A DNA stretch of 64,000 nt from Prolixibacter bellariivorans ATCC BAA-1284. GTDB lineage: Bacteria; Bacteroidota; Bacteroidia; Bacteroidales; Prolixibacteraceae. The notes under the pieces are model-generated. The model was not told the DNA's origin. It did not search any database and worked only from the letters and a program-made list of their open reading frames with translations. Made by a program: the position numbers and the translations under genes. The DNA lies in the NCBI RefSeq assembly GCF_000621705.1, contig NZ_JHXO01000006.1, positions 124,001-188,000 on the forward strand, read 5' to 3'. Of this stretch, positions 1-64,000 are shown piece after piece; the first letter of the stretch is position 1, and every line of letters starts with the position of its first letter.

Positions 1-1
1 C

Positions 2-286
2 GGCAAAACCATTTACATTCTTGATGAACCAACCACAGGCCTTCATTTCGAAGACATCAGGGTATTGCTTGATGTATTAAATAAGCTGGTTGACAGAGGA
101 AACACGGTAATCGTTATCGAGCATAACATGGATGTGATTAAAGTGGCTGACCATATTATCGATATTGGCCCCGAAGGAGGACGAACTGGCGGAAAGGTGA
201 TTTGCACAGGAACTCCGGAACAGGTGGTAGGCCATCGAAATTCATATACCGCCCGCTTCCTGAAGGATGAGCTGAACAGAAAATGA
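2..286 (+). CDS. uvrA: UvrA excinuclease subunit A, C-terminal fragment
   Basis: The frame is open from the window edge and carries the end of the second ABC ATPase of UvrA. The Walker B/D-loop stretch [15 protein letters not shown] is followed by the H-loop [24 protein letters not shown], which is characteristic of UvrA. UvrA is the damage-sensing ATPase of the UvrABC nucleotide excision repair complex and acts in the cytoplasm. Only the last 94 codons are in the window, so the zinc fingers and first ATPase half cannot be checked. The protein ends shortly after a typical GTPEQV(V) stretch, the expected UvrA tail. The 5' part lies outside the window. Confidence 0.95.
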
Positions 287-383
287 GCGCAGGTAGTTCA
301 CCCGAAAAAGAGCGTTGACCATTTTGCATCAATTGAACAAAATGTATTAACTTGATACACCCATTCATTTGAAAACATCTTCT

Positions 384-2051
384 ATGGTACGAGATATTGA
401 ATTACAATGTGAAAACAGCGGCAAAATTTGCACATACCCACTGGGAACTACGCTGGGCGAAATTGCCGGCAGTATGGAAGTATCGCTACCATCTCCTATT
501 TTGGGAGCTTATGTGAATAATCGAGTTAAACCGCTTGATTTTGAGTTGGTTAAACCCAAAAAAATTGAGTTCTTCGATTATAGTAATACCGATGGGCAAC
601 GGATGTATCTTCGTTCGCTTTCGTTTGTATTATATGTGGCGATGCGGAATATTTGGCCCGAGACACAATTGAAAATCGACCATGCTATTTCTAAAGGCTA
701 CTACTGCGAAATAGAGAATCTCGGACGGCCGCTTACTGACCAGGATGTTTGGACACTTCGCGAAGAAATGGGGGAGTTGATAGATAAAGATTTACCCATT
801 TCCCGAAAAAGAGTACTAACAGAAGAGGCTGTAGAAATCTTTGGACAGGAAGGTTTGTTTCGCAAAGCGGAACTTTTTAAAGAGTATGGCCGTATTTATG
901 CACCTATATTATGTCTGGCCGAAAGGCGGGATTTTTTCTATGGTCATGTGTTGCCCTCCACGGGTTATCTGAAACATTTCGGTGTGGAAAAATATTACGA
1001 CGGCCTCCTTTTGCGTGTCCCGAACCCCGAGTCACCCAACGAACTGGAGCCAGTGGTCCGTCAGGAAAAACTGTTTGGAATTTTCCGTGAACATAAGGAA
1101 TGGGCTGGTATTCTTCAAATAGAGGATATCGCGGGTTTGAATGAGCAGGTTCGGCAAAAGCGTGCCGGAGAAATTATTAAGATATCGGAAGCCCTTCACG
1201 AAAAGAAAATCGTGGAGATTGCCAACCAGATTTATGCGCGACGCGATAAGGTTAACCTGGTGTTAATTGCCGGACCTTCGAGTTCGGGCAAAACAACATT
1301 CAGCAAACGGTTGGGAATTCAGCTGGCTGTTGTGGGAATGCGGCCCATCTCCATTTCGTTGGATGATTTCTTTGTGGATCGGGCACATACTCCACGTGAC
1401 GAATCGGGCGACTACGACTTCGAAGCTTTGGAAGCCATCGATATCGAATACTTCAATGAGTTTCTGACTAAGTTGATGAACGGTGAAACCGTTGAGAGTC
1501 CCGTGTTTGATTTTCACCGGGGAGAACGGGTGCTCAAGGGAGAAATGCTAAAGCTGGAGGAGAACAGTATCCTCATCATTGAAGGCATCCATGGCTTGAA
1601 TCCGGGACTCATTCCTGGAATCGACAGCGAGCGAACCTTCAAGATCTTCATCTCGGCGCTGACACAAATTTCCATTGATGAGCACACATACATTCCCACG
1701 ACGGACAACCGTTTGTTGAGGCGCATTATTCGCGACAGCAAGTATCGCGGCTATGATGCCCGGACGACTATCCAACGCTGGCCCAGTGTGCGCAGGGGAG
1801 AGGATACACATATCTTCCCTTACCAGGAAAATGCCGATGTGATGTTCAATTCGGCCCTGATTTATGAGTTAGGGGTTTTGAAACGGTATGCAGAACATCT
1901 GTTGGAGCTTGTGCCTGAGAATGCACCTGAATATGCTGAAGCCGTTCGATTGCTGGTATTCATTTCCTACTTTTATCCGATTTCGGCACAGGAAATACCA
2001 CCTACTTCGGTGTTACGTGAATTTTTGGGCGGCAGTAGTTTTAATTATTAA
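384..2051 (+). CDS. TGS-domain uridine/nucleoside kinase-like protein
   Basis: This 555-residue protein has an N-terminal TGS-like and threonyl-tRNA-synthetase-like region (about residues 1-220) followed by a phosphoribulokinase/uridine kinase-type P-loop domain. The Walker A is IAGPSSSGKTTFSKRL near residue 295, with DDFFVDR and IIEGIHGLNP further on. Proteins of this architecture are annotated as nucleoside kinases and are common in Bacteroidota and Firmicutes; the true substrate is not established. A TTG at 369 would add five residues, but the ATG at 384 looks the better start. The gene stands alone and ends at a shared hairpin terminator. Kinase activity is an inference from the intact P-loop. 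Confidence 0.85.
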   Translation: MVRDIELQCENSGKICTYPLGTTLGEIAGSMEVSLPSPILGAYVNNRVKPLDFELVKPKKIEFFDYSNTDGQRMYLRSLSFVLYVAMRNIWPETQLKIDHAISKGYYCEIENLGRPLTDQDVWTLREEMGELIDKDLPISRKRVLTEEAVEIFGQEGLFRKAELFKEYGRIYAPILCLAERRDFFYGHVLPSTGYLKHFGVEKYYDGLLLRVPNPESPNELEPVVRQEKLFGIFREHKEWAGILQIEDIAGLNEQVRQKRAGEIIKISEALHEKKIVEIANQIYARRDKVNLVLIAGPSSSGKTTFSKRLGIQLAVVGMRPISISLDDFFVDRAHTPRDESGDYDFEALEAIDIEYFNEFLTKLMNGETVESPVFDFHRGERVLKGEMLKLEENSILIIEGIHGLNPGLIPGIDSERTFKIFISALTQISIDEHTYIPTTDNRLLRRIIRDSKYRGYDARTTIQRWPSVRRGEDTHIFPYQENADVMFNSALIYELGVLKRYAEHLLELVPENAPEYAEAVRLLVFISYFYPISAQEIPPTSVLREFLGGSSFNY

Positions 2052-2071
2052 GCCCGATAAAATACAATATA

Positions 2072-2098
2072 AAGCTCGCTATCTGGCGGGCTTTTTTT
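2072..2098. terminator. bidirectional rho-independent terminator
   Basis: An 8-bp stem (2072-2079 with 2086-2093, one G-T pair) with a 6-nt loop is followed by a T-run to 2098. It lies between the converging kinase gene and the MATE gene, whose stop codon touches the T-run. Confidence 0.8.
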
Positions 2099-3398
2099 AT
2101 GCCATCCGGCTGAAAATCGCTCTCTGGGCAAGGAAAGTTTGGAATAGTCCGCGACCAAAAAGAAATAAAATCATAGCCAGCCATAGCGCATTGTTTCCCA
2201 GCGAATGCTGGAAGAGGAGAAATGTTGGGATGAACAGGAAAAATGTAGCGGCCAGCATACTGTTCCGCATTCCCGTCGATGCGGTGGCACCGATGTAGAT
2301 TCCATCCCAGATAAAAGCGGCAAATCCGGTTACCGGGATGAGCGCTGTCCACCAGATAAATGGTCGGGCGGCGTCTCTAATCGAAGTCTGGTCGGTCAGA
2401 AAGGCTACAATCTGGTTTCCGGCAAAGAAATAGATGAGTGAAAACACGATGCCCAGTGAGATTCCCCATAGAAAAAGTAGCTGACTAACTTTCTTTAATT
2501 TGGACTTACTTCCGGCTCCAAAATATTTCCCGGCCAGGGCTTCACCAGCATAGGCAAAACCGTCCATAAAAAAGGAAAAGAACATCAGGAATTGGAGGAG
2601 AAGTGAGTTGACAGCCAGTATAGTATCATTCATCCCCGCCGATTTCGAGGTGAAAAACGTGAACACACCAATAATGCAAAGCGTCCGGATGAAGATGTCG
2701 CGGTTTACCTGCATGAAAATCCGTAGCGCTTTCACATCGAGAATTTGCTTCCGCGAAAGATGGGAGAAGGGAGAGCCAAATTTTTTATGGATGAACCATA
2801 GGGAAAGAAGTAGTCCCATGTATTGCGATAAAACCGTTCCCAGGGCCACGCCGGCCGATTTCATGCCCAAAACGAAAACAAAAAATACGCTGAAGATGAT
2901 ATTGGCTATATTAATAATGATGGCAACAGTCATGGGAATACGGGCGTTTTGCATCCCGATGAACCAGCCTGTAAGGCTGTAAAGCCCGATGGTGGCGGGT
3001 GCGGCCCAAATACGAATAAAGAAGTACTGGCTGGCCAATTGCTTGACTTCCTCGCTTCCACCCAAAATGCGGAAGCTAATCCATTCGATCGGGACTTGAA
3101 GAATGATGAGCAGAACACCGAAAAATAGTGCCAAAACAAAAGAGCGCCCCAGTATCAGTTCGCTTTCGTTTCGATCTTTCCTTCCCGTTGCCTGGGCGGT
3201 AAATCCGCTTGTGCCCATTCGCAGGAAAGCAAACATCCAGTAGAGAAAGTTGAAGATGACACCACCAAGCGAGATAGCTCCGATATAAATTGCTGAGCCC
3301 AGGTGCCCCATCAGGGCCATATCGACCAGTCCCAATAAGGGCACAGTGATGTTACTGATGATGTTGGGAATGGCGAGGTCAAGTATTTTTCGATTCAA
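2097..3398 (-). CDS. MATE family multidrug/Na+ efflux transporter
   Basis: This 433-residue integral membrane protein has about 12 hydrophobic segments and the DinF-like MATE N-terminus (LDLAIPNIISNITVPLLGLVD followed by MGHLGSA). MATE transporters export cationic drugs or metabolites using Na+ or H+ gradients across the inner membrane. The start appears to be TTG at 3398: it keeps the conserved first helix, while the first in-frame ATG would remove it. A TAnnTTTG-like box lies upstream on this strand at 3440-3447. It is a single gene. The transported substrate cannot be told from sequence. Confidence 0.9.
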   Translation of the reverse strand: MNRKILDLAIPNIISNITVPLLGLVDMALMGHLGSAIYIGAISLGGVIFNFLYWMFAFLRMGTSGFTAQATGRKDRNESELILGRSFVLALFFGVLLIILQVPIEWISFRILGGSEEVKQLASQYFFIRIWAAPATIGLYSLTGWFIGMQNARIPMTVAIIINIANIIFSVFFVFVLGMKSAGVALGTVLSQYMGLLLSLWFIHKKFGSPFSHLSRKQILDVKALRIFMQVNRDIFIRTLCIIGVFTFFTSKSAGMNDTILAVNSLLLQFLMFFSFFMDGFAYAGEALAGKYFGAGSKSKLKKVSQLLFLWGISLGIVFSLIYFFAGNQIVAFLTDQTSIRDAARPFIWWTALIPVTGFAAFIWDGIYIGATASTGMRNSMLAATFFLFIPTFLLFQHSLGNNALWLAMILFLFGRGLFQTFLAQRAIFSRMA

Positions 3399-3483
3399 AA
3401 TGTTGAGGTTTTGTTGCTTAATTATTCATTTTCAGGCGACAAAAATAGGTGGAGAAAAAAGGACAAAAAAGTTTTTATTTTTA

Positions 3484-3515
3484 TTTGGAACAAATCCAAA
3501 TAAAGATTACTTTTG
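3484..3515 (+). promoter_or_regulatory. Bacteroidota-type promoter of the Mn-type sod gene
   Basis: TTTG at 3484-3487, a 20-bp spacer, then TACTTTTG at 3508-3515 match the Bacteroidota -33/-7 consensus. The predicted transcript starts near 3522. An upstream in-frame TTG (3513-3515) is therefore part of the promoter, and the true start of translation is ATG 3549. Confidence 0.7.
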
Positions 3516-3548
3516 AAAAACATTGAACTACAAAAAACCATTAGTGAT

Positions 3549-4148
3549 ATGAGTTTTATTCAACCAGAACTTAAATACGATTATACGGCTCTTGAGCCTT
3601 ACATTGACGCCCGTACCATGGAAATTCACTACACGAAGCACCATGCGGGTTATACCAATAACTTGAATAAAGCCATTGAAGGTACGGAATTAGACGGTAA
3701 AACCATTGAAGAAGTTTTATCGGTGGTATCCAAATTTCCGGCGGCTGTACGGAACAATGCAGGCGGTTTTTACAATCACAACCTGTATTGGGAAGTAATG
3801 CAACCGGGTGGAAGTTCAGAGCCTAAAGGTGAATTGGCTGATGCTATTAATTCGGCATTTGGTTCACTTGACGCATTCAAGGATGTATTTTCAAAAGCTG
3901 CAGCCACGCGATTTGGTTCGGGCTGGGCATGGCTCATTAAAGATGGAAACGAATTAAAGGTGGAATCCACACCGAATCAGGACAATCCGCTGATGGATGT
4001 TTCTGATGTGAAAGGAACTCCCATTTTAGGTATAGATGTCTGGGAACATGCTTATTATCTGAATTATCAGAACAGGCGTCCCGAATACATCGAAGCTTTT
4101 TGGAAAGTTATCAACTGGGACGAGGTTGATAGACGTTTTAAAGGTTAA
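3549..4148 (+). CDS. sodA: Superoxide dismutase, Mn-type by signature
   Basis: The protein has 199 residues and converts superoxide to O2 and H2O2 in the cytoplasm. Metal ligands are visible as His27, His77, Asp163 and His167 (the last two in DVWEHAYYL). The residue four before the second His ligand is Gly73 (GGFYNH), and a Gln is present at Gln144 (PNQDNP). This is the arrangement of Mn-preferring enzymes, where the metal-tuning glutamine comes from the C-terminal domain. Translation is placed at ATG 3549 because the upstream TTG lies inside the -7 promoter box. The next gene is a second SOD with the opposite signature; a terminator separates them, so they are separate transcripts. Metal use in vivo is inferred and could be cambialistic. 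Confidence 0.93.
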
Positions 4149-4166
4149 TTGATTTTTTGGTTTGAG

Positions 4167-4196
4167 AAGCCGGAGGTGATGCTCCGGCTTTTTTTT
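4167..4196 (+). terminator. terminator after the Mn-type sod
   Basis: A 9-bp perfect GC-rich stem (4167-4175 with 4182-4190) is followed by eight T residues. It separates the two sod genes into independent transcription units. Confidence 0.88.
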
Positions 4197-4293
4197 GCTT
4201 TTAGGGGTAGTTTATAGTAAAAAAGACGAACAAATTTTGATCTTCGTTCGTTCTTACAGCAAAATCATCATTAACCTTTAAAATAAATTTATT

Positions 4294-4869
4294 ATGGCAT
4301 TCGAACTACCCAAGTTGCCGTATGCGCTCGATGCGCTTGAACCTCACATCAGTAAGAAAACCCTCGAATTTCATTACGGAAAACATCACCAGGGGTATGT
4401 AACCAAACTGAACGGATTAATCCCGGGAAGCCCTTTTGAAAATGCCGATCTGGAAGAAATTATTAAAAAGAGCGAAGGAGGCATTTTTAATAATGGCGCA
4501 CAGGTTTGGAACCACACTTTCTACTTTTTCCAGCTTTCGGGTTCACCCAAAACAGCACCGGAAGGAGCACTGAAATCCGCGATTGAACGCGATTTTGGTT
4601 CACTGGAAAGCTTCAAGGAGAAATTCAGTAATGCAGCTGCTACACTTTTCGGATCGGGTTGGGCCTGGTTGGTGAAAAATGCTGACGGGAAACTGGAAAT
4701 TATTCAGACTGCAAACGCAGGTAACCCGTTACGCGAAGGAAAAACTCCGCTGTTAACATGTGATGTATGGGAACATGCTTACTATCTCGATAAACAAAAC
4801 CTTCGTCCGACCTACATCGAAGAATTCTGGAGAGTTCTGGATTGGGGCGTTGTGGAATCGCGTTTCTAA
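4294..4869 (+). CDS. sodB: Superoxide dismutase, Fe-type by signature
   Basis: The protein has 191 residues, starting MAFELPKLPY as in typical bacterial FeSOD. Ligands are His27, His74, Asp157 and His161. Gln70 sits four residues before the second His ligand (GAQVWNH), and the C-terminal position is Ala142 (TANAGNP), which is the Fe-type arrangement. The usual Tyr34-containing HHQGY stretch is present. It lies 145 bp after the Mn-type paralogue, behind a terminator, so it probably has its own promoter, although I saw no clear box. The pair would let the cell keep cytoplasmic superoxide defence under either iron or manganese limitation; that use is an inference. Confidence 0.95.
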   Translation: MAFELPKLPYALDALEPHISKKTLEFHYGKHHQGYVTKLNGLIPGSPFENADLEEIIKKSEGGIFNNGAQVWNHTFYFFQLSGSPKTAPEGALKSAIERDFGSLESFKEKFSNAAATLFGSGWAWLVKNADGKLEIIQTANAGNPLREGKTPLLTCDVWEHAYYLDKQNLRPTYIEEFWRVLDWGVVESRF

Positions 4870-4891
4870 TAAGGAAAGAAATTTTGATAAT

Positions 4892-4929
4892 AAAAAAGCC
4901 GGCATTACTAAAGTAAGCCGGCTTTTTTT
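4892..4929 (+). terminator. terminator after the Fe-type sod
   Basis: A run of A, then GCCGGC at 4898-4903 pairs with GCCGGC at 4917-4922, with an inner TTAC/GTAA stem, followed by seven T residues. The A/T flanks make it usable on both strands, so it may also end the small minus-strand gene at 4952. Confidence 0.85.
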
Positions 4930-4951
4930 GATTAAAGTCGTTGATTATTTA

Positions 4952-5140
4952 TTAGTCGGTATGGCATGATGAATCGGTGCTAACTCCGCAACTACCTCCT
5001 CCACAGCCACATCCTGTGCCTGTTCTCAGATCGGCAAGAGTAGGATCAGTAACTTCCTTTTTTGTTTTGAGAAAACGCAATCCCAATGCAAAAAACACGA
5101 AGCTGATCATGCCTAAAACAAGTAAAAACAATTTCAACAT
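4952..5140 (-). CDS. Small membrane protein with Cys-rich tail
   Basis: The 62-residue protein has one N-terminal membrane helix (about residues 2-22) and a C-terminal stretch with five cysteines, including the compact CGCGGGSC motif. Helix plus Cys-rich tail resembles the NqrM (DUF539) maturation factors of Na+-translocating NADH:quinone reductase, which deliver iron, but it is too short and divergent to assign. An ApbE flavin transferase, another Nqr/Rnf maturation factor, is encoded in this window at 29665-30672, though not adjacent. A TAnnTTTG-like box lies upstream at 5161-5168 on this strand. The gene is real by its coherent topology; its role is unknown. Confidence 0.65.
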   Translation of the reverse strand: MLKLFLLVLGMISFVFFALGLRFLKTKKEVTDPTLADLRTGTGCGCGGGSCGVSTDSSCHTD

Positions 5141-5206
5141 AGCATTAACGTTTTGTGCTTCAAAAGTAATAATAAAAGAGATAAAAAGGTCTTAAATATG
5201 GTCAAA

Positions 5207-5238
5207 AATAATCACCCGATTCCTCCGGTGTGATTATT
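5207..5238 (-). terminator. terminator after the 76-residue membrane protein gene
   Basis: A 9-bp A/T-rich stem (5207-5215 with 5230-5238) is followed, on the minus strand, by a T-rich stretch. It lies just downstream of the gene ending at 5256. Confidence 0.7.
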
Positions 5239-5255
5239 TCGAAGCTGATAGCCTT

Positions 5256-5486
5256 CTACTTGGCGAGTTTCAGGTTTTTAAGCTTCTGTTCCTTCTTTAC
5301 TTTGGCCTGCTCCATCCGATCTAATGTTTGGGCACAATAAATACCGCGTTTTTTCATTTCGCGGTTATGCCCAATATGCGTATCGGGGAATTTCCCATTC
5401 TTTTTAAGAACAATTTGTAAGGCTAACCCGAAGAAAGCCAGGGAAACAAGAGCAATGGCCAGTAAAATTACCTTTACTAAACCCAT
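5256..5486 (-). CDS. Small Bacteroidota membrane protein, unknown function
   Basis: The 76-residue protein has a single N-terminal hydrophobic helix (about residues 4-26), then FPDTHIGHNREMKKRGI with one Cys (YCAQT), then a basic, Lys-rich coiled tail. Short proteins with this helix plus an FP.THIGHN.. motif recur in Bacteroidota and are annotated only as membrane or secreted proteins. It is expected to be inner-membrane with the basic tail in the cytoplasm. A CAAAGATA box (reverse complement of TAnnTTTG) at 5507-5514 suggests its own promoter just before the end of the upstream gene. It may be functionally related to the neighbouring Cys-rich small protein; that is conjecture. Confidence 0.6.
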   Translation of the reverse strand: MGLVKVILLAIALVSLAFFGLALQIVLKKNGKFPDTHIGHNREMKKRGIYCAQTLDRMEQAKVKKEQKLKNLKLAK

Positions 5487-5516
5487 AACTTCTCTTTTCT
5501 CGGGTGCAAAGATATA

Positions 5517-6788
5517 TCAAATATGATTCGGGTAATCTAAATTTCTGAAAATTTGAAGAAGGGTGGAATAATCGGAGGATGGTGTACTTTCGATGCCCTT
5601 CTCGTGCAATAACTGCTGCGTGGCTTTTAACAATGATTCCGGTTTATACTCCTTCTCATGTACAAAGTTGAGATACTTCAGTATCCAGAAAGCATTGAAC
5701 CGATGAAAGAAACGTCTGGAAAAAACGCTATCTCCGGAGCAGTTGGACTGCAATTCGAGTATCATATCGATAGCTCCGGACTGATGTAAAAACCGACGAA
5801 GCGGCGCTGGAAAAATGTCAATTGTTTCAGTAAGTTGCTGTTGTTTCAGGTGGTAAAGTTCATTTACTTTTCGGAAGAAAGGCTGCAGATCTTCGAAAGC
5901 CCGAAAAGAATAAGTCGTTTCCATCAGGTCTTCACCGGAAAGGAATTGCGCCAATTTCGGCCCGGTTCCAAACGGTACCCGATCAGAAGTCCGGATACCC
6001 GGGAAAACCAACGGTTCATTAATTTCTCCAAAGGTTCCCAGTTGAACGACTTTATGCAGAAAATAGAAATCCTCGCCTGCCTTTTTGCGGTTCATTCCTC
6101 CTTGTTTTACGTAGGCTCCAGCGCGAACGGCAAAAGCAGAGCCTACGGTGTAAATGGCGTTGGGGTAACCGGATAACTGCATGGCGTGCCGATAGTAACG
6201 CATGTACAATTCGTACCGCGTAATTCCTTCGCAGAGTTTGCCATCCAACCACGGTTCTTGTAAATCATGTTCAAATCCAATGGTAAAGAGTTGACATTTT
6301 GGGCAATCCTGAAAGGCCTTTTCAATTGCCGTAAAATAGTTGGGCGATACGCGACAATCCGCATCGAGCGAAACGATGAATCCATTTTCAGTACCTGCCT
6401 GGTTGAATCGGCGAATGGCCTCATCCATGCCGATCTTCCGGGCCCAACCGGCACCAGCCCATTTTTTTCTGAGCTCTGGAACATGAACGAGGTGAAAGGA
6501 AATCTTCCCGGTAGGAACATGCTGTTTCCAGGAATGAAATTGCCTGATGGTTTGTTGGTTAATTTCTTTTGCTTCAGTGGGAGCTCCTTCCGGCGAATTG
6601 ACTACGATAATGACTTCGGTTGGAAGAGTGGGGGGAGCAGCCGATATCAATGACTCCAATGTTTGAAACAACTCCGGCTCACGGTAGGATGGAATCACTA
6701 CACAGCAAGTGAGCGTTTCTTCCGGCTCGTCGGGAATGAGCGGGGGGAAACCGGCATGTTTTTTCAGATAGGAATCGAAACTATGCAT
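5517..6788 (-). CDS. Family 2 glycosyltransferase (soluble GT-A)
   Basis: The 423-residue protein begins its GT-A fold with CVVIPSYREPELFQTLESL, has the metal/nucleotide motif SLDADCRVS (DxD-like), and a GEDFYFLHK stretch that fits the catalytic-base region. No membrane helices are evident, so it probably acts at the cytoplasmic face. Donor and acceptor are unknown. It starts 10 bp after the terminator hairpin of the OmpH-like gene, so it needs its own promoter or read-through. The C-terminal 130 residues do not match a domain I recognise. Confidence 0.82.
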   Translation of the reverse strand: MHSFDSYLKKHAGFPPLIPDEPEETLTCCVVIPSYREPELFQTLESLISAAPPTLPTEVIIVVNSPEGAPTEAKEINQQTIRQFHSWKQHVPTGKISFHLVHVPELRKKWAGAGWARKIGMDEAIRRFNQAGTENGFIVSLDADCRVSPNYFTAIEKAFQDCPKCQLFTIGFEHDLQEPWLDGKLCEGITRYELYMRYYRHAMQLSGYPNAIYTVGSAFAVRAGAYVKQGGMNRKKAGEDFYFLHKVVQLGTFGEINEPLVFPGIRTSDRVPFGTGPKLAQFLSGEDLMETTYSFRAFEDLQPFFRKVNELYHLKQQQLTETIDIFPAPLRRFLHQSGAIDMILELQSNCSGDSVFSRRFFHRFNAFWILKYLNFVHEKEYKPESLLKATQQLLHEKGIESTPSSDYSTLLQIFRNLDYPNHI

Positions 6789-6794
6789 GGTGCC

Positions 6795-6823
6795 AAAAAA
6801 AGCCCTGGTTTCGCAGGGCTTTT
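6795..6823 (-). terminator. terminator after the OmpH-like gene
   Basis: A perfect 10-bp stem (6798-6807 with 6814-6823) with a 6-nt loop is followed on the minus strand by a T-run. It lies between the OmpH-like gene and the GT2 gene. Confidence 0.85.
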
Positions 6824-6844
6824 AAGTTATATCGTAATCGAGTC

Positions 6845-7441
6845 TTACTTTTTCGAACTGTGGTAACGCTTGTTCAGCGCAGTAATCACTTCGCGGGTGA
6901 TGTTGTGCTGATCGGAACCTTCCAATAAGTTTGCATTACTGAAAATCAGGTCATATTTCTTATCAGCATTATAAATCTTCACATAATTCGAGATACTGTC
7001 GATTACCTGCTGATTGATTTCTTGCTGCATGGATTGCAATTTGCTGGAAAGGTCGTTGTCCAGTTTTTGAATTTCCTGCTGCATACCTATAAGGCGATTG
7101 CGTTCCTGCATGGCCCTTTCCTGTGTGAGGAAACCACCGCGCTTTAGTTTTTCCTGGAAAGCGTTGGCCTGCTTTTCAAAGTTGATTCGTTTTTGGCCAT
7201 ATTCATTTGTGTAGGCATCCTGTTTGCTCTTGAAGTTATCGTTTAATTCTTTTGCCAAATCGTAGTTGACCAAAACAGAATCCAACTTCACAAATGCCAC
7301 TTTTACAGGGGCATTTTCGTCTTGAGCTTCAGTGACCGTTTGGTTTGACTGACCTTTTTTATTTCCTGTAAAGTATAATACATAGAGGCCAATAACAGCC
7401 AGTGCCAAAATAACATGAATGATTGTAGAGTTATTTTTCAT
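6845..7441 (-). CDS. OmpH/Skp-family periplasmic protein
   Basis: The 198-residue protein has an N-terminal hydrophobic segment (residues about 8-24) that looks more like a membrane anchor than a cleavable signal. It is followed by the OmpH core (VAFVKLDSVLVNYDLAKEL), a long alpha-helical coiled-coil rich in Gln/Lys, and the closing YDLIFSNANLLEGSDQHNITREVITAL typical of the family. Skp-like proteins hold unfolded outer membrane proteins in the periplasm. Here the anchored form suggests an inner-membrane-tethered chaperone or a structural role. It is a monocistronic unit with a clear promoter and terminator. Confidence 0.85.
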   Translation of the reverse strand: MKNNSTIIHVILALAVIGLYVLYFTGNKKGQSNQTVTEAQDENAPVKVAFVKLDSVLVNYDLAKELNDNFKSKQDAYTNEYGQKRINFEKQANAFQEKLKRGGFLTQERAMQERNRLIGMQQEIQKLDNDLSSKLQSMQQEINQQVIDSISNYVKIYNADKKYDLIFSNANLLEGSDQHNITREVITALNKRYHSSKK

Positions 7442-7481
7442 ATGAATCGAATGATGATTGTTTGAATGGAATTAGGAATGA

Positions 7482-7511
7482 CAAATATAACCGAATTGCT
7501 GAATGCACAAA
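7482..7511 (-). promoter_or_regulatory. Bacteroidota promoter of the OmpH-like gene
   Basis: On the minus strand, TTTG (7508-7511), an 18-bp spacer and TATATTTG (7482-7489) match the consensus fully. The predicted transcription start is near 7475, giving a leader of about 34 nt. Confidence 0.75.
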
Positions 7512-7675
7512 GGATGCGACTTAAATTTTGTTGGCGGAGAAAACCAATTTCTGATAATTCATGAAATAAATTAGCCTCTACTCTTGATAAACGTCATAAA
7601 TCCGGCCTTTTGCGTTTACTACTTTTACCTCTTGATGAAGAAGAGTAAAAATTTCTAACTAGTACTATTACGACT

Positions 7676-8587
7676 ATGTTCAATAAAATGATAGCAGGAA
7701 TCCTGCCTTATATGCCCAAAAAACTGGTCTGGATTTTCTCCAAACGTTACATTGCTGGTGAAAATATTGAAGATGCACTTTGGGAATCGAGAAAACTGAA
7801 TGCTGAACAGACCATGGTGACCGTCGATATTCTTGGAGAATACATCAAGGAATTGTCCGAAGCCACCGAGAATAAAAAGCAGTACATCGACCTGATTAGA
7901 CGATTTACCCGGGAGAAGATTGACGGAAATTTCTCGGTAAAACCGTCGATGTTTGGGTTATTGCTTGATAAAGAAAGCTGCTATCAGAATATTCGCGAAA
8001 TCGTTTCTGTTGCTGACGAATGCGATACCTTCATCCGTGTCGACATGGAAGACTCGACATGTACCGATGCGGAGATTGAAATTTTCCGTCGTTTGAAAGC
8101 AGAATTTCCTACACGCGTGGGACTGGTTGTTCAATCTTATATGCGGCGTACATTAAGTGATGTGCGTGACCTGATGGACATGCATTCGGACGAAGCTCCT
8201 TTAAATTTCCGGTTGTGTAAAGGAATTTATGTTGAGCCGGCTGAAGTGGCATTCAAAAAGTACCAGGAAGTTCGGGATCACTACCTGGAAGATCTGGAAT
8301 ACATGTTGCAAAATGGGATCTACGTTGGTATTGCAACACACGATAGATACCTGGTCGATAAGTCATTTGAGTTGTTGGAGAAATACAATACACCGAAAGA
8401 TAAGTATGAGTTTCAGATGTTGTACGGTGTAACTCCCGATTTACGAAGTCGCATTAAAAGTGCAGGCCATCGTATGCGTGTTTACGTACCTTACGGAGTG
8501 CAATGGTTTGGCTATTCAACTCGTCGTCTGAAAGAAAATCCGAATATGACCTGGTTGATTATAAAGGCTCTTTTTGTCAGAGGTTGA
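7676..8587 (+). CDS. Proline dehydrogenase (PutB type)
   Basis: The 303-residue flavoenzyme oxidises proline to pyrroline-5-carboxylate. Its length matches the short monofunctional PutB type. The TIM-barrel motifs are present: RVDMEDS, FRLCKGIYVEP, IATHD, FQMLYGV and VPYGVQWFGYSTRRLKENP, the last holding the Arg pair that binds the proline carboxylate. The family's usual Glu in EMLYGV is Gln here. FAD is the expected cofactor. The next enzyme of the pathway, P5C dehydrogenase, is encoded 52 kb away in the same window (60971-62608), so this is not a put operon. It is a single gene closed by a hairpin terminator. Confidence 0.92.
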   Translation: MFNKMIAGILPYMPKKLVWIFSKRYIAGENIEDALWESRKLNAEQTMVTVDILGEYIKELSEATENKKQYIDLIRRFTREKIDGNFSVKPSMFGLLLDKESCYQNIREIVSVADECDTFIRVDMEDSTCTDAEIEIFRRLKAEFPTRVGLVVQSYMRRTLSDVRDLMDMHSDEAPLNFRLCKGIYVEPAEVAFKKYQEVRDHYLEDLEYMLQNGIYVGIATHDRYLVDKSFELLEKYNTPKDKYEFQMLYGVTPDLRSRIKSAGHRMRVYVPYGVQWFGYSTRRLKENPNMTWLIIKALFVRG

Positions 8588-8610
8588 TAAAATAGGCTTT
8601 CCAAAAACAG

Positions 8611-8648
8611 AAAACCGCCCGATATCCGATATCCAGGCGGTTTTTTTT
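8611..8648. terminator. terminator after proline dehydrogenase
   Basis: Stem 8611-8619 pairs with 8636-8644, followed by a T-run to 8648. A GATATC repeat lies in the loop. It sits between converging genes and probably serves both. Confidence 0.85.
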
Positions 8649-8671
8649 ATGTCTTTAAAACCTGTAATCGA

Positions 8672-9451
8672 TTAATTCGGGTTTACCTCTTTCTGTTTTT
8701 CCTTTTTCCTCTCATCATACTTCTTCCATTTTTTCGCGAGGTACGCCTGATATCTGCCGACAACAACATCTTGCTCATTCGAAGAAATTATCTGTTTCTT
8801 CAATTTTCCCTTGTGAAGAATTGGTTTGCCGTACAGGAAGTTCAACGGGCCAAGCGCGCTGGTTGAGATTGACAAGCTATTCCCGGGATTTACCTTCATC
8901 CCCTTATATTCTGCTTCCATCTGATACTTTCGCATCGTATTGCGGGCATTCATATCGGCATCATATGTTTTGGGCGCTTGTGTTAATCCCTGAACGGTAC
9001 CCATATCGACATTTTGTTGTGCGTTCTGAAGCATTCTCTCATCTACGGGCAGTTGCTTCATTTCGCTCATCAGGTTGTAATTTCGCGGGAAGATCACCAC
9101 CTCTTTTATCTGTACCGTATCAGGTGACATAAAAACCCCCATCAGGTATTCCGAAGCGGAAAGCGTGTCCGGAACCACCATATCTACTTCCTTGTAACCT
9201 ACATACCTTGCGGTGATGGTATCGCCTGGCGCCCCCCAGAAAGAAAATTTCCCGTTGGCATCGGTGGTCGCTCCATGCCGGTGATTGATCAGAAAGACCG
9301 TTTCCGGGAGAGGTTTCATCTCTTTTCGGTCAAAAACAACACCTGTAACAAATATCGGCTGTTTTCCATCTGTTTTATTTTCCTGTGCCACTCCGGTCAA
9401 ATGAGTGCCAACCAATATCAGAATCGTGAGAATAATTGATTTCTTTTTCAT
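8672..9451 (-). CDS. Exported protein with CarboxypepD_reg-like domain
   Basis: The 259-residue protein has a signal peptide (cleavage expected after GVAQ, near residue 23). It is followed by a carboxypeptidase-regulatory-like beta-sandwich of the kind at the N-terminus of SusC-type receptors (TGVVFDRKEMKPLPETVF, TDANGKFSFWGAPGDTI, YVGYKE). The C-terminal half has a basic, Lys-rich end and matches nothing I recognise. It probably sits in the periplasm or on the outer membrane. There is no receptor gene beside it, so this is an orphan domain protein. Function unknown. Confidence 0.75.
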   Translation of the reverse strand: MKKKSIILTILILVGTHLTGVAQENKTDGKQPIFVTGVVFDRKEMKPLPETVFLINHRHGATTDANGKFSFWGAPGDTITARYVGYKEVDMVVPDTLSASEYLMGVFMSPDTVQIKEVVIFPRNYNLMSEMKQLPVDERMLQNAQQNVDMGTVQGLTQAPKTYDADMNARNTMRKYQMEAEYKGMKVNPGNSLSISTSALGPLNFLYGKPILHKGKLKKQIISSNEQDVVVGRYQAYLAKKWKKYDERKKEKQKEVNPN

Positions 9452-9690
9452 GACTGAAGGTTTTTAGTAGGAAATTGAGGTTAAATCATGGGTAAGTTAT
9501 GTATTAAGAACGACCGAATCAAACAGTTTGTTTACATAAGTTATCCAGACATCCAGTTTTTAACATTTCTTATCTATTCATTATAAATGAAGGGCTTTCA
9601 GCGTGACACTAACACTTGTTTTCTGATTTATGTTGTAAAAAATGTTTTTAACGATGCTTTTGAAAAGAAATTTGATCTAATTTAGCAGAA

Positions 9691-9708
9691 CACAACAGAA
9701 CAGAACGG
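9691..9708 (+). promoter_or_regulatory. candidate xyl operator, copy 1
   Basis: An 18-bp purine-rich motif, CAYAACAGARCAGAAYRG in consensus form, lies 20 bp before the regulator's ATG. A 14/18 match lies before xylB at 10730-10747. It is not palindromic. Its role as a binding site of the neighbouring GntR regulator is inferred from position alone. Confidence 0.35.
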
Positions 9709-9728
9709 AAGTTGTGAAATCTCAACCT

Positions 9729-10724
9729 ATGAATGAATTTTCGTTTACGCCCAATCCGGATTCAACGGTGCTGAAATTTCAGCAGTTGGTAGATGCCGTG
9801 ATAGATGCAATTAATCGCAAAGCATTAAAGGAGGGAGATTCCCTGCCGTCGGTGAACCAGTTGATTAAGGAGTCGTCAATGTCGCGGGATACTGTGTTTA
9901 AAGCGTATGCTGAGCTGAAGAAACGAGGGATTGTAGAATCCATTCCCAATAAGGGATATTTTGTTGCCAGCAAACAGCAGCGCGTTTTTCTCTTCCTCGA
10001 TACGTTTAAAGCCTACAAAGAGGTTCTGTATTCATCCTTCAAAGAGTCGCTGTCGGAAGATGTCGTGGTGGATGTGAATTTTCATCACTACAATATCAAT
10101 GTTTTTGAGAGTATTATTCAGAACAGTGTGGGTAAGTATAATACCTACATTGTCATGAATTTCGACCATCCTGAGGTATCCCGAATAATAAAGAAAATTC
10201 CGGCCGACCGGTTATTGGTTATCGACTGGAAAATTAATGCTGGTCCGGAGCACTCACGCGTTTACCAGGATTTTGGAGCTTCGGTAACCAGCTGTTTGGA
10301 GGAAGGACAACATCTCTTGCAGAAGTATGATGAAGTAGTCTGCATCTATCCGGAATATACTTTTCACCCATACGATTCAGTTGAGGCTGTTGAACAGTTT
10401 TGTCTTGAAAAAGGACAGGCATTTTCGGTCGTTAAGGATGTGAAGAAACTGGAAATGACTTTAGGTAAAGCTTATCTGGTGTTTGAAGATATTGACCTGG
10501 GGAGTCTGCTAAAACAGGTTCGAAGTAAGAAGTTTCGGGTGGGAAGCGATGTTGGAATCTTATCCTATAACGATACCCCAATGAAAGAGTTTGTGATGGG
10601 GGGGATTACGGTCATTTCCACCGATTTTGTGAAAATGGGTGAAGCCGCGGCCGGTTTTGTTACCGGAGATGAAAAGCTCGATCAAGTGATTCCAACCAGC
10701 CTGACCGTACGTGAGTCATTATAA
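9729..10724 (+). CDS. GntR-family regulator of the xylose cluster
   Basis: The protein has 331 residues from ATG 9729 (GTG 9714 would add five). The N-terminal winged helix-turn-helix shows the GntR pattern: GDSLPSVNQLIKESSMSRDTVFKAYAELKKRGIVESIPNKGYFV. The remainder resembles a LacI/periplasmic-binding sugar-sensor domain, ending VGILSYNDTPMKEFVMGGITVISTDFVKMGE. The gene lies directly upstream of and codirectional with xylulokinase, xylose isomerase and the xylose symporter, so it most likely controls xylose use with xylose as ligand. A shared motif lies before this gene and before xylB. The name XylR would be by function only; it is not an AraC-type XylR. Confidence 0.87.
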   Translation: MNEFSFTPNPDSTVLKFQQLVDAVIDAINRKALKEGDSLPSVNQLIKESSMSRDTVFKAYAELKKRGIVESIPNKGYFVASKQQRVFLFLDTFKAYKEVLYSSFKESLSEDVVVDVNFHHYNINVFESIIQNSVGKYNTYIVMNFDHPEVSRIIKKIPADRLLVIDWKINAGPEHSRVYQDFGASVTSCLEEGQHLLQKYDEVVCIYPEYTFHPYDSVEAVEQFCLEKGQAFSVVKDVKKLEMTLGKAYLVFEDIDLGSLLKQVRSKKFRVGSDVGILSYNDTPMKEFVMGGITVISTDFVKMGEAAAGFVTGDEKLDQVIPTSLTVRESL

Positions 10725-10729
10725 AAATA

Positions 10730-10747
10730 CATAACAGAGCAGAATAG
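10730..10747 (+). promoter_or_regulatory. candidate xyl operator, copy 2
   Basis: It matches the motif at 9691-9708 at 14 of 18 positions and lies 32 bp before the xylB start. Shared position relative to two co-regulated genes is the only support. Confidence 0.35.
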
Positions 10748-10779
10748 TACTGATAAACCAAGAAAACAATTCATAACAC

Positions 10780-12264
10780 ATGTATTTACTGGGATTTGAT
10801 GTGGGAAGCTCGTCCGTAAAAGCTTCCGTTTTGAATGGCGAAACCGGCGAAATAGTCAGTTCGGCCTTCTATCCAAAAAAAGAGATGACTATTACCGCGA
10901 AACAAGCTGGTTGGGCCGAACAGGAACCTTCGGGCTGGTGGGAAAATCTGAAACTGGCTACACAAGAGGCAATGCGAGGTGGCAATGTTTCCGCCGAAGC
11001 GATAGGCGCTATAGGTATTTCCTACCAGATGCACGGTTTGGTGCTGGTCGATAAGCATCAGGAGGTATTGCGTCCTTCTATTATCTGGTGTGACAGCCGG
11101 GCTTCTGAAATTGGTCAGAACGCTTTTGAAACGCTCGGCGAAGAACGCTGCCTGGCTGACCTGCTCAACTCTCCGGGAAATTTCACCGCAGCCAAGCTGA
11201 AATGGGTCAAGGATAATGAACCGGAGCTGTTCAAACGCATCGATAAATTCATGTTACCTGGTGATTACATTGCCATGAAGATGACCGGAGAAGTCAGAAC
11301 AACGATTTCCGGATTGTCGGAAGGAATTTTCTGGAATTTCCGTGAAAACGGTCTTTCGGAAATGCTGATGAAGGAGTTTGGGTTTGAAGATAACCTGGCG
11401 GCTGAATTGGTCCCAACTTTTGGCATTCAGGGACTGGTAACCGATAAAGCAGCGAAAGAACTCGGGATCAAATCCGGTATTCCGGTAGCATATCGAGCCG
11501 GCGATCAGCCAAACAATGCGCTTTCATTGAATGTGTTGCAGCCGGGAGAAATTGCCACGACAGCCGGAACATCGGGTGTTGTTTATGGTGTGAGTGATAC
11601 GGTAAAATACGATCCGCTTTCCCGTGTCAACACCTTCGCGCATGTGAATCATTCGGAGGAAGCAAATCGGTTGGGTGTACTGCTTTGCATTAATGGTACA
11701 GGTATTCTCAACTCATGGTTGAATCGCCATGTGGGGAATGAAACCTTATCGTACCCTGAAATGAATGCGCTGGCCGCACAGGTTCCGGTTGGTTCTGACG
11801 GTGTTTCTGTACTTCCTTTTGGAAACGGTGCTGAGCGTGTCCTGGCAAACAAGGAAGTCGGAGCGCAAATCAGTGGCCTCAATTTTAATATCCACAACCG
11901 CAAACATTTGTTCCGCGCAGCACAGGAAGGTATTGTTTTCTCCTTCCGGTACGGGATGGATATTATGAAGGAAATGGGCATCGATGCCAAAGTGATTCGC
12001 GCCGGTAAAGCGAACATGTTCCTCAGTCCGGTCTTCCGTGAAACACTGGCCAATATCTCAGGAGCTACCATCGAATTGTATAATACTGACGGTTCGGTTG
12101 GAGCAGCACGTGGAGCCGGTATTGGAGCCGGTTATTATTCCGGTTTCGAAGAAGCTTTTAGCGGATTAAAAAGACTGGAAGTTGTAGAACCGGACAGCAA
12201 CAAAAAAGAAGCGACAGAAGAGGCTTACAAAAAGTGGCTGGATGTATTAAATCGATTTATATAA
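10780..12264 (+). CDS. xylB: Xylulokinase
   Basis: The 494-residue FGGY-family kinase phosphorylates D-xylulose with ATP to xylulose-5-phosphate, feeding the pentose phosphate pathway. Visible motifs are the phosphate-1 loop LGFDVGSSSVKASVL at residue 3, the substrate-binding MHGLVL, the WCDSRA stretch, GDYIAMKMTGE, the ATP-site TTAGTSGVVYG, and the C-terminal VIRAGKANMFLSPVFRETLANISG. Length is typical. It sits between the regulator and xylose isomerase, with 42 bp to xylA, so the two are probably cotranscribed. Confidence 0.95.
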   Translation: MYLLGFDVGSSSVKASVLNGETGEIVSSAFYPKKEMTITAKQAGWAEQEPSGWWENLKLATQEAMRGGNVSAEAIGAIGISYQMHGLVLVDKHQEVLRPSIIWCDSRASEIGQNAFETLGEERCLADLLNSPGNFTAAKLKWVKDNEPELFKRIDKFMLPGDYIAMKMTGEVRTTISGLSEGIFWNFRENGLSEMLMKEFGFEDNLAAELVPTFGIQGLVTDKAAKELGIKSGIPVAYRAGDQPNNALSLNVLQPGEIATTAGTSGVVYGVSDTVKYDPLSRVNTFAHVNHSEEANRLGVLLCINGTGILNSWLNRHVGNETLSYPEMNALAAQVPVGSDGVSVLPFGNGAERVLANKEVGAQISGLNFNIHNRKHLFRAAQEGIVFSFRYGMDIMKEMGIDAKVIRAGKANMFLSPVFRETLANISGATIELYNTDGSVGAARGAGIGAGYYSGFEEAFSGLKRLEVVEPDSNKKEATEEAYKKWLDVLNRFI

Positions 12265-12306
12265 GATAGTTAATATGAACGTTTACAGACCTTTAATCAA
12301 ATAATC

Positions 12307-13632
12307 ATGGAAATTTTAAAAGGAAAGAAAGCTTATTTTCCCGAAATCGGGCAGGTTAAATTCGAAGGACCGGATTCACGCAATCCGCTGGCATTTAAAT
12401 GGTACGATGAAAATCGCGTCGTAGCCGGAAAAACATTGAAAGAGCACTTGCGTTTTGCAGTTGCATATTGGCATACCTTCTGTGGTGAAGGTGGAGATCC
12501 ATTCGGCCCAGGTACGAAAGTATTCCCCTGGGCAACAGCTGTCAATCCAATGGATGTGGCTCGTGAAAAACTGGATGCAGCATTTGAGTTCATCACCAAA
12601 ATAAACGCACCGTTCTACTGTTTTCACGATACCGATTTGGTCGGTGACGGTTCTGTTTTCGAAATTGAAAAGCGGATGGCACAATTGCTTCCGGAAATGA
12701 AAGCGAAGCAAGAAGCTTCGGGTGTCAAACTACTGTGGGGAACGGCCAATGTTTTTAGCAACCCACGCTATATGAATGGTGCTGCCACCAACCCTGATTT
12801 CAACGTATTGACGAATGTGGCAACACAGATCAAGAACGCCATCGATGCGACCATCGAACTGGGTGGAACCAACTACGTATTCTGGGGCGGGCGCGAAGGC
12901 TATATGAGTCTGCACAATACAGATACCCGCAGAGAACTGGAGCATCTGGGACAATTCCTGACCATAGCTCGTGACTACGCCCGCAAGCAAGGCTTTAAAG
13001 GCACTTTCCTCATCGAGCCGAAGCCGATGGAGCCAACCAAGCATCAGTACGATTACGACTCGCAGACCGTTATTGGATTCCTTCGTCAGCACAATCTTGA
13101 CAAGGACTTCAAACTGAACATCGAAGTGAACCACGCCACCCTGGCCGGTCATTCATTTGCACACGAACTGCGTATGGCAACTGATGCGAAATTGTTGGGC
13201 TCTATTGATGCTAACAAGGGTGACAATCAAAATGGCTGGGATACCGATGAGTTCCCAACCAATATTTACGAAGTTACCGAAGCCATGATGGAAATTATTC
13301 AGGCAGGCGGATTTACCGATGGCGGTATCAACTTCGATGCGAAACTGCGTCGTAATTCTACCGACCTGGAAGATATCTTTATCGCTCACGTATCCGGAAT
13401 GGACACTTTCGCTCGTGGTCTGATTATCGCAGACAAAGTATTGAATGAAAGTGATTACCTGGAACGTCGCAAGAAGCGCTACGCGTCATTCGATTCTGGC
13501 AAGGGAGCTGAATTCGAAGCCGGTAAACTGACACTCGAGCAGCTGCGTGAAGTGGCTAATGAAGTTGGCGAGCCAAAGCAAATCAGTGGCAAGCAAGAGC
13601 TGCTGGAGCAAATGATCAACTGGTACATTTAA
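12307..13632 (+). CDS. xylA: Xylose isomerase
   Basis: The 441-residue TIM-barrel metalloenzyme converts D-xylose to D-xylulose. Class II features are clear: the long N-terminus ([13 protein letters not shown]), the catalytic His in FCFHDTD-like [17 protein letters not shown], the metal ligands in [32 protein letters not shown], and [19 protein letters not shown]. It is close to Bacteroidetes and fungal-type class II isomerases in length. It follows xylB by 42 bp. A long inverted repeat lies just downstream, before the symporter gene, and may set relative message levels. Confidence 0.97.
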
Positions 13633-13654
13633 TCAGCATACAATTTGGACTGTT

Positions 13655-13733
13655 CCTGTTTCCAATTATTGAGATTCTCTTCTTCCTTTTCACGACAGGA
13701 GGAAAGGAATGAAGGGATCTCAATGGAAACAGG
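13655..13733 (+). repeat. long imperfect inverted repeat between xylA and xylE
   Basis: The arms at 13655-13692 and about 13698-13733 fold into one long hairpin. The outermost 10 bp are perfect (13655-13664 with 13724-13733), then after a 4-nt bulge comes a 7-bp TTGAGAT/ATCTCAA block, then a purine/pyrimidine-rich inner stem (CTTC.TTCCTTT with AAAGGAATGAAG). There is no T-run after it, so it is not a standard terminator. It lies 23 bp after the xylA stop and 135 bp before xylE, in a 236-bp gap with no credible gene. Confidence 0.75.
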
Positions 13734-13868
13734 TTACAAGCCCTGGAAATACTGCCAACACCTTCTGTGTAAACGATATGTTAGGTTTGATAGAGAGAAA
13801 GGTGCCAACCGCCGGAAGCTCTGGTAGCCGAGACATTATAGAGAATCTAAACCAATAATATTCAACGT

Positions 13869-15476
13869 ATGAAAAGTAATAATGGAAGTGCAAGGTATAT
13901 TTTTGCACTCACCCTGGTTGCAACACTTGGAGGACTGCTATTCGGATACGATACAGCGGTTATTTCAGGAGCAACCGGAGCATTGAAGAACTTTTTTATC
14001 GCTCCCCTTTATTCTAACCCGGCTCTTTCTGCACAGGTTATCCTGGAATATAAATTCATTGTTTCACTGTGTCTGGTCATCGTCGCAGTGTTACTGGGAA
14101 GTTTTCTCGTGAAACTCTATGGAAGTAAAAAAGGGGGAATTTATATGGCCTTACTGGCCATTGTAGCTATTCTTGTTTGGTACTTCCGTTTTTGGGCACA
14201 GCCGAATGAATTAACAGAAGGAATGGCCAATGCCATCAATGGTTTTACCATTTCCAGTGCATTGGTGGGGTGTATCATAGGAGGTTCACTGGGCGGCTAT
14301 ATCAGTCAAACGCTTGGACGGCGGAATGGAATGATGCTGGCTGCTTTTTTGTTTACACTTTCAGCTATCGGTTCGGCGATTCCGGATAAAATGAATTTCA
14401 TGGGTTTTGAGCTGGTCAGTTCGTTTATCTTCTACCGCGTAGTGGGCGGTATTGGTGTTGGTTTGGCATCGATGATTGTACCGATGTACATTGCTGAGAT
14501 TGCTCCGGCTGGTATTCGCGGAAAGTTAGTGTCGTGGAACCAGTTTGCCATCATTTTCGGTATGCTGGTGGTTTATTTTGTGAACTATGCCATCGCCCGG
14601 CAAGGCAGCGATTCGTGGTTGAATAATATGGGATGGCGTTGGATGTTTGCTTCCGAAACCATTCCGGCAAGTTTGTTCTTTTTCCTTTTGTTTATTGTTC
14701 CTGAATCTCCCCGTTATCTGGTGATGACAGATAAAGATGATAAAGCCGAAAAAGTACTAAATCGGCTGGTGGGAGAGAGCCGGGCTCTTTCCGTTCTGGA
14801 AGAAATTAAGGAGACGCTTGTCGAGAGGAAAGCTCCGTGGTTGTCATTTGGTGGCCTGGTGATTATTATAGGTATTTTCATTTCGATTTTCCAGCAGTTT
14901 GTTGGCATCAATGTCGTTCTTTATTACGCTCCCGAGATTTTTCGAACCATGGGCTCGGGAACCGATACTTCGTTGTTGCAAACCATTATTGTTGGAGCAG
15001 TGAATCTTACTTTTACGGTAGTGGCAATCTTAACAGTTGATAAATTGGGCCGCAAACCGTTGATGATTATCGGTGCTGTTGGCATGGCCTTCTCGATGAT
15101 TGCATTGGGATTGATGTTCTATATTGATAATGTTGGAATGGGGGCATTGTTCTTCATGTTGCTCTACACAGCATCATTCGCCGTTTCCTGGGGACCTGTT
15201 GCCTGGGTGATGCTTTCGGAGATTTTCCCGAATTCCATTCGTGGAGCAATGTCTATCGCAGTAGCGGCACAATGGGTCGCAAATCTGATTGTTTCCTGGA
15301 CTTTCCCAATTATGAACGACTCGACAGCTTTGACTAATACTTTTCACCATGGCTTTGCCTACTGGATTTACGGAATCATGGGAATTTTGGCAGCTGTGTT
15401 TATGTGGAAAGTAGTTCCGGAAACCAAAGGAAGAACACTGGAAGAGATGGAAGGATTGTGGAGAAAGAAAGCTTAA
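13869..15476 (+). CDS. xylE: D-xylose/H+ symporter (MFS sugar porter)
   Basis: The 535-residue protein aligns by eye with E. coli XylE: ATLGGLLFGYDTAVISG, YRVVGGIGVGLASM, PESPRYLV, SIFQQFVGINVVLYYAPE, SWGPVAWVMLSEIFPN and VPETKGRTLEEME are all present. It should import D-xylose with H+ across the inner membrane. It is about 45 residues longer than E. coli XylE because of an insert at about residues 55-115 holding two extra hydrophobic segments between TM1 and TM2 (see findings). The rest is collinear. It is the last gene of the xylose cluster, ending in a strong terminator. Confidence 0.92.
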   Translation: MKSNNGSARYIFALTLVATLGGLLFGYDTAVISGATGALKNFFIAPLYSNPALSAQVILEYKFIVSLCLVIVAVLLGSFLVKLYGSKKGGIYMALLAIVAILVWYFRFWAQPNELTEGMANAINGFTISSALVGCIIGGSLGGYISQTLGRRNGMMLAAFLFTLSAIGSAIPDKMNFMGFELVSSFIFYRVVGGIGVGLASMIVPMYIAEIAPAGIRGKLVSWNQFAIIFGMLVVYFVNYAIARQGSDSWLNNMGWRWMFASETIPASLFFFLLFIVPESPRYLVMTDKDDKAEKVLNRLVGESRALSVLEEIKETLVERKAPWLSFGGLVIIIGIFISIFQQFVGINVVLYYAPEIFRTMGSGTDTSLLQTIIVGAVNLTFTVVAILTVDKLGRKPLMIIGAVGMAFSMIALGLMFYIDNVGMGALFFMLLYTASFAVSWGPVAWVMLSEIFPNSIRGAMSIAVAAQWVANLIVSWTFPIMNDSTALTNTFHHGFAYWIYGIMGILAAVFMWKVVPETKGRTLEEMEGLWRKKA

Positions 15477-15513
15477 TTTTCTTTATACTTAGTAGAATAT
15501 AGAATGAAAAATG

Positions 15514-15552
15514 AAACCCCGGATTACGTAGGTGATGTAATCCGGGGTTTTT
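15514..15552. terminator. terminator of the xylose cluster
   Basis: A perfect 14-bp stem (15514-15527 with 15537-15550) with a 9-nt loop is followed by T residues. It lies between the convergent xylE and FadL-type genes. Confidence 0.88.
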
Positions 15553-15595
15553 GTGCGGTGTCTAATCCGCGTTTGTTACTGTAGTTAAGTAGGCA

Positions 15596-16858
15596 TTAAA
15601 AGGTAAAACCAATTTCGAAATAGAGTTGATTCATCTCTATATCGATTGTTTGCTGACCCGGAATTTCCATTGGATTCGGACCAGAAACTTTATTGTTCAT
15701 AGCATAATTGAAGGCGAAATTCAATGCATTGCCTTTTTCATTGAGCTTTTTAGAAAAACCAAGGGCAATGTGGCTTTCGTTAACAGCCGGGGCCAGAATG
15801 TTGAACATCACTTCGCTGGCAGGAATTGGTTGTTTTCCGTATGAATAACCTGCACGCAATGTCCATGTATCGATACCGGTATAGTTGAAACCAATTTTGT
15901 AGATGGTCATGTCTTTCCATCCGAAACCGGCACCATTATCAGCACCTAGAGGATTCATTCCGGTAGCGGTCATCATCGGGTTGGAAACCGATTTCGAACT
16001 GGTATAGTTGATTTGCTTCACATCGGCCAATACGGTAAAATCGCTGGAAATATGGTACGCAATACCAACGCTCCAGTTGGAAGGAATTTCGAATTTTCCC
16101 TGCTCCGCGAAAAGACCAGCATAGTCTTTGAATGCACCCATATAGATTTTTGACTGATACTTGGCACCCAGCCAGAATCCATTAAAGAGTTCACCCATGT
16201 AACCAACCTTGAAACCAATGCCGGCTGAATAATCTGTTCCATTTCCACTAAGCTTGCTAGCATCGGATGACATCTGACCAAAAGAAGCCAAACCTTTTGC
16301 CTCGAATGATTGCGCTCCCAGCAGGGCAGAAATACCCAAACTGTGTTTTTCTCCCAGCTTAAATGAATAAGCCAGATCCACATACATCTGCATCAGGTTA
16401 ACGCCTGTATGATCGGCTGATTGATCGTAGAATGTTTGCGTCGGATAATTGGTATTCATCCCGCCGTTTCCGTAAATCGAAAGTGTTAATGCATTGTTGT
16501 CATTCAACTTCCAGTTTTTGCCAATGTTCGGCATCACAAAAAGCTTTGAATCACTTTTTACGGTTCCGGGTGTGAGCCCAAAAGTTCCTTCCATCATTGA
16601 TGGGTTTCCGGTGATGGTATATTGACGGTTTGGATTGAACAAACCAATACCAAAACTCAATTCACTTGAGTTAAATACGTTTCCAGCAGGGTTACCTCCA
16701 ATTAATGATGTTTCGTAAAATGCAGTTCCGGCGCCGGCAAAGCCGCTACTAATGGTTCCGTATCCAGAGCTAAAATAACCATCAGTGGCAAATGCCGCAG
16801 TACTGCCCAATAAAAGAGAGAGTCCTAAAGTGAGACTTTTTGATAGACGATTTTTCAT
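15596..16858 (-). CDS. OmpP1/FadL-type outer membrane transporter
   Basis: The 420-residue protein has a signal peptide (LSLLLGSTAAFA, cleavage near residue 24). It is followed by the FadL N-terminal region (GYFSSGYGTISSGFAGAGTAF and LIGGNPAGNVF, the hatch-type stretch) and alternating amphipathic strands ending YFEIGFTF, a beta-barrel C-terminal signature with terminal Phe. FadL-family porins take up hydrophobic compounds such as fatty acids or aromatics; the ligand here is unknown. A CAAACTTA box (reverse TAnnTTTG) at 16895-16902 suggests its promoter. Confidence 0.87.
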   Translation of the reverse strand: MKNRLSKSLTLGLSLLLGSTAAFATDGYFSSGYGTISSGFAGAGTAFYETSLIGGNPAGNVFNSSELSFGIGLFNPNRQYTITGNPSMMEGTFGLTPGTVKSDSKLFVMPNIGKNWKLNDNNALTLSIYGNGGMNTNYPTQTFYDQSADHTGVNLMQMYVDLAYSFKLGEKHSLGISALLGAQSFEAKGLASFGQMSSDASKLSGNGTDYSAGIGFKVGYMGELFNGFWLGAKYQSKIYMGAFKDYAGLFAEQGKFEIPSNWSVGIAYHISSDFTVLADVKQINYTSSKSVSNPMMTATGMNPLGADNGAGFGWKDMTIYKIGFNYTGIDTWTLRAGYSYGKQPIPASEVMFNILAPAVNESHIALGFSKKLNEKGNALNFAFNYAMNNKVSGPNPMEIPGQQTIDIEMNQLYFEIGFTF

Positions 16859-17287
16859 ATTTAAATGATTTTTGGTTCAGATGCCTGAAAAATACAAACT
16901 TATACTTACATCAAGATGTATAAATACTAAAACATACAAATGTTTAGAAGCATATATAGACAAAGCTATATATACTGAAATATTGTTCTGTTTTATAAGA
17001 TTATCTACCACGTTCATTTTCAATTCAGCGCAGAGTGTACATTTCAGATGTATAAAGACTTAGGTGTCTTAAATTATCAAATAAAAAATAGAATCAATCT
17101 AAAATAAATGGGGGTGTCTAATGTGTTTTTATTTTTCAGAAAAATAACCTACCGGAGTTGTTGAAAAATCTGAAACGATTTTTGCCAGTTGTAATTTTAG
17201 GCACATTGCATTTCCCGGGAAAAACCTACATTCGTTTATTGTAAAAAAGAATTTGTGTGTGACGTTACAAAATCAGAACTCTATTAT
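16859..17287. other. 429-bp AT-rich divergent intergenic region
   Basis: No credible gene was found. It holds an 8-bp palindromic stem (16952-16959 with 16966-16973) and two near-identical 15-bp direct repeats (16914-16928 and 17046-17060, 14/15 match) that begin AGATGTATAAA. It must contain promoters for the FadL-type gene on one side and the ATP-grasp gene on the other. Confidence 0.6.
16914..17060. repeat. pair of 15-bp direct repeats
   Basis: Copies at 16914-16928 and 17046-17060 differ at one base (AGATGTATAAA-T/G-ACT) and are 132 bp apart centre to centre. They lie in the divergent promoter region and could be a regulator's binding sites. The region is AT-rich, which raises the chance of coincidence. 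Confidence 0.4.
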
Positions 17288-18457
17288 ATGATCTTACTCG
17301 AAGGCCCTTACGTTTCAGATTTTTTAAAACAGACGATTGAAAATTACCAGATACCGGTGATTGACACTTCCTTTTCGGCGAAAATCCTTAATGAGAAAGA
17401 ACACCAACTTATTTCCACAGCAGATGCTGTTAAACGGATTGAGCGAAATCCTGAGCAATTGATTTATACCAATTCGGAGAATTCCATTCATTGGGTTGAG
17501 CAACATCTTCCGTTTACCAGTTTTCCTGAAAAGATTAATCTGTTCAAAAACAAGGTTCGTTTTCGCGAGTTGTTACAGGATAAATATCCCGAATATTTCT
17601 TTCAGGGAATTCCTTTCCATGAGCTGTCTACTGCCGATATATCCGGTTTTACATTCCCGTTTATCATTAAGCCGGCGGTCGGGTTTTTCAGCATGGGAGT
17701 TTACAAGGTTGATAAACTGGAGGAGTGGCCTAACATTGTAGAAAAAATAACTGAAGAAGTGAACGTAGTGCAGGGACTATATCCCAAAGAAGTTTTCGAT
17801 TCAACCGAGTTCATCGCAGAAGAGTGCATCGATGGGACGGAGTATGCTATTGATTGTTACTATAATGCCGATGGGAAACCGGTTCTTCTGAACATTATGA
17901 AGCACCTCTTCTCTTCGGATAAAGATATGAGTGACCGGGTATACATCACGTCGAAAGAAATCATCTTATCGAACCTGGATTCGATGGGCGATTTTCTCAA
18001 AGAGATGGGAGTATCTGCCGGTGTCAGGAATTTTGCCGCGCACGTTGAAGTTCGGATCGATGGCGATGGCCGTATTGTTCCGATTGAGGTGAACCCGATG
18101 CGCTTTGGCGGATGGTGCACTACGCCCGATTTGGCCTGGTATGCGCATGGTTTTAATATCTACGAATATTTTCTGACACAAAAAGAACCCGATTGGAATC
18201 AGCTTTTGACGAATAAGGATGGTCAGGTTTTCAGTGTGGTCGTGCTGGACAACAGCACCGGAAAAGAAGGGAAGCAGATTCCTGAATTTGATTATGATCG
18301 GTTGTTGAAGAATTTCGAAAAGCCGTTGGAGCTAAGAAAAGTGGATTACCGGAGCTATCCGTTGTTCGGGTTTGTATTTGCACAAACGAAGAGCAATCAA
18401 ATGGAAGAGCTTACCCGGATTTTAAAATCCGATTTATCGGAATACATTCTGAATTGA
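17288..18457 (+). CDS. ATP-grasp enzyme, unknown product
   Basis: The protein has 389 residues from ATG 17288 (a GTG at 17255 would add 11). It contains an ATP-grasp fold: FPFIIKPAVGFFSMGVYKV is the ATP-binding strand-loop, FIAEECIDGTEYAIDCYYN the second, and HVEVRIDGDGRIVPIEVNPMRFGGW the metal/ATP-binding end. Such enzymes join a carboxylate to an amine or thiol through an acylphosphate. No biosynthetic partners are adjacent: the upstream gene is a porin on the other strand, downstream is a protease. The substrate cannot be inferred. It is probably a peptide or amino-acid ligase. Confidence 0.75.
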   Translation: MILLEGPYVSDFLKQTIENYQIPVIDTSFSAKILNEKEHQLISTADAVKRIERNPEQLIYTNSENSIHWVEQHLPFTSFPEKINLFKNKVRFRELLQDKYPEYFFQGIPFHELSTADISGFTFPFIIKPAVGFFSMGVYKVDKLEEWPNIVEKITEEVNVVQGLYPKEVFDSTEFIAEECIDGTEYAIDCYYNADGKPVLLNIMKHLFSSDKDMSDRVYITSKEIILSNLDSMGDFLKEMGVSAGVRNFAAHVEVRIDGDGRIVPIEVNPMRFGGWCTTPDLAWYAHGFNIYEYFLTQKEPDWNQLLTNKDGQVFSVVVLDNSTGKEGKQIPEFDYDRLLKNFEKPLELRKVDYRSYPLFGFVFAQTKSNQMEELTRILKSDLSEYILN

Positions 18458-18676
18458 TAAAAAAGCAAAAGGAATATCAGGAGGGTGAATGAAATCCTCC
18501 TATAGTTTAAAAAATGTTTTACATACACATTTGATATCCGCTATCAAACCGGAACGCCTTTTTATTGTTTGATGAAAAGTGTGATGCTATGTTTTCCCCC
18601 ATTTCATATGCATCAATTACAAAATCATTGTAATGATTTGCTTCAGCCAATGTCTAATAACCCAAATAGTAAAAAT

Positions 18677-21600
18677 ATGAGATTATTCACGTTCATTAGC
18701 ACGGTGCTATTGCTTTGTGGCACGGTGTTTCAATCCAGTGCGCAGGTAAATGCGCGAATGTTTCGGTTCCCCGATGTCTCTTCAAAGAACATTGTTTTCT
18801 CCTATGCAGGCGATTTATGGGTCGTAGCAAAAGAGGGTGGAGTAGCCCACCGGCTGAGCTCTCCCAAGGGGGAAGAATTATTTGCCAAATTCTCGCCCGA
18901 TGGCAGTGAGATAGCTTATTCAGCAAGCTATAACGACAACAATGATGTTTATGTCATACCCACCATGGGAGGAATGCCAAAGCGCCTAACTTTTGATAGC
19001 GGCACCGATCGGACCGTTGGCTGGACGCCTGACGGGAAAAGTGTCCTGTTTGCCTCTTCCCGCGAAAGCGGACGACAACGGTTTAACCAGTTATACACCA
19101 TTGCAGCCACGGGTGGTGAAGCAACAAAGCTGCCAATGCCTTACGGCGATTTTGCATCTTATTCGCCCGATGGAAGCAAGATTGCGTTGAATTACAAATC
19201 GCGGGTTTTTCGTACATGGAAGAGATACCGTGGTGGCTGGGCACCCGATATCTATATTTTCGATTTGAAAGACTTCAGTTCGAAGAATATTACCCGCGAC
19301 GATGCCAGCGATGAATTTCCTATGTGGCATGGTAATAAGGTTTATTACCTGTCGGATCGGGGTGAAGCAGAACGTTACAACATTTGGGTGTACGATATCG
19401 CTACCGATAAATCGACCCAGTTGACTCACTTTACCGATTACGATGTCCATTTCCCATCCATCGGTCCTGATGATATTGTTTTTGAGGCAGACGGAAAACT
19501 CTATTTGATGGGGCTTGATAATGACCAATACCATCAAGTAAAGGTTGAAGTAGTTACCGATGAACTGGCAGTGATGCCCAAGCAGGAGAACGTGAAAGAG
19601 CTGATGCAATCAGCCGATATTTCACCCGATGGAAAGCGGGCTTTGGTCATGGCGCGTGGTGATCTGTTCTCGGTTCCGGCCGAACATGGAGTGGTTTCCG
19701 ATTTGACTCAGTCTTCCGGCTCTGCTGAACGTTATGGAGCATGGTCGCCTGATGGAAAAACCATTGCCTACTGGAGCGATGCTTCAGGTGAATATAATCT
19801 GATGTTGAAGAATGTGGAAACCGGTCAGGCGAAAAAAGTGACGGATTTTACATCTGGATACCGCTATCACCTCTACTGGTCACCCGATAGCAAGAAGATT
19901 GCATTTATCGATCAGGCAATGAATATCTCCTATTTCGATATTCCTGCCAACAAAGTTGTTTCGGTTGACAAAGGACTTTGGATGTACCAGGGAGCACTAG
20001 AAAATTTTTCTTGCAGCTGGTCGCCCGACAGCCGTTGGTTGACATATGACAGAGGACTTGATAACCGTAATGATGCCATTTTTATTTATGATACTCAGAA
20101 CAAGGAGAAGCGTCAGGTAACCAGCGGTTATTATGACGATCATAACCCGGTTTTTGGTCCCGACGGAAAATACCTGTTCCTGTTTACCGGTCGTTCATTC
20201 AAGCCACAATACAGTGATCTGGATAATTCGTTCATCTACCCGAAAACAACCGAATTGGCTGCTATTCCGCTGCGCAAAGATGTACCATCGGCTGTTGCTC
20301 CGCGGAACGATGTCGTCGATCCATCGAAAAAAGAAAATGGCGAAGAAGAAAAGGATGAGAAGGACGATGGCAAGAAAGTGGTTGAGGCGGTTAATATCGA
20401 TTTCGATAACTTCGAAGAGCGACTGTCTATTTTACCTCCGGTCGCCAATGATTATAGAAGTTTGAGTGCTGCTAACGGAAAAATCTTCTATCAGACTGAA
20501 GTGGATGCCGGTAAGGAAACAGAACATCCGGTAAAGTATTACGATTTGAAGAAACGGGAAGAAAAAACCGTAGTTGAAGATGCCGATGGTTATCGTCTTT
20601 CAGCAAATGGCAAGAAGATGCTGGTCCTGAAAAAGGATAACCTTTACATCATTAAACCTGAGGCGGAACAGAAATTGGAAAAAGCATTGCCAACAGATCA
20701 GATGGTGATGACCGTTGATCCTCGTGCGGAGTGGAAACAGATTTTCAATGATGTTTGGCGGTTCGAGCGTGACTTTTTCTACGATAAAAACATGCATGGT
20801 GTTGACTGGAATGCGCAGCGAGTGAAGTATGGCAAATTACTTGACGACGCTGTTACTCGCTGGGATGTCAATTATGTGTTAGGCGAATTAATTGGCGAGT
20901 TGAATTCATCGCATACATACCGGGGAGGTGGTGACTTAGCCAATGCCAAGAAGACCAACACCGGTTATCTGGGTGTTAATTGGGAAGCCGATGGTAAGTA
21001 TTACCGTATCAAGAAAATTATTAACGGAGCTCCATGGGATTCGGAAGTTCGTTCGCCACTTTCAGCTACTGACTTGAAAGTTCATGCGGGAGATTATATT
21101 CTGAGCGTGAATGGACGTCCCATTACTACCGATAAAGAGCCTTATGAAGCATTCCAGGGATTGGCCGGCAAAACTGTTGAATTGATGGTAAACAGCAAAC
21201 CAGATTTGCAAACGGCTCGTAAAATTGTGGTCAAAACACTTGGAAGTGAAAGCAGGCTGCGGAATCTGGCGTGGATAGAGGCCATGCGCGAACATGTTGA
21301 TAAAGCCACCAACGGAAAGGTTGGATACATTTATGTTCGAAGCACCGGAATCGATGGACAGAATGATTTGGTTCGTCAATATATGGCTCAATGGAACAAG
21401 GAAGGACTTATCATTGACGAGCGCTTTAACAGCGGAGGACAGATTCCTGACCGTTTCATCGAATTGCTTAACAGGAAGAATCTGGCTTACTGGGCCGTGC
21501 GTGACGGTAAAGACTGGTCGTGGCCACCCAAAGGCAACTTCGGTCCGAAGGCGATGTTGATTAACGGCTGGAGTGGTTCCGGTGGTGATGCTTTCCCCGA

Positions 21601-21910
21601 TTTCTTCCGTAAAGCCGGATTAGGTCCGCTCATCGGTACACGGACATGGGGAGGTTTGATCGGAATTACCGGAGCACCTGAACTGATTGACGGCGGATAT
21701 GTTACCGTTCCAACTTTCAGGATGTATAATCCCGATGGTTCGTGGTTTAAAGAAGCTCACGGTGTTGATCCTGATATTTTGGTGAAGGAGAACCTGACCG
21801 AAGAGGCAAAAGGAGTTGATCCACAACTTGATCGGGCGATTGAGTGGGTAAACAACGCGTTGAAAGACTATAAAGGGAAACCCGCACATGCACCCTACGA
21901 AAAGAGATAA
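18677..21910 (+). CDS. Tricorn-type protease (S41 family), exported
   Basis: The protein has 1077 residues from ATG 18677, which gives a clean signal peptide (FTFISTVLLLCGTVFQSSAQ); upstream ATG codons add a poor leader. The first two thirds hold WD/PD40-like propeller repeats (SPDGSEIAYSA, SPDGKTIAYWSD, SPDSKKIAFID and others). Then come a tricorn C1 region, a PDZ domain and the S41 core. Catalytic residues fit Tricorn: His in LNSSHTYRGG and Ser in WSGSGGDAFPDFF. A short acidic/Lys-rich linker (about 20320-20385) separates the propellers from the protease half. It should degrade peptides in the periplasm. It is monocistronic, with a strong terminator. Confidence 0.92.
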   Translation: MRLFTFISTVLLLCGTVFQSSAQVNARMFRFPDVSSKNIVFSYAGDLWVVAKEGGVAHRLSSPKGEELFAKFSPDGSEIAYSASYNDNNDVYVIPTMGGMPKRLTFDSGTDRTVGWTPDGKSVLFASSRESGRQRFNQLYTIAATGGEATKLPMPYGDFASYSPDGSKIALNYKSRVFRTWKRYRGGWAPDIYIFDLKDFSSKNITRDDASDEFPMWHGNKVYYLSDRGEAERYNIWVYDIATDKSTQLTHFTDYDVHFPSIGPDDIVFEADGKLYLMGLDNDQYHQVKVEVVTDELAVMPKQENVKELMQSADISPDGKRALVMARGDLFSVPAEHGVVSDLTQSSGSAERYGAWSPDGKTIAYWSDASGEYNLMLKNVETGQAKKVTDFTSGYRYHLYWSPDSKKIAFIDQAMNISYFDIPANKVVSVDKGLWMYQGALENFSCSWSPDSRWLTYDRGLDNRNDAIFIYDTQNKEKRQVTSGYYDDHNPVFGPDGKYLFLFTGRSFKPQYSDLDNSFIYPKTTELAAIPLRKDVPSAVAPRNDVVDPSKKENGEEEKDEKDDGKKVVEAVNIDFDNFEERLSILPPVANDYRSLSAANGKIFYQTEVDAGKETEHPVKYYDLKKREEKTVVEDADGYRLSANGKKMLVLKKDNLYIIKPEAEQKLEKALPTDQMVMTVDPRAEWKQIFNDVWRFERDFFYDKNMHGVDWNAQRVKYGKLLDDAVTRWDVNYVLGELIGELNSSHTYRGGGDLANAKKTNTGYLGVNWEADGKYYRIKKIINGAPWDSEVRSPLSATDLKVHAGDYILSVNGRPITTDKEPYEAFQGLAGKTVELMVNSKPDLQTARKIVVKTLGSESRLRNLAWIEAMREHVDKATNGKVGYIYVRSTGIDGQNDLVRQYMAQWNKEGLIIDERFNSGGQIPDRFIELLNRKNLAYWAVRDGKDWSWPPKGNFGPKAMLINGWSGSGGDAFPDFFRKAGLGPLIGTRTWGGLIGITGAPELIDGGYVTVPTFRMYNPDGSWFKEAHGVDPDILVKENLTEEAKGVDPQLDRAIEWVNNALKDYKGKPAHAPYEKR

Positions 21911-21929
21911 ATGAAGTAATCATAAAGAG

Positions 21930-21962
21930 AAAGGCGCCAGCATTCGAGCTGGCGCCTTTTTT
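21930..21962 (+). terminator. terminator after the Tricorn-type gene
   Basis: A perfect 12-bp GC-rich stem (21930-21941 with 21948-21959) with a 6-nt loop is followed by T residues. Confidence 0.9.
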
Positions 21963-21989
21963 ATGTTTTAATTGGAAACCGGAGTTGGC

Positions 21990-22133
21990 TTACTGGAGTC
22001 CCATCAGGTGCTTGATGACCAGTAAAACAATAATCAATCCGGCAATAGCGGCAATCATCAGCATAATGTCTTTGTTAAAATGTTTCTTGCCGTTTTCCTC
22101 GTTATTTGCCTGTTGTATTTCTTTATTTTCCAT
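21990..22133 (-). CDS. Small single-helix membrane protein (47 residues)
   Basis: ATG at 22133 opens a 47-codon frame. The first half is polar (MENKEIQQANNEENGKKHFNKD) and the second is a hydrophobic helix (IMLMIAAIAGLIIVLLVIKHL), ending MGLQ. The polar-then-helix layout suggests a tail-anchored or type II inner-membrane microprotein. I do not recognise a family. Coherent topology and position after a terminator support a real gene, but it could be chance. Confidence 0.5.
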   Translation of the reverse strand: MENKEIQQANNEENGKKHFNKDIMLMIAAIAGLIIVLLVIKHLMGLQ

Positions 22134-22225
22134 TTTTCTATGTTTAAAATTAACTACACATCAATTCTTGTTTCCGGATGATTGTCTTCCGGAAATAACT
22201 GTCAATTCTTAGATATGTGATTACG

Positions 22226-22558
22226 CTAATTTCGAAAGCACTTCACCATTAGGTATATGGGCCTTTTCCTGTTAGTGAAAGGCTGGCGAAGTGCATTGGG
22301 AAAAATTTGAAAGTTAAAAGATGATTTTGTGTTTCCTGAAAGCCGCACCATTACCGGTAGCGATTGACTCTCGCTCCCTGACGAATCGGTAACACCGTTT
22401 TCGAAAACGATAGATGGAGTAAAGGTGTGAGAAATCGTTCCGGGATAGAGTTCTTTTTCCGGGTGAGCCGTATTGTTAATTTTACTCCAGGCGGTACCTG
22501 CATCAATTAAAATGAGTAAAAAACTTACGGTCAATAACGCAATAAGTCTGCGGTACAT
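22226..22558 (-). CDS. Hypothetical exported protein
   Basis: The protein has 110 residues from ATG 22558 (an upstream TTG would add four). A basic N-terminus and hydrophobic stretch (RRLIALLTVSFLLILIDAGTAWS) look like a signal peptide or anchor. The rest is Ser/Asn-rich and ends in a basic tail with no recognisable domain. No homologue comes to mind and no clear promoter was seen. It may be a lineage-specific secreted protein or a fortuitous frame. Confidence 0.4.
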   Translation of the reverse strand: MYRRLIALLTVSFLLILIDAGTAWSKINNTAHPEKELYPGTISHTFTPSIVFENGVTDSSGSESQSLPVMVRLSGNTKSSFNFQIFPNALRQPFTNRKRPIYLMVKCFRN

Positions 22559-22761
22559 CTTTCTCAGCAATGTCTAAATTCGGCGTAATTTAAACAAAGA
22601 ATCGATATATCGCTTTAATTCCCGAAAGTAATTACATGGGATTTTTGTGGTAAGTAGTGGATAATCAGCTGTGATTAAAGGTATGAATATTTGCTGTAGG
22701 AATTGAAAAGTACCATTAAAAGTGATTCTTATCTGCTTCAATGACTTAAATTTATATTTTC

Positions 22762-23760
22762 GTGACGCAAACAAATTGCTGTGCTTTGGTTGATTTATCT
22801 ATAATTATTGTCAATTACCGAGGGTGGAAACATTTGAAAAACTGCCTGGAAGCTCTCGAATCATTTAGCGAAGAGCATTTCTCCTACGAAGTAAATGTGG
22901 TGGATAATTATTCCAACGACGGAAAGTTGGATGAATTTCAGCGGCGTTTTACGAAGTTTCGTTTTCATCTGAATACTGGGAACAATGGATTTTCCAGTGG
23001 CTGTAATCTGGGAGCCAAAGTTTCATCGGGAGAGTATCTTCTCTTTTTAAACCCGGATACGATTGCTTCAGAAGAATCCGTTTTCGGCCTTTTGAATACC
23101 ATTCGGAGCATTCCGGGCATGACCATTCTTTCGTGTACGCAGAAGAACAGCAGGGGCAATGAAGAAGGTCCGTATGGTTTTTTCCCCACATTGTTCACAC
23201 TAAGTGGAATATTACGTGCCATCTACCGAAAGGTGAAAAAGAAGGAACTGGAAGAACGTTTTTCTCCTGAAAAGGAAATTATTTATCCCGATTGGGTTTC
23301 CGGCTCGGTGGTTATGATTTCCAAGCAGCAATTTGATGATTTGGGTGGGTGGAATGAAGATTACTGGTTGTATTATGAAGATGTTGATTTGTGTAAACGA
23401 GCAACCGACAAAGGCGGAAAAGTGGCTTTGCACAACCGGATTTCGATTATTCACAACCATGGTGGAGCCACTCGTATCAACCCGCGGGTTACGGCGCTAA
23501 CCAAATCTGAAGTCATTATCTCCAGACACGTTTATCTTTCGCGGCACTATAGTGGTTTGTCAGCTGCAGGTCTGCATTTTGTGGTCATGACAAGTGTGCT
23601 TTTAGGAAAATTAATACCTGCCTTTTTCGGACTTCCGTTTTTCTTCATTCGGCGGTTAAATCAGTACACGCATTTGTATCGCCGCTTGTTGGCTTATTAT
23701 TTTCTGGCACCCTTTCGGGGAACATGGTTGAGCCCGCGCTCCGTGAACTACAAGAAATAA
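22762..23760 (+). CDS. Family 2 glycosyltransferase, rhamnosyltransferase-like
   Basis: The 332-residue protein has a GT-A fold at the N-terminus: LSIIIVNYRGWKHLKNCLEAL, VVDNYSNDGKL, NNGFSSGCNLGA, LFLNPDT (DxD-like), and the acceptor-side WVSGSVVMISKQQFDDLGGWNEDYWLYYEDVDLCKRA. A hydrophobic C-terminal segment (about residues 270-300) suggests peripheral or single-pass membrane attachment. The start is GTG 22762, or possibly a TTG eight codons on. Genes of this type build O-antigen or capsule chains, but no gene cluster surrounds it. Confidence 0.83.
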   Translation: MTQTNCCALVDLSIIIVNYRGWKHLKNCLEALESFSEEHFSYEVNVVDNYSNDGKLDEFQRRFTKFRFHLNTGNNGFSSGCNLGAKVSSGEYLLFLNPDTIASEESVFGLLNTIRSIPGMTILSCTQKNSRGNEEGPYGFFPTLFTLSGILRAIYRKVKKKELEERFSPEKEIIYPDWVSGSVVMISKQQFDDLGGWNEDYWLYYEDVDLCKRATDKGGKVALHNRISIIHNHGGATRINPRVTALTKSEVIISRHVYLSRHYSGLSAAGLHFVVMTSVLLGKLIPAFFGLPFFFIRRLNQYTHLYRRLLAYYFLAPFRGTWLSPRSVNYKK

Positions 23761-23797
23761 AAAGAGGGAAAACACTCGTTCTCCCTCTTTTCGTTTT
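23761..23797. terminator. bidirectional terminator, GT2 / OYE genes
   Basis: A 9-bp stem (23761-23769 with 23782-23790) is flanked by A-rich and T-rich runs, between convergent genes. Confidence 0.8.
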
Positions 23798-24933
23798 TAT
23801 TCGTTATCGACAACCGGTAACCAGCCTTTGCGGGAAATAAGTCCGTGCCAGAGGTTATCCGGAATTACCAGTTCGTCTTGATCGTGGACCGAAAGTGTCG
23901 TCCGTATTTTGTCTGCTGAACCGTTTTGAGTTTTCTGTACCCATTCCGGTTCCATCAGTAACTCTCGCCCCAGCGCGACAAGCGGTAAATTCCCTTCTTC
24001 GACAACTTTCAGCACATCATCGGGAGTATGCAGAGAACCAACTCCGATAACCGGAATTTTGTTCCCGACCCGTTCCTGAATCAACAAAGGTCTGGATTGT
24101 TTATCCGATGCATCGCGCATGGAACCTCCCCAGAAATTTGCCGTCGAAATATGGAGATAATCCATTGGCTTTTCGGCCAATGCATCTACCAGTTTTAGCG
24201 TGTCTTCCATGGTAATTCCCGGTTCTTCCATTTCTTCCGGCGAAAGCCGATAACCAACCGCAAAAGGCGATTTTGCATATTGTTTAACGTTTTGCAAAAC
24301 TTCATCGACTACTGCCAGAGGGAATTTCATGCGTTTTTCCAATGTTCCTCCCCAGGCATCGGTTCGGCGGTTGGAGTGTGGTGAAAAGAATTGCTGAATC
24401 AGGTAGGTGTTGGCACCATGAATTTCCACGCCGTCGAAACCGGCCAGAATAGCCAGGCGTGTGGCATTTCCGTAAGCCTTGATGGTTGCCAGAATCTCCT
24501 CTTCAGTCATAGCCCGCGGAACCGCAGCTCCTTCGCGTTCAGCTGCAACAGCACTGGCACTAAGGGTTTGACCACCCGGAACCTCATTCGGAGGGCACAT
24601 TCTTCCTCCATGATAAATTTGAAGAATGGCTTTGGCGCCTTCATTTTGTATGGTTTCTACCATACGTTTGAGGCTCGGCAGCATTTCATCAGAGTGGACC
24701 CCGATTTGGCCGGAAAAGCCTTTGCCTTCCGGCATGATGAAGGCACATGCAGTAGCTACTACACCCACTCCGCCCGAGCGTTTTCTGTAATAGTCAATTT
24801 CAGCGTCAGAAACGGTACCATCGATGTTGCCGGACCAGGTCGTCATGGGCGCCATTATGATCCGGTTTTTCAATTCAATCCCTGAAACCGGCAAACGGAA
24901 TGGTTCCCAGAGTGAAACATATTTAGGATTCAT
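23797..24933 (-). CDS. NADH:flavin oxidoreductase, Old Yellow Enzyme family
   Basis: The protein has 378 residues from ATG 24933, giving the canonical N-terminus WEPFRLPVSGIELKNRIIMAPMTTW. FMN-binding TIM-barrel motifs follow: LQIYHGGRM (active-site region), GFDGVEIHGANTYLIQQFFSPHSNRRTDAWGG, and IPVIGVGSL. These enzymes reduce activated alkenes with NAD(P)H. An upstream start at 24984 would overlap the previous gene and is less likely. It is the second gene of a two-gene unit with the quinone-oxidoreductase-like gene 34 bp upstream, so both probably act on reactive electrophiles. Confidence 0.92.
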   Translation of the reverse strand: MNPKYVSLWEPFRLPVSGIELKNRIIMAPMTTWSGNIDGTVSDAEIDYYRKRSGGVGVVATACAFIMPEGKGFSGQIGVHSDEMLPSLKRMVETIQNEGAKAILQIYHGGRMCPPNEVPGGQTLSASAVAAEREGAAVPRAMTEEEILATIKAYGNATRLAILAGFDGVEIHGANTYLIQQFFSPHSNRRTDAWGGTLEKRMKFPLAVVDEVLQNVKQYAKSPFAVGYRLSPEEMEEPGITMEDTLKLVDALAEKPMDYLHISTANFWGGSMRDASDKQSRPLLIQERVGNKIPVIGVGSLHTPDDVLKVVEEGNLPLVALGRELLMEPEWVQKTQNGSADKIRTTLSVHDQDELVIPDNLWHGLISRKGWLPVVDNE

Positions 24934-24967
24934 AATTCTATATTTCTTTTTATCAGGATTTTGACTT

Positions 24968-25972
24968 TCACTTTGTTTCAACAACCAGTTTTCCGGTATT
25001 CACGCCATCAAATAGTCCGATGAAGGCTTCCGGTAATTTCTCAAATCCTTTGATAACGGTTTCGCGATTTTTCAATTTTCCTTCTTTCACCCATTCGACG
25101 AGTTTGGCCATTCCTTCCGGTAGACGCTCAGCATAATCGCTAATAATGAATCCTTTCATCAATGCACTTTTCTTGAGAATAGTGGTCTGTATGCGTGGTC
25201 CGGTAGGAACGCTCGTCGCATTGTAAAGTGAAATCTGTCCACAAATACTGATGCGGGCAAACTTGTTGATGTTGGCCATAACCGCATCCGAAATTTCACC
25301 ACCTACGTTATCAAAGTAGATGTCTACTCCATCCGGTGATGTCCGGGCTATAGCCTGCTCCATATCCTTCTCCGTACGATAGTTGATGACTTCGTCAAAA
25401 TGCAGCTCATCTTTCAGGTAGCGAAGTTTCTCTTCACTTCCCGCAATTCCGACTACCCGACAACCATGGATTTTGGCAATTTGTCCAACCGCAGTTCCTA
25501 CTGCTCCTGCGGCTCCGGAAACCACAACGGTTTCGCCTTTTTTCGGCTGACCAATATCCAGCAAACCGAAATAGGCGGTAAGTCCTGTCATACCAAGTAT
25601 TCCCAGGTAATAACTCAATGGTACTGAGTCTTTGTCAACTTTTTGGACCGATGTCGCTGGTACCGTTTGGTATTCCTGCCAGGCTAACGGACGAGAAACA
25701 ACCACATCTCCTGCGGAAAAATCGGGATGCCTGCTCTCTGTCACTTCAGCTACTGCGCCGCCATTAATTGGTTCACCTACCTGAAATGGTTCGACATACG
25801 ACTTGGCGTCACTCATCCGTCCGCGCATGTACGGATCGACCGAAATGTATAAGGCTTTCAATAACAATTCACCTTCGGCGGGAGTTGGTATTTCGATTTC
25901 TTTCAACTCAAAATTATCGGCCGTTGGGCGTCCAACCGGTCTTGATTTCAGTATAATCTGTCTGTTCTGCAT
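24968..25972 (-). CDS. NADP-dependent oxidoreductase (MDR, zinc-independent)
   Basis: The 334-residue medium-chain reductase is of the leukotriene B4 dehydrogenase/CurA type. It starts NRQIILKSRPVGRPTADNFELKE, has the DPYMRGRMSD stretch, YYLGILGMTGLTAYFGL, and a dinucleotide-binding loop VVVSGAAGAVGTAVGQIAK, followed by YFDNVGGEI. The zinc ligands of alcohol dehydrogenases are absent. It reduces the double bond of unsaturated carbonyls with NADPH. First gene of the pair with the Old Yellow Enzyme homologue; detoxification is the likely shared role. Confidence 0.9.
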   Translation of the reverse strand: MQNRQIILKSRPVGRPTADNFELKEIEIPTPAEGELLLKALYISVDPYMRGRMSDAKSYVEPFQVGEPINGGAVAEVTESRHPDFSAGDVVVSRPLAWQEYQTVPATSVQKVDKDSVPLSYYLGILGMTGLTAYFGLLDIGQPKKGETVVVSGAAGAVGTAVGQIAKIHGCRVVGIAGSEEKLRYLKDELHFDEVINYRTEKDMEQAIARTSPDGVDIYFDNVGGEISDAVMANINKFARISICGQISLYNATSVPTGPRIQTTILKKSALMKGFIISDYAERLPEGMAKLVEWVKEGKLKNRETVIKGFEKLPEAFIGLFDGVNTGKLVVETK

Positions 25973-26204
25973 AATCTGTTGGTTTTTATTTTTTCGGTCA
26001 ACGAAATAAGTGCTTTTTGTTCCCGAAAACTGTTGTTCCGAGTAACGGAACTTTCCTTTCGTTCAGTGTATGAACAGACGGCTCTTCCTTAGGGTTCACT
26101 GCTTTTTTTTTAGATGAGTAATGAGTTTCCGCAACAGAAAGGTAACGAGTTTGATGTGTACTATAGATTAGGCGAATGCACAACCTAGAGGTATTTGGGG
26201 AAGG

Positions 26205-27017
26205 TTAGAAAGCCCTGAACATGATGGAAACCGAGGTTCGCGATTTGACCGGATAACCGGCAAGAAATCCCGGCTGCCATAGTGGCATTTGACTGACGAC
26301 CCGTATTGCTTCCTGGGAAAGAAGCGGGTTGGGAGACTCTTCAATTTCCGGGTCGATGACTTTTCCGTTTTCATCCACAACAAATCCTACAATGACCTCG
26401 CCGACAATTCCTTTTTTGAGTGCTTCCTTGGGGTAGTTTACATTCTGGTTAATGTACAGCCGTAAGGCAGTTTCACCTTTCGGGAACTGGGGTTCTCTGT
26501 CTACTTTGCTGTAGATTTTGTTATCAAGGTATTTATTGACGTTTATCTCTTTGCCGGTTCGGGTATAGGAGTGGAGTTCGGAAATGAACCCGGGCGGATC
26601 GTATACACAGTAGAATTCTTTTTGTCCGTTAGAATGATATACAATTTTCACACCTGCCGGAACCCCCATTTTAAATGTCTCTGTTGAATGAAGGTTCCCG
26701 TTTTGGTACCATTGTTTAAAAATACCGTCTTCCAACACTTTCTTCTTATTCAGTTTTTGCGAAAGGTTGTTGAGGGAAACTTTTTCGCCTGAGGCATAAA
26801 ATCGTACCTGACGCAGTAGTTGTCCGTTGGTTTTGGCGATTTCCAGGTAAAAATGCGAAGGAGAGATGGTGTCAAGTTCCAGTGTAACATTCACGGCTCT
26901 TCCGTTCTGCCAGTCTTTCACAAATACAGGATCGGATAATTCAACTGGTCGTGGCAGAGAGTTGGCTATTAGTGTATTGGTAAAAAGCAGAAAAGCAAAA
27001 AGGTAAAAATACTTCAT
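26205..27017 (-). CDS. TonB C-terminal domain protein with MORN-like repeats
   Basis: The 270-residue protein has an N-terminal signal peptide (YLFAFLLFTNTLIANS). The middle carries text typical of toxin-like MORN repeats (YQNGNLHSTETFKMGVPAGVKIVYHSNGQKEFY). The last 80 residues are a TonB C-terminal domain (YPKEALKKGIVGEVIVGFVVDENGKVIDPEI, ending SVSIMFRAF). The classic N-terminal ExbB/D-interacting anchor and Pro-rich linker are absent: instead there appears to be a cleavable signal. It is probably a periplasmic partner rather than a true energy transducer. No ExbB or ExbD gene is nearby. Confidence 0.8.
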   Translation of the reverse strand: MKYFYLFAFLLFTNTLIANSLPRPVELSDPVFVKDWQNGRAVNVTLELDTISPSHFYLEIAKTNGQLLRQVRFYASGEKVSLNNLSQKLNKKKVLEDGIFKQWYQNGNLHSTETFKMGVPAGVKIVYHSNGQKEFYCVYDPPGFISELHSYTRTGKEINVNKYLDNKIYSKVDREPQFPKGETALRLYINQNVNYPKEALKKGIVGEVIVGFVVDENGKVIDPEIEESPNPLLSQEAIRVVSQMPLWQPGFLAGYPVKSRTSVSIMFRAF

Positions 27018-27379
27018 AGGTACAGTGTTTCACTAATAAATTGTGAACTCCGGGAGGGGGGATTATTGTAAATAAAAATAAGGCGAAACCTCTAAGAAGT
27101 CAAGGGGTATATGCAATTTAGATGAAGAAAGTTCTTCGTGAAATAGCTGCAAATTTCTATTATCTTTATTGCGAGCCTTCTGTCTGTCAGGAAGGATGCG
27201 GATATGAACGAGTCCAAACTATCTGAGCTATGAAAAAGGATCTTCTATGCAGGCACACCTGGCACATTTGAAATGCATCGGTGGTGGACCGATGACTTGG
27301 TCTTTTTCAGGCAGCTACATAACTTGTTAGTTTTACCATATGATTCCCGAACCAAACTAAACCAAACAATTAACTAAAC
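27018..27379. other. 362-bp intergenic region before cotH-like gene
   Basis: No gene was found. It holds two small hairpins (27176-27195; 27276-27294, stem CATCGGT/ACCGATG). A candidate promoter lies at 27304-27335 and an A/C-rich leader at 27349-27379. Confidence 0.55.
27304..27335 (+). promoter_or_regulatory. candidate promoter of the CotH-like gene
   Basis: TTTT (27304-27307), a 20-bp spacer and TAGTTTTA (27328-27335) are near-consensus (one mismatch in each box). The predicted start near 27342 gives a leader of about 38 nt, rich in A and C. Confidence 0.45.
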
Positions 27380-29599
27380 ATGCTTTCCATTCGTTCCCCT
27401 TTTGCATTCGCAGCAATGTTACTATGCCTGTTCTTTTCCGGCCAATCGTCAGCGCAGGAGGTTGACCACTGGGAATCTGTTGTATATGCTGAAGATACCT
27501 GGCACTATTTTATTGGCACGTCTGAACCATCAGTAACCTGGCCTGCTTTGAATTTTGATGACACTACCTGGGAACAAGGCCCTGGAGGCATTGGTTATGG
27601 CGACGATGATGATGGGACAGTTATTCCTTCTTGTACCTCGGTTTACATGCGTACTGAAGTTGATATCGTCGATTCCGCGGCTATTGGTCGGGCTGTTTTG
27701 CATGTTGATTTTGACGATGGATTTGTGGCATACCTGAATGGTCATGAAATTGCCCGGGCCAATATTGGTACGCCCGGAGTTCGTCCACCACATGATCAAT
27801 TTGCTGATTCGTACGATTACGAGGCGCAGATCCCACAGGGCGGAGTTCCGCCCTCTTTTCTGATTCATCGCGACAGCCTGAAGCAATATCTCCTGAATGG
27901 AAAAAATATTCTCGCATTGCAGGTGCATAATGCCAATGCTACCTCGAGCGATTTATCGTCTTCCACCTGGTTGAGCCTGGGCATTACCAATACGAGTAAT
28001 GAATATCGTCCGGTTCCTTCCTGGTTTACTGAACCTGCAGAGGAGTTTTCCTACCTTCCGTTGATCATGATTAGTACCAGTGGGCAAACGATTCCTGATG
28101 AGCCCAAGATTATGGCAAAGATGCGGGTTATCGATAACGGCGAAGGAACAAAGAATACGATTTACGATACGCCGACAGATTACGATGGAGTTATTGGTAT
28201 TGAGATTCGCGGACAATCTTCCCAGATGTTTCCGAAGAAATCATATTCGATCGAAATCCGTAATGAAGCAGGGGAAGATTCCACGGTAACTTTGTTGGGA
28301 ATGCCGGAAGAGAGTGATTGGGTATTGTATGCTCCCTACAGCGACAAAACCATGCTACGGAATGCGCTGACTTATTATTTCGGTGCGAAACTGGGGCAGT
28401 GGCAACCGCGTTTTCGCTTTTGCGAAGTTTATTTGAATGGTAATTACAATGGTGTTTATCTGTTGATAGAAAAAATCAAACGCGACAAAAACCGGGTCGA
28501 CATTAATAAACTGAAAGAAGACGAAGTTTCGGGAGACGATTTGACCGGTGGCTACATTATTAGGGTTGACAAGTTGGATGGACTTACCTCGAATGATTAC
28601 TTCTATTCGTATCCGCAAACGACATTTATGAATGCCCGGCGGTATGCTTTTTCCTATTACTATCCAAAGGCAGAAGATATTGTTACCGAGCAGAGAGGTT
28701 ATATACAGAATTTCATTACAGGATTTGAGAATATGCTGAATGGAAATCAATTTGCCGACCCGGTGAATGGCTATCCGAAATACATTGACGTTACTTCCTT
28801 CATCGATATTCAGATCATGTCGGAGTTGGGCAACAACGTAGATGCGTACCGTTATAGTACCTATTTTTACAAGAAGAAGGATTCGAACGGAGGGAAGCTG
28901 TTTGCCGGACCATTGTGGGATTTCAACCTGGCTTACGGCAATGTTGATTACGCTCCCGATTTTCTGGCAACCGATCAATGGGTATATACCCATTTCGGAC
29001 CGGACGAGCCTAATTGCATGCATTGGTGGTTCCGGCTGATGCAGGATGAGCCTTACCGAAAAGCGTTGTTCGATCGTTGGACCGAGTTACGGAATAGTTC
29101 CTTTAATAACGACTCCCTTAGCAATTACATCGATGAGCAGGTAGAGATGCTGGGTGATGCCATCGACCGGAACTATAAACGCTGGCCGATAATAGGCCAG
29201 TATGTTTGGCCAAATGCATTTGTTGGTTCATCGTATGTTGCCGAGATCAATTACCTGAAGGGATGGATACAGGACCGGCTCAACTGGATGGACACACAGT
29301 GGTTGCTTGAAACCGGAATAGAAGATGAACCGTTATTGGCGGGTTCCGGAATTCATGCCTATCCCAATCCATTTGTCGATCAAATTCATCTTTCGGTTGA
29401 AACAGTCAGCAGGAGTCCCATGCAGATTGAGCTGTGGTCCTCGCAAGGGCAAATGGTGTACCGGGGCGAACGAACCCCTGGAGATGATGAGCAAGACCAT
29501 TTCAGTATATCTCTTCCGAAGCTTTCCAGGGGAATTTATTTTCTGAAAGTGTGGCAGCGAAATCAGCCGCCTATGGTAAGGAAGGTTATTAAAAACTAG
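27380..29599 (+). CDS. CotH kinase-family protein with type IX secretion tail
   Basis: The 739-residue protein has a signal peptide (FAFAAMLLCLFFSGQSSAQ). An N-terminal beta-rich domain (about residues 22-200, VYMRTEVDIV...HVDFDDGFVAYLNGHEIA) is followed by a CotH-type kinase fold (about 230-600): RGQSSQMFPKKSYSIEIR, PYSDKTMLRNAL, GVYLLIEKIKRDKNRVDI, GGYIIRVDK and the catalytic-type GPLWDFNLAYG. The last 85 residues are a Por secretion-type sorting domain (IHAYPNPFVDQIHLS, GIYFLKVWQ). It is expected to be exported by the T9SS and surface-attached or released. CotH proteins can phosphorylate proteins; the substrate is unknown. Preceded by an unusual A/C-rich leader. Confidence 0.88.
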   Translation: MLSIRSPFAFAAMLLCLFFSGQSSAQEVDHWESVVYAEDTWHYFIGTSEPSVTWPALNFDDTTWEQGPGGIGYGDDDDGTVIPSCTSVYMRTEVDIVDSAAIGRAVLHVDFDDGFVAYLNGHEIARANIGTPGVRPPHDQFADSYDYEAQIPQGGVPPSFLIHRDSLKQYLLNGKNILALQVHNANATSSDLSSSTWLSLGITNTSNEYRPVPSWFTEPAEEFSYLPLIMISTSGQTIPDEPKIMAKMRVIDNGEGTKNTIYDTPTDYDGVIGIEIRGQSSQMFPKKSYSIEIRNEAGEDSTVTLLGMPEESDWVLYAPYSDKTMLRNALTYYFGAKLGQWQPRFRFCEVYLNGNYNGVYLLIEKIKRDKNRVDINKLKEDEVSGDDLTGGYIIRVDKLDGLTSNDYFYSYPQTTFMNARRYAFSYYYPKAEDIVTEQRGYIQNFITGFENMLNGNQFADPVNGYPKYIDVTSFIDIQIMSELGNNVDAYRYSTYFYKKKDSNGGKLFAGPLWDFNLAYGNVDYAPDFLATDQWVYTHFGPDEPNCMHWWFRLMQDEPYRKALFDRWTELRNSSFNNDSLSNYIDEQVEMLGDAIDRNYKRWPIIGQYVWPNAFVGSSYVAEINYLKGWIQDRLNWMDTQWLLETGIEDEPLLAGSGIHAYPNPFVDQIHLSVETVSRSPMQIELWSSQGQMVYRGERTPGDDEQDHFSISLPKLSRGIYFLKVWQRNQPPMVRKVIKN

Positions 29600-29607
29600 A
29601 TGGCATA

Positions 29608-29644
29608 AAAAATCCCGCAACAACCTTGGTGTTACGGGATTTTC
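29608..29644. terminator. bidirectional terminator, cotH-like / apbE
   Basis: Stem 29608-29617 (AAAAATCCCG) pairs with 29635-29643, with an A-run on one side and T residues on the other, between convergent genes. Confidence 0.8.
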
Positions 29645-29664
29645 TGCCGGATGAATTCCGGTAG

Positions 29665-30672
29665 TTATTTTATGATGAGGTTTTTAAACCCTTTGGAATA
29701 CCAAACCATGTTCATGTTATTATCACCCGCGTAAATAAAGTACGCTTCCAGGTTCGGGTCGTTATCCACAATCTTTTTGGCTTTTTCAACTCCCATTACC
29801 ATGAATGCCGTAGCATAAGCATCTGCTGTCATGCAGTTGTTGGCGAGTACACTCGAGCTAAGCAAGCTGTGCTGAACAGGATAACCCGTATGAGGGTCGA
29901 TGGTATGCGCATACCGTTTGCCATCTTTCACATAGAAATTACGATAATTACCGGAAGTGGCCAGTGCTTTGTCGTTGAGGTGAATCACATCCTGCAGATC
30001 GTTATCATCGTATAATCCTTTATTGTTGGGCTTATTTATTCCGATGCGCCAGACTTCGCCTTTGGCATTTACGCCATGGGCTCTGACTTCTCCACCGATT
30101 TCCACCATGTAGTTTTTGCATCCCTGCGAAGCCAGATAATCGCAGACCATATCAACCGCTTCTCCCTTCGAAATGGCACTGGCATCGAGCATCGTATTCG
30201 GGTTTTCTTTAACGATTTTATCGCCAACGAGTTTTACTTTTTGGTAGCCGACTGTTTGCATTAAACTGTCGATTAATTCTTTCGAGATGCTGTCTTTTTT
30301 GGTAAAACCGAATCCCCAGGCATTGACCAACGGGGCGACCGTCATATCAAAGGCACCGTTGGTTTTTTTCGATACTTCTTCACCTTTTAGGAAACACTTC
30401 CGGAAGTAGGGATCCACCTTCACCGTTGAATCATTCTTGTTGATACGAGAAATGGTGGAAGTCGGAATGAAGGTCGAAAGCGAGTTTCCGAATTTGTTCA
30501 TTTTTAGCTCAATAGAGTCCTTTAAGTCTTTTCCGTCAGGACTCGAATAGATAAAATGATAAATGGTGGTGTAAACGGTGCCTTCGTTGTATACATATTT
30601 CTGTGTTTTCGGGGCACATCCTGCCATGAACAGCAGTCCCAAAAACAGAGCAAGCAGAGTTATTTTTTTCAT
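29665..30672 (-). CDS. apbE: ApbE-family FAD:protein FMN transferase
   Basis: The 335-residue lipoprotein has a lipobox FMAGCAP with Cys near residue 19. ApbE motifs are LSTFIPTSTISRINK, MTVAPLVNAWGFG, LDASAISKGEAVDMVCDYL, YMVEIGGEVRAHG, HTIDPHTGYPV and MTADAYATAFMVMG (metal/FAD site). It attaches FMN to a Thr or Ser of proteins such as NqrB/NqrC or RnfG/RnfD from FAD, in the periplasm. No target gene is in the window. A Cys-rich NqrM-like small protein is encoded at 4952-5140. It lies 76 bp downstream of the GT9 gene but has its own promoter. Confidence 0.95.
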   Translation of the reverse strand: MKKITLLALFLGLLFMAGCAPKTQKYVYNEGTVYTTIYHFIYSSPDGKDLKDSIELKMNKFGNSLSTFIPTSTISRINKNDSTVKVDPYFRKCFLKGEEVSKKTNGAFDMTVAPLVNAWGFGFTKKDSISKELIDSLMQTVGYQKVKLVGDKIVKENPNTMLDASAISKGEAVDMVCDYLASQGCKNYMVEIGGEVRAHGVNAKGEVWRIGINKPNNKGLYDDNDLQDVIHLNDKALATSGNYRNFYVKDGKRYAHTIDPHTGYPVQHSLLSSSVLANNCMTADAYATAFMVMGVEKAKKIVDNDPNLEAYFIYAGDNNMNMVWYSKGFKNLIIK

Positions 30673-30691
30673 TTTGTCGAAATTTTCGCCA

Positions 30692-30720
30692 CAAAAATAG
30701 TCAAAGAATTGTTTTACAAA
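30692..30720 (-). promoter_or_regulatory. Bacteroidota promoter of apbE
   Basis: On the minus strand, TTTG (30717-30720), a 17-bp spacer and TATTTTTG (30692-30699) match the consensus. The predicted start is near 30685, so the leader is very short. Confidence 0.6.
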
Positions 30721-30748
30721 GAGAGTTTTCTGTTTACAGGGAAATCAA

Positions 30749-31816
30749 TTAAGAAATATTAAGACCTTGCAGATACGTGTCCAGTTTGCCGATAACCATT
30801 TCCGGAAGGAAATCACGATAGAGGTCTGACGATTCTGTCTTTAGTAACTTATAGGGTTTTCCTTGTATCAGTTCCGGCTTGAAGTCATTCAGGTGGACCG
30901 AAAGATTCTTCTTCCCGTCGTCGAAAATGCCCCAGCTTTCGCGGCTAATGAAAGGAGAGAAAATGGTGAAGGTTGGAATTTCGAGCGCTTTGGCCAGGTT
31001 GGTATGTCCGCAGTCGTTTCCGATATACGCATCGGTATGAGTAACTATCTTAGCCAGTTCACGCAGGCTCTTACCGGTTAAACCGGGAAAAACATTTTCC
31101 GGATTACCCAGTTTTTCAGCAAAAGCAGTAGCTGCTTCTTTTTGGTTGGGGAAATAATTGAGAATGATTTGCGCAGAATAATTCTCAATCAAATGTCTGA
31201 TGACTTCCAGCATGTAGTCTTCAGGGTAAGTTTTATTTTCCACGCTGCCATAAACGCCTGTTACGATCACTTTCCTGGTCAAATCAACTCCCGCTTCCAG
31301 AAGAAGTTGTTTGCCATCTTCTTTCTCTTCCTCGGTTAAGTATAGACGGGGATGCGGATCGAATTTGAAGTTGTCTTTTTTCAACGGCTCTAGCAGGGCC
31401 AAACGTTCTTCAATGACAGGACCGGCAATGGAAGCGGGGCGACTGTGCTTATCGACCAGAATGTTGTAGTAAAGTCCGCGTCCGAATTTCTTGTAAGAAA
31501 TCCGCTTTTTCGCTCCCGACAAACGAGTGGTCACCCAGCTATCCATCTTGGTGTATGCATCGATGACGATGTCGTATTTGGCTTTTCGGATTTTCCAGGC
31601 AAACTTCAGCAAATTTCCAACTTTCCGGTCGGAATCGTTAAAAATGACGATGTTGTCGATATTGGGATTGTTCTCCGCCATCTCGCGGGTAAAAGCGTAA
31701 ACCATATAATCAATTTGCGCGTCAGGATACATTTTTCGCAGTTGATTACAAATAACTGTTCCCAGGAGAACATCACCGATTCGCTTTTGCTGAATAACAA
31801 GGATTTTCAATTTCAT
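30749..31816 (-). CDS. Family 9 glycosyltransferase (heptosyltransferase-like)
   Basis: The 355-residue GT-B enzyme begins LKILVIQQKRIGDVLLGTVICNQLRKMYP, the GT9 signature, and has GVYGSVENKTYPEDYM and the donor-site GNDCGHTNLAKALEIPTFTIFSP. GT9 enzymes add heptose or related sugars to the LPS core at the cytoplasmic face. The ATG overlaps the stop codon of the upstream O-antigen ligase gene by 4 bp, so translation is coupled and the two proteins likely act in one LPS pathway. Heptose as donor is inferred; a GmhB-like phosphatase is present at 58433. Confidence 0.9.
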   Translation of the reverse strand: MKLKILVIQQKRIGDVLLGTVICNQLRKMYPDAQIDYMVYAFTREMAENNPNIDNIVIFNDSDRKVGNLLKFAWKIRKAKYDIVIDAYTKMDSWVTTRLSGAKKRISYKKFGRGLYYNILVDKHSRPASIAGPVIEERLALLEPLKKDNFKFDPHPRLYLTEEEKEDGKQLLLEAGVDLTRKVIVTGVYGSVENKTYPEDYMLEVIRHLIENYSAQIILNYFPNQKEAATAFAEKLGNPENVFPGLTGKSLRELAKIVTHTDAYIGNDCGHTNLAKALEIPTFTIFSPFISRESWGIFDDGKKNLSVHLNDFKPELIQGKPYKLLKTESSDLYRDFLPEMVIGKLDTYLQGLNIS

Positions 31817-33423
31817 TGATGATCATTATTTGAGACAAAACTGCCGATCGATTCTTTCGCGTTAAGCGAGGGACCGAAAACAAGCAGTGAATAAAACAGA
31901 ACAAAAAAAGTACGTATGGTGTGGGTTTGCAAGTTATCGTCTCCCATGTTGGCAATGGCGATAGTTAAAAGAAAGAAGAGCGCAATAACAGATAATTTGC
32001 CTACCCGAAATAATGGATAAATCAGCAGAAACATCAGGATAACAAATCCCACGATTCCGAATGTTACCAGAAAATTCAGGTATTGATTGTGAGCGTGGCT
32101 GAAGTTGGCGGGTCTAAGTTTGGGATCTTGCTGCGAAAGCATTTCGTGGAATGCTGCTTTTTCGTTGCCGGTGCCAACCCCAAAAACCGGATACTCTGCG
32201 ATAATCGACAAAGCAGCGCGCGTATAAGCCCAGCGTTGTACCAGCGACTTGTTGTTCGGATTACCATTGGAACGGAAAGCATCCAGCTCCCAGATGGTTT
32301 GATAAATTCGTGCCGAAAGGTTCATTCTTTCGGGAACGTAGCGGTAGTTGGCAAAGCCTTCGCGGATGGCTCGAATATCATCATTACTCAGTTGAGCAAC
32401 ACCAGCAGAATCTTTCGTCAGTCCTCTGGAAGTCAGGTAACGAATCAAGGTACTTTGCACCGGAAAGCCATTGGCATCGGGCTCATTGAACTTCAATTCA
32501 CTGTGCTTATTCCATTCCTTTTGTAATTCTGGCAGGCAAATATTGAGGTAAATGAAATGACCGTTTTCCCGTAAGGATTTCCTGAAATCGTTTTGATATC
32601 GATTCCCGTTTGCGGTGAATTGGGTAACCTGATTAGGCTTCGGCATGGAAGTGTGAAACTGCCTGTATAGTTCGCGACCGATTAGTGCCAACGGAATAAT
32701 GATGAGTACAACGGCTCCACTCCAAACGTATTTTCTCAACCATACCGGAATTTCCTTGTAGGTGAAGAAGGGAAGGGCAATGAATGTTGCCAAAAGCGTC
32801 AGTAATCCCAGTAAAGAATGTAGCCAGATATTGAAAAACAATAAAAACAGGACGCCGGCAACTCGAGAAATCTGACGCACATTCCAATTGTCTTCCCGGT
32901 AGTGAAAAATTTGTTGAGCCAGGAAGAAGAGGGAAAAGTTAACCAACAACGAATGGGCAATGTGGGGATTGAGTGTTGCGTCCCTTACATCGATGATTCC
33001 GAGACTTTCACGGAATTGCCAGCGGACAAAAGCCACCAGCGAACTGATGATAACACCAATGACAAAAGCATAAAGAATCCTATTGATTTGTTCCCGGTTT
33101 AGCGGGAGGTAGGCAATAGCTAAGGGAATTAGAAGCCAGAAAATATTACGCCGGATTTCGTCGATGGCACTGGCCGGATGATGAGCTCCCAACGCCCAAA
33201 GCAGGTAAAGAATGAAAATGACGGCCGGGAAAAGTGGCAGCGGATTTTGGCGAAAGCTCCGGTATTTTTCTTTGGGCGAAATAACGAACCAGGAGAACGC
33301 AAAAGTCAAAACCGTGATAATGCTGACCAACGCCTCGGAAAAAGGCAGGACAAATGCCAATGACATCAGCATTCCCTCCATAATTAGAAGCCTTGATGGT
33401 TGGATGTCATGGTTTTGTTGCAT
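31813..33423 (-). CDS. O-antigen ligase/polymerase family membrane protein
   Basis: The 536-residue inner-membrane protein has about 11-12 hydrophobic segments and one large periplasmic loop (about residues 275-410). It carries the Wzy_C core YPVFGVGTGNEKAAFHEM and the conserved HAHNQYLNFLVTFGIVGF, the His/Asn stretch of WaaL-type ligases. It transfers or polymerises lipid-linked glycan on the periplasmic face. It overlaps the GT9 gene by an ATGA-type junction. Two TAnnTTTG-like boxes lie upstream (33472-33479, 33481-33488). Ligase rather than polymerase activity cannot be decided from sequence. Confidence 0.87.
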   Translation of the reverse strand: MQQNHDIQPSRLLIMEGMLMSLAFVLPFSEALVSIITVLTFAFSWFVISPKEKYRSFRQNPLPLFPAVIFILYLLWALGAHHPASAIDEIRRNIFWLLIPLAIAYLPLNREQINRILYAFVIGVIISSLVAFVRWQFRESLGIIDVRDATLNPHIAHSLLVNFSLFFLAQQIFHYREDNWNVRQISRVAGVLFLLFFNIWLHSLLGLLTLLATFIALPFFTYKEIPVWLRKYVWSGAVVLIIIPLALIGRELYRQFHTSMPKPNQVTQFTANGNRYQNDFRKSLRENGHFIYLNICLPELQKEWNKHSELKFNEPDANGFPVQSTLIRYLTSRGLTKDSAGVAQLSNDDIRAIREGFANYRYVPERMNLSARIYQTIWELDAFRSNGNPNNKSLVQRWAYTRAALSIIAEYPVFGVGTGNEKAAFHEMLSQQDPKLRPANFSHAHNQYLNFLVTFGIVGFVILMFLLIYPLFRVGKLSVIALFFLLTIAIANMGDDNLQTHTIRTFFVLFYSLLVFGPSLNAKESIGSFVSNNDHQ

Positions 33424-33502
33424 GGTTTGTTGTTGAGCCGAAGAGTGTCAATTTGAGTTGTCAGATAGAAGCAAACATAGCAAAAATAGACATATGGCAC
33501 AT

Positions 33503-33540
33503 AAAAAATGCCCGCCCCCGAAATTGGGAACGGGCATAAA
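33503..33540 (-). terminator. terminator after dnaK
   Basis: Stem ATGCCCG/CGGGCAT (33508-33514 with 33531-33537) with an inner CCC/GGG, followed on the minus strand by T residues. Confidence 0.8.
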
Positions 33541-33564
33541 TGTGGAATAATATATATTGGGTGC

Positions 33565-35490
33565 TTATTTGACTTCCTCGAAATCTACATCCGTTACTTC
33601 GTCATCGTCACCACCTTTTTGCTGACCTCCGGCCTGTTGACCACCAGCTTGTCCACCCTGTGGATTTCCCTGCGCGCTGGCTTCAGCGTTGGTTGCATTG
33701 TACATTTCCTGTGATGCAGCCTGGAAAACCTGGTTCAATTCAGCAGTAGCGGTATCGATAGCTGCCAAATCCTGGTTTTTGTGTGCTTCTTTCAGTTTGT
33801 TCAATGCTTCTTCAATCGGAGCCTTTTTGTCAGCCGGCAATTTGTCACCAAACTCTTTCAGCTGTTTTTCCGTCTGGAAAATCAGGCTATCAGCTTGGTT
33901 CAGCTTATCGATTTTTTCGCGGGCCTGCTTGTCGGCTTCAGCATTTGCTTCAGCTTCCTGTTTCATCCGTTTGATTTCATCGTCGCTCAAGCCAGATGAA
34001 GCTTCGATACGAATCGATTGCTCTTTGCTGGTAGCTTTGTCTTTTGCAGTTACGTGCAGAATACCGTTGGCATCAATATCGAAGGTTACTTCAATCTGAG
34101 GTACGCCACGCGGTGCTGGCGGCAGTCCGTCGAGGTGGAAACGACCGATAGATTTGTTTCCGGTAGCCATTGGGCGTTCACCCTGCAAAATATGTATTTC
34201 TACTGACGGCTGATTGTCAGCTGCTGTAGTAAAGGTTTCCGTTTTCTTCGTTGGAATAGTGGTGTTGGCCTCAATCAATTTGGTCATCACACCACCCATG
34301 GTTTCGATACCCAGTGACAGCGGAGTTACGTCGAGCAACAACACATCTTTTACTTCACCGGTTAATACACCACCCTGAATAGCTGCACCAACGGCTACAA
34401 CCTCATCGGGGTTTACACCTTTTGAAGGAGCTTTGCCGAACAATTGCTGTACTCTTTCCTGTACGGCAGGAATACGGGTTGAACCACCAACCAGAATCAC
34501 TTCGTCAATATCTGAAGGAGAAACTCCGGCATTTTTCATGGCACGACGGCAAGGTTCCAGCGTAGCTGTAATCAGCGAGTCAGCCAGACTTTCAAACTGT
34601 GCACGTGTTAATGTTTTCACCAGGTGTTTCGGGATACCGTTTACCGGCATAATGTACGGCAGATTGATTTCGGTAGAAGTTGAACTGGACAACTCGATTT
34701 TGGCTTTCTCAGCAGCTTCTTTCAAACGCTGCAGTGCCATTGGGTCCTGACGCAGATCGATGCCTTCATCTTCTTTGAAACTGTCAGCTAACCAGTCGAT
34801 AATAACCTGGTCGAAGTCGTCACCACCAAGGTGAGTATCACCATCGGTTGATTTTACTTCGAATACGCCTTCACCCAGTTCCAGTACAGAGATATCGAAA
34901 GTACCACCACCGAGGTCAAATACGGCAATCTTCATATCCCGGTCACGCTTATCAAGGCCATATGCCAATGATGCGGCGGTCGGCTCGTTAATGATACGAC
35001 GAACTTTCAATCCGGCGATTTCACCAGCCTCTTTGGTTGCCTGACGCTGTGAGTCGTTGAAGTAAGCCGGAACCGTGATAACGGCTTCAGTAACTTCCTG
35101 TCCCAGGTAATCTTCAGCGGTTTTCTTCATTTTCTGAAGAACCATGGCTGAAATTTCCTGCGGAGAATACATCCGGTCGTCGATTTTTACGCGCGGGGTA
35201 TTGTTATCTCCTTTAATAACTTCATAAGAAACACGCTTCACTTCTTTTTGAACCTGATCAAATGTTTCTCCCATGAAGCGTTTGATGGAGAATACGGTTT
35301 TATGAGGATTGGTGATAGCCTGACGTTTGGCCGGATCACCAATTTTACGTTCGCCATTTTCAACAAAAGCTACAATGGATGGTGTGGTCCTTTTCCCTTC
35401 GCTGTTCGGGATAACGACCGGCTCATTTCCTTCCATTACCGAGACGCAGGAGTTTGTTGTTCCTAAGTCAATTCCAATAATTTTTCCCAT
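33565..35490 (-). CDS. dnaK: Chaperone DnaK (Hsp70)
   Basis: The 641-residue protein has the expected Hsp70 layout. The ATPase domain begins [20 protein letters not shown] and includes [36 protein letters not shown] and [11 protein letters not shown]. The substrate-binding domain starts about residue 385 ([17 protein letters not shown]). A helical lid and a Gly/Gln-rich tail end in TDVDFEEVK, the acidic C-terminal motif. It folds proteins with DnaJ and GrpE. No dnaJ or grpE gene is adjacent, so it is a stand-alone locus. I see no sigma-32 or CIRCE element upstream. Confidence 0.99.
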
Positions 35491-35825
35491 TGCTGATAAA
35501 GTATTTTAATTTATACGTCTGTTTATTTCGTTTCAATTTCGTCCTGTAGTAATCAATCGTTGTGCCAATCCATTTTCACCGGTTTTTTGTGAAATATTGA
35601 CACCGGTAACCGGATTTCCCTTAGGAAGACTGTCATTTTTCGTGACAAAACGACAGAGCAAACCCTTTTCTGTTGCGAACTGATATTATAGCGAGTGGAG
35701 TGTCAGTAGAAGACTATTATAGTGGAAATAAAGCGAAGGCCGCTGAATCATTGAAATGCAGGCGGTTAATTTGTTTGTCAAAACATTATCGTTAAATTTC
35801 TGCCTGCAAACTAAATCCAAGTCTT
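35491..35825. other. 335-bp divergent intergenic region
   Basis: No gene was found. Two CACCGGT copies (35577-35583, 35601-35607) lie near a TTTCAC/GTGAAA inverted pair. TGTCA/TGACA (35631-35635, 35643-35647) form a further short inverted pair. These could be regulatory elements of dnaK or the acyltransferase-like gene. Its promoter lies at 35770-35800. Confidence 0.45.
35770..35800 (+). promoter_or_regulatory. Bacteroidota promoter of the acyltransferase-like gene
   Basis: TTTG (35770-35773), an exact 19-bp spacer and TAAATTTC (35793-35800, one mismatch). The predicted start is near 35807, with an 18-nt leader. Confidence 0.65.
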
Positions 35826-36950
35826 ATGAATGCTGAACACAATCCGAACCGGATTAACGAGCGTCTGGTGTCGTTGGATACTTTACGCGGATTTGACATG
35901 TTATGGATTACCGGTGGTGGAACGCTGGTTGTTTTTCTGGCGAAAGCCACCGATTGGGGCTGGCTGAATGTAGTAGCCGAACAAATGGAACATGTCCCGT
36001 GGTCCGGTTTCCATTTTTACGATCTCATCTTTCCTTTATTTATGTTCATTTCGGGGGTGGCAATACCCTATGCCATTACCGGAAAACTGGAAAAAGGTAC
36101 CCCAAAAAGAGAGTTAGTTAACAAGGTGACCAAGCGAATGCTCACGCTGGTTATTTTGGGCTTGCTGTACAACGGGGCATTTGAAAACGGTTTCAGTGAT
36201 TTACGCTATGCCAGTGTATTGGGACAGATTGGTCTGGCGTACTTTTTTGCGGCACTGATTGTGATGAATACCCCCCGTGTGCGTACTCGCTTGTTTTGGC
36301 TGGGAGGCATCTTGCTGGTGATTGCATTACTCCAGTTGGTCGTTCCGGTTCCGGGATTTGGTGCTGGTGAGATGACTAAAGTTGGTAGTATTAACTCATG
36401 GATTGATCAGCATTTCCTGCCGGGAAAATTGTACGGAGGTACATTCGACCCCGAAGGATTACTGTGTATTGTCTCTGCCTCTGCAGTTACCCTGATGGGC
36501 TCATTGGCCGGAACGATTTTGCGGGATGGAAAAGCAGCCAATAGCCGTAAAGCTGGTCTCCTGGTTATCACCGGTGCGGCACTAGTCATTGTTGCACTGT
36601 TGCTTTCTACCTTTTATCCCATTATCAAAGCCATGTGGACGGTTCCGTTTGACCTTCTAACAGCGGGTGTTAGTTTTCTTTTGCTGTCGTTGTTTTATTA
36701 CATCATTGATGTGAAGAAATGGCGAGGATGGGTTTTATTTTTTCAGGTTATTGGACTGAACTCTATCACGATTTACATGGTCGTCAGGATTTTTGGAATG
36801 AGCCTGGCGAACATTTCGAAATTCTTCCTCGGATGGCTTGCCAATCCGGCCGGCGATTTTGGTATGGTCATTTTGACTATCGGAGGAATTGCTTTTGAGT
36901 GGTTGTTGCTTTACTATTTGTATAAGAAGAAGATTTTCCTGCGGGTATAA
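35826..36950 (+). CDS. HGSNAT/DUF5009-like acyltransferase membrane protein
   Basis: The 374-residue polytopic protein has about 10 helices. The N-terminal stretch RLVSLDTLRGFDMLWITGGG with FHFYDLIFPLFMFISGVAIPYA is the signature of the heparan-alpha-glucosaminide N-acetyltransferase (DUF1624/DUF5009) family of Bacteroidota. The family relative acetylates terminal glucosamine through the membrane; the bacterial substrate is unknown. It is monocistronic with its own promoter and terminator, and no glycan-degradation genes are adjacent. Confidence 0.82.
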   Translation: MNAEHNPNRINERLVSLDTLRGFDMLWITGGGTLVVFLAKATDWGWLNVVAEQMEHVPWSGFHFYDLIFPLFMFISGVAIPYAITGKLEKGTPKRELVNKVTKRMLTLVILGLLYNGAFENGFSDLRYASVLGQIGLAYFFAALIVMNTPRVRTRLFWLGGILLVIALLQLVVPVPGFGAGEMTKVGSINSWIDQHFLPGKLYGGTFDPEGLLCIVSASAVTLMGSLAGTILRDGKAANSRKAGLLVITGAALVIVALLLSTFYPIIKAMWTVPFDLLTAGVSFLLLSLFYYIIDVKKWRGWVLFFQVIGLNSITIYMVVRIFGMSLANISKFFLGWLANPAGDFGMVILTIGGIAFEWLLLYYLYKKKIFLRV

Positions 36951-36973
36951 TTTATTTGCAGATTTAAGATATG

Positions 36974-37010
36974 AAAGGGGCTTTCCGTTTATTGGAGAAG
37001 TCCCTTTTTT
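36974..37010 (+). terminator. terminator after the acyltransferase-like gene
   Basis: Stem 36974-36986 with 36994-37007 (one G-T pair) is followed by T residues. Confidence 0.7.
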
Positions 37011-37076
37011 CTTTTCGATGAAATACGATTTAAGGATAATTACGCGAAGAAAGACAATGTTGCCATTGCTTTTTGG

Positions 37077-37084
37077 TAATTTTG
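37077..37084 (+). promoter_or_regulatory. -7 promoter element of panB
   Basis: TAATTTTG fits the Bacteroidota -7 box. No clear -33 TTTG is found at the usual distance. It places the transcript start near 37091, before ATG 37112. Confidence 0.45.
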
Positions 37085-37111
37085 TAAGCTACAAATCAAT
37101 CTTGAGTGCAC

Positions 37112-37927
37112 ATGTCAGTACATAAAGAAGTAAAACGGGTAACCACCCATGTTTTATCGGAAATGAAGTTGCGGGGAGAGAAGATTTCGATGCTTACCGC
37201 GTACGATTACAGTATGGGCAGGTTGGTGGATGAAGCCGGAATCGATGTGATTTTGGTGGGGGATTCGGCCTCCAATGTGATGGCCGGACATGAAACCACA
37301 TTGCCCATCACACTCGATCAGATGATTTACCACGGAAAATCGGTGGTGAAAGCGGTAAACCGGGCCCTGGTGGTTGTCGATTTGCCATTCGGCACCTATC
37401 AAGGCGATTCGAAGGAAGCGCTGATTTCCTCTATTCGCATCATGAAGGAAACACATGCCGATGCGGTAAAAATGGAAGGTGGAAAAGAAGTGATTCAGTC
37501 GGTTGAGCGCATTCTGTCCGCAGGTATTCCGGTAATGGGCCATTTGGGGTTAATGCCGCAATCGATTCATAAGTACGGAACGTATACCGTTAGGGCGAAG
37601 CAGGATGCCGAAGCTGAGAAACTAATTGAAGATGCTCGTTTGTTGGAAGAAGCCGGTTGTTTTGCAATCGTTTTGGAAAAAATTCCGGCATCCCTGGGTG
37701 AGCGAGTGGCGAAAGAATTGAAGATTCCGGTTATCGGAATTGGAGCCGGTGGCGGTGTTGACGGGCAGGTTTTGGTTATCCATGACATGTTGGGCATTAC
37801 ACAGGAATTTTCTCCTCGTTTTCTGCGACGTTATCACAATTTGGCAACTGAAATTAAGGGAGCTGTTGGAAATTACATTCAGGATGTAAAATCGCAGGAT
37901 TTCCCGAACGAAAAAGAACAATATTGA
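37112..37927 (+). CDS. panB: 3-methyl-2-oxobutanoate hydroxymethyltransferase
   Basis: The protein has 271 residues from ATG 37112 (GTG 37106 would add two). It transfers a hydroxymethyl group from methylene-THF to alpha-ketoisovalerate, giving ketopantoate for pantothenate and CoA synthesis. PanB motifs are [80 protein letters not shown] and [15 protein letters not shown]. Length is typical. No panC or panD is adjacent. It is followed after a terminator by the pseudouridine synthase. Confidence 0.97.
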
Positions 37928-37945
37928 TAAATTTAATTTGAGCAG

Positions 37946-37980
37946 AGGTCAGTGAGTGATTCATTGACCTTTGTTTTTTG
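37946..37980 (+). terminator. terminator between panB and the RluA-type gene
   Basis: A 9-bp stem (37946-37954 with 37962-37970, one wobble) is followed by TTGTTTTTTG. It overlaps a possible TTG start at 37971, which favours ATG 38001 for the next gene. Confidence 0.75.
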
Positions 37981-38000
37981 CCTTTTCACAATATTCAGGT

Positions 38001-38681
38001 ATGGAGGTTTTATACGAGGATAATCACATTATTGCAGTGAACAAACGGTGTGGCGACATTGTGCAGGGGGACAAAACCGGTGACCCGACACTGGGTGATG
38101 ATGTAAAGGATTATCTGAAGACGAAATACAATAAACCAGGTAATGTTTTTCTGGGAGTAACACATCGCCTCGACCGTCCAACCAGCGGGATTGTGCTCTT
38201 TGCGCGTACCTCCAAAGCACTGACTCGCCTGAATAAATTATTCAGCAATAAAGGTGAAATTCGGAAAACTTATTGGGCGGTAGTTGATAAGCGTCCGTTC
38301 AAAGAGACGGATACGTTGGAGCACTGGCTGGTCCGTTATCCCGAGAAGAATAAATCGATAGCTTACAGCAATCGTCGTGCTAATGGGAAAATTGCTACGC
38401 TGACCTACCGTTATCTGGCTTCCTCCGATCGTTTTCATTTGCTGGAAATAGAGCTGCATACGGGCCGTCATCATCAAATCAGAGCCCAACTGGCTGCCAT
38501 CGGTCTGCATATCAAAGGCGATTTGAAATACGGTTTCCCCCGTTCAAATAAAGATGCCGGGATTCATTTGCATGCCCGTAGCATAGAATTTACTCATCCC
38601 GTAAGCCAGGAAAAAATATCAATAACAGCGCCCACTCCCCGTGACGCTGTTTGGGATCATTTCTCACAAATGAAATTGTAG
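38001..38681 (+). CDS. RluA-family RNA pseudouridine synthase
   Basis: The protein has 226 residues from ATG 38001. It isomerises specific uridines in rRNA or tRNA to pseudouridine. The catalytic Asp lies in THRLDRPTSGIVLFARTSKAL. The family stretches IIAVNKRCGDIVQGD near the N-terminus and HQIRAQLAAIGLHIKGDLKYG near the C-terminus are also present. There is no S4 domain, so it resembles the short RluA/RluC-type enzymes. Its target site is unknown. It ends 3 bp from the end of the convergent cytidine deaminase gene. Confidence 0.92.
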   Translation: MEVLYEDNHIIAVNKRCGDIVQGDKTGDPTLGDDVKDYLKTKYNKPGNVFLGVTHRLDRPTSGIVLFARTSKALTRLNKLFSNKGEIRKTYWAVVDKRPFKETDTLEHWLVRYPEKNKSIAYSNRRANGKIATLTYRYLASSDRFHLLEIELHTGRHHQIRAQLAAIGLHIKGDLKYGFPRSNKDAGIHLHARSIEFTHPVSQEKISITAPTPRDAVWDHFSQMKL

Positions 38682-38684
38682 CGA

Positions 38685-39167
38685 TTAATCCAGCGCTTCT
38701 TTCCGGAATCTCAGTGGTAACAAATTGTCTATTCCGTCGAGCACTTCAATTCGGTCGTGTCCGTCGAGAATAATGCGGATAGGTTTTTCAAACCGGTCCT
38801 CAAACTCAGCCATTACCTGACGGCAACTTCCGCATGGTTTGACGGTGTTGTCAACCAAGAGTTCCTGTTTCAGTGCCGATACAGCTATCATGCTAACGGG
38901 AACATTCGGGAACTGAGCACTGGCATAAAAGAGTGCGGTCCGTTCGGCACACAATCCGGACGGATAGGCTGCATTCTCCTGGTTATTTCCGGTAATGGTT
39001 TGGCCGTTTTCCAACAAAACAGCAGAACCAACTTTAAAACCGGAATACGGCGAATAGGCGTCTTTGGCGGCTTCGCGAGCTTTTTGTAAAAGTTTTTGTT
39101 CGGTAACCGGCAATTCGTCGATGCCGGAATATTCGGTCAGTGCAATTCTGAAAACTATCTCTTTCAC
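38685..39167 (-). CDS. cdd: Cytidine deaminase
   Basis: The 160-residue zinc enzyme hydrolyses cytidine and deoxycytidine to uridine forms in pyrimidine salvage. The catalytic motif GLCAERTALFYA supplies a zinc Cys and the Glu, and PCGSCRQVM supplies the other two cysteines, the homotetrameric CDA pattern. YSPYSGFKVGSAV is also typical. The start is GTG 39167, the only codon that keeps the usual length. It converges with the pseudouridine synthase gene with a 3-bp gap and no visible terminator between them. Confidence 0.94.
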   Translation of the reverse strand: MKEIVFRIALTEYSGIDELPVTEQKLLQKAREAAKDAYSPYSGFKVGSAVLLENGQTITGNNQENAAYPSGLCAERTALFYASAQFPNVPVSMIAVSALKQELLVDNTVKPCGSCRQVMAEFEDRFEKPIRIILDGHDRIEVLDGIDNLLPLRFRKEALD

Positions 39168-39321
39168 GAAAAAAAATTATGCTGGTAACCTAAACCGGAA
39201 ATTGTTCCTTTTATATAAGCGTTAAATACAGAAACTCCGGCAATGTGATACCATGTTTGGTTCAAATTTACAATTTCTGAGCGAAAGCTGTCATTCTCCT
39301 GCTGTGGAACCTCTTTTTTTT

Positions 39322-39329
39322 TATTTTTG
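39322..39329 (+). promoter_or_regulatory. -7 promoter element of the glucosaminidase gene
   Basis: TATTTTTG fits the -7 box and lies 17 bp before ATG 39346, supporting that start over the far-upstream in-frame ATG at 39253. Confidence 0.4.
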
Positions 39330-39345
39330 GGATAAAATCGAAAAT

Positions 39346-40344
39346 ATGAGACCCCAGATACGCTCCTTGTTTATTTCTTTTATCGTACTGTTGTCCAGTT
39401 TTACGGCTAAGGGTGACGAAGCTCGCCGAATGACCCGGCAACAATATATTAATCGTTATGCCAAAGTTGCTATCGCAGAAATGAATCAGTTTCATATCCC
39501 CGCGAGCATCACTATGGCGCAGGGGTGTCTTGAATCGGGAGACGGAAATTCTTCTTTAGCGCGTGATGCAAACAATCACTTCGGCATAAAATGCAATAAC
39601 GGTTGGACCGGGAAAAGTGTGAGGCATGATGATGATTCGAGGAGGGAGTGCTTTAGAAAATACAAATCGGCCTGGGAATCTTATCGCGATCATTCGCTTT
39701 TTCTTCGGAACAATGTACGGTATGCGGCATTATTCAAACTGAAAATTACCGATTACAAAGGATGGGCAAGAGGCTTGAAGAAGGCAGGCTATGCAACCGA
39801 TCCGCGTTATCCTGAGCGATTGATCCGAATCATCGAACAGTACCAGCTTTATGATTTAGATAAAAATTACGATGCGACCAAAGAAGCTGTAGCAACATCC
39901 GGAAAAGAGCAGCCTGATTACAGCGAGCAGCCATCAGGCAAGGAGGACAACCGTATCGATCACTTTTCCATAGATATTTCAGATAGCCAATCGGTGGTTG
40001 AGCGCAACGGCACTAAATCGATTCGAGCTCGTAAAGGTGACACATATGAAGAGCTGGCTGCAGAATATGGTTTGAAAGATTGGGAAATTTTCAACTATAA
40101 CGATACGGAAAAAGGGCACGAACCTGCCGAGTCATCCATTGTCTATCTTGAAATGAAACCAAGTCGTGCAGCCAGCGGAAATAATTATCATATAGCACTG
40201 GCTGGTGAAACCATGTGGCAGATTTCGCAGCAATATGGCATCCGCCTGAAATCGCTGTACCGCAAAAACCGGATGAAACAAGGCGATGAACCGAAGCCAG
40301 GACAACAAATCTGGTTGAGGAAGAAAAAGCCGAGGAAGCGTTAA
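39346..40344 (+). CDS. Exported N-acetylglucosaminidase with two LysM domains
   Basis: The protein has 332 residues from ATG 39346, which starts a signal peptide (RSLFISFIVLLSSFTAKG). The mannosyl-glycoprotein endo-beta-N-acetylglucosaminidase domain follows (about residues 35-165; PASITMAQGCLESGDGNSSLA with the catalytic Glu, then NHFGIKCNNGW). A linker and two LysM-type modules (about 240-285 and 290-330) complete it. The enzyme cuts peptidoglycan glycan strands in the periplasm; LysM anchors it to the wall. An upstream ATG at 39253 adds a non-signal leader and is rejected. Confidence 0.9.
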   Translation: MRPQIRSLFISFIVLLSSFTAKGDEARRMTRQQYINRYAKVAIAEMNQFHIPASITMAQGCLESGDGNSSLARDANNHFGIKCNNGWTGKSVRHDDDSRRECFRKYKSAWESYRDHSLFLRNNVRYAALFKLKITDYKGWARGLKKAGYATDPRYPERLIRIIEQYQLYDLDKNYDATKEAVATSGKEQPDYSEQPSGKEDNRIDHFSIDISDSQSVVERNGTKSIRARKGDTYEELAAEYGLKDWEIFNYNDTEKGHEPAESSIVYLEMKPSRAASGNNYHIALAGETMWQISQQYGIRLKSLYRKNRMKQGDEPKPGQQIWLRKKKPRKR

Positions 40345-40353
40345 TGGCCGCCC

Positions 40354-41328
40354 TTAGATGGCATGGAACTGCTCGGCATTTTGAAAGCCACGCAGAAAAT
40401 CTGCTATATTCATGCGTTTTTTTCCGGCCATTTGTAATTCAGTAATGCTTACAAAACCATCCTGGCAGGCAATTTTTAATTCCTTCCGATTTGGGACGAT
40501 AACCGTACCGGGAGTTGCAACATCGTCGTGTTTTTCAAAACGCGCACGATAAATTTTGATAGGGATTTCCTTCTCTCCGTCATTTTCCCGGAAAACGGTC
40601 CATGAAGCCGGATAAGGGCTGAGTCCCCGGATGAGATTGTGAATTTGTGTTCCGGGCTTACTCCAGTCGATACGGCAATCGTCTTTAAAGATTTTTGGTG
40701 CTGGTTTTACAGCTGCTCCGCGTGCAATAAGGACATCCTGAGCAATACCTTTGGCTGTTCCCTCTGCTAAAGCATCAACGGTTCTCATGACTAGCTGGGC
40801 ACCTACTTCCATTAGTTTATCGTGTAGGTCACCTACCGTCTCATCAGGGCCGATGGGAACTTTTTCCTGAAAAAGAATATTTCCGGTATCAATTTCGTGT
40901 TTGAGCAAGAAGGTGGAAACTCCGCTTTCCGTTTCGCCGTTAATAACCGCCCAGTTTAACGGAGCGGCTCCCCGATATTGAGGTAACAGGGATGCGTGAA
41001 GGTTAAAGGTGCCCATGGAAGGCATACCCCATACGATCTCGGGAAGCATACGGAAAGCAACTATTACCTGCAAATCTGCATTCAAGGACTTAAGTTCGTC
41101 AATAAAAACCGGGTCCTTCAGTTTTTCGGGTTGCAATACCGGTATATTTTGAGACATACTGTACTGCTTTACCGCGGACATATGCATTTTTTGTCCCCGG
41201 CCCGAAGGCTTATCCGGCGTGGTGACAACACCAACCACATTGTAACCGTTTTCTATAAGTGCTTTTAAACTCTCAACGGCAAAATCGGGTGTGCCCATAA
41301 AAACAATACGAATGTCTTTACCTTGCAT
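40354..41328 (-). CDS. fmt: Methionyl-tRNA formyltransferase
   Basis: The 324-residue enzyme formylates initiator Met-tRNA with 10-formyl-THF. It starts IRIVFMGTPDFAVESLKAL and has the catalytic FNLHASLLPQYRGAAPLNWAVINGE with the Asn/His pair, plus HEIDTGNILFQEKVPI and the tRNA-binding C-terminal beta domain. Length is standard. Usually paired with def; no peptide deformylase gene is adjacent here. It is downstream of the DUF5522 gene by 56 bp and likely cotranscribed with it. Confidence 0.97.
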   Translation of the reverse strand: MQGKDIRIVFMGTPDFAVESLKALIENGYNVVGVVTTPDKPSGRGQKMHMSAVKQYSMSQNIPVLQPEKLKDPVFIDELKSLNADLQVIVAFRMLPEIVWGMPSMGTFNLHASLLPQYRGAAPLNWAVINGETESGVSTFLLKHEIDTGNILFQEKVPIGPDETVGDLHDKLMEVGAQLVMRTVDALAEGTAKGIAQDVLIARGAAVKPAPKIFKDDCRIDWSKPGTQIHNLIRGLSPYPASWTVFRENDGEKEIPIKIYRARFEKHDDVATPGTVIVPNRKELKIACQDGFVSITELQMAGKKRMNIADFLRGFQNAEQFHAI

Positions 41329-41384
41329 AATCTTCAGTTTGTATTTTGTTATTATTTGACTCTTTTTCAGGACCGAAAATGAGT

Positions 41385-41573
41385 CTATTCCCTTAAATTA
41401 CGATTTCCTTTTTGAGCTTTTGGAAAATAAGGACAATGTCTGCATCCGTTACCACAGCAGTAGCCACGTTGTTTCAGGTATTTTTCCGTCATTACCCGGT
41501 AACCTTCTTTAGTTAGATAGTAATCTTCACCGTCCTGTAAATTGTCACTGTATTCTATGTCATCCCACATCAT
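41385..41573 (-). CDS. DUF5522 zinc-finger-like small protein
   Basis: The 62-residue protein has the family core EDYYLTKEGYRVMTEKYLKQRGYCCGNGCRHCPY. Four cysteines (CC..C..C) and one His look like a zinc-binding knuckle. Function is unknown; it is a conserved small Bacteroidota protein. It sits 56 bp before fmt on the same strand and just downstream of a strong terminator, so it probably heads a two-gene unit. The second ATG (one codon in) could also be the start. Confidence 0.8.
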   Translation of the reverse strand: MMWDDIEYSDNLQDGEDYYLTKEGYRVMTEKYLKQRGYCCGNGCRHCPYFPKAQKGNRNLRE

Positions 41574-41596
41574 ATCACTTCAAAAGAATGCAAAAA

Positions 41597-41639
41597 AAGG
41601 TTTCCCTGAAAGATGGAAGAAAATTTTCAGGGAAACCTT
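41597..41639 (-). terminator. strong terminator ending the candidate small RNA
   Basis: A perfect 15-bp stem (41597-41611 with 41625-41639) with a 13-nt loop is followed on the minus strand by TTTTTTT. It lies 250 bp beyond the ribBA terminator, so it needs its own upstream transcription start. Confidence 0.85.
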
Positions 41640-41722
41640 AAAAACAGAAAAATTAGGTCTAAACCAAAACTAAACCTAAACCAACCTAAATCCTCACTAA
41701 TAAAGTTACCCCAATTATTTTC
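41597..41722 (-). ncRNA. candidate orphan small RNA, about 125 nt
   Basis: A near-consensus promoter (41729-41759) is followed 125 nt later by a strong hairpin terminator with a U-run, with no open frame between. The transcript would be G/U-rich in its 5' half (GGUUUAGGUUUAG-type repeats) and end in a 15-bp hairpin. The stretch complementary to 41661-41676 could pair with 15 nt of the leader of the CotH-like gene (27349-27363). Existence and function are inferred. It is not a family I recognise. Confidence 0.45.
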
Positions 41723-41728
41723 CCTTGT

Positions 41729-41759
41729 CAAATATTAGATGGAACAAATAACTGTCAAA
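41729..41759 (-). promoter_or_regulatory. candidate promoter of the small RNA
   Basis: On the minus strand, TTTG (41756-41759), an exact 19-bp spacer and AATATTTG (41729-41736) differ from the -33/-7 consensus at one base. The predicted start is near 41722. Confidence 0.5.
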
Positions 41760-41858
41760 AGATACGCTGGGCATCCCATTCGTCCCTGTTTTGTCAATTT
41801 TCAATAATATGTTTATAAAAAACAGAAATAAGTGGGAGAAAGAATCCAAATGAGATAA

Positions 41859-41881
41859 AAAAGGAGGCTTAACCTCCTTTT
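41859..41881 (-). terminator. terminator after ribBA
   Basis: Stem AAAAGGAGG/CCTCCTTTT (41859-41867 with 41873-41881) with a 5-nt loop and a minus-strand T-run, nine bases after the ribBA stop. Confidence 0.85.
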
Positions 41882-41889
41882 ACATATTG

Positions 41890-43128
41890 TTATTCTTTTG
41901 TATGATCACCGTAATTGAAACGCTCCAGAGAATGTCCCATCCGGTCCCGTTTGGTTTTCATGTAAAACTCGTTAAACTGATTCGGTTTTACTTCAATCGG
42001 GACGGTTTCCACAACTTTTAATCCATAGCCTTCTAATCCGACACGTTTTACCGGATTATTGGTCATCAACCGCATTTTTTCGATGCCCAGGCTGCGAATG
42101 ATTTGCGCGCCTACACCGTAATCGCGTTCATCCGGATCGAAGCCCAAATGAACATTGGCATCAACGGTATCGAGGCCTTCTTCCTGCAATTTGTAGGCTT
42201 TGATTTTATTCATCAGGCCAATGCCGCGGCCTTCTTGTTGAATGTATACAATGGCTCCCTGACCTTCCTTTTCGATTAGCTCCATTGACTTATGCAGCTG
42301 ATCGCCGCATTCGCAACGAAGCGAGCCGAAAATGTCACCGGTGGCACAAGAAGAATGTACCCGCACCATAACCGGTTCTCCGGGTTTCCACTTTCCTTTT
42401 AGTAAGGCCATATGTTCCACTCCGTTTGATTTCTGCCGGAACGGAATAAGTCTGAAATCGCCAAATGCCGTGGGCAAATGTACTTCTTCACCCCGCTCGA
42501 TAAGACTCTCGGTTTGAATTCGGTAGGCAATCAGGTCTGCAATGCTGATGATCTTTAGACCAAACTTTGCCGCAATTTTCATTAACTGCGGAAGACGTGC
42601 CATAGTGCCATCTTGGTTCATGATTTCGACCAAGACACCGGCCGGTTGTAATCCTGCCATCCAAGCCAGGTCAACAGCCGCTTCGGTATGTCCCGAACGG
42701 CGCAAAACACCGCGGTTTTTCGCTTTCAGCGGAAAAATGTGTCCGGGACGCCCCAAATCTTCGGGACGGGTCTTCGAATCGGCCAACAAACGAATGGTTA
42801 CTGCCCGGTCGTGAGCTGAAATTCCGGTTGTAACCCCCGGGACTACAGCATCAACTGATACGGTAAAGGGAGTTTCGTGCAGAGACGTATTTTTCCCTAC
42901 CATCATCTCCAGTTCCAGCTCGTTACAACGCTCTTCAGTAATAGGAGCGCAAATAAGTCCTCGTCCCTCTGTGGCCATGAAATTGACCATTTCAGGGGTT
43001 ATTTTTTCTGCGGCAGCAATAAAGTCACCTTCATTTTCACGGTCTTCATCGTCCACAACAATCACCAATTTCCCGTCACGGATATCGTGTATTGCTTCGT
43101 CGATGGTATTGAGTTTAAAGTCTGTCAT
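41890..43128 (-). CDS. ribBA: Bifunctional RibBA riboflavin synthesis enzyme
   Basis: The protein has 412 residues from ATG 43128 ([13 protein letters not shown]); a longer upstream frame would run into the preceding glycosyltransferase gene. The N-terminal DHBP synthase domain ([18 protein letters not shown]) makes the 4-carbon unit from ribulose-5-phosphate. The C-terminal GTP cyclohydrolase II domain has its zinc cysteines ([21 protein letters not shown]) and [11 protein letters not shown]. Both active sites look intact. It is last in a minus-strand operon after GT2, GT4 and lptF/G-like genes; that grouping is probably positional rather than functional. Confidence 0.95.
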
Positions 43129-43171
43129 TTTTTTATTTTTTCGAAAGCCAGAAATACTTTCGAGCGCAAAA

Positions 43172-44392
43172 TTAAGAAAATCCTTCGTGGAATGAGTCTG
43201 AACGTTGTGCCTTTTCCCATAATACCGTTTGCGTACCGAATAAATGCCTGACAAAACCGGGAAAATAGGCGAAGTTCATTAGTGTGAAATAATAAGGAGC
43301 GAAGAACCAACCTGACTGAATATTTCTTCGTTGCAGCAGATATCCGAAGAGAGCGAATAAGTAAAAAAGTAGTTGCAAAACTGTCGCTACCTGGTAAACG
43401 GTAAGCCCGGGAACGGATGTGGGAAATGACAGGTAAATTCCCGAAAGTAAGAGAATGGGGAGTGAGAGTGGTGCCAGTGTCCAGCGAAGAACTTTATGAG
43501 AAAAGTACTGGAAAGAGAGTCTGCCATACCTGAATGGATTTAAAAGTTCCGGTAATCTGGCAATGGCCTGAAAAGCTCCAGCAGCGATTCTGACTTTGCG
43601 TTTCATTTCTTCCCGCGCATCGGAGGATGCAAACTCGGTAGCCTGAGCATCTGCCGCGTATGCAATCCGGTAACCCTTCATGGTAATTCGCATGGATAGA
43701 ATGAAATCATCCAGCAAAGTATCTTCTTCGAGCTCAGAATAAAGCTCAGTTCTGATGGCAAAAATTTCGCCGGCAGCACCAATCGTACTGTAAAACCGGC
43801 TGTCTAGTTTCTTTAGCCACGATTCAATTCGCCAGTACAAGCCTTCTCCGGATGCAACCGGTGTTGAGGAGTTATCGTTTGCAATTCTTTTTTCGCCGGC
43901 AACACAACCAACTTTTGGGTGACGGAACTCACGGACAATGGCCCGAATGGTTCCTTTAGATAAAAGGGTATTGCTGTCGGTAAATACAACGATGGGAGCC
44001 TTGACAAATGCAATTCCCCTGTTGAGCGCATGCGCTTTTCCCTTGCGCTCGGGTTGGTGAAATACTTCTACTTGCGGATAGGTAGCTGCGATGTCAGGCG
44101 TATCATCTGTCGAGCCATCTGTAACCCAAATCAACTGTAGCTTTTCTTTGGGATAATCAAGGGCCAGGGAGTTTTCGACTTTTTGTCTTACGTGAGCACT
44201 CTCATTATAAGCTGTGACAAAAAGACAGACTTTCGGCTCCGGAGAATCGCTCTCTGAATATGAAGGTTTTTCTTTCCTCCTGAATAATTGTTGGATTTTC
44301 AGAATTACCCAAAGGAAAATACCATATCCGCCAAATGAATAGAGAATAATGAATGCACAGATCCAGAATACGGGAACGGCGACATCAGACAT
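43172..44392 (-). CDS. Membrane family 2 glycosyltransferase
   Basis: The protein has 406 residues from ATG 44392, overlapping the GT4 stop by 8 bp. One N-terminal helix precedes a GT-A domain ([67 protein letters not shown]). Three or more C-terminal helices follow ([26 protein letters not shown]). This resembles processive membrane synthases of the poly-N-acetylglucosamine/hyaluronan type; the canonical Q-x-x-R-W is not obvious. It adds sugars to an unknown polymer or lipid. Longer starts (44437) extend into GT4. Confidence 0.85.
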
Positions 44393-45596
44393 GGTGCACC
44401 TCCTTTTGTTTTTCCAAAAATTGGAGAAAAGGAACAACTGCTTTGTCGTATCGGTAGTGTTCCGAAGCGAATCTGAAGGCTTCGTGTCCTAATTGTTGAA
44501 TGCGATCAGGAGAGTCGAGCAATTGAATCACTGAATTGGCGAAATATTCCGGAGTGTCGGCTATTAGTAATTCATTTCCAGTGTGTACCGGAATTCCCTC
44601 GGCTCCGATGCTGGTGGTAACAATGGCTTTTCCCATCGTCAGACCTTCCAGAATTTTCACACGGACGCCACTTCCCGAAAGTAATGGTACGACGAGGATG
44701 CTTCGATTTGAAATAAATTCATGCGCATTTTCAATCTCACCCTGGAATTGGATCCCGGGATGGTTGAGGTATTTGCTGAAGCCGTCAGGCGCGTTTCGTC
44801 CAGCTACCCAAAATTGAGAATCCGGATGGCAAGAATGAATTCGCGGCCAGCATTTGTCCACAAACCACTTCAATCCAATTTGATTGGGTATCCAATCGAG
44901 AGCACCCAGAAAGCCAATCGATAATGGAAAGGTAAGTTCGCCAGCTGGCTTTTCCTCGATGGTAAAACCCGGCTGCATAACGATTGCCGGTTTTCGATTG
45001 CCCAACTCGTTGAGTTTTTCCTTGTCTCGTTCGGTTACCGTGGAAAGAATGTCATACTGATTCAGAAAACCGATTTCAGCTTTGCGTAAGCGGTAAACCA
45101 TATTTTTCAGGTAGAATTGCTTGAATCTTTTTTCAACCTGAGCCGTTCGTTCCCAAATTTCATGCTCCACATTGTGGGCCCGGAAAATGATTTTGGCTTG
45201 TGAATATTTCCGGATTGCCATGATATAGGGACAGAGATAAAGCCCCTCGAGTTGGATGACGTCGAAGGATTCTTCCTGTAAGAGGCGGATTAATTGCTTT
45301 TTGAATAGTGGTGAAATGAAGCGTTCGAGGATGTATGCTTTTGTCGAGAATAACCAGTTAATGACCAATTTCGTTATTCTGATATTGGTGTCGACATCTA
45401 CCAGTTTAAATCTAATTTTTGATGTAAGACCAATTGGCAATTCCCTTTCGTGAATGTGGTGTTTGGGCGTGTTCATGGCTAACAGGGTAACCTGATGCCC
45501 GTTATCCACATAACCTTCCAGAATATTCAAAATACCGATGGCACCACCATCTTTTCGTGGAAATGGTACTTTATTGGCCAGTGAGAGGATTTTCAT
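44385..45596 (-). CDS. Family 4-type glycosyltransferase
   Basis: The protein has about 403 residues from ATG 45596. It is a GT-B enzyme: MKILSLANKVPFPRKDGGAIGILNILEGY begins the N-terminal fold, and VVPLLSGSGVRVKILEGLTMGKAIVTTSIGAEGI is the donor-binding loop of the C-terminal domain. It acts at the cytoplasmic side on an unknown acceptor. Its 5' end overlaps the LptF/G-like stop by 26 bp, and its 3' end overlaps the membrane GT2 start by 8 bp, so three or four genes are translated as a coupled unit. Confidence 0.86.
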   Translation of the reverse strand: MKILSLANKVPFPRKDGGAIGILNILEGYVDNGHQVTLLAMNTPKHHIHERELPIGLTSKIRFKLVDVDTNIRITKLVINWLFSTKAYILERFISPLFKKQLIRLLQEESFDVIQLEGLYLCPYIMAIRKYSQAKIIFRAHNVEHEIWERTAQVEKRFKQFYLKNMVYRLRKAEIGFLNQYDILSTVTERDKEKLNELGNRKPAIVMQPGFTIEEKPAGELTFPLSIGFLGALDWIPNQIGLKWFVDKCWPRIHSCHPDSQFWVAGRNAPDGFSKYLNHPGIQFQGEIENAHEFISNRSILVVPLLSGSGVRVKILEGLTMGKAIVTTSIGAEGIPVHTGNELLIADTPEYFANSVIQLLDSPDRIQQLGHEAFRFASEHYRYDKAVVPFLQFLEKQKEVHHV

Positions 45597-47079
45597 GTTG
45601 TTTAGGCTCTTCCTCTTCATCCTTCTTTTTCTTCTTTTTGAACGGATTCAGTTTCCGGAAGATTTCAGCATATGCATCTATATTGAGGATGACAGAGTCG
45701 TTGGCAGCTTTATACGTAAGAAAAATACCGGCCGGCAAAAATAACAGGGAAGAGAACCACATACCTTCCCAAATGTGTCCTACACCTTCGCGCGACATTT
45801 TTTCACCGGTCATGGAAATAATGTAATAGAAAATGAAAAGGACGATGGAGATAACGAGTGGCATTCCCAGTCCGCCTTTCCGGATAATCGCTCCCAATGG
45901 CGCTCCAATGAAGAAGAAGATGAGACATGCCAGCGACAAGGTGAACTTCCGATGCCATTCGACCCAATATTTGTTCAGCCATTTGGTTCGAAGATCCAGG
46001 TCATCCTTGGCCTGTTGAAGCGAACGTTTGTTGGAACGGGCATTTCGGAGTGCCTGGCTAACAATGTCCATTTTTACGTTCCTGTTCATGTGGTTCAGTA
46101 TACTGTCGACATCAACATATTCGTCCATCGCTAACTTGGACGTGACGGAGCTGTCGGTTCGCGCATACGAAACCACTTCACGCGTAAGCGGCGATAAATA
46201 GTTTAGCTTAACAGAGAAATCAGTCCTTCGTTTGTTCAGCTCTTTGGCCATGGAATCGGCACTGGACGACAATTGACGCAAACTAAGCGCCTTGTAAAAA
46301 TTACCAACCGAACTTTCGTCCTTTCGCTTAAAATCCATTCCTTTTATGGGAGTTATCAGAACTTCTTTGCTGAATTTGTCCCTTCGAAATGGATATTCGT
46401 TATTACGGCGGCGCGGGTTCGGTTCCTGATCGGTATATGCTTCGCCCGCGAAAAGCGTCAGCACCATAAATTTCTTGTCTTCACTCATTTTCATGATACC
46501 GGAATCAGCCACAGTGACGGAGGTATTTCCTTCATTCTTCGTGTGATCGTAGATCATGATATTGTAGAGCTTGTCGGTTTTTTTGGATTTCCTGCCGACT
46601 TTAATGGAGTAACCATCTATTTCGTTTGAGAATACGCCGTCTTTGACTATCAACTCGGGTTTCTGGTAACGGATGCTGAGTAGCAAAGCAGCAAATTTGC
46701 GGTTGGTAACCGGCATAACATCATTGGCAAAATAGAAAGCAAAGAGGCTGACAAAAACACTTAAAAATATGAGCGGTCTCATAATGCGGGTCAGCGAAAT
46801 GCCGGCCGCTTTCATCGCGAGCAACTCGTTATTCTCGCCTAAATCCCCAAAAGTCATAATCGAAGCGAGGAGCATGGAGAGAGGTAAAGCCAATGGAATC
46901 AGACTGGAGATGGCATACAGCATTAATTCGGCAATGACCTCGCCATCCAATCCTTTACCTACAAATTCGTCCAGGTACTTCCATAAGAATTGCATGAGGA
47001 GGACGAAAACCGTGATAAAAAAAGTCATGAAAAACGGTCCGACGAACCGGTTTATCATATATTTATAAAGTTGCTTCAT
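45571..47079 (-). CDS. LptF/LptG family permease (YjgP/YjgQ)
   Basis: The 502-residue protein has three N-terminal and three C-terminal helices around a large periplasmic beta-jellyroll-like domain (about residues 110-330). It begins LYKYMINRFVGPFFMTFFITVFVLLMQFLWKYLDEF and contains SLIPLALPLSMLLASIMTFGDLGENNELLAMKAAGIS, the LptF/G signature. The C-terminal tail is highly charged (KKKKKDEEEEPK). LptF/G form the membrane part of the LPS exporter with LptB. As head of an operon with two glycosyltransferases, it fits LPS assembly. Whether it is F or G is not clear. Confidence 0.9.
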   Translation of the reverse strand: MKQLYKYMINRFVGPFFMTFFITVFVLLMQFLWKYLDEFVGKGLDGEVIAELMLYAISSLIPLALPLSMLLASIMTFGDLGENNELLAMKAAGISLTRIMRPLIFLSVFVSLFAFYFANDVMPVTNRKFAALLLSIRYQKPELIVKDGVFSNEIDGYSIKVGRKSKKTDKLYNIMIYDHTKNEGNTSVTVADSGIMKMSEDKKFMVLTLFAGEAYTDQEPNPRRRNNEYPFRRDKFSKEVLITPIKGMDFKRKDESSVGNFYKALSLRQLSSSADSMAKELNKRRTDFSVKLNYLSPLTREVVSYARTDSSVTSKLAMDEYVDVDSILNHMNRNVKMDIVSQALRNARSNKRSLQQAKDDLDLRTKWLNKYWVEWHRKFTLSLACLIFFFIGAPLGAIIRKGGLGMPLVISIVLFIFYYIISMTGEKMSREGVGHIWEGMWFSSLLFLPAGIFLTYKAANDSVILNIDAYAEIFRKLNPFKKKKKKDEEEEPKQHENPLTGQ

Positions 47080-47109
47080 GAAAGTTATAAGTCAAATCTC
47101 AAACCTTCA

Positions 47110-47142
47110 CAAAGCTAATGTATTTTTGGGATTTTGAACAAA
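47110..47142 (-). promoter_or_regulatory. Bacteroidota promoter of the lptF/G operon
   Basis: On the minus strand, TTTG (47139-47142), a 21-bp spacer and TAGCTTTG (47110-47117), a perfect -7 box. The predicted start is near 47103, giving a 24-nt leader. Confidence 0.6.
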
Positions 47143-47147
47143 TGAGA

Positions 47148-47519
47148 TTAGGAGCCGAGTGCATGTTTCAACTCAGCAATTTGGGAGTTCCAGAGATCTT
47201 TGGCATCGTCAATTTCGTCTTCTTCAACAAAATCAGTAATAACCAACGAAACATCACCTGTTAGTTCATCGCGGGCAACCTTGAATTCAAAGTAGCAATC
47301 TTCACCACAGTCTGTCCAGCGGAAGCGGACCATATCATTTTGCCGGCTGCCGATCATTTCGGCTTCCTGTTCGGTACTGTCCCAAACAAATGTGTATGTT
47401 TTTCCCCGTACAGTCACATTATCGGCAAACCATTCTGATAATCCCGAAGCAGTACTTAATCGGCTAAATAAAACGGAAGGTGATGATTTGAAATTATATT
47501 CGAGCTGAAGTTTCTTCAT
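47148..47519 (-). CDS. START-like (SRPBCC) domain protein
   Basis: The 123-residue protein matches the small Bacteroidota START-like family: KLQLEYNFKSSPSVLFSRLSTASGLSEWFADNV, then FVWDSTEQEAEMIGSRQNDMVRFRW, and the acidic FVEEDEIDDAKDLWNSQIAELKHALG at the end. The SRPBCC fold has a deep hydrophobic cavity; the ligand is unknown. It resembles AHSA1-like proteins in length. It is transcribed on its own, 69 bp before the lptF/G-like gene, with a separate promoter for the latter. Confidence 0.85.
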   Translation of the reverse strand: MKKLQLEYNFKSSPSVLFSRLSTASGLSEWFADNVTVRGKTYTFVWDSTEQEAEMIGSRQNDMVRFRWTDCGEDCYFEFKVARDELTGDVSLVITDFVEEDEIDDAKDLWNSQIAELKHALGS

Positions 47520-47652
47520 TGCGGTTTAATTGAACTTAAGTTAAGTTTTCAAGTGGGGTAACATTTTACTGCAAAATAGTAAATTATTCCAGTTTGGCAA
47601 GCACGAGCGGGATCTGTTGGCGGAAAAAAACCTCAAAAATTTGAGCAAAGCT

Positions 47653-47683
47653 GTTGACAGATGACGGAAACATATTATATTTG
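47653..47683 (+). promoter_or_regulatory. consensus Bacteroidota promoter of tRNA-Met
   Basis: GTTG (47653-47656), an exact 19-bp spacer and TATATTTG (47676-47683) give a perfect -7 and a 3/4 -33 match. The predicted start is near 47690, 15 nt before the tRNA. Confidence 0.85.
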
Positions 47684-47704
47684 CACCCGCTAACGCGAAA
47701 AAAT

Positions 47705-47778
47705 GGCGAGGTAGCTCAGCTGGTTAGAGCGCATGATTCATAATCATGAGGTCGCCGGTTCAAGCCCGGCTCTCGCTA
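47705..47778 (+). tRNA. tRNA-Met (CAT), elongator type
   Basis: A 74-nt cloverleaf is complete. The acceptor stem is GGCGAGG/TCTCGCT (two G-U pairs), the D stem GCTC/GAGC, the anticodon stem CATGA/TCATG with loop TTCATAA, the T stem GCCGG/CCGGC, and the discriminator is A. The anticodon CAT is at 47739-47741. There is no GGG/CCC block in the anticodon stem and no C1-A72 mismatch, so it is not initiator tRNA. Whether it is elongator Met or a lysidine-modified Ile isoacceptor cannot be fully separated, but the overall form resembles Bacteroidota elongator Met. CCA is not encoded. Confidence 0.93.
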
Positions 47779-47780
47779 CT

Positions 47781-47819
47781 AAGGTCTGCAGGTAATTACT
47801 TGCAGACCTTTTTCTTTTT
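47781..47819 (+). terminator. terminator of the tRNA-Met unit
   Basis: A 13-bp stem (47781-47793 with 47798-47810, one G-T pair) with loop AATT is followed by TTTCTTTTT. It starts two bases after the tRNA and isolates it from cstA. Confidence 0.92.
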
Positions 47820-47916
47820 ATTGAAGATGGTTGGCGTGTTGAATAATAGCTTCATTGATTGGTTTTGGAACCATAATATTTTGCATTTTTCGCTGCTGAA
47901 ACCAACCATTAAACCA

Positions 47917-49371
47917 ATGATCACTTTTCTGTCTGCACTGGCCTTTCTTTTACTGGGGTATCATTTTTACGGCCGCTTTGTAGAGCGAATGGCGGGAGCA
48001 GATCCCGGAAGGAAAACGCCAGCCATAACAATGAACGATGGAGTGGATTATCTTCCTCTTCCATGGTGGAAGATTTTTCTGATTCAGTTTTTGAATATTG
48101 CCGGCCTCGGCCCCATTTTTGGTGCGGTTGCCGGGGCGATGTGGGGGCCCGTGGCTTTTCTTTGGATTGTGCTGGGCTCAGTGTTTGGCGGTGCCGTGCA
48201 CGATTATTTTTCCGGTATGCTATCCATCCGGCACAATGGATTGAGTATTTCTGAAATAACTGGTATTTACCTTGGGAATGGCATGAAGCAGTTCATGCGG
48301 GCTTTTACGGTTTTTCTGATGGTTATCGTCGGTGCGGTATTCATCATGGGGCCGGCCAAAATCCTGAGCGATATGACATCCGGATTTGGAGGTGTTGGCT
48401 TCTGGGTAACCATCGTTTTTATTTACTACCTGGCAGCTACTATGTTACCCATCGATAAGCTGATTGGCAAACTCTATCCCATTTTCGGATTTTCCTTACT
48501 CTTCATGGCTGTAGGATTGATGATTGCTATATTGGTGAAAGGGATCCCGATACCGGAACTTACGGTTGAATCATTCACAAATCGGCACCATGCCTCGGAA
48601 CAATTTCCGGTTTTCCCGATGTTATTCATCACCATCGCCTGCGGGGCGATTTCCGGCTTTCACGCAACGCAGTCTCCATTGATGGCACGCTGTATTACCA
48701 ATGAGAAATACGGACGCCGGGTGTTTTACGGAGCGATGATTTCGGAAGCTGTAGTAGCCATGATTTGGGCGGCTATTAGTATGAGTTTCTTTGGTGGCGT
48801 AGGCAAGCTGAATGACGTGATGATCGCGCAGCAGGGAAACGCAGCATTTGTCGTGAATGAGATTTCTAATTCGCTGCTGGGGAAAGTTGGCGGGTTACTT
48901 GCATTGCTGGGGGTTGTTGCTGCACCCATCACATCGGGTGATACCGCTTTTCGCAGTGCACGATTAATTGTTTCTGACTTTCTGAAATTCCCGCAAGGAC
49001 CAATCCGGAACCGATTGTTGGTGAGTATTCCAATTTTCGTCATTGGCTTTTTACTAACGCAAATCAATTTTGGCGTGATCTGGCGTTATTTTGCCTGGTC
49101 GAACCAAACACTGGCGACGATTGTCTTGTGGGCGGTAACCGTTTATCTGATGCAGGAAAACAAGTTGTATCAGGTTACACTGTTGCCGGCGCTTTTCATG
49201 ACGACGGTAATAACCACCTACCTCTTCTTTGCCCCGGAAGGATTTAGCATTACATGGGCAGCATCACTGACAGTTGGTTTGACCGCTTCGTTGTTGTTGT
49301 ATGTATTGTTTGACCGTTACCGGCGAAAATATCGTCGGATGGAAAAAAAATTGCAATACGAAATTGATTAG
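47917..49371 (+). CDS. cstA: CstA-family carbon starvation transporter
   Basis: The protein has 484 residues from ATG 47917; the same frame reads back through the tRNA terminator, so upstream starts are not credible. About 13 hydrophobic segments follow MITFLSALAFLLLGYHFYGRFVERM, with the CstA core GPIFGAVAGAMWGPVAFLWIVLGSVFGGAVHDYFSGMLSIRHNG and SGFHATQSPLMARC. CstA members take up pyruvate or peptides. At about 480 residues this is the short form, lacking the long C-terminal region of E. coli CstA. A PFL-like gene lies nearby (50031) across a minus-strand gene. Confidence 0.93.
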   Translation: MITFLSALAFLLLGYHFYGRFVERMAGADPGRKTPAITMNDGVDYLPLPWWKIFLIQFLNIAGLGPIFGAVAGAMWGPVAFLWIVLGSVFGGAVHDYFSGMLSIRHNGLSISEITGIYLGNGMKQFMRAFTVFLMVIVGAVFIMGPAKILSDMTSGFGGVGFWVTIVFIYYLAATMLPIDKLIGKLYPIFGFSLLFMAVGLMIAILVKGIPIPELTVESFTNRHHASEQFPVFPMLFITIACGAISGFHATQSPLMARCITNEKYGRRVFYGAMISEAVVAMIWAAISMSFFGGVGKLNDVMIAQQGNAAFVVNEISNSLLGKVGGLLALLGVVAAPITSGDTAFRSARLIVSDFLKFPQGPIRNRLLVSIPIFVIGFLLTQINFGVIWRYFAWSNQTLATIVLWAVTVYLMQENKLYQVTLLPALFMTTVITTYLFFAPEGFSITWAASLTVGLTASLLLYVLFDRYRRKYRRMEKKLQYEID

Positions 49372-49382
49372 CTCAAAAAACA

Positions 49383-49410
49383 AAACCCCGGAAATCATCC
49401 GGGGTTTCTT
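49383..49410. terminator. bidirectional terminator, cstA / Spy-like gene
   Basis: A perfect 9-bp stem (49383-49391 with 49399-49407) with a 7-nt loop and flanking A/T runs, between convergent genes. Confidence 0.85.
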
Positions 49411-49411
49411 A

Positions 49412-49783
49412 TTATCTTCTCATGCCTCTTCGTTGCTGCATCATTTCCTGCTGATGCTTCTGGTATTTCTCGAATTGCTCCTTGGTGAAAAGTTGATTTA
49501 GTTCCTTATTCTTTTGGTCCCTTATCGACATCATTTCATCGCGCATAGCTTCGCGATCTGAGCTGCGATCGGCGAAAGCTTCCTTCATTTTTTCGGCATA
49601 TTTCAGATTGATCTGATACAACTTTTCCGAAGTGGCTTTATCAAGATTCAACGCTTCGGTTGTCTGCTTAGTCTGGCGTTTGGCAATATCTTCAGCAGAC
49701 ATATTGCCCCGACGAGGTTGTGCATTGGCCATGGCGATTCCCATGAACAAACTTAGCAGGATAAATAAGAGTCTTGTTTTCAT
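49412..49783 (-). CDS. Periplasmic Spy/DUF4890-like helical protein
   Basis: The 123-residue protein has a signal peptide (LFILLSLFMGIAMANAQ). The mature part is charged and helical: DIAKRQTKQTTEALNLDKATSEKLYQINLKYAEKMKEAF, then a repeat-like MSIRDQKNKELNQLFTKEQFEKYQKHQ, and a tail rich in Met/Gln/Arg. This is the layout of Spy/CpxP-type periplasmic chaperones and of DUF4890. Function is unproven. It starts about 250 bp from the divergent PFL-like gene. Confidence 0.75.
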   Translation of the reverse strand: MKTRLLFILLSLFMGIAMANAQPRRGNMSAEDIAKRQTKQTTEALNLDKATSEKLYQINLKYAEKMKEAFADRSSDREAMRDEMMSIRDQKNKELNQLFTKEQFEKYQKHQQEMMQQRRGMRR

Positions 49784-50030
49784 CTGAACGAAATTAAGTG
49801 ATTACATGCCTAAGATAGGAATGATAAAGAAAAGTTTAATTGAATTCTTTGACTAAAGATTAATTAACATATTTTAACGTGTTGTTTGGCAGTCGTTTTT
49901 AAAAATTGTGAAGCATCGCTTGTATTTTTAATTAAATTGGCAAGAAGTTGTTTTCAGCTGACAGATAAAGTATCGGGTTATAATTGGAAATGGGAAGCTA
50001 CATTTTTCAGGTAAACGAAACTAGTTTGAT

Positions 50031-52244
50031 ATGAAAAGTCTCCGTCGGAAGATTTGCATAATGGAAAAGTTTACCCGGGTGTACCAGGAGTTCCGGACAG
50101 CAGAACCTTCGGTTAGGGAGTTGCGTTGTCTGGAGGTATTGTTTCCGGCTATATTGCAGCCTGTTGGTAAAACCGATCGGTTTGTCGGACGAGTTGAACC
50201 GTTACCCATAGGTATTTCCATTTACGAAGGTTATTTGGGATATTTTTACGATGGAGCACGGATGAACGCCTTGCTGGGACATCCGCAGTTGAGTTTTAAA
50301 CTTGAATTACGCCTCAGAACACTGGAGGCTTTTTGGCGGGGCGAAAATTCGGTTGCTAAAATTAAGTCGGCACAACGCCAGGCAGAGGTAAAGTATACTC
50401 CCGATAAGATAAGGCGTTTCCAGAATCATGGTGTTATAGAACCATACTATCGCATAAACGGTGTCAATCCTGATTATTCAAAGTTATTGCAAAAAGGAAT
50501 CCCTGGACTTCGCGAGGAATTACAATCGGTTGATTTAGCGGAGGCAGATGATAAAAAGCGGGCAACCGTGACTTCCATGCTGGGGGCACTGGATATTCTT
50601 GTTCGGGTTATTAATCAATATGCTGTATACGCCCGCGATTTAAGCGATGAGTGTGTACATGAAGAAAGCAAGGCGGAATTGCTGCACATGGCAACGGCTT
50701 TGGAAACCATATCCGATTCAAAGCCAACCACATTCAGAGAAGCTGTTCAGTTGATTCATTTGTTTTCCTTGCTGTCGGGAACCGGGAATTATGGCCGTCT
50801 TGATGTTTGTCTTGGCGATTTTCTGGTACGCGATTTAGAAAACGGAGAACTGACAGAAGAGTTGGCACATCAACTGATGGAATCGTTTTGGCTACTGATC
50901 AATGCACGTCAATTAGGAGCTGAAGGACGAATGGTGATTGGTGGGAAAGGTCGTCCAAACGAAGAAGCAGCCGACAAGTTTGCCCAACTCGCGCTACAGA
51001 CGAGTGCCTCGGTAAAAGAGGCGTTACCACAAATCTGTCTTAGGTATTACGACGGACAGAATGAGACGCTTTTTACGCAGGCTGCGGGTTTATTGTCGGA
51101 AGGAAATATTAATCCGCTTCTATTTAACGATTCCAGCCTGTTGCCTTACATCGTTCAGAATTATGCAGTTTCGGAGGAAGAAGCTGAACAATATATTCCC
51201 AATGGTAATGGAGGCTTTGTGTTTTGGCACCGAAGTATCGGCGGACCCGCCGGTGCTATAAACCTGCTAAAAGTACTTGAGCTTTCGATAAATAGCGGAC
51301 GAGATTTTATTTCCGGGACTGAAGTGGGACCTGACTTTGGAAAATTCTCCGAATTTCATAACTTGGATGGCATATGGGATGCCTTTTCCCGGGAGGTAGA
51401 ATATTTCGTAGAAGCCCTGGCCATCCAGGAGGAAATATTGAACACCGTTATCAACCGGGAGGCATCCTTTATTTATGCTTCCATCCTGCATGACCAATGC
51501 ATTTCTGATGGACATTCCATTTTTGATGGTGAGGGTCCCCTGCTGGGAAGTGGAGTAGAAGTGGCCGGCGCGAAAAATGTTGGTGACAGTCTGGCAGCAA
51601 TTGATTCAATCGTTTTTCAGGATAAATTAATTTATCCGGTTAAGTTGAGTTACATTATTGGCGAAAATTATGAGGGCTTTGAAAGTGAACGGGAATTGCT
51701 GTCGAAGTCACTTTATCGGCGGGATATCAGGAATAAATCCGACGATTTTATCCGGAGGATAGATCAGCTATTGTCGAATACAGGTTCCGGGTACGCAAAA
51801 AAATCGGGCATGCATTACTTTGCCCATTGTCCGGCAAACGGAAAAATAAATATGGCTTTTGGCCGAAAAACAGCTGCCAGTGCCAATGGGCGAAAAGGGA
51901 TGGAGTTGCTGGATTGTTCGCTGAACCATCGTATCATTCTACAAAGTCACCCTGAAAAAATTACTTTCCCCGATACGGAAATTCTTCAACGAAATGGTAT
52001 GCATCTTTTTCAGGTGAGTAAAATGTTGGACGTGGGACAACAACTCACCATTCTTCAGGCATTAAGGCAGCTGGGAGTTGGGCAAATGGTGGTAAACGTG
52101 TTGGATCGAGACACATTGGAGGCCGCTCGTCGTGATCCGGAGAACTATCGCAATGTTATGGTACGTCTGGGGTCGGGAGCTGTCCGTTTTGTGGAACTTG
52201 ATGCCGATACGCAGGAACAAATTATCATCCAGCTCGATGATTGA
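50031..52244 (+). CDS. Catalytically degenerate pyruvate formate-lyase-like protein
   Basis: This 737-residue protein (or 727 from ATG 50061) is a full-length glycyl radical enzyme fold. Family landmarks are FREAVQLIHLFSLL, GRLDVCLGDFL, LFNDSSLLPYIVQ, INLLKVLELSINSG, and LHDQCISDGHSIF...GDSLAAIDSIVFQDK. Yet both catalytic residues are missing. The thiyl Cys of the GCVE loop is Asn393 (NGNGGF), and the C-terminal radical Gly position is Ser715 (VRLGSGAVRF instead of RVSGYAVRF). No radical SAM activase is adjacent. It cannot use the canonical mechanism and may be a scaffold, a binding protein or an enzyme with new chemistry. Function unknown. Confidence 0.85.
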   Translation: MKSLRRKICIMEKFTRVYQEFRTAEPSVRELRCLEVLFPAILQPVGKTDRFVGRVEPLPIGISIYEGYLGYFYDGARMNALLGHPQLSFKLELRLRTLEAFWRGENSVAKIKSAQRQAEVKYTPDKIRRFQNHGVIEPYYRINGVNPDYSKLLQKGIPGLREELQSVDLAEADDKKRATVTSMLGALDILVRVINQYAVYARDLSDECVHEESKAELLHMATALETISDSKPTTFREAVQLIHLFSLLSGTGNYGRLDVCLGDFLVRDLENGELTEELAHQLMESFWLLINARQLGAEGRMVIGGKGRPNEEAADKFAQLALQTSASVKEALPQICLRYYDGQNETLFTQAAGLLSEGNINPLLFNDSSLLPYIVQNYAVSEEEAEQYIPNGNGGFVFWHRSIGGPAGAINLLKVLELSINSGRDFISGTEVGPDFGKFSEFHNLDGIWDAFSREVEYFVEALAIQEEILNTVINREASFIYASILHDQCISDGHSIFDGEGPLLGSGVEVAGAKNVGDSLAAIDSIVFQDKLIYPVKLSYIIGENYEGFESERELLSKSLYRRDIRNKSDDFIRRIDQLLSNTGSGYAKKSGMHYFAHCPANGKINMAFGRKTAASANGRKGMELLDCSLNHRIILQSHPEKITFPDTEILQRNGMHLFQVSKMLDVGQQLTILQALRQLGVGQMVVNVLDRDTLEAARRDPENYRNVMVRLGSGAVRFVELDADTQEQIIIQLDD

Positions 52245-52270
52245 GGCGGTTTGAGGTTTCTGGTAAACAC

Positions 52271-52301
52271 TTTTCTTTTTCAGGCATGCTTCTTACCTTT
52301 G
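52271..52301 (+). promoter_or_regulatory. Bacteroidota promoter of recR
   Basis: TTTT (52271-52274), an exact 19-bp spacer and TACCTTTG (52294-52301), a perfect -7 box. The predicted start is near 52308, 15 nt before ATG 52323. Confidence 0.6.
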
Positions 52302-52322
52302 GGCACACTGAATTTGTGAAAC

Positions 52323-52949
52323 ATGACCCAAGATACTTTCCCATCTAAATTACTTGAAAATGCTGTAACGGAATTTGCCAAGCTTCCGGGCATTGGAAAA
52401 AAAACAGCACTACGGTTGGTCCTGCATCTGCTTAAGCAGGAAAAGGAGGAGGTGCATCGTTTCAGCAGTTCCATTACCCGCTTGCGCGATGAAATAAGGC
52501 ATTGTAAAATTTGCCGGAATATTTCGGACACTGAAGTTTGCAATATTTGCAGCAATAATTCCCGCGACCATGCAACCATTTGTGTCGTGGAGAACATACG
52601 TGATGTGATGTCCATCGAAAATACGCAGCAATATCACGGTGTCTTTCATGTGCTGGGTGGTATTATCTCTCCGATGGATGGAATCGGGCCTGCAGATCTG
52701 GAAGTTGATTCATTGATAAAGCGGGTCATCGAGGGCGATGTGAAGGAGATTATTCTCGCATTGAGCACCACGATGGAAGGAGATAGCACAAACTTCTATA
52801 TATTTAAGAAATTAAAAGATTCCGGAGTGAAGGTTTCCATGCTGGCGCGGGGGGTCTCCATTGGCGATGAACTGGAGTATATTGATGAAGTTACGTTGGG
52901 CCGTTCTTTGATTAATCGTCAGTTGTTTGAGCAGTCTCTCGGGCAATAA
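52323..52949 (+). CDS. recR: Recombination mediator RecR
   Basis: The 208-residue protein has the helix-hairpin-helix [20 protein letters not shown], the zinc finger [16 protein letters not shown], and a Toprim domain ([50 protein letters not shown]). With RecO and RecF it loads RecA at gaps. It acts in the cytoplasm at the nucleoid. Length is typical and it has its own promoter. It is followed after 61 bp by the GT2 fusion gene, with no terminator seen, so read-through is possible. Confidence 0.97.
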
Positions 52950-53010
52950 TTCAAATTTCGGTAACCGGATGAAATTTTAACCTGACTTAAACATATAAAC
53001 CTGTCCATCA

Positions 53011-54993
53011 ATGAAATTATCGGTCGTTATTGTCAATTATAACGTCAGATTTTTCCTATCTCAATGTCTGGCATCGGTGCAGAAAGCATCCGAGGGATTG
53101 GAGGTGGAAGTTTTTGTCGTTGATAATAACTCGACTGATGGTTCCCACTCCATGCTGAGGGACTCCTTCCCATGGGTAAATCTGATTGCTAATCGCGAAA
53201 ATGTTGGCTTCTCCAAAGCAAATAACCAGGCTATCCGAAAGGCAAAAGGGGAATATATTCTTTTGCTGAACCCGGATACGATTGTGCAAGAAGATACCTT
53301 CCGGAAAGTGATCGTTTTTATGGACGAGCATCCGCAAGCGGGCGGACTAGGTGTGCGGATGATTGACGGGGGCGGAAAATTTCTGTCCGAGTCAAAACGT
53401 GGTTTCCCAACACCTTTGGCTTCGTTTTACAAGATTTTCGGTTTTACCCGGCTTTTCCCCCGTTCTGCTGTTTTTGCCCGTTATTACTTGGGGCATCTTC
53501 CGGAAGACAAAACCAACCGCATTGATGTGCTGGCTGGTGCCTTTATGCTGCTTCGTCGGGAAACACTTGACCAAACCGGTTTGCTGGATGAAACTTTTTT
53601 TATGTATGGAGAAGACATCGATCTTTCATACCGGATTCAGCAAGCCGGATATGAGAATTACTACTTTCCCGAAACAACCATCATCCACTACAAAGGCGAA
53701 AGTACGCGCAAAGGAAGTTTTAATTACGTGCGCTTGTTTTACAAAGCCATGCTCATTTTCGTGCGGAAGCATTACTTGACGTCCGGTGCAAAACTGTTTA
53801 GCCTTCTGATTCGTTTGGCCATATTTTTTAAGGCCTTTCTCAGTATACTGAAAAGAGCGGCAGAGCGGCTTTGGAAACCCCTGGTTGATGCGTTGCTGAT
53901 GTTTGCCGGCTTCAGTTGGTTGGTGCCGGTTTGGGAGACAATAGCACACGAGCCCGGCTATTATCCGGAAGGTCTGTTGCAGACGGTCATTCCTGTTTAT
54001 GTGCTTTTATTTGTCTTTTCTCTCGCGCTTTCCGGTGCATATCATCGTCATTGGCGCATTCGCGGTTTTTTTCGAAGCTGGTTCACGGCTGCGTTGGTTT
54101 TACTGGTAGCTTATTCGCTGATGAGTGAAAACATGCGATTCTCGCGAGCTATTATTCTCCTGGAGGCCGGTTGGGGCTTGCTCACGTTGTTGCCAGCAAG
54201 GCTTTTGATGGCGAAATCGGGTTGGATGAATTATCCTGCCGGAAAGGAAAAAAACAGGCGCATTGTATCAGTTGGTTCCCGCAACCAAAACCAAAAAGTA
54301 AGGGAGATTTTAGTTCAGCAGGGAAACCGCAGTCAATGGTTGGGTAGCGTTGTGTTACATGAAGAGGACGAAACCGGAGATACGTTGGGCACGCTCACTC
54401 AATTACCGGAAATTGTCCGCATCAATCGGGTAGACGAGGTAGTGTATTGTGCCGAAGATGTTCCTACCGGAGAAATGATTCGCTCGATGGTGCAGGTTAG
54501 CAGCCAATCGCTCCGCTTCAGGATATATAATTCCAGGGAAGGCTTTTTTATTGCCAGCCATTCGGCCAACGATACCGGCGACTTGATTTTATTCGATATT
54601 AATGCGATTAGTTTGCCGGAAAACAGGAGGCGTAAAAGAATGTTTGATGTGACGATCTCTACGTTGGGATTTATTCTGTCGCCTTTTCTTCTACCTTTCA
54701 TTAAGTCGAAAAAAAACTACTTATCTAACATATTCGAGGTACTGAAGGGAAACAAAACATGGGTAGGATACTTCGTGGAAGAAGCTGAAACAGATATTGA
54801 ATTGCCGGTTTTGCTTCCCGGCGTATTGTCATGTGTCGACAGAACAACGGAATTGGAAGACCTCGCGGATGTGAAAAAAATTAATACATTGTATGCTAAA
54901 GATTACCGGATTTGGAACGATCTGGAAATAATTTGTCGAAATATATCCAAACTGGGAAACACTACATCGTATGACACAATACCTGAAGAGTGA
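53011..54993 (+). CDS. GT2 fused to a truncated sugar-phosphate transferase
   Basis: The protein has 660 residues. Residues 1-250 are a GT2 domain (SVVIVNYNVRFFLSQCL, LLLNPDTIVQED, FFMYGEDIDLSYRIQ). Residues about 295-410 hold four to five helices, then a Rossmann-like RRIVSVGSRNQNQKVREILV as in the CoA-binding-type region of polyprenyl glycosylphosphotransferases. The C-terminus has RKRMFDVTISTLGFILSPF, LKGNKTWVGY and DYRIWNDLEIICRNI, matching both ends of that transferase domain. About 90-100 residues are missing between them, including the KFRSM-type and acidic catalytic residues. The transferase half is probably inactive, and the GT2 half looks functional. Overlaps the next gene by 23 bp. 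Confidence 0.8.
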   Translation: MKLSVVIVNYNVRFFLSQCLASVQKASEGLEVEVFVVDNNSTDGSHSMLRDSFPWVNLIANRENVGFSKANNQAIRKAKGEYILLLNPDTIVQEDTFRKVIVFMDEHPQAGGLGVRMIDGGGKFLSESKRGFPTPLASFYKIFGFTRLFPRSAVFARYYLGHLPEDKTNRIDVLAGAFMLLRRETLDQTGLLDETFFMYGEDIDLSYRIQQAGYENYYFPETTIIHYKGESTRKGSFNYVRLFYKAMLIFVRKHYLTSGAKLFSLLIRLAIFFKAFLSILKRAAERLWKPLVDALLMFAGFSWLVPVWETIAHEPGYYPEGLLQTVIPVYVLLFVFSLALSGAYHRHWRIRGFFRSWFTAALVLLVAYSLMSENMRFSRAIILLEAGWGLLTLLPARLLMAKSGWMNYPAGKEKNRRIVSVGSRNQNQKVREILVQQGNRSQWLGSVVLHEEDETGDTLGTLTQLPEIVRINRVDEVVYCAEDVPTGEMIRSMVQVSSQSLRFRIYNSREGFFIASHSANDTGDLILFDINAISLPENRRRKRMFDVTISTLGFILSPFLLPFIKSKKNYLSNIFEVLKGNKTWVGYFVEEAETDIELPVLLPGVLSCVDRTTELEDLADVKKINTLYAKDYRIWNDLEIICRNISKLGNTTSYDTIPEE

Positions 54994-55504
54994 GAAAATC
55001 ACATTGAGGGCGCTCGAGCCTGAAGATATTGAACTGCTGTACCGCTGGGAAAACAACAGTGAAGTTTGGGAAGTCAGCGATACGCTGGCTCCGTTTTCGA
55101 AATATTTACTGGCGCTTTACATCAAAAACTCGGACAAAGATATTTACGAGAGTAAACAACTTCGTTTGATGGTTGAAAACAGCGAAGGCCGGGCAGTAGG
55201 CGCGATTGACCTGTTTGATTTTGAACCGCACCATTCACGTGCCGGCATCGGAATTTTGATTGGTGAACCCGAAGATCGAAAAAATGGTTATGCCACTGAA
55301 GCATTGAAACTTGTTTTGGAATACTGTTTCAAGCGGTTGAACCTTCATATGGTTTATGCCAACATCGATGCGAACAATGAAGCCAGTATCGGGTTATTTA
55401 AAAAATTCGGATTTGAGTTGGCAGGAACTCGCAAAGACTGGATTCGTGACGCCCGGGGATGGAAAGATGAGCATTTGTTTCAGTTGATAAATCCTGAAGA
55501 TTAG
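54971..55504 (+). CDS. GNAT acetyltransferase, RimJ/RimL type
   Basis: The 177-residue protein starts LKSEKITLRALEPEDIELLYRWENN and has the acetyl-CoA loop GIGILIGEPEDRKNGYATEALKLVLEYCF, then NASIGLFKKFGFELAGTRKDWI. Such enzymes acetylate protein N-termini or small amines; the substrate is unknown. Its ATG lies inside the upstream GT2-fusion gene (23-bp overlap), so translation is coupled, and its stop overlaps the convergent HsdR_N gene by 4 bp. This makes a tightly packed locus. Confidence 0.88.
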   Translation: MTQYLKSEKITLRALEPEDIELLYRWENNSEVWEVSDTLAPFSKYLLALYIKNSDKDIYESKQLRLMVENSEGRAVGAIDLFDFEPHHSRAGIGILIGEPEDRKNGYATEALKLVLEYCFKRLNLHMVYANIDANNEASIGLFKKFGFELAGTRKDWIRDARGWKDEHLFQLINPED

Positions 55505-55950
55505 AGGGATTGATAATCCGGAATGATGGGTAAAAATTCGTAACTGTTTGCTTCGGTCGAGAATCGACAGCAATAATGCTGTATCCCATTGGTCACCACA
55601 AGGTATTTGACTTTTAGCTGCATATTGTATCGTGCAATTTGGTCAAAGGTTTCCTGGGTAATTTTTACCTTCGGTGCTTTACATTCTACAGCTAGCAAAG
55701 GTGTGCCTTGTGAGCTAAAAATAACAAGATCGCTGCGGAAGGCATTGCGGTTGATGCGTAAAGACATTTCCACCGCAATTAAGGAGAGTGGATATTGCTT
55801 TTCTTCGTTTAGATAACGAATAAACAATTGCCTGACCCGTTCTTCCGGAGTTAGCGGAACCCATTTTTTACGACAGGGATCGAAGACACTTTTTTTCCCG
55901 TCAGTCAGGCGAACGCGCAGGTTGTATTTCGGCAGATTTAGGTTCATCAA
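55501..55950 (-). CDS. Stand-alone HsdR_N-type nuclease-like domain
   Basis: The 149-residue protein is the N-terminal nuclease-like domain of type I restriction HsdR on its own. PD-(D/E)xK residues are visible: Glu61, Asp74 (RSDLVIF), Glu89 and Lys91 (LAVECKAP), and Gln104 (TFDQIARY). No helicase part, HsdM or HsdS is nearby, so it is not part of a restriction system. It lies divergent from amn and holA, a position I recall as common in Bacteroidota. A TAnnTTTG box at 55968-55975 gives it a promoter. It may process DNA or simply bind it; the role is unknown. Confidence 0.82.
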   Translation of the reverse strand: MMNLNLPKYNLRVRLTDGKKSVFDPCRKKWVPLTPEERVRQLFIRYLNEEKQYPLSLIAVEMSLRINRNAFRSDLVIFSSQGTPLLAVECKAPKVKITQETFDQIARYNMQLKVKYLVVTNGIQHYCCRFSTEANSYEFLPIIPDYQSL

Positions 55951-56022
55951 ATAGTATTCTGTTCAGGCAAAACTAATTGTTTAATTTATGATTGGTGAGC
56001 TGGACGAAAAGGAAAAAGCTGA

Positions 56023-56030
56023 TAATTTTG
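56023..56030 (+). promoter_or_regulatory. -7 promoter element of amn
   Basis: TAATTTTG fits the -7 box 14 bp before ATG 56045. No clear -33 box at 19 bp. Confidence 0.4.
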
Positions 56031-56044
56031 CATAAAATTGACAG

Positions 56045-56818
56045 ATGAAAACAAAAGAAGAAATTGTAAAAAACTGGTTGCCACGTTATACCGGCCGAAA
56101 ATTGGATGACTTTGGAAATTATATCCTGTTGGTAAATTTCCAAAAATATGTCGACATGTTTGCCAAGAAGTTCAATGTACCCATTGTGGGTGAAGACAAG
56201 GCTATGCCCAACGCTAGTGCAAACGGTATTACCATCATTAATTTTGGAATTGGAAGTCCGAATGCAGCACTGATAATGGATTTGCTTAGCGCGATTGCTC
56301 CGCATGGAGTGCTGTTCCTTGGTAAATGTGGCGGGATAAAGAAGAAAAACGAGCTGGGTGATCTGATTCTACCGATTGCTGCTATTCGTAGTGACGGTAC
56401 TTCGAATGACTATTTACCTCCTGAAGTTCCTGCACTTCCGGCATTTAACCTGCAGCGCGCTATTTCATCTACCATTCGCGATCACAAACGCGATTATTGG
56501 ACGGGTACCGTATTTACCACCAACAAAAGGGTATGGGAATACGATGAACGCTTCAAGAGATATCTGCAAAAAACCCGTGCCATGGCTGTTGATATGGAAA
56601 CGGCTACCATTTTCACGGTAGGTTTTTATAACCAGATTCCCAGTGGCGCTTTACTACTTGTCTCCGATCAACCCATGATTTCGACGGGAGTAAAAACAGA
56701 AGCAAGCGACCGGGAAGTGACCCAAAAATATGTGGATGAACACTTGCAGATTGGTATCGAATCGCTGCTTGAACTGAACAATAATGGCAAATCCATAAAA
56801 CACTTGAGATTCGACTAA
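56045..56818 (+). CDS. amn: AMP nucleosidase
   Basis: The 257-residue protein has a nucleoside phosphorylase-like fold and hydrolyses AMP to adenine and ribose-5-phosphate. Family stretches are MPNASANGITIINFGIGSPNAALIMDLL, GVLFLGKCGGIKKKNELGDLILPIAAIR, TGTVFTTNKRVWEYDE, and AVDMETATIF with the catalytic-region Glu. This is the short, Bacteroidota-type enzyme without the N-terminal regulatory domain of E. coli Amn. It is 2 bp upstream of holA and likely cotranscribed. Confidence 0.92.
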   Translation: MKTKEEIVKNWLPRYTGRKLDDFGNYILLVNFQKYVDMFAKKFNVPIVGEDKAMPNASANGITIINFGIGSPNAALIMDLLSAIAPHGVLFLGKCGGIKKKNELGDLILPIAAIRSDGTSNDYLPPEVPALPAFNLQRAISSTIRDHKRDYWTGTVFTTNKRVWEYDERFKRYLQKTRAMAVDMETATIFTVGFYNQIPSGALLLVSDQPMISTGVKTEASDREVTQKYVDEHLQIGIESLLELNNNGKSIKHLRFD

Positions 56819-56820
56819 TT

Positions 56821-57822
56821 ATGGATTTTAATGCCATCTTATCTGATATAGAAAACAAACATTACCAACCCGTCTATTTTTTGGAAGGGGAGGAGACCTA
56901 TTTTATTGATCGAATCAGTGAAGAGATAACCAGCAATGTGTTGACTGAAGCGGAAAAGGGATTCAATCAGACGATCCTTTATGGCAAGGACACCGATGTA
57001 GACACCATTATTACGGCAGCCCGCCGTTTCCCGATGATGACATCGCACCAGGTGGTGGTAGTGCGGGAAGCCCAGAACATAAAAAACATTGAAGATTTGG
57101 CTTCTTATATCGAACATCCCCAGCCTTCGACATTGTTGGTAATCAATTACAAATACAAAAATATTGATAAGCGCAAGCGACTTTATAAAGCGCTGCAAAA
57201 AAATGGAGTTTATTTCGAAGCAAAACCCATTTACGAAAGTAAGATACCTGCCTGGATCACGAAATATCTGCGCGCAAAAGGTTACGGAATTGAGCCTCGA
57301 GCAGCCCAGTTAATTACCGATCATGTCGGTAATGATTTAAAGCGGATAGTGAGTGAACTGGAAAAGGTTATTATTTCCTTGCCGCCGGGTATGAGTGTTA
57401 CACCTGTTGAGGTTGAACACAATATCGGCATCAGTAAGGATTACAATACCTTTGAGTTGCAAAAAGCCATTGGCAAAAGAGATGTATTAAAGGCAAATCG
57501 CATTGTCAACTATTTTGCCGATAATCAGAAGATGCATCCATTTCCGGTTGTTATCGGGATTTTGCATTCTTACTTTCGAAAAATCCTGGCCTATCATTTT
57601 TTGGAGAATAAAACCAACCGGAATGCTGTGGCAGGGGCGATTGGGGTAAATCCTTACTTCATCAGCGATTACGTTGATGCAGCCCGAAATTATAACATCA
57701 AGAGATCGGTTAAGGCTGTTTCGCTTTTGCGTGAATACGATATGCGCTCGAAAGGAGCGCGTGGAGGTTCGACTGATAGTGGAGAATTGCTTCGTGAGTT
57801 GATTTATAAAATTTTACATTAA
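56821..57822 (+). CDS. holA: DNA polymerase III subunit delta
   Basis: The 333-residue protein begins DFNAILSDIENKHYQPVYFLEGEETYFIDRI, the delta-subunit signature, with RRFPMMTSHQVVVVREAQNIK, PAWITKYLRAKGYGI and LKRIVSELEKVII. The C-terminal collar domain follows (FELQKAIGKRDVLKANRIVNYFADNQK). Delta opens the beta clamp in the clamp loader. It starts 2 bp after amn and ends 10 bp before the rhomboid gene, so it is inside an amn-holA-rhomboid-phosphatase run. Confidence 0.95.
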   Translation: MDFNAILSDIENKHYQPVYFLEGEETYFIDRISEEITSNVLTEAEKGFNQTILYGKDTDVDTIITAARRFPMMTSHQVVVVREAQNIKNIEDLASYIEHPQPSTLLVINYKYKNIDKRKRLYKALQKNGVYFEAKPIYESKIPAWITKYLRAKGYGIEPRAAQLITDHVGNDLKRIVSELEKVIISLPPGMSVTPVEVEHNIGISKDYNTFELQKAIGKRDVLKANRIVNYFADNQKMHPFPVVIGILHSYFRKILAYHFLENKTNRNAVAGAIGVNPYFISDYVDAARNYNIKRSVKAVSLLREYDMRSKGARGGSTDSGELLRELIYKILH

Positions 57823-57832
57823 GAACTCAGAC

Positions 57833-58432
57833 ATGACAATTATTATCATCATTATCACCTCACTTGTATCAATTCTGGCTTTTTCGCAACAGGATATTAT
57901 GGGACGTTTGCAGTTTAACGCCTACCAGGTTGTTCACCGGAAGGAATATTTCCGGATTTTCACACATGCATTTCTGCACGCGAACTGGGAGCACCTGCTG
58001 ATTAATATGATTGTACTCTGGTCGTTTGGAACTGCGGTAGAACATTATTACTACCTGAATTTCGGTTCACGAGGAACGTACCTGTATCTGCTGTTGTATT
58101 TCGGAGCCATACTTTTCTCCAGTCTGGGAGGCTTGATCAAACAAAAGAACAATTATTACTACAATGCTGTCGGAGCGTCGGGAGCGGTTTCAGCCGTTGT
58201 TTTTTCTGCCATCTTTTTTGCTCCGTGGAATAAAATCTACTTTTTCGGACTGCTGCCCATTCCGGGAATTGTATTCGCAGTCCTGTACCTGGTTTATTCA
58301 TATCAGATGAGCAAACGAAATGTGGACAATGTAGGGCATGATGCTCATTTTCTGGGCGCGATATTTGGGTTCATATTGCCCATTATTATTCGACCGTCAT
58401 TATTTCTCGAGTTCATCAATAACCTGTTTTAA
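57833..58432 (+). CDS. Rhomboid family intramembrane serine protease
   Basis: The 199-residue protein has about six helices. The catalytic Ser is in GASGAV (near residue 115), the catalytic His in HDAHFLGAIFG (near residue 170), and HANWEHLLINM carries the conserved loop-1/helix-2 His/Asn. It cleaves membrane substrates within the bilayer; targets are unknown. Its stop codon abuts the next gene's ATG with no gap. Length is that of minimal bacterial rhomboids. Confidence 0.9.
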   Translation: MTIIIIIITSLVSILAFSQQDIMGRLQFNAYQVVHRKEYFRIFTHAFLHANWEHLLINMIVLWSFGTAVEHYYYLNFGSRGTYLYLLLYFGAILFSSLGGLIKQKNNYYYNAVGASGAVSAVVFSAIFFAPWNKIYFFGLLPIPGIVFAVLYLVYSYQMSKRNVDNVGHDAHFLGAIFGFILPIIIRPSLFLEFINNLF

Positions 58433-58942
58433 ATGGGACACAATCAAGCGGTTTTTATCGATCGTGATGGAACGATTAACGATAAAACGCCGGCATATTA
58501 CATTTACACCACAGCCAATTTCAAGTTAATTGAAGGTGTTGGTGCTAACCTGAAGAAGTTGCAGGATGCAGGTTACTTATTGATTGTGATAACGAACCAG
58601 GGAGGCATAGACAAGGGAGAGTACACCCACAAGGATGTGGCCCGGGTGCACAGGTATATGCGGGAATTGCTTGAATCAGAAGGAGTACAACTGACAGACG
58701 TTTTTTACTGTCCGCACCATTCCGATGTTCAGGAATGCGAATGTCGGAAACCGGGAACCTTATTGATTGAGGAAGCGATTGAAATGTATGAAATCGATCG
58801 GGAGTGTTCATGGTTTATTGGTGATTCGGATGTGGACATGGAAGCAGCTAAGCGGGCCGGATTGAGGAAGATTCGGGTTGAAACCAACAAGCCCTGGGGT
58901 GATGCCATTCAGCCCATTCTCGATGATGTATACAAACCATAG
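58433..58942 (+). CDS. gmhB: HAD phosphatase, GmhB-like
   Basis: The 169-residue HAD enzyme has motif I FIDRDGTINDKTP, motif II ITNQGG, the zinc-binding YCPHHSDVQECECRKPG and motif IV FIGDSDVDMEAAKRAG. The Cys/His zinc loop is characteristic of D-glycero-D-manno-heptose-1,7-bisphosphate 7-phosphatase and the HisB N-terminal domain. With a GT9 heptosyltransferase-like gene in the window, a role in LPS heptose synthesis is reasonable. The ATG directly follows the rhomboid stop (58430-58432). Confidence 0.85.
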   Translation: MGHNQAVFIDRDGTINDKTPAYYIYTTANFKLIEGVGANLKKLQDAGYLLIVITNQGGIDKGEYTHKDVARVHRYMRELLESEGVQLTDVFYCPHHSDVQECECRKPGTLLIEEAIEMYEIDRECSWFIGDSDVDMEAAKRAGLRKIRVETNKPWGDAIQPILDDVYKP

Positions 58943-58969
58943 CAGCATTGTTTTAAAGAATACAATGAA

Positions 58970-59830
58970 TTGGTGAAAGGCGGTTTTGTTTTATATAACG
59001 GCAAATTTTTTCGTGCTGACGAGAAATTGTTTTCGGGAGATGAGTTATTCCGTCTCGAAGCAGGTATCAAAATCTGGTTTCGAACCGAGGATAACGAAAT
59101 CCTGTTTCATGAGCAAAACTATGCCTATTTGTGTGCTGCCACCAGAGCGATCAATCTGGTTCTTCCCGAGGATTTTGATTTGGGCGGAGCACGTTTGCGA
59201 CGTGATGTTTCCCGGTTACTCAACAAGAATAAATTCTACCTGGCTGGTCGGGTAGTGGTGTATCTTTTTCCTGGTGTCAACGGAACTGATGTGCTGCTAA
59301 CAGCAGAGGAAATTCCCCGTGGTTTCTTTCCGATGAATGAAAACGGTTTGCTAATTGATATTTTCAATGAAGGCAGAAAGTCGGATACGGTGATGAATCC
59401 GTATGAAACAGGGAGTCGTTTTTTGTGGCTGATTGCCGCTGCTAAGGCGCAGTCGTTACACCGGCAGAATATGATTTTAATGAATCGTGCGGGTTTTTGT
59501 TGTGAGGGAATTGGTACATCGTTCGGATATATTCATGAAAATGTGTTGTATGTACCTTCCGGAAAAAGTGAAGGTTACAGGGTTGTACTTACTGAAATGG
59601 TTCGGGAGGCGGCCCGACAGGCCGGTTTTATGGCAGCAGAGAAGGACGAAATCTCTACATCTGATTTGGAGCAGGCCGAAGAAGTTTTCCTGATTGATAA
59701 TGCATTGGGAATTCAGTGGGTTTTGGGAATTGGTAACCGACGTTACTACAGTACTAAAACATTTGAAATAGTAAAGAAGCTGCAGCTAATGGCGCAAAAT
59801 AAAAAAGCCTTTCGCAATGCAAAAGGCTGA
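58970..59830 (+). CDS. Class IV aminotransferase homologue lacking its lysine
   Basis: The 286-residue protein (TTG 58970 or GTG 58973) has the class IV fold. VLYNGKFFRADE and LCAATRAINLVL occur early, and MILMNRAGFCCEGIGTSFGYIHENVLYVP corresponds to the PabC/BCAT cofactor-binding segment. Where the PLP lysine should be (Lys-x-x-N-R-L in E. coli PabC), the sequence is YETGSRFLWL, placing Glu146 there. The conserved Glu (Glu179) remains. PLP catalysis by the usual mechanism is not possible. It may bind PLP or another ligand non-catalytically. Its last codons overlap the terminator of the convergent yqgE. Confidence 0.75.
   Translation: MVKGGFVLYNGKFFRADEKLFSGDELFRLEAGIKIWFRTEDNEILFHEQNYAYLCAATRAINLVLPEDFDLGGARLRRDVSRLLNKNKFYLAGRVVVYLFPGVNGTDVLLTAEEIPRGFFPMNENGLLIDIFNEGRKSDTVMNPYETGSRFLWLIAAAKAQSLHRQNMILMNRAGFCCEGIGTSFGYIHENVLYVPSGKSEGYRVVLTEMVREAARQAGFMAAEKDEISTSDLEQAEEVFLIDNALGIQWVLGIGNRRYYSTKTFEIVKKLQLMAQNKKAFRNAKG
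59806..59828 (-). terminator. yqgE terminator inside the convergent gene's end
   Basis: Stem AGCCTTT/AAAGGCT (59806-59812 with 59822-59828) lies within the last codons of the aminotransferase-like gene. On the minus strand it is followed by a T-run, the complement of the AAAAAA at 59801-59806. Confidence 0.7.
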
Positions 59831-59850
59831 TCTATATGTAATCGATTATT

Positions 59851-60429
59851 TTAATTCCAGTTTGGGTCCTCCGGGAAATTTTGCCACATGGTGTAGCGTC
59901 CTCCCACCTGTTTGACACTTTCCAACCAGAAATTCTGATCGCTGCTCATGATACTTTTCACGTTGGTTTCGGCTACGAGCCAAGAATTTTCTTTGATTTC
60001 TGCCTCTAGTTGTCCATCGCTCCACCCGGAATAACCGAGGAAGAAACGCACCTGATCCGGATTCACCACACCTGAGGTTATTAACATTTTCAAGTGATCG
60101 AAATCGCCGCCCCAGTAAAGTCCGTCCATTACCTTAACACTTCCGGGAACTAAACCGCCCAACGTGTGGATGAAGTAAATCATATTGGTACTTACCGGAC
60201 CGCCAATAAAAACCTGTGTATCGAAATTGGTGAACTCATTCATGAATTCGTGTACCGGAAACTCTACCGGTTTGTTAAGGATGAATCCGACCGCTCCTTC
60301 ACCGGAATGCTCCACTAGAAGAACTGCCGACCGGTTAAAATAATTTCCCGGTAGGAAAGGTTCCGAAATGATAATTCGACCTTGTTTCGGAGCAATTTTA
60401 CTTTCTATTTTAAAGAAATCGAATTGCAT
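59851..60429 (-). CDS. yqgE: YqgE/AlgH family protein
   Basis: The 192-residue protein matches the UPF0301 family: KQGRIIISEPFLPGNYFNRSAVLLVEH, GAVGFILNKP, VFIGGPVSTNMIYFIHTLG, and LGYSGWSDGQLEAEIKENSWLVAE. It adopts a distinctive alpha/beta fold; the cellular role is unknown in any organism. It is convergent with the aminotransferase-like gene and ends in a hairpin that falls inside that gene's 3' end. Confidence 0.95.
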   Translation of the reverse strand: MQFDFFKIESKIAPKQGRIIISEPFLPGNYFNRSAVLLVEHSGEGAVGFILNKPVEFPVHEFMNEFTNFDTQVFIGGPVSTNMIYFIHTLGGLVPGSVKVMDGLYWGGDFDHLKMLITSGVVNPDQVRFFLGYSGWSDGQLEAEIKENSWLVAETNVKSIMSSDQNFWLESVKQVGGRYTMWQNFPEDPNWN

Positions 60430-60567
60430 AGTGGGTTTGTTCTTCTTAGTAAATTAGAAATTAATCCCGAGTTTTCAAATAGCTAAAGCCCGCAGTCATG
60501 TACGATTATGTACAGGTCTGCTATGCAAATACGTGAAAACAAAAACTATGCCCTGTTAAAAAACGAA

Positions 60568-60867
60568 TTATTTTTCTTCAATAATGAAGATATCTTCGTT
60601 CTTCTTCTTCATCAGGTATTGCTCTCGGGCAAATTTTTCAAGGTTTCGGGAATCTGTCTGTAACTCCTTTAATTTTCTTCGGTCCGATTCAATTTTATTC
60701 TCGTAATAAGCTTTGTCGGCATTCAGCTTATGCAGCTTTTGTTGATTCTGAAAAAGAGAAATAAAATTGTGATCATCCAGAAAAGTCATCCATACAAAGA
60801 ATACTACAAAAGCCAGTAAATATTTATTGGCTACAATTCTTAGCAGTACTCGTGGGATTTTCGGCAT
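60568..60867 (-). CDS. FtsB/DivIC-type septum formation initiator
   Basis: The protein has 99 residues from ATG 60867 (the longer frame upstream runs through a terminator and P5CDH). One N-terminal helix (ANKYLLAFVVFFVWMTFL) is followed by a coiled coil (LHKLNADKAYYENKIESDRRKLKEL) and the FAREQYLMKKKNEDIFII end of the DivIC family. It is a bitopic inner-membrane protein of the divisome, with the coil in the periplasm, pairing with FtsL/FtsQ-type partners. Located 103 bp after the P5C dehydrogenase gene, behind a terminator. Confidence 0.88.
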   Translation of the reverse strand: MPKIPRVLLRIVANKYLLAFVVFFVWMTFLDDHNFISLFQNQQKLHKLNADKAYYENKIESDRRKLKELQTDSRNLEKFAREQYLMKKKNEDIFIIEEK

Positions 60868-60916
60868 GTCAACCTCCGGATTTTTATTCAAATTAAAACA
60901 ATCCTTTTCAAAAGAA

Positions 60917-60946
60917 AAAGAGGAACCCGGCAAAAGGTTCCTCTTT
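60917..60946 (-). terminator. terminator after P5C dehydrogenase
   Basis: A perfect 11-bp stem (60917-60927 with 60936-60946) is followed on the minus strand by T-rich sequence. Confidence 0.88.
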
Positions 60947-60970
60947 ATTATGAAAGTATGCTTAACTATC

Positions 60971-62608
60971 CTACTCGTTATCGGGAAGGAAATTTGGATA
61001 CATGTAGTTATGCGGCGGAACAAAGTTTTCTTTAATCGCCCGGATGGATACCCAACGAATAAAGTTGAAAACGGAACCGGCTTTGTCGTTTGTTCCTGAA
61101 CCACGGGCACCGCCAAACGGCTGCTGACCAACAACTGCTCCGGTCGGTTTATCGTTGATATAGAAGTTACCGGCTGCATTTTCCAGTCGGTCCATAATCT
61201 TCTCAATGCTGTAGCGATCTTGAGAGAAAACAGCTCCGGTCAACGCATACATCGAGGTATTATCCAGGATGGTCAGCGTTTCGTCGAGCTTGTCATCTTC
61301 ATAGACGTAAACAGTCACAACCGGTCCAAACAACTCTTCCTGCATGGTAATGTAGTCAGGTTTCTTTGCCAGAATAACTGTTGGTTCGATAAAGTAACCT
61401 TTGGTCTTATCACATTTTCCTCCCCAGATTACTTCTGCGTCAGCATCGGTACGAGCATCGTCGATAAAACCTTTCAGTTTGTCGTACGAAGATTCATCGA
61501 TAACCGCGTTAACGAAGTTCGTGAAGTCTTCGGGGCCACCCATTTTAACAGTTTTAAGCTGGGCTTCGATAGCTTCCCAGGTTTTTGGCCAAATGCTCTT
61601 CGGGATGTATACGCGGGATGCTGCAGAACATTTTTGTCCCTGGTATTCGAATGCTCCCCGAACAAAGGCGGTGGCCAATGCCTGAACATCAGCGGTGTTG
61701 TCGGCAAAAATGAAGTCTTTTCCACCGGTTTCGCCAACGATACGCGGATACGTTTTGTATTTATGAATATTCTCACCGATGGTTTTCCAGATGTTCTGGA
61801 AGACTCCGGTTGAACCGGTAAAGTGGATTCCGGCAAAGTCCGGGTGATTGAATACCACATCGGCTGCAGTTGGCCCGGAAACGTGAACCAGGTTAATTAC
61901 TCCGTCCGGTACACCTGCTTCGCGTAGTACTTCCATGATAACGGCTGCAGAGTAAACTGCGGTCTTCGATGGTTTCCAAACAACGGTATTACCCATCAGG
62001 GCGGGGGCAACCGGAAGGTTACCGGCAATGGAAGTAAAGTTGAAAGGAGTCAGTGCAAAGACGAAGCCTTCGAGCGGACGGTAAGCCGCATAGTTCCAGA
62101 TTCCTTTGGATGATTCTGGTTGCATTTCGTAAATGTCAACCATGCACTTCACACCGTAGCGGTAGAAGTCGGCCAATTCGCAAGCTGCGTCAATTTCCGA
62201 CTGGAACGCGTTTTTCGACTGTCCCAGCATGGTGGCTGCATTGATTTTGGAACGATACGGTCCGGCCAACAAATCGGCTGCTTTCAGGAAAATGGACGCG
62301 CGGTGTTGCCATGACATTTTGGACCATTTCTCACGGGCCTCAAGGGCCGCGTCGATTGCCTGGCTGACATGCGAAGCATCACCTTGATAGTAGTGCCCCA
62401 GCAGGTGCCCCAGATCGTGCGGAGGACGCATCTCAATCTTCTTGTCGGTTGTCACTTCTCTTCCTCCAATAATCATTGGGAGGCTAACTGTCATCGCGCG
62501 CAGTTCTTTGATTTTTTCCTGTAATTCCTTACGTTCCGGCGTACCTGGAGCATAGCTCAATACCGGCTCATTTTTTACTTCAGGAATATTAAAGAATCCT
62601 TTGGGCAT
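60971..62608 (-). CDS. 1-pyrroline-5-carboxylate dehydrogenase
   Basis: The 545-residue aldehyde dehydrogenase oxidises glutamate semialdehyde/P5C to glutamate with NAD+, the second step of proline catabolism. Motifs are FTSIAGNLPVAPALMGNTVVWKPS, HFTGSTGVFQNIW, VGETGGKDFIF with the general-base Glu, and YQGQKCSAASRVYIP with the catalytic Cys. Length fits the monofunctional P5CDH type. The proline dehydrogenase is at 7676-8587. It is a single gene with its own terminator. A TAnnTTTG-like box lies at 62671-62678 on this strand. Confidence 0.95.
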   Translation of the reverse strand: MPKGFFNIPEVKNEPVLSYAPGTPERKELQEKIKELRAMTVSLPMIIGGREVTTDKKIEMRPPHDLGHLLGHYYQGDASHVSQAIDAALEAREKWSKMSWQHRASIFLKAADLLAGPYRSKINAATMLGQSKNAFQSEIDAACELADFYRYGVKCMVDIYEMQPESSKGIWNYAAYRPLEGFVFALTPFNFTSIAGNLPVAPALMGNTVVWKPSKTAVYSAAVIMEVLREAGVPDGVINLVHVSGPTAADVVFNHPDFAGIHFTGSTGVFQNIWKTIGENIHKYKTYPRIVGETGGKDFIFADNTADVQALATAFVRGAFEYQGQKCSAASRVYIPKSIWPKTWEAIEAQLKTVKMGGPEDFTNFVNAVIDESSYDKLKGFIDDARTDADAEVIWGGKCDKTKGYFIEPTVILAKKPDYITMQEELFGPVVTVYVYEDDKLDETLTILDNTSMYALTGAVFSQDRYSIEKIMDRLENAAGNFYINDKPTGAVVGQQPFGGARGSGTNDKAGSVFNFIRWVSIRAIKENFVPPHNYMYPNFLPDNE

Positions 62609-62772
62609 GATTTTATTGATTTTTGCGTTATTATATAATATCAGGATTTTCTAATTCGATCCTTTTGCAACAAATCTATGGATTTAGATGTAGAGATTTG
62701 CTAATAAAAATCAGCTTTAAAGCTGTCCCTTTATTCATGCGGAAGTGGAGAGAAAATGAAAAAAAATCGGAA

Positions 62773-62803
62773 ATTGGTAAAGGAAGAAAAATTACTAATT
62801 TTA
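62773..62803 (+). promoter_or_regulatory. candidate promoter of the PAS sensor gene
   Basis: ATTG (62773-62776), an exact 19-bp spacer and TAATTTTA (62796-62803), one mismatch in each box. The predicted start is near 62810, 30 nt before ATG 62840. Confidence 0.5.
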
Positions 62804-62839
62804 ATTGCTTAAAATTGCAATACTAACCCTGGGGATTAG

Positions 62840-64000
62840 ATGTTTGAAAAATTACTAAATTTTATTGGGAGAGCGTATCCTTCAGCAACTCACGGAGACC
62901 TGAGAAAAATCCGAACGCTTTTCTTCTTTTATCTTGCCGCCATTATTCTTACATCGGGATGGATTATTTTCGATTCATTCAGTTTTCCAACGCGGAATAA
63001 CTATCAGGGAGAGTTAAGTCTTTTTGGAATGGCCATTCTTGGCTATTACTTTACTAGTAAAGGACAGCGAAGTGCAGCTGTTGGCCTCATTCATCTCTTA
63101 CCATTCCCCATCTATTTCCTTTTTATTTCATCGGAATATGCGATGTTGCCACCCGAACAATCTATTCCGCTTACTTTAAGTGTGTTGGTTTTTGGGTTAT
63201 TCTTTCTGCTCATATTTGCCAAACAACAGGTACAGTTTCCCATCTACTTTGTGATTTCATTTACCACGTTGTTTCTTCATACATGGTGGGTAAAGGATCA
63301 CGGATATATTTTGTCTATTTTCTGGCCCGACCATAATCCTTATATCAATCCGCTGTTCATCTATCTGATCGTTTGGCTACTTTCATACATCATTTTCTCG
63401 TTTAATCGGCGGGCCTTGGAAGAAACATCCGATCGACTTGTCCTTCAGCAACGCAGAGTTGGCAGCATTTTGCTTCAGATTCCTGACGGAATTTTGCACA
63501 TGTCCTATGTCCGTGATGAGCAGGGACAGAAAACAGGATTAAGCATGTTGCGCATTAATCCGGCATTCGAGGAAATGTTTGGAATAAAGAACAGCGAGGT
63601 TCGCGGTCGTCCGGCATCGTCCATTTTTCAAAAGATATTTAGGGACAAAGTTGATTGGCAGAAAATTTTCCTAAACGGGAAAAAAAGTAAGCATGAAATA
63701 TATGTGCCACACACGGAGACGTGGTACGAAATTTCCCTTCTTCACCTCGATAAGGAAGAATTGATTGGCGTGTTTAGTGATGTGACAGCGGCAAAAAAGA
63801 CGCTGGATGATTTGTCTTCCAGTCGTCATCGGTATAAGTTGCTGCTCGAGACCATTCCCGATATTTTCTTTGTTATCGATAAAGACGGAACCTACATCGA
63901 TTATGTGGCCAAAGAAGAGGAAGGAATCGATATCGCACCCGACGATATTATCGGCAGTTCCATTTTCGAAGTCGGATTTTCGGAACGCATGGTACGGCAG
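62840..64000 (+). CDS. Membrane PAS-domain sensor protein, 5' part
   Basis: An open frame from ATG 62840 runs to the window end (387 codons visible, no stop). About six hydrophobic segments occupy residues 30-200 (for example FFFYLAAIILTSGWIIF and YLIVWLLSYIIFSF). They are followed by a first PAS domain (about 215-330; RVGSILLQIPDGILHMSYV, INPAFEEMFG, GRPASSIFQ, IGVFSDVTAAKK) and the beginning of a second (LLETIPDIFFVIDKDGTYIDYV). This layout is that of a membrane-bound histidine kinase or a PAS-containing diguanylate cyclase; Bacteroidota make a kinase more likely. The catalytic part is outside the window. Confidence 0.85.
   Translation, partial: MFEKLLNFIGRAYPSATHGDLRKIRTLFFFYLAAIILTSGWIIFDSFSFPTRNNYQGELSLFGMAILGYYFTSKGQRSAAVGLIHLLPFPIYFLFISSEYAMLPPEQSIPLTLSVLVFGLFFLLIFAKQQVQFPIYFVISFTTLFLHTWWVKDHGYILSIFWPDHNPYINPLFIYLIVWLLSYIIFSFNRRALEETSDRLVLQQRRVGSILLQIPDGILHMSYVRDEQGQKTGLSMLRINPAFEEMFGIKNSEVRGRPASSIFQKIFRDKVDWQKIFLNGKKSKHEIYVPHTETWYEISLLHLDKEELIGVFSDVTAAKKTLDDLSSSRHRYKLLLETIPDIFFVIDKDGTYIDYVAKEEEGIDIAPDDIIGSSIFEVGFSERMVRQ

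Follow-up and report, generated by a model that had tools for sequence, protein, structure and literature searches.

A glycyl radical enzyme homologue kept in the genus Prolixibacter after loss of its catalytic residues: a possible pseudoenzyme

Glycyl radical enzymes (GREs) are viewed as unable to do without radical chemistry and as confined to strictly anoxic conditions. GrcA, the autonomous glycyl radical cofactor, is a short protein with a radical Gly. The class III ribonucleotide reductase of Thermotoga maritima, a GRE-type protein of another branch (NrdD), reportedly has no radical Cys pre-positioned in its active site. One study is also said to deal with a glycyl radical in an inactive variant of PFL. 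In 2024 this picture was revised with respect to the radical residue. That is, in the aminoacyl radical enzymes (AAREs) Ala, Ser or Thr carries the radical at the Gly site, and the activase and the Cys motif stay in the picture (PMC11528403). The same paper states that the published AAREs are all encoded near an activase, that their Cys motif is generally conserved, the first ones noticed each having kept the Cys, and that the Ser codons of the published seryl radical enzymes are one step from Gly (PMC11528403). Among the papers listed in a literature search, which did not reach most subscription papers, none was seen to describe a naturally occurring pseudoenzyme of the GRE type; in passages of PMC4207490 and PMC10818641 the word "pseudoenzyme" appears only in the titles of references.

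Here we describe a gene of Prolixibacter bellariivorans ATCC BAA-1284 lying in a stretch of 64,000 nucleotides, which is called the window below. The original prediction, made from the letters of the sequence, held that this gene encodes a full-length GRE fold without the catalytic Cys and the radical Gly, and that the product either is a pseudoenzyme that has been retained or catalyzes some different chemistry. It started from the premise that all known GREs need both residues, a premise that is outdated now that Ala, Ser or Thr is described as a carrier of the radical (PMC11528403). In order to judge the gene itself, we compared its product with other GREs and with its homologues in four Prolixibacter genomes, namely that of the window (G000) and three others (G001 to G003). 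P. denitrificans DSM 27267 and G002 have one and the same protein (L003 = L005), which was counted once, so that the comparison covers four species and not five.

Family membership and catalytic sites

The open reading frame (ORF) occupies positions 50031 to 52244 of the plus strand. It encodes 737 amino acids and has no internal stop, as had been predicted, and the frame is also open in all four Prolixibacter genomes. In Pfam the product matched PFL-like with 247 bits (residues 110-588) and Gly_radical with 24.5 bits (residues 675-714), both above the curated cut-offs. No listed NCBIfam model was over its cut-off, and the full-length GRE models among them gave at most 186 bits against cut-offs of 678 to 1150. 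The best solved relative by sequence was the B12-independent glycerol dehydratase 1r8w (E 1e-46, residues 76-734), and with a profile of the subfamily described below as the query the same structural match (1r8w/1r9d) was obtained with an E value of 1e-116. Judged by this homology, which extends over the PFL-like and the radical domains, the product is a full-length protein of the PFL/glycerol-dehydratase type. Since an AlphaFold2 model made from two sequences only had a mean pLDDT of 33.4 and was unusable, the intact barrel is proposed from homology.

The translation could start at 50031 or at the ATG at 50061-50063 of the plus strand (Met11), in which case the protein would have 727 residues. 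The later start could be the true one because codons 1-10 are nearly invariant between the Prolixibacter species, with the same base at 28 of their 30 nucleotides, and the sequence directly before them is almost as constant. The matches of the active relatives begin at residues 5-13 of the ORF, and this is compatible with either start.

Then the catalytic sites were assigned from alignments to 1r8w, to the best active relative and to a set of 31 bacterial GREs, of which 19 are active members of the subfamily and 12 served as outgroup. All three alignments matched Asn393 to the Cys of the GCxE loop, Gly395 to the Glu and Ser715 to the radical Gly. The codon of Asn393 is AAT (51207-51209, plus strand), and the residue is Asn in 4/4 Prolixibacter proteins and Cys in 19/19 active relatives and 12/12 other GREs. 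Gly395 (GGC, 51213-51215, plus strand) stands at the site of the CXE Glu and is likewise Gly in all four, the 19 active relatives and the 12 other GREs having Glu. Ser715 (TCG, 52173-52175, plus strand) is Ser in all four; Gly is found there in the 18 active relatives readable at this end and in the 12 other GREs. The glycine-radical loop RVxG[FWY] thus reads RLGSG in Prolixibacter. That is, the product has neither the catalytic Cys in the Cys loop nor the radical Gly by which a GRE is recognized, and it does not have the CXE Glu by which a GRE eliminase is recognized. The original prediction had named the losses at residues 393 and 715, at these same codons, and both were borne out; the loss of the Glu had escaped it. 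In the four species the codon for Ser715 is TCG or TCC and that for Asn393 is AAT, and these are at least two base changes away from any Gly and any Cys codon, respectively.

We also considered whether the catalytic residues are merely displaced, which the original prediction had given as the case that would refute it. Cys490 (51498-51500, plus strand) is Cys in all 19 active members and all 12 other GREs, each of which has its own catalytic Cys as well, and it was rejected as a displaced catalytic residue. Gly714 and Gly716 were rejected as shifted radical sites: the spacing from R712 to R719 is gap-free, so a shift to either of them would need two compensating insertions or deletions.

Radical machinery in Prolixibacter

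Activases were sought with TIGR02494 (E <= 0.001). G000 gave 14 matches, all of them outside the window, in keeping with the earlier statement that no activase adjoins the gene; the cognate radical SAM activase, usually the neighbor of a GRE, is missing there. Matches over the cut-off were found elsewhere in the genome in G000, G001 and G002, and in G000 such a match stands beside an ordinary GRE. In G003 the best value with the activase profile was 44.8 bits against a cut-off of 174 bits, nothing was over the cut-off, and no glycyl-radical domain (Gly_radical) was found other than that of the ORF homologue. A search of the four Prolixibacter genomes for NrdD found none. G003 is a single contig with an estimated completeness of 97%, so a gene may still have been missed in it.

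The Ser residue at the radical site brings the seryl radical enzymes to mind. If the product were one of them, a radical SAM protein encoded elsewhere would set the radical on Ser715. Like the ORF product, seryl radical enzymes have Ser where the radical Gly would stand, and according to PMC11528403 this Ser works there. However, the same paper gives them a nearby activase, a generally kept Cys motif and a Ser codon one step from a Gly codon, and the ORF has none of these (Asn for Cys, no activase match in the window, TCG/TCC as the Ser codon). Moreover, G003 has no activase over the cut-off, and the loop RVxG[FWY] has become RLGSG. Since the described AAREs stand near an activase and generally keep the Cys motif, the Ser exception does not rescue the ORF product. 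We consider a seryl radical enzyme highly improbable and rejected it on the grounds of Cys, activase and codon.

Repair by a spare part of the GrcA type is unlikely, the only Gly_radical match in G003 being the ORF homologue. The similarity of GrcA to the product is weak and confined to the C-terminal radical domain (at most 33.6 bits against cut-offs of 145-170). In addition, GrcA is short and has a radical Gly, whereas the ORF has the whole barrel region and Ser for Gly.

GREs are dimers, and ordinary GREs, one or two per genome, occur in three of the four Prolixibacter genomes. These two points would favor the idea that the product pairs, as an inactive subunit, with the ordinary GRE of the cell (789 aa, contig 9 of G000). 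Nevertheless, G003 keeps the gene at 92% identity although no other GRE was found in it, its only Gly_radical match being the ORF homologue, and the ORF product and the ordinary GRE of G000 share 25% identity. The chance that the protein serves as such a partner seems very slim to us.

The ordinary GRE of G000 (L002) carries CVE and RVAGY loops and adjoins an activase, which is followed by a 346-aa ORF that looks like a proline racemase by eye. This locus suggests a hydroxyproline-type pathway.

Relatives, selection and genomic setting

With a family profile we searched 140 genomes of the family at a listing threshold of 1e-60. We also searched 393 genomes of the order, 395 of the class and 395 of the phylum, drawn from larger groups and overlapping with each other, at E <= 1e-90, and among the matches listed at most two candidates per genome were scored. 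Within these limits, a degenerate GRE from another subfamily could have escaped notice. The family gave 12 matches of at least 562 bits (four from Prolixibacter and eight others), and the next match had 256 bits. The order added four relatives besides the genome of the window, the class no further ones, and the phylum seven further ones at E <= 1e-90. Two scans of viral contigs gave no relatives, and a scan of genome contigs gave one locus, L003.

The 19 nearest relatives found (for example L037, L040, L078 and L080) are 29-34% identical to the product over the whole protein and are homologous to it along the full length. Unlike the ORF product, they have the Cys (19/19), the Glu (19/19) and the radical Gly (18/18 readable at the C-terminus), and an activase directly adjoins the GRE gene in 18/19, the exception, L068, lying at a contig end. 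These three residues also separate the product from glycerol dehydratase (1r8w/1r9d), the best solved relative by sequence, which in the alignment has the catalytic Cys, the Glu and the radical Gly. In the alignment of Bacteroidota homologues that the original prediction had called for, Asn and Ser are fixed in 4/4 Prolixibacter, and the nearest others found keep Cys and Gly.

The active relatives belong to a subfamily of Bacteroidota GREs whose loops read GCGE and RV/IGGF and which is accompanied by its activase (L036, L067, L069-L077, L093-L099); we know of no name for it. Several of its members stand among genes resembling those for GH130, GH92, sulfatases or transporters, an assignment made partly by eye. 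When five neighboring proteins of the relatives were run against Pfam, GH130 was found twice (L069 and L095) and GH92 once (L070), and neither was found in L073 and L097; further neighbors resembling GH130, GH92, sulfatase and transporter proteins were recognized by eye. The substrate of the active subfamily may be a sugar or a polyol. Because some active relatives lie in carbohydrate loci, the ancestral role was probably sugar breakdown.

Three active GREs (L067, L068 and L076, of G109, G116 and G384) begin with the twin-arginine-like segments NRRQFMKH, NRREFMKH and SRRRFLKQ, each followed by a hydrophobic segment. Such starts, if correct, would point to a glycyl radical enzyme that is exported.

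The four Prolixibacter proteins came out in the tree as one clade (100/100) inside or beside the active subfamily, and the joint group was separated from 12 other GREs with 100/100. The active members stood alone on one side of a branch in 26% of the bootstrap trees. The stem of the Prolixibacter clade, with 2.4 changes per column, was the longest inner branch within the subfamily, and the end branches within the clade measured 0.01-0.06. The program flagged two rows of the tree, namely the long outgroup branch L030 and the long row L044.

To express the strength of selection, we calculated dN/dS by the Nei-Gojobori method with our own script for the six species pairs. The values for the ORF ranged from 0.058 to 0.111; dS exceeded 1.2 in four pairs, and the two well-measured values are 0.111 for G000-G003 (dS 0.35) and 0.058 for G001-G002 (dS 0.26). 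Eleven neighboring genes gave 0-0.144, and the ORF falls within that range. The last 47 residues (691-737), the former radical end, are constrained as strongly as the rest. The gene is under strong purifying selection. Loss of the catalytic residues in a gene that purifying selection has kept, one mark of a pseudoenzyme of the GRE fold, was found; the other mark would be a non-catalytic function. The surmise that the intact frame has been kept by selection agrees with these dN/dS values of 0.06-0.11, with the frame being open in 4/4 genomes and with the genus-wide fixation of Asn, Gly and Ser at residues 393, 395 and 715.

The length of the stem, 2.4 changes per column, and the loss of many conserved residues might also be seen in a dying gene that is not yet broken. 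The dN/dS values across the six pairs contradict decay, and all four genomes are free of stops in this gene; we rejected a decaying pseudogene as hardly credible.

Two stretches of the ORF show almost no synonymous change across the four species, 51333-51395 (codons 435-455) and 51807-51878 (codons 593-616). In the former, the longest run of 17 conserved degenerate codons was reached in 2 of 5000 shuffles; in the latter, the synonymous-change count among the four species is 2/20. Such stretches could stem from gene conversion among the species or from a signal in the nucleotide sequence itself.

Upstream of the ORF lies a gene for a 123-aa protein on the minus strand (49412-49783), called Spy-like by eye and having no Pfam match, and downstream, at 52323-52949 of the plus strand, a gene that we take to be recR. 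The intergenic stretch between the Spy-like gene and the ORF (49784-50030, plus strand) contains blocks conserved in all four species and is likely to hold the ORF's own promoter and leader. In front of recR, the conserved TACCTTTG (52294-52301, plus strand) agrees with TAnnTTTG, the Bacteroidota -7 motif, and suggests that recR may have a promoter of its own. Since the upstream blocks (about 250 bases) are conserved in the four species and a conserved TAnnTTTG-like motif stands before recR, the gene is probably transcribed alone.

The gene lies between the Spy-like gene and recR in G000, G001 and G002. G003 retains the gene together with recR, and the upstream neighbors are missing from the 18 kb read there. 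The surroundings of recR (12-15 kb) in 8/8 other family genomes gave no match to the Prolixibacter GRE. One of these, G087, has a gene about 175 bases from recR for a homologue (36%) of the Spy-like protein, with no GRE between the two; this region looks like an empty site, and an intact subfamily member is encoded elsewhere in that genome. The ORF stands apart from the sugar loci of active relatives, and by eye no metabolic genes next to it point to a pathway.

Upstream of the Spy-like gene, at 47746-49371, a carbon starvation transporter of the CstA type is encoded (Pfam CstA, 199 bits). It is also found near the gene in G001 and G002, and it is missing from the 18 kb read in G003.

The C-terminal part, the pocket and the possible role

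In order to see where the Prolixibacter proteins depart from the active subfamily, we counted the positions that are invariant in 18 of the 19 active members, the truncated L066 being left out, and compared them with the four Prolixibacter proteins. In residues 1-560, of 60 such positions 47 were kept, 8 were lost and 5 were mixed; in residues 561-737, of 46 such positions 18 were kept, 26 were lost in all four proteins and 2 were mixed. The asymmetry gave p = 5e-6, for a split at 560 that was chosen after the changed positions had been seen. The alignment with the active members is poor at residues 594-690, around a gap of five residues, and when this segment was set aside the asymmetry weakened to p = 0.009. 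Seven control clades of active members showed no significant C-terminal excess of losses: L037 and L080 had slightly more C-terminal loss (p 0.58 and 0.75), and the lowest control value, 0.047 (L064/L065), was in the opposite direction. The earlier list of losses was right on Cys and Gly but left out this wider loss, 26 of 46 invariant positions in residues 561-737. The uneven loss, taken together with the present constraint, can be read as a radical-carrying part that was rewritten and then frozen.

Then we mapped the pocket by alignment with HypD, using the residue roles given in PMC7077986. The result was mixed. Arg141, the equivalent of HypD Arg156, is kept, and so are Arg300 and Asn603, each of the three being invariant in 19/19 active relatives; His400, which is His in 16/19 of them, is kept as well. 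The position of HypD Thr645, a substrate-binding residue, is Asn in 19/19 active relatives and Gly in Prolixibacter. Cys600 (51828-51830, plus strand) is Cys in 4/4 Prolixibacter and Val in 19/19 active relatives, and by alignment only it lies four residues before the Thr645 position (beta-8). His599, which adjoins it, His633 and His658 are also specific to Prolixibacter and conserved there. Such a pocket would fit a ligand-binding pseudoenzyme and a new polar enzyme alike.

The latter would mean that the barrel was rebuilt around Asn393, His400, Cys600 and the nearby His residues and carries out a non-radical, polar reaction on a sugar or polyol. The strong constraint along the whole length, including the rebuilt part, speaks for such chemistry, as do Cys600 and the kept Arg141, Arg300, Asn603 and His400. 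On the other hand, Cys600 was placed by aligning distant sequences, with a structural model of pLDDT 33.4, the Asn of the active relatives at the Thr645 position has become Gly, and no metabolic neighbors hint at a pathway. We hold a new polar enzyme to be possible but rather doubtful, though it is the strongest of the rivals. Equally tentative is a wider form of this idea, in which the radical apparatus would have been removed on the one long branch, the C-terminal part rewritten and then frozen, and Asn393, His599, Cys600, His633 and His658 would form a new site for sensing or for catalysis without a radical; the protein would perhaps be an oxygen-stable descendant of a sugar-converting enzyme.

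We lean somewhat toward a retained, catalytically dead glycyl radical enzyme that acts as a binding, scaffolding or regulatory protein without radical chemistry. We prefer such a pseudoenzyme to a new polar enzyme because the acid-base Glu is lost from the pocket and no pathway genes were seen nearby. The Prolixibacter-specific Cys600, His599, His633 and His658, which could make a new catalytic site, and the small number of known carriers, four species only, count against it. The two possibilities left by the original prediction, a retained pseudoenzyme or different chemistry, are both in line with the selection, with Asn, Gly and Ser in 4/4 and with the missing activase. The case is now stronger than it was then, with a third catalytic residue lost, fixation throughout the genus, strong selection, relatives that have activases, and G003, in which no such radical machinery was found.

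The product belongs in or beside the Bacteroidota subfamily that has retained its GCGE and RV/IGGF loops and an activase nearby. The Prolixibacter proteins are without all three catalytic residues (Cys, Glu and radical Gly) and a large number of conserved C-terminal ones, no activase adjoins them, and strong purifying selection acts on the gene beside recR. We propose that the barrel would still fold and bind a protein partner or a small ligand, perhaps sugar- or polyol-like in view of the setting of the active relatives, and the protein would act in a binding, scaffolding or regulatory role.

The radical residues and the helper activase are gone and yet the gene has been kept, so the protein is probably useful in another way; that is, Prolixibacter probably keeps the gene for a non-radical role. 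If this is true, the barrel of the GREs can leave radical chemistry altogether, as a selected, genus-wide member would show, and with intact relatives at hand for comparison the protein would offer a clean case for studying what the GRE fold does without the radical.
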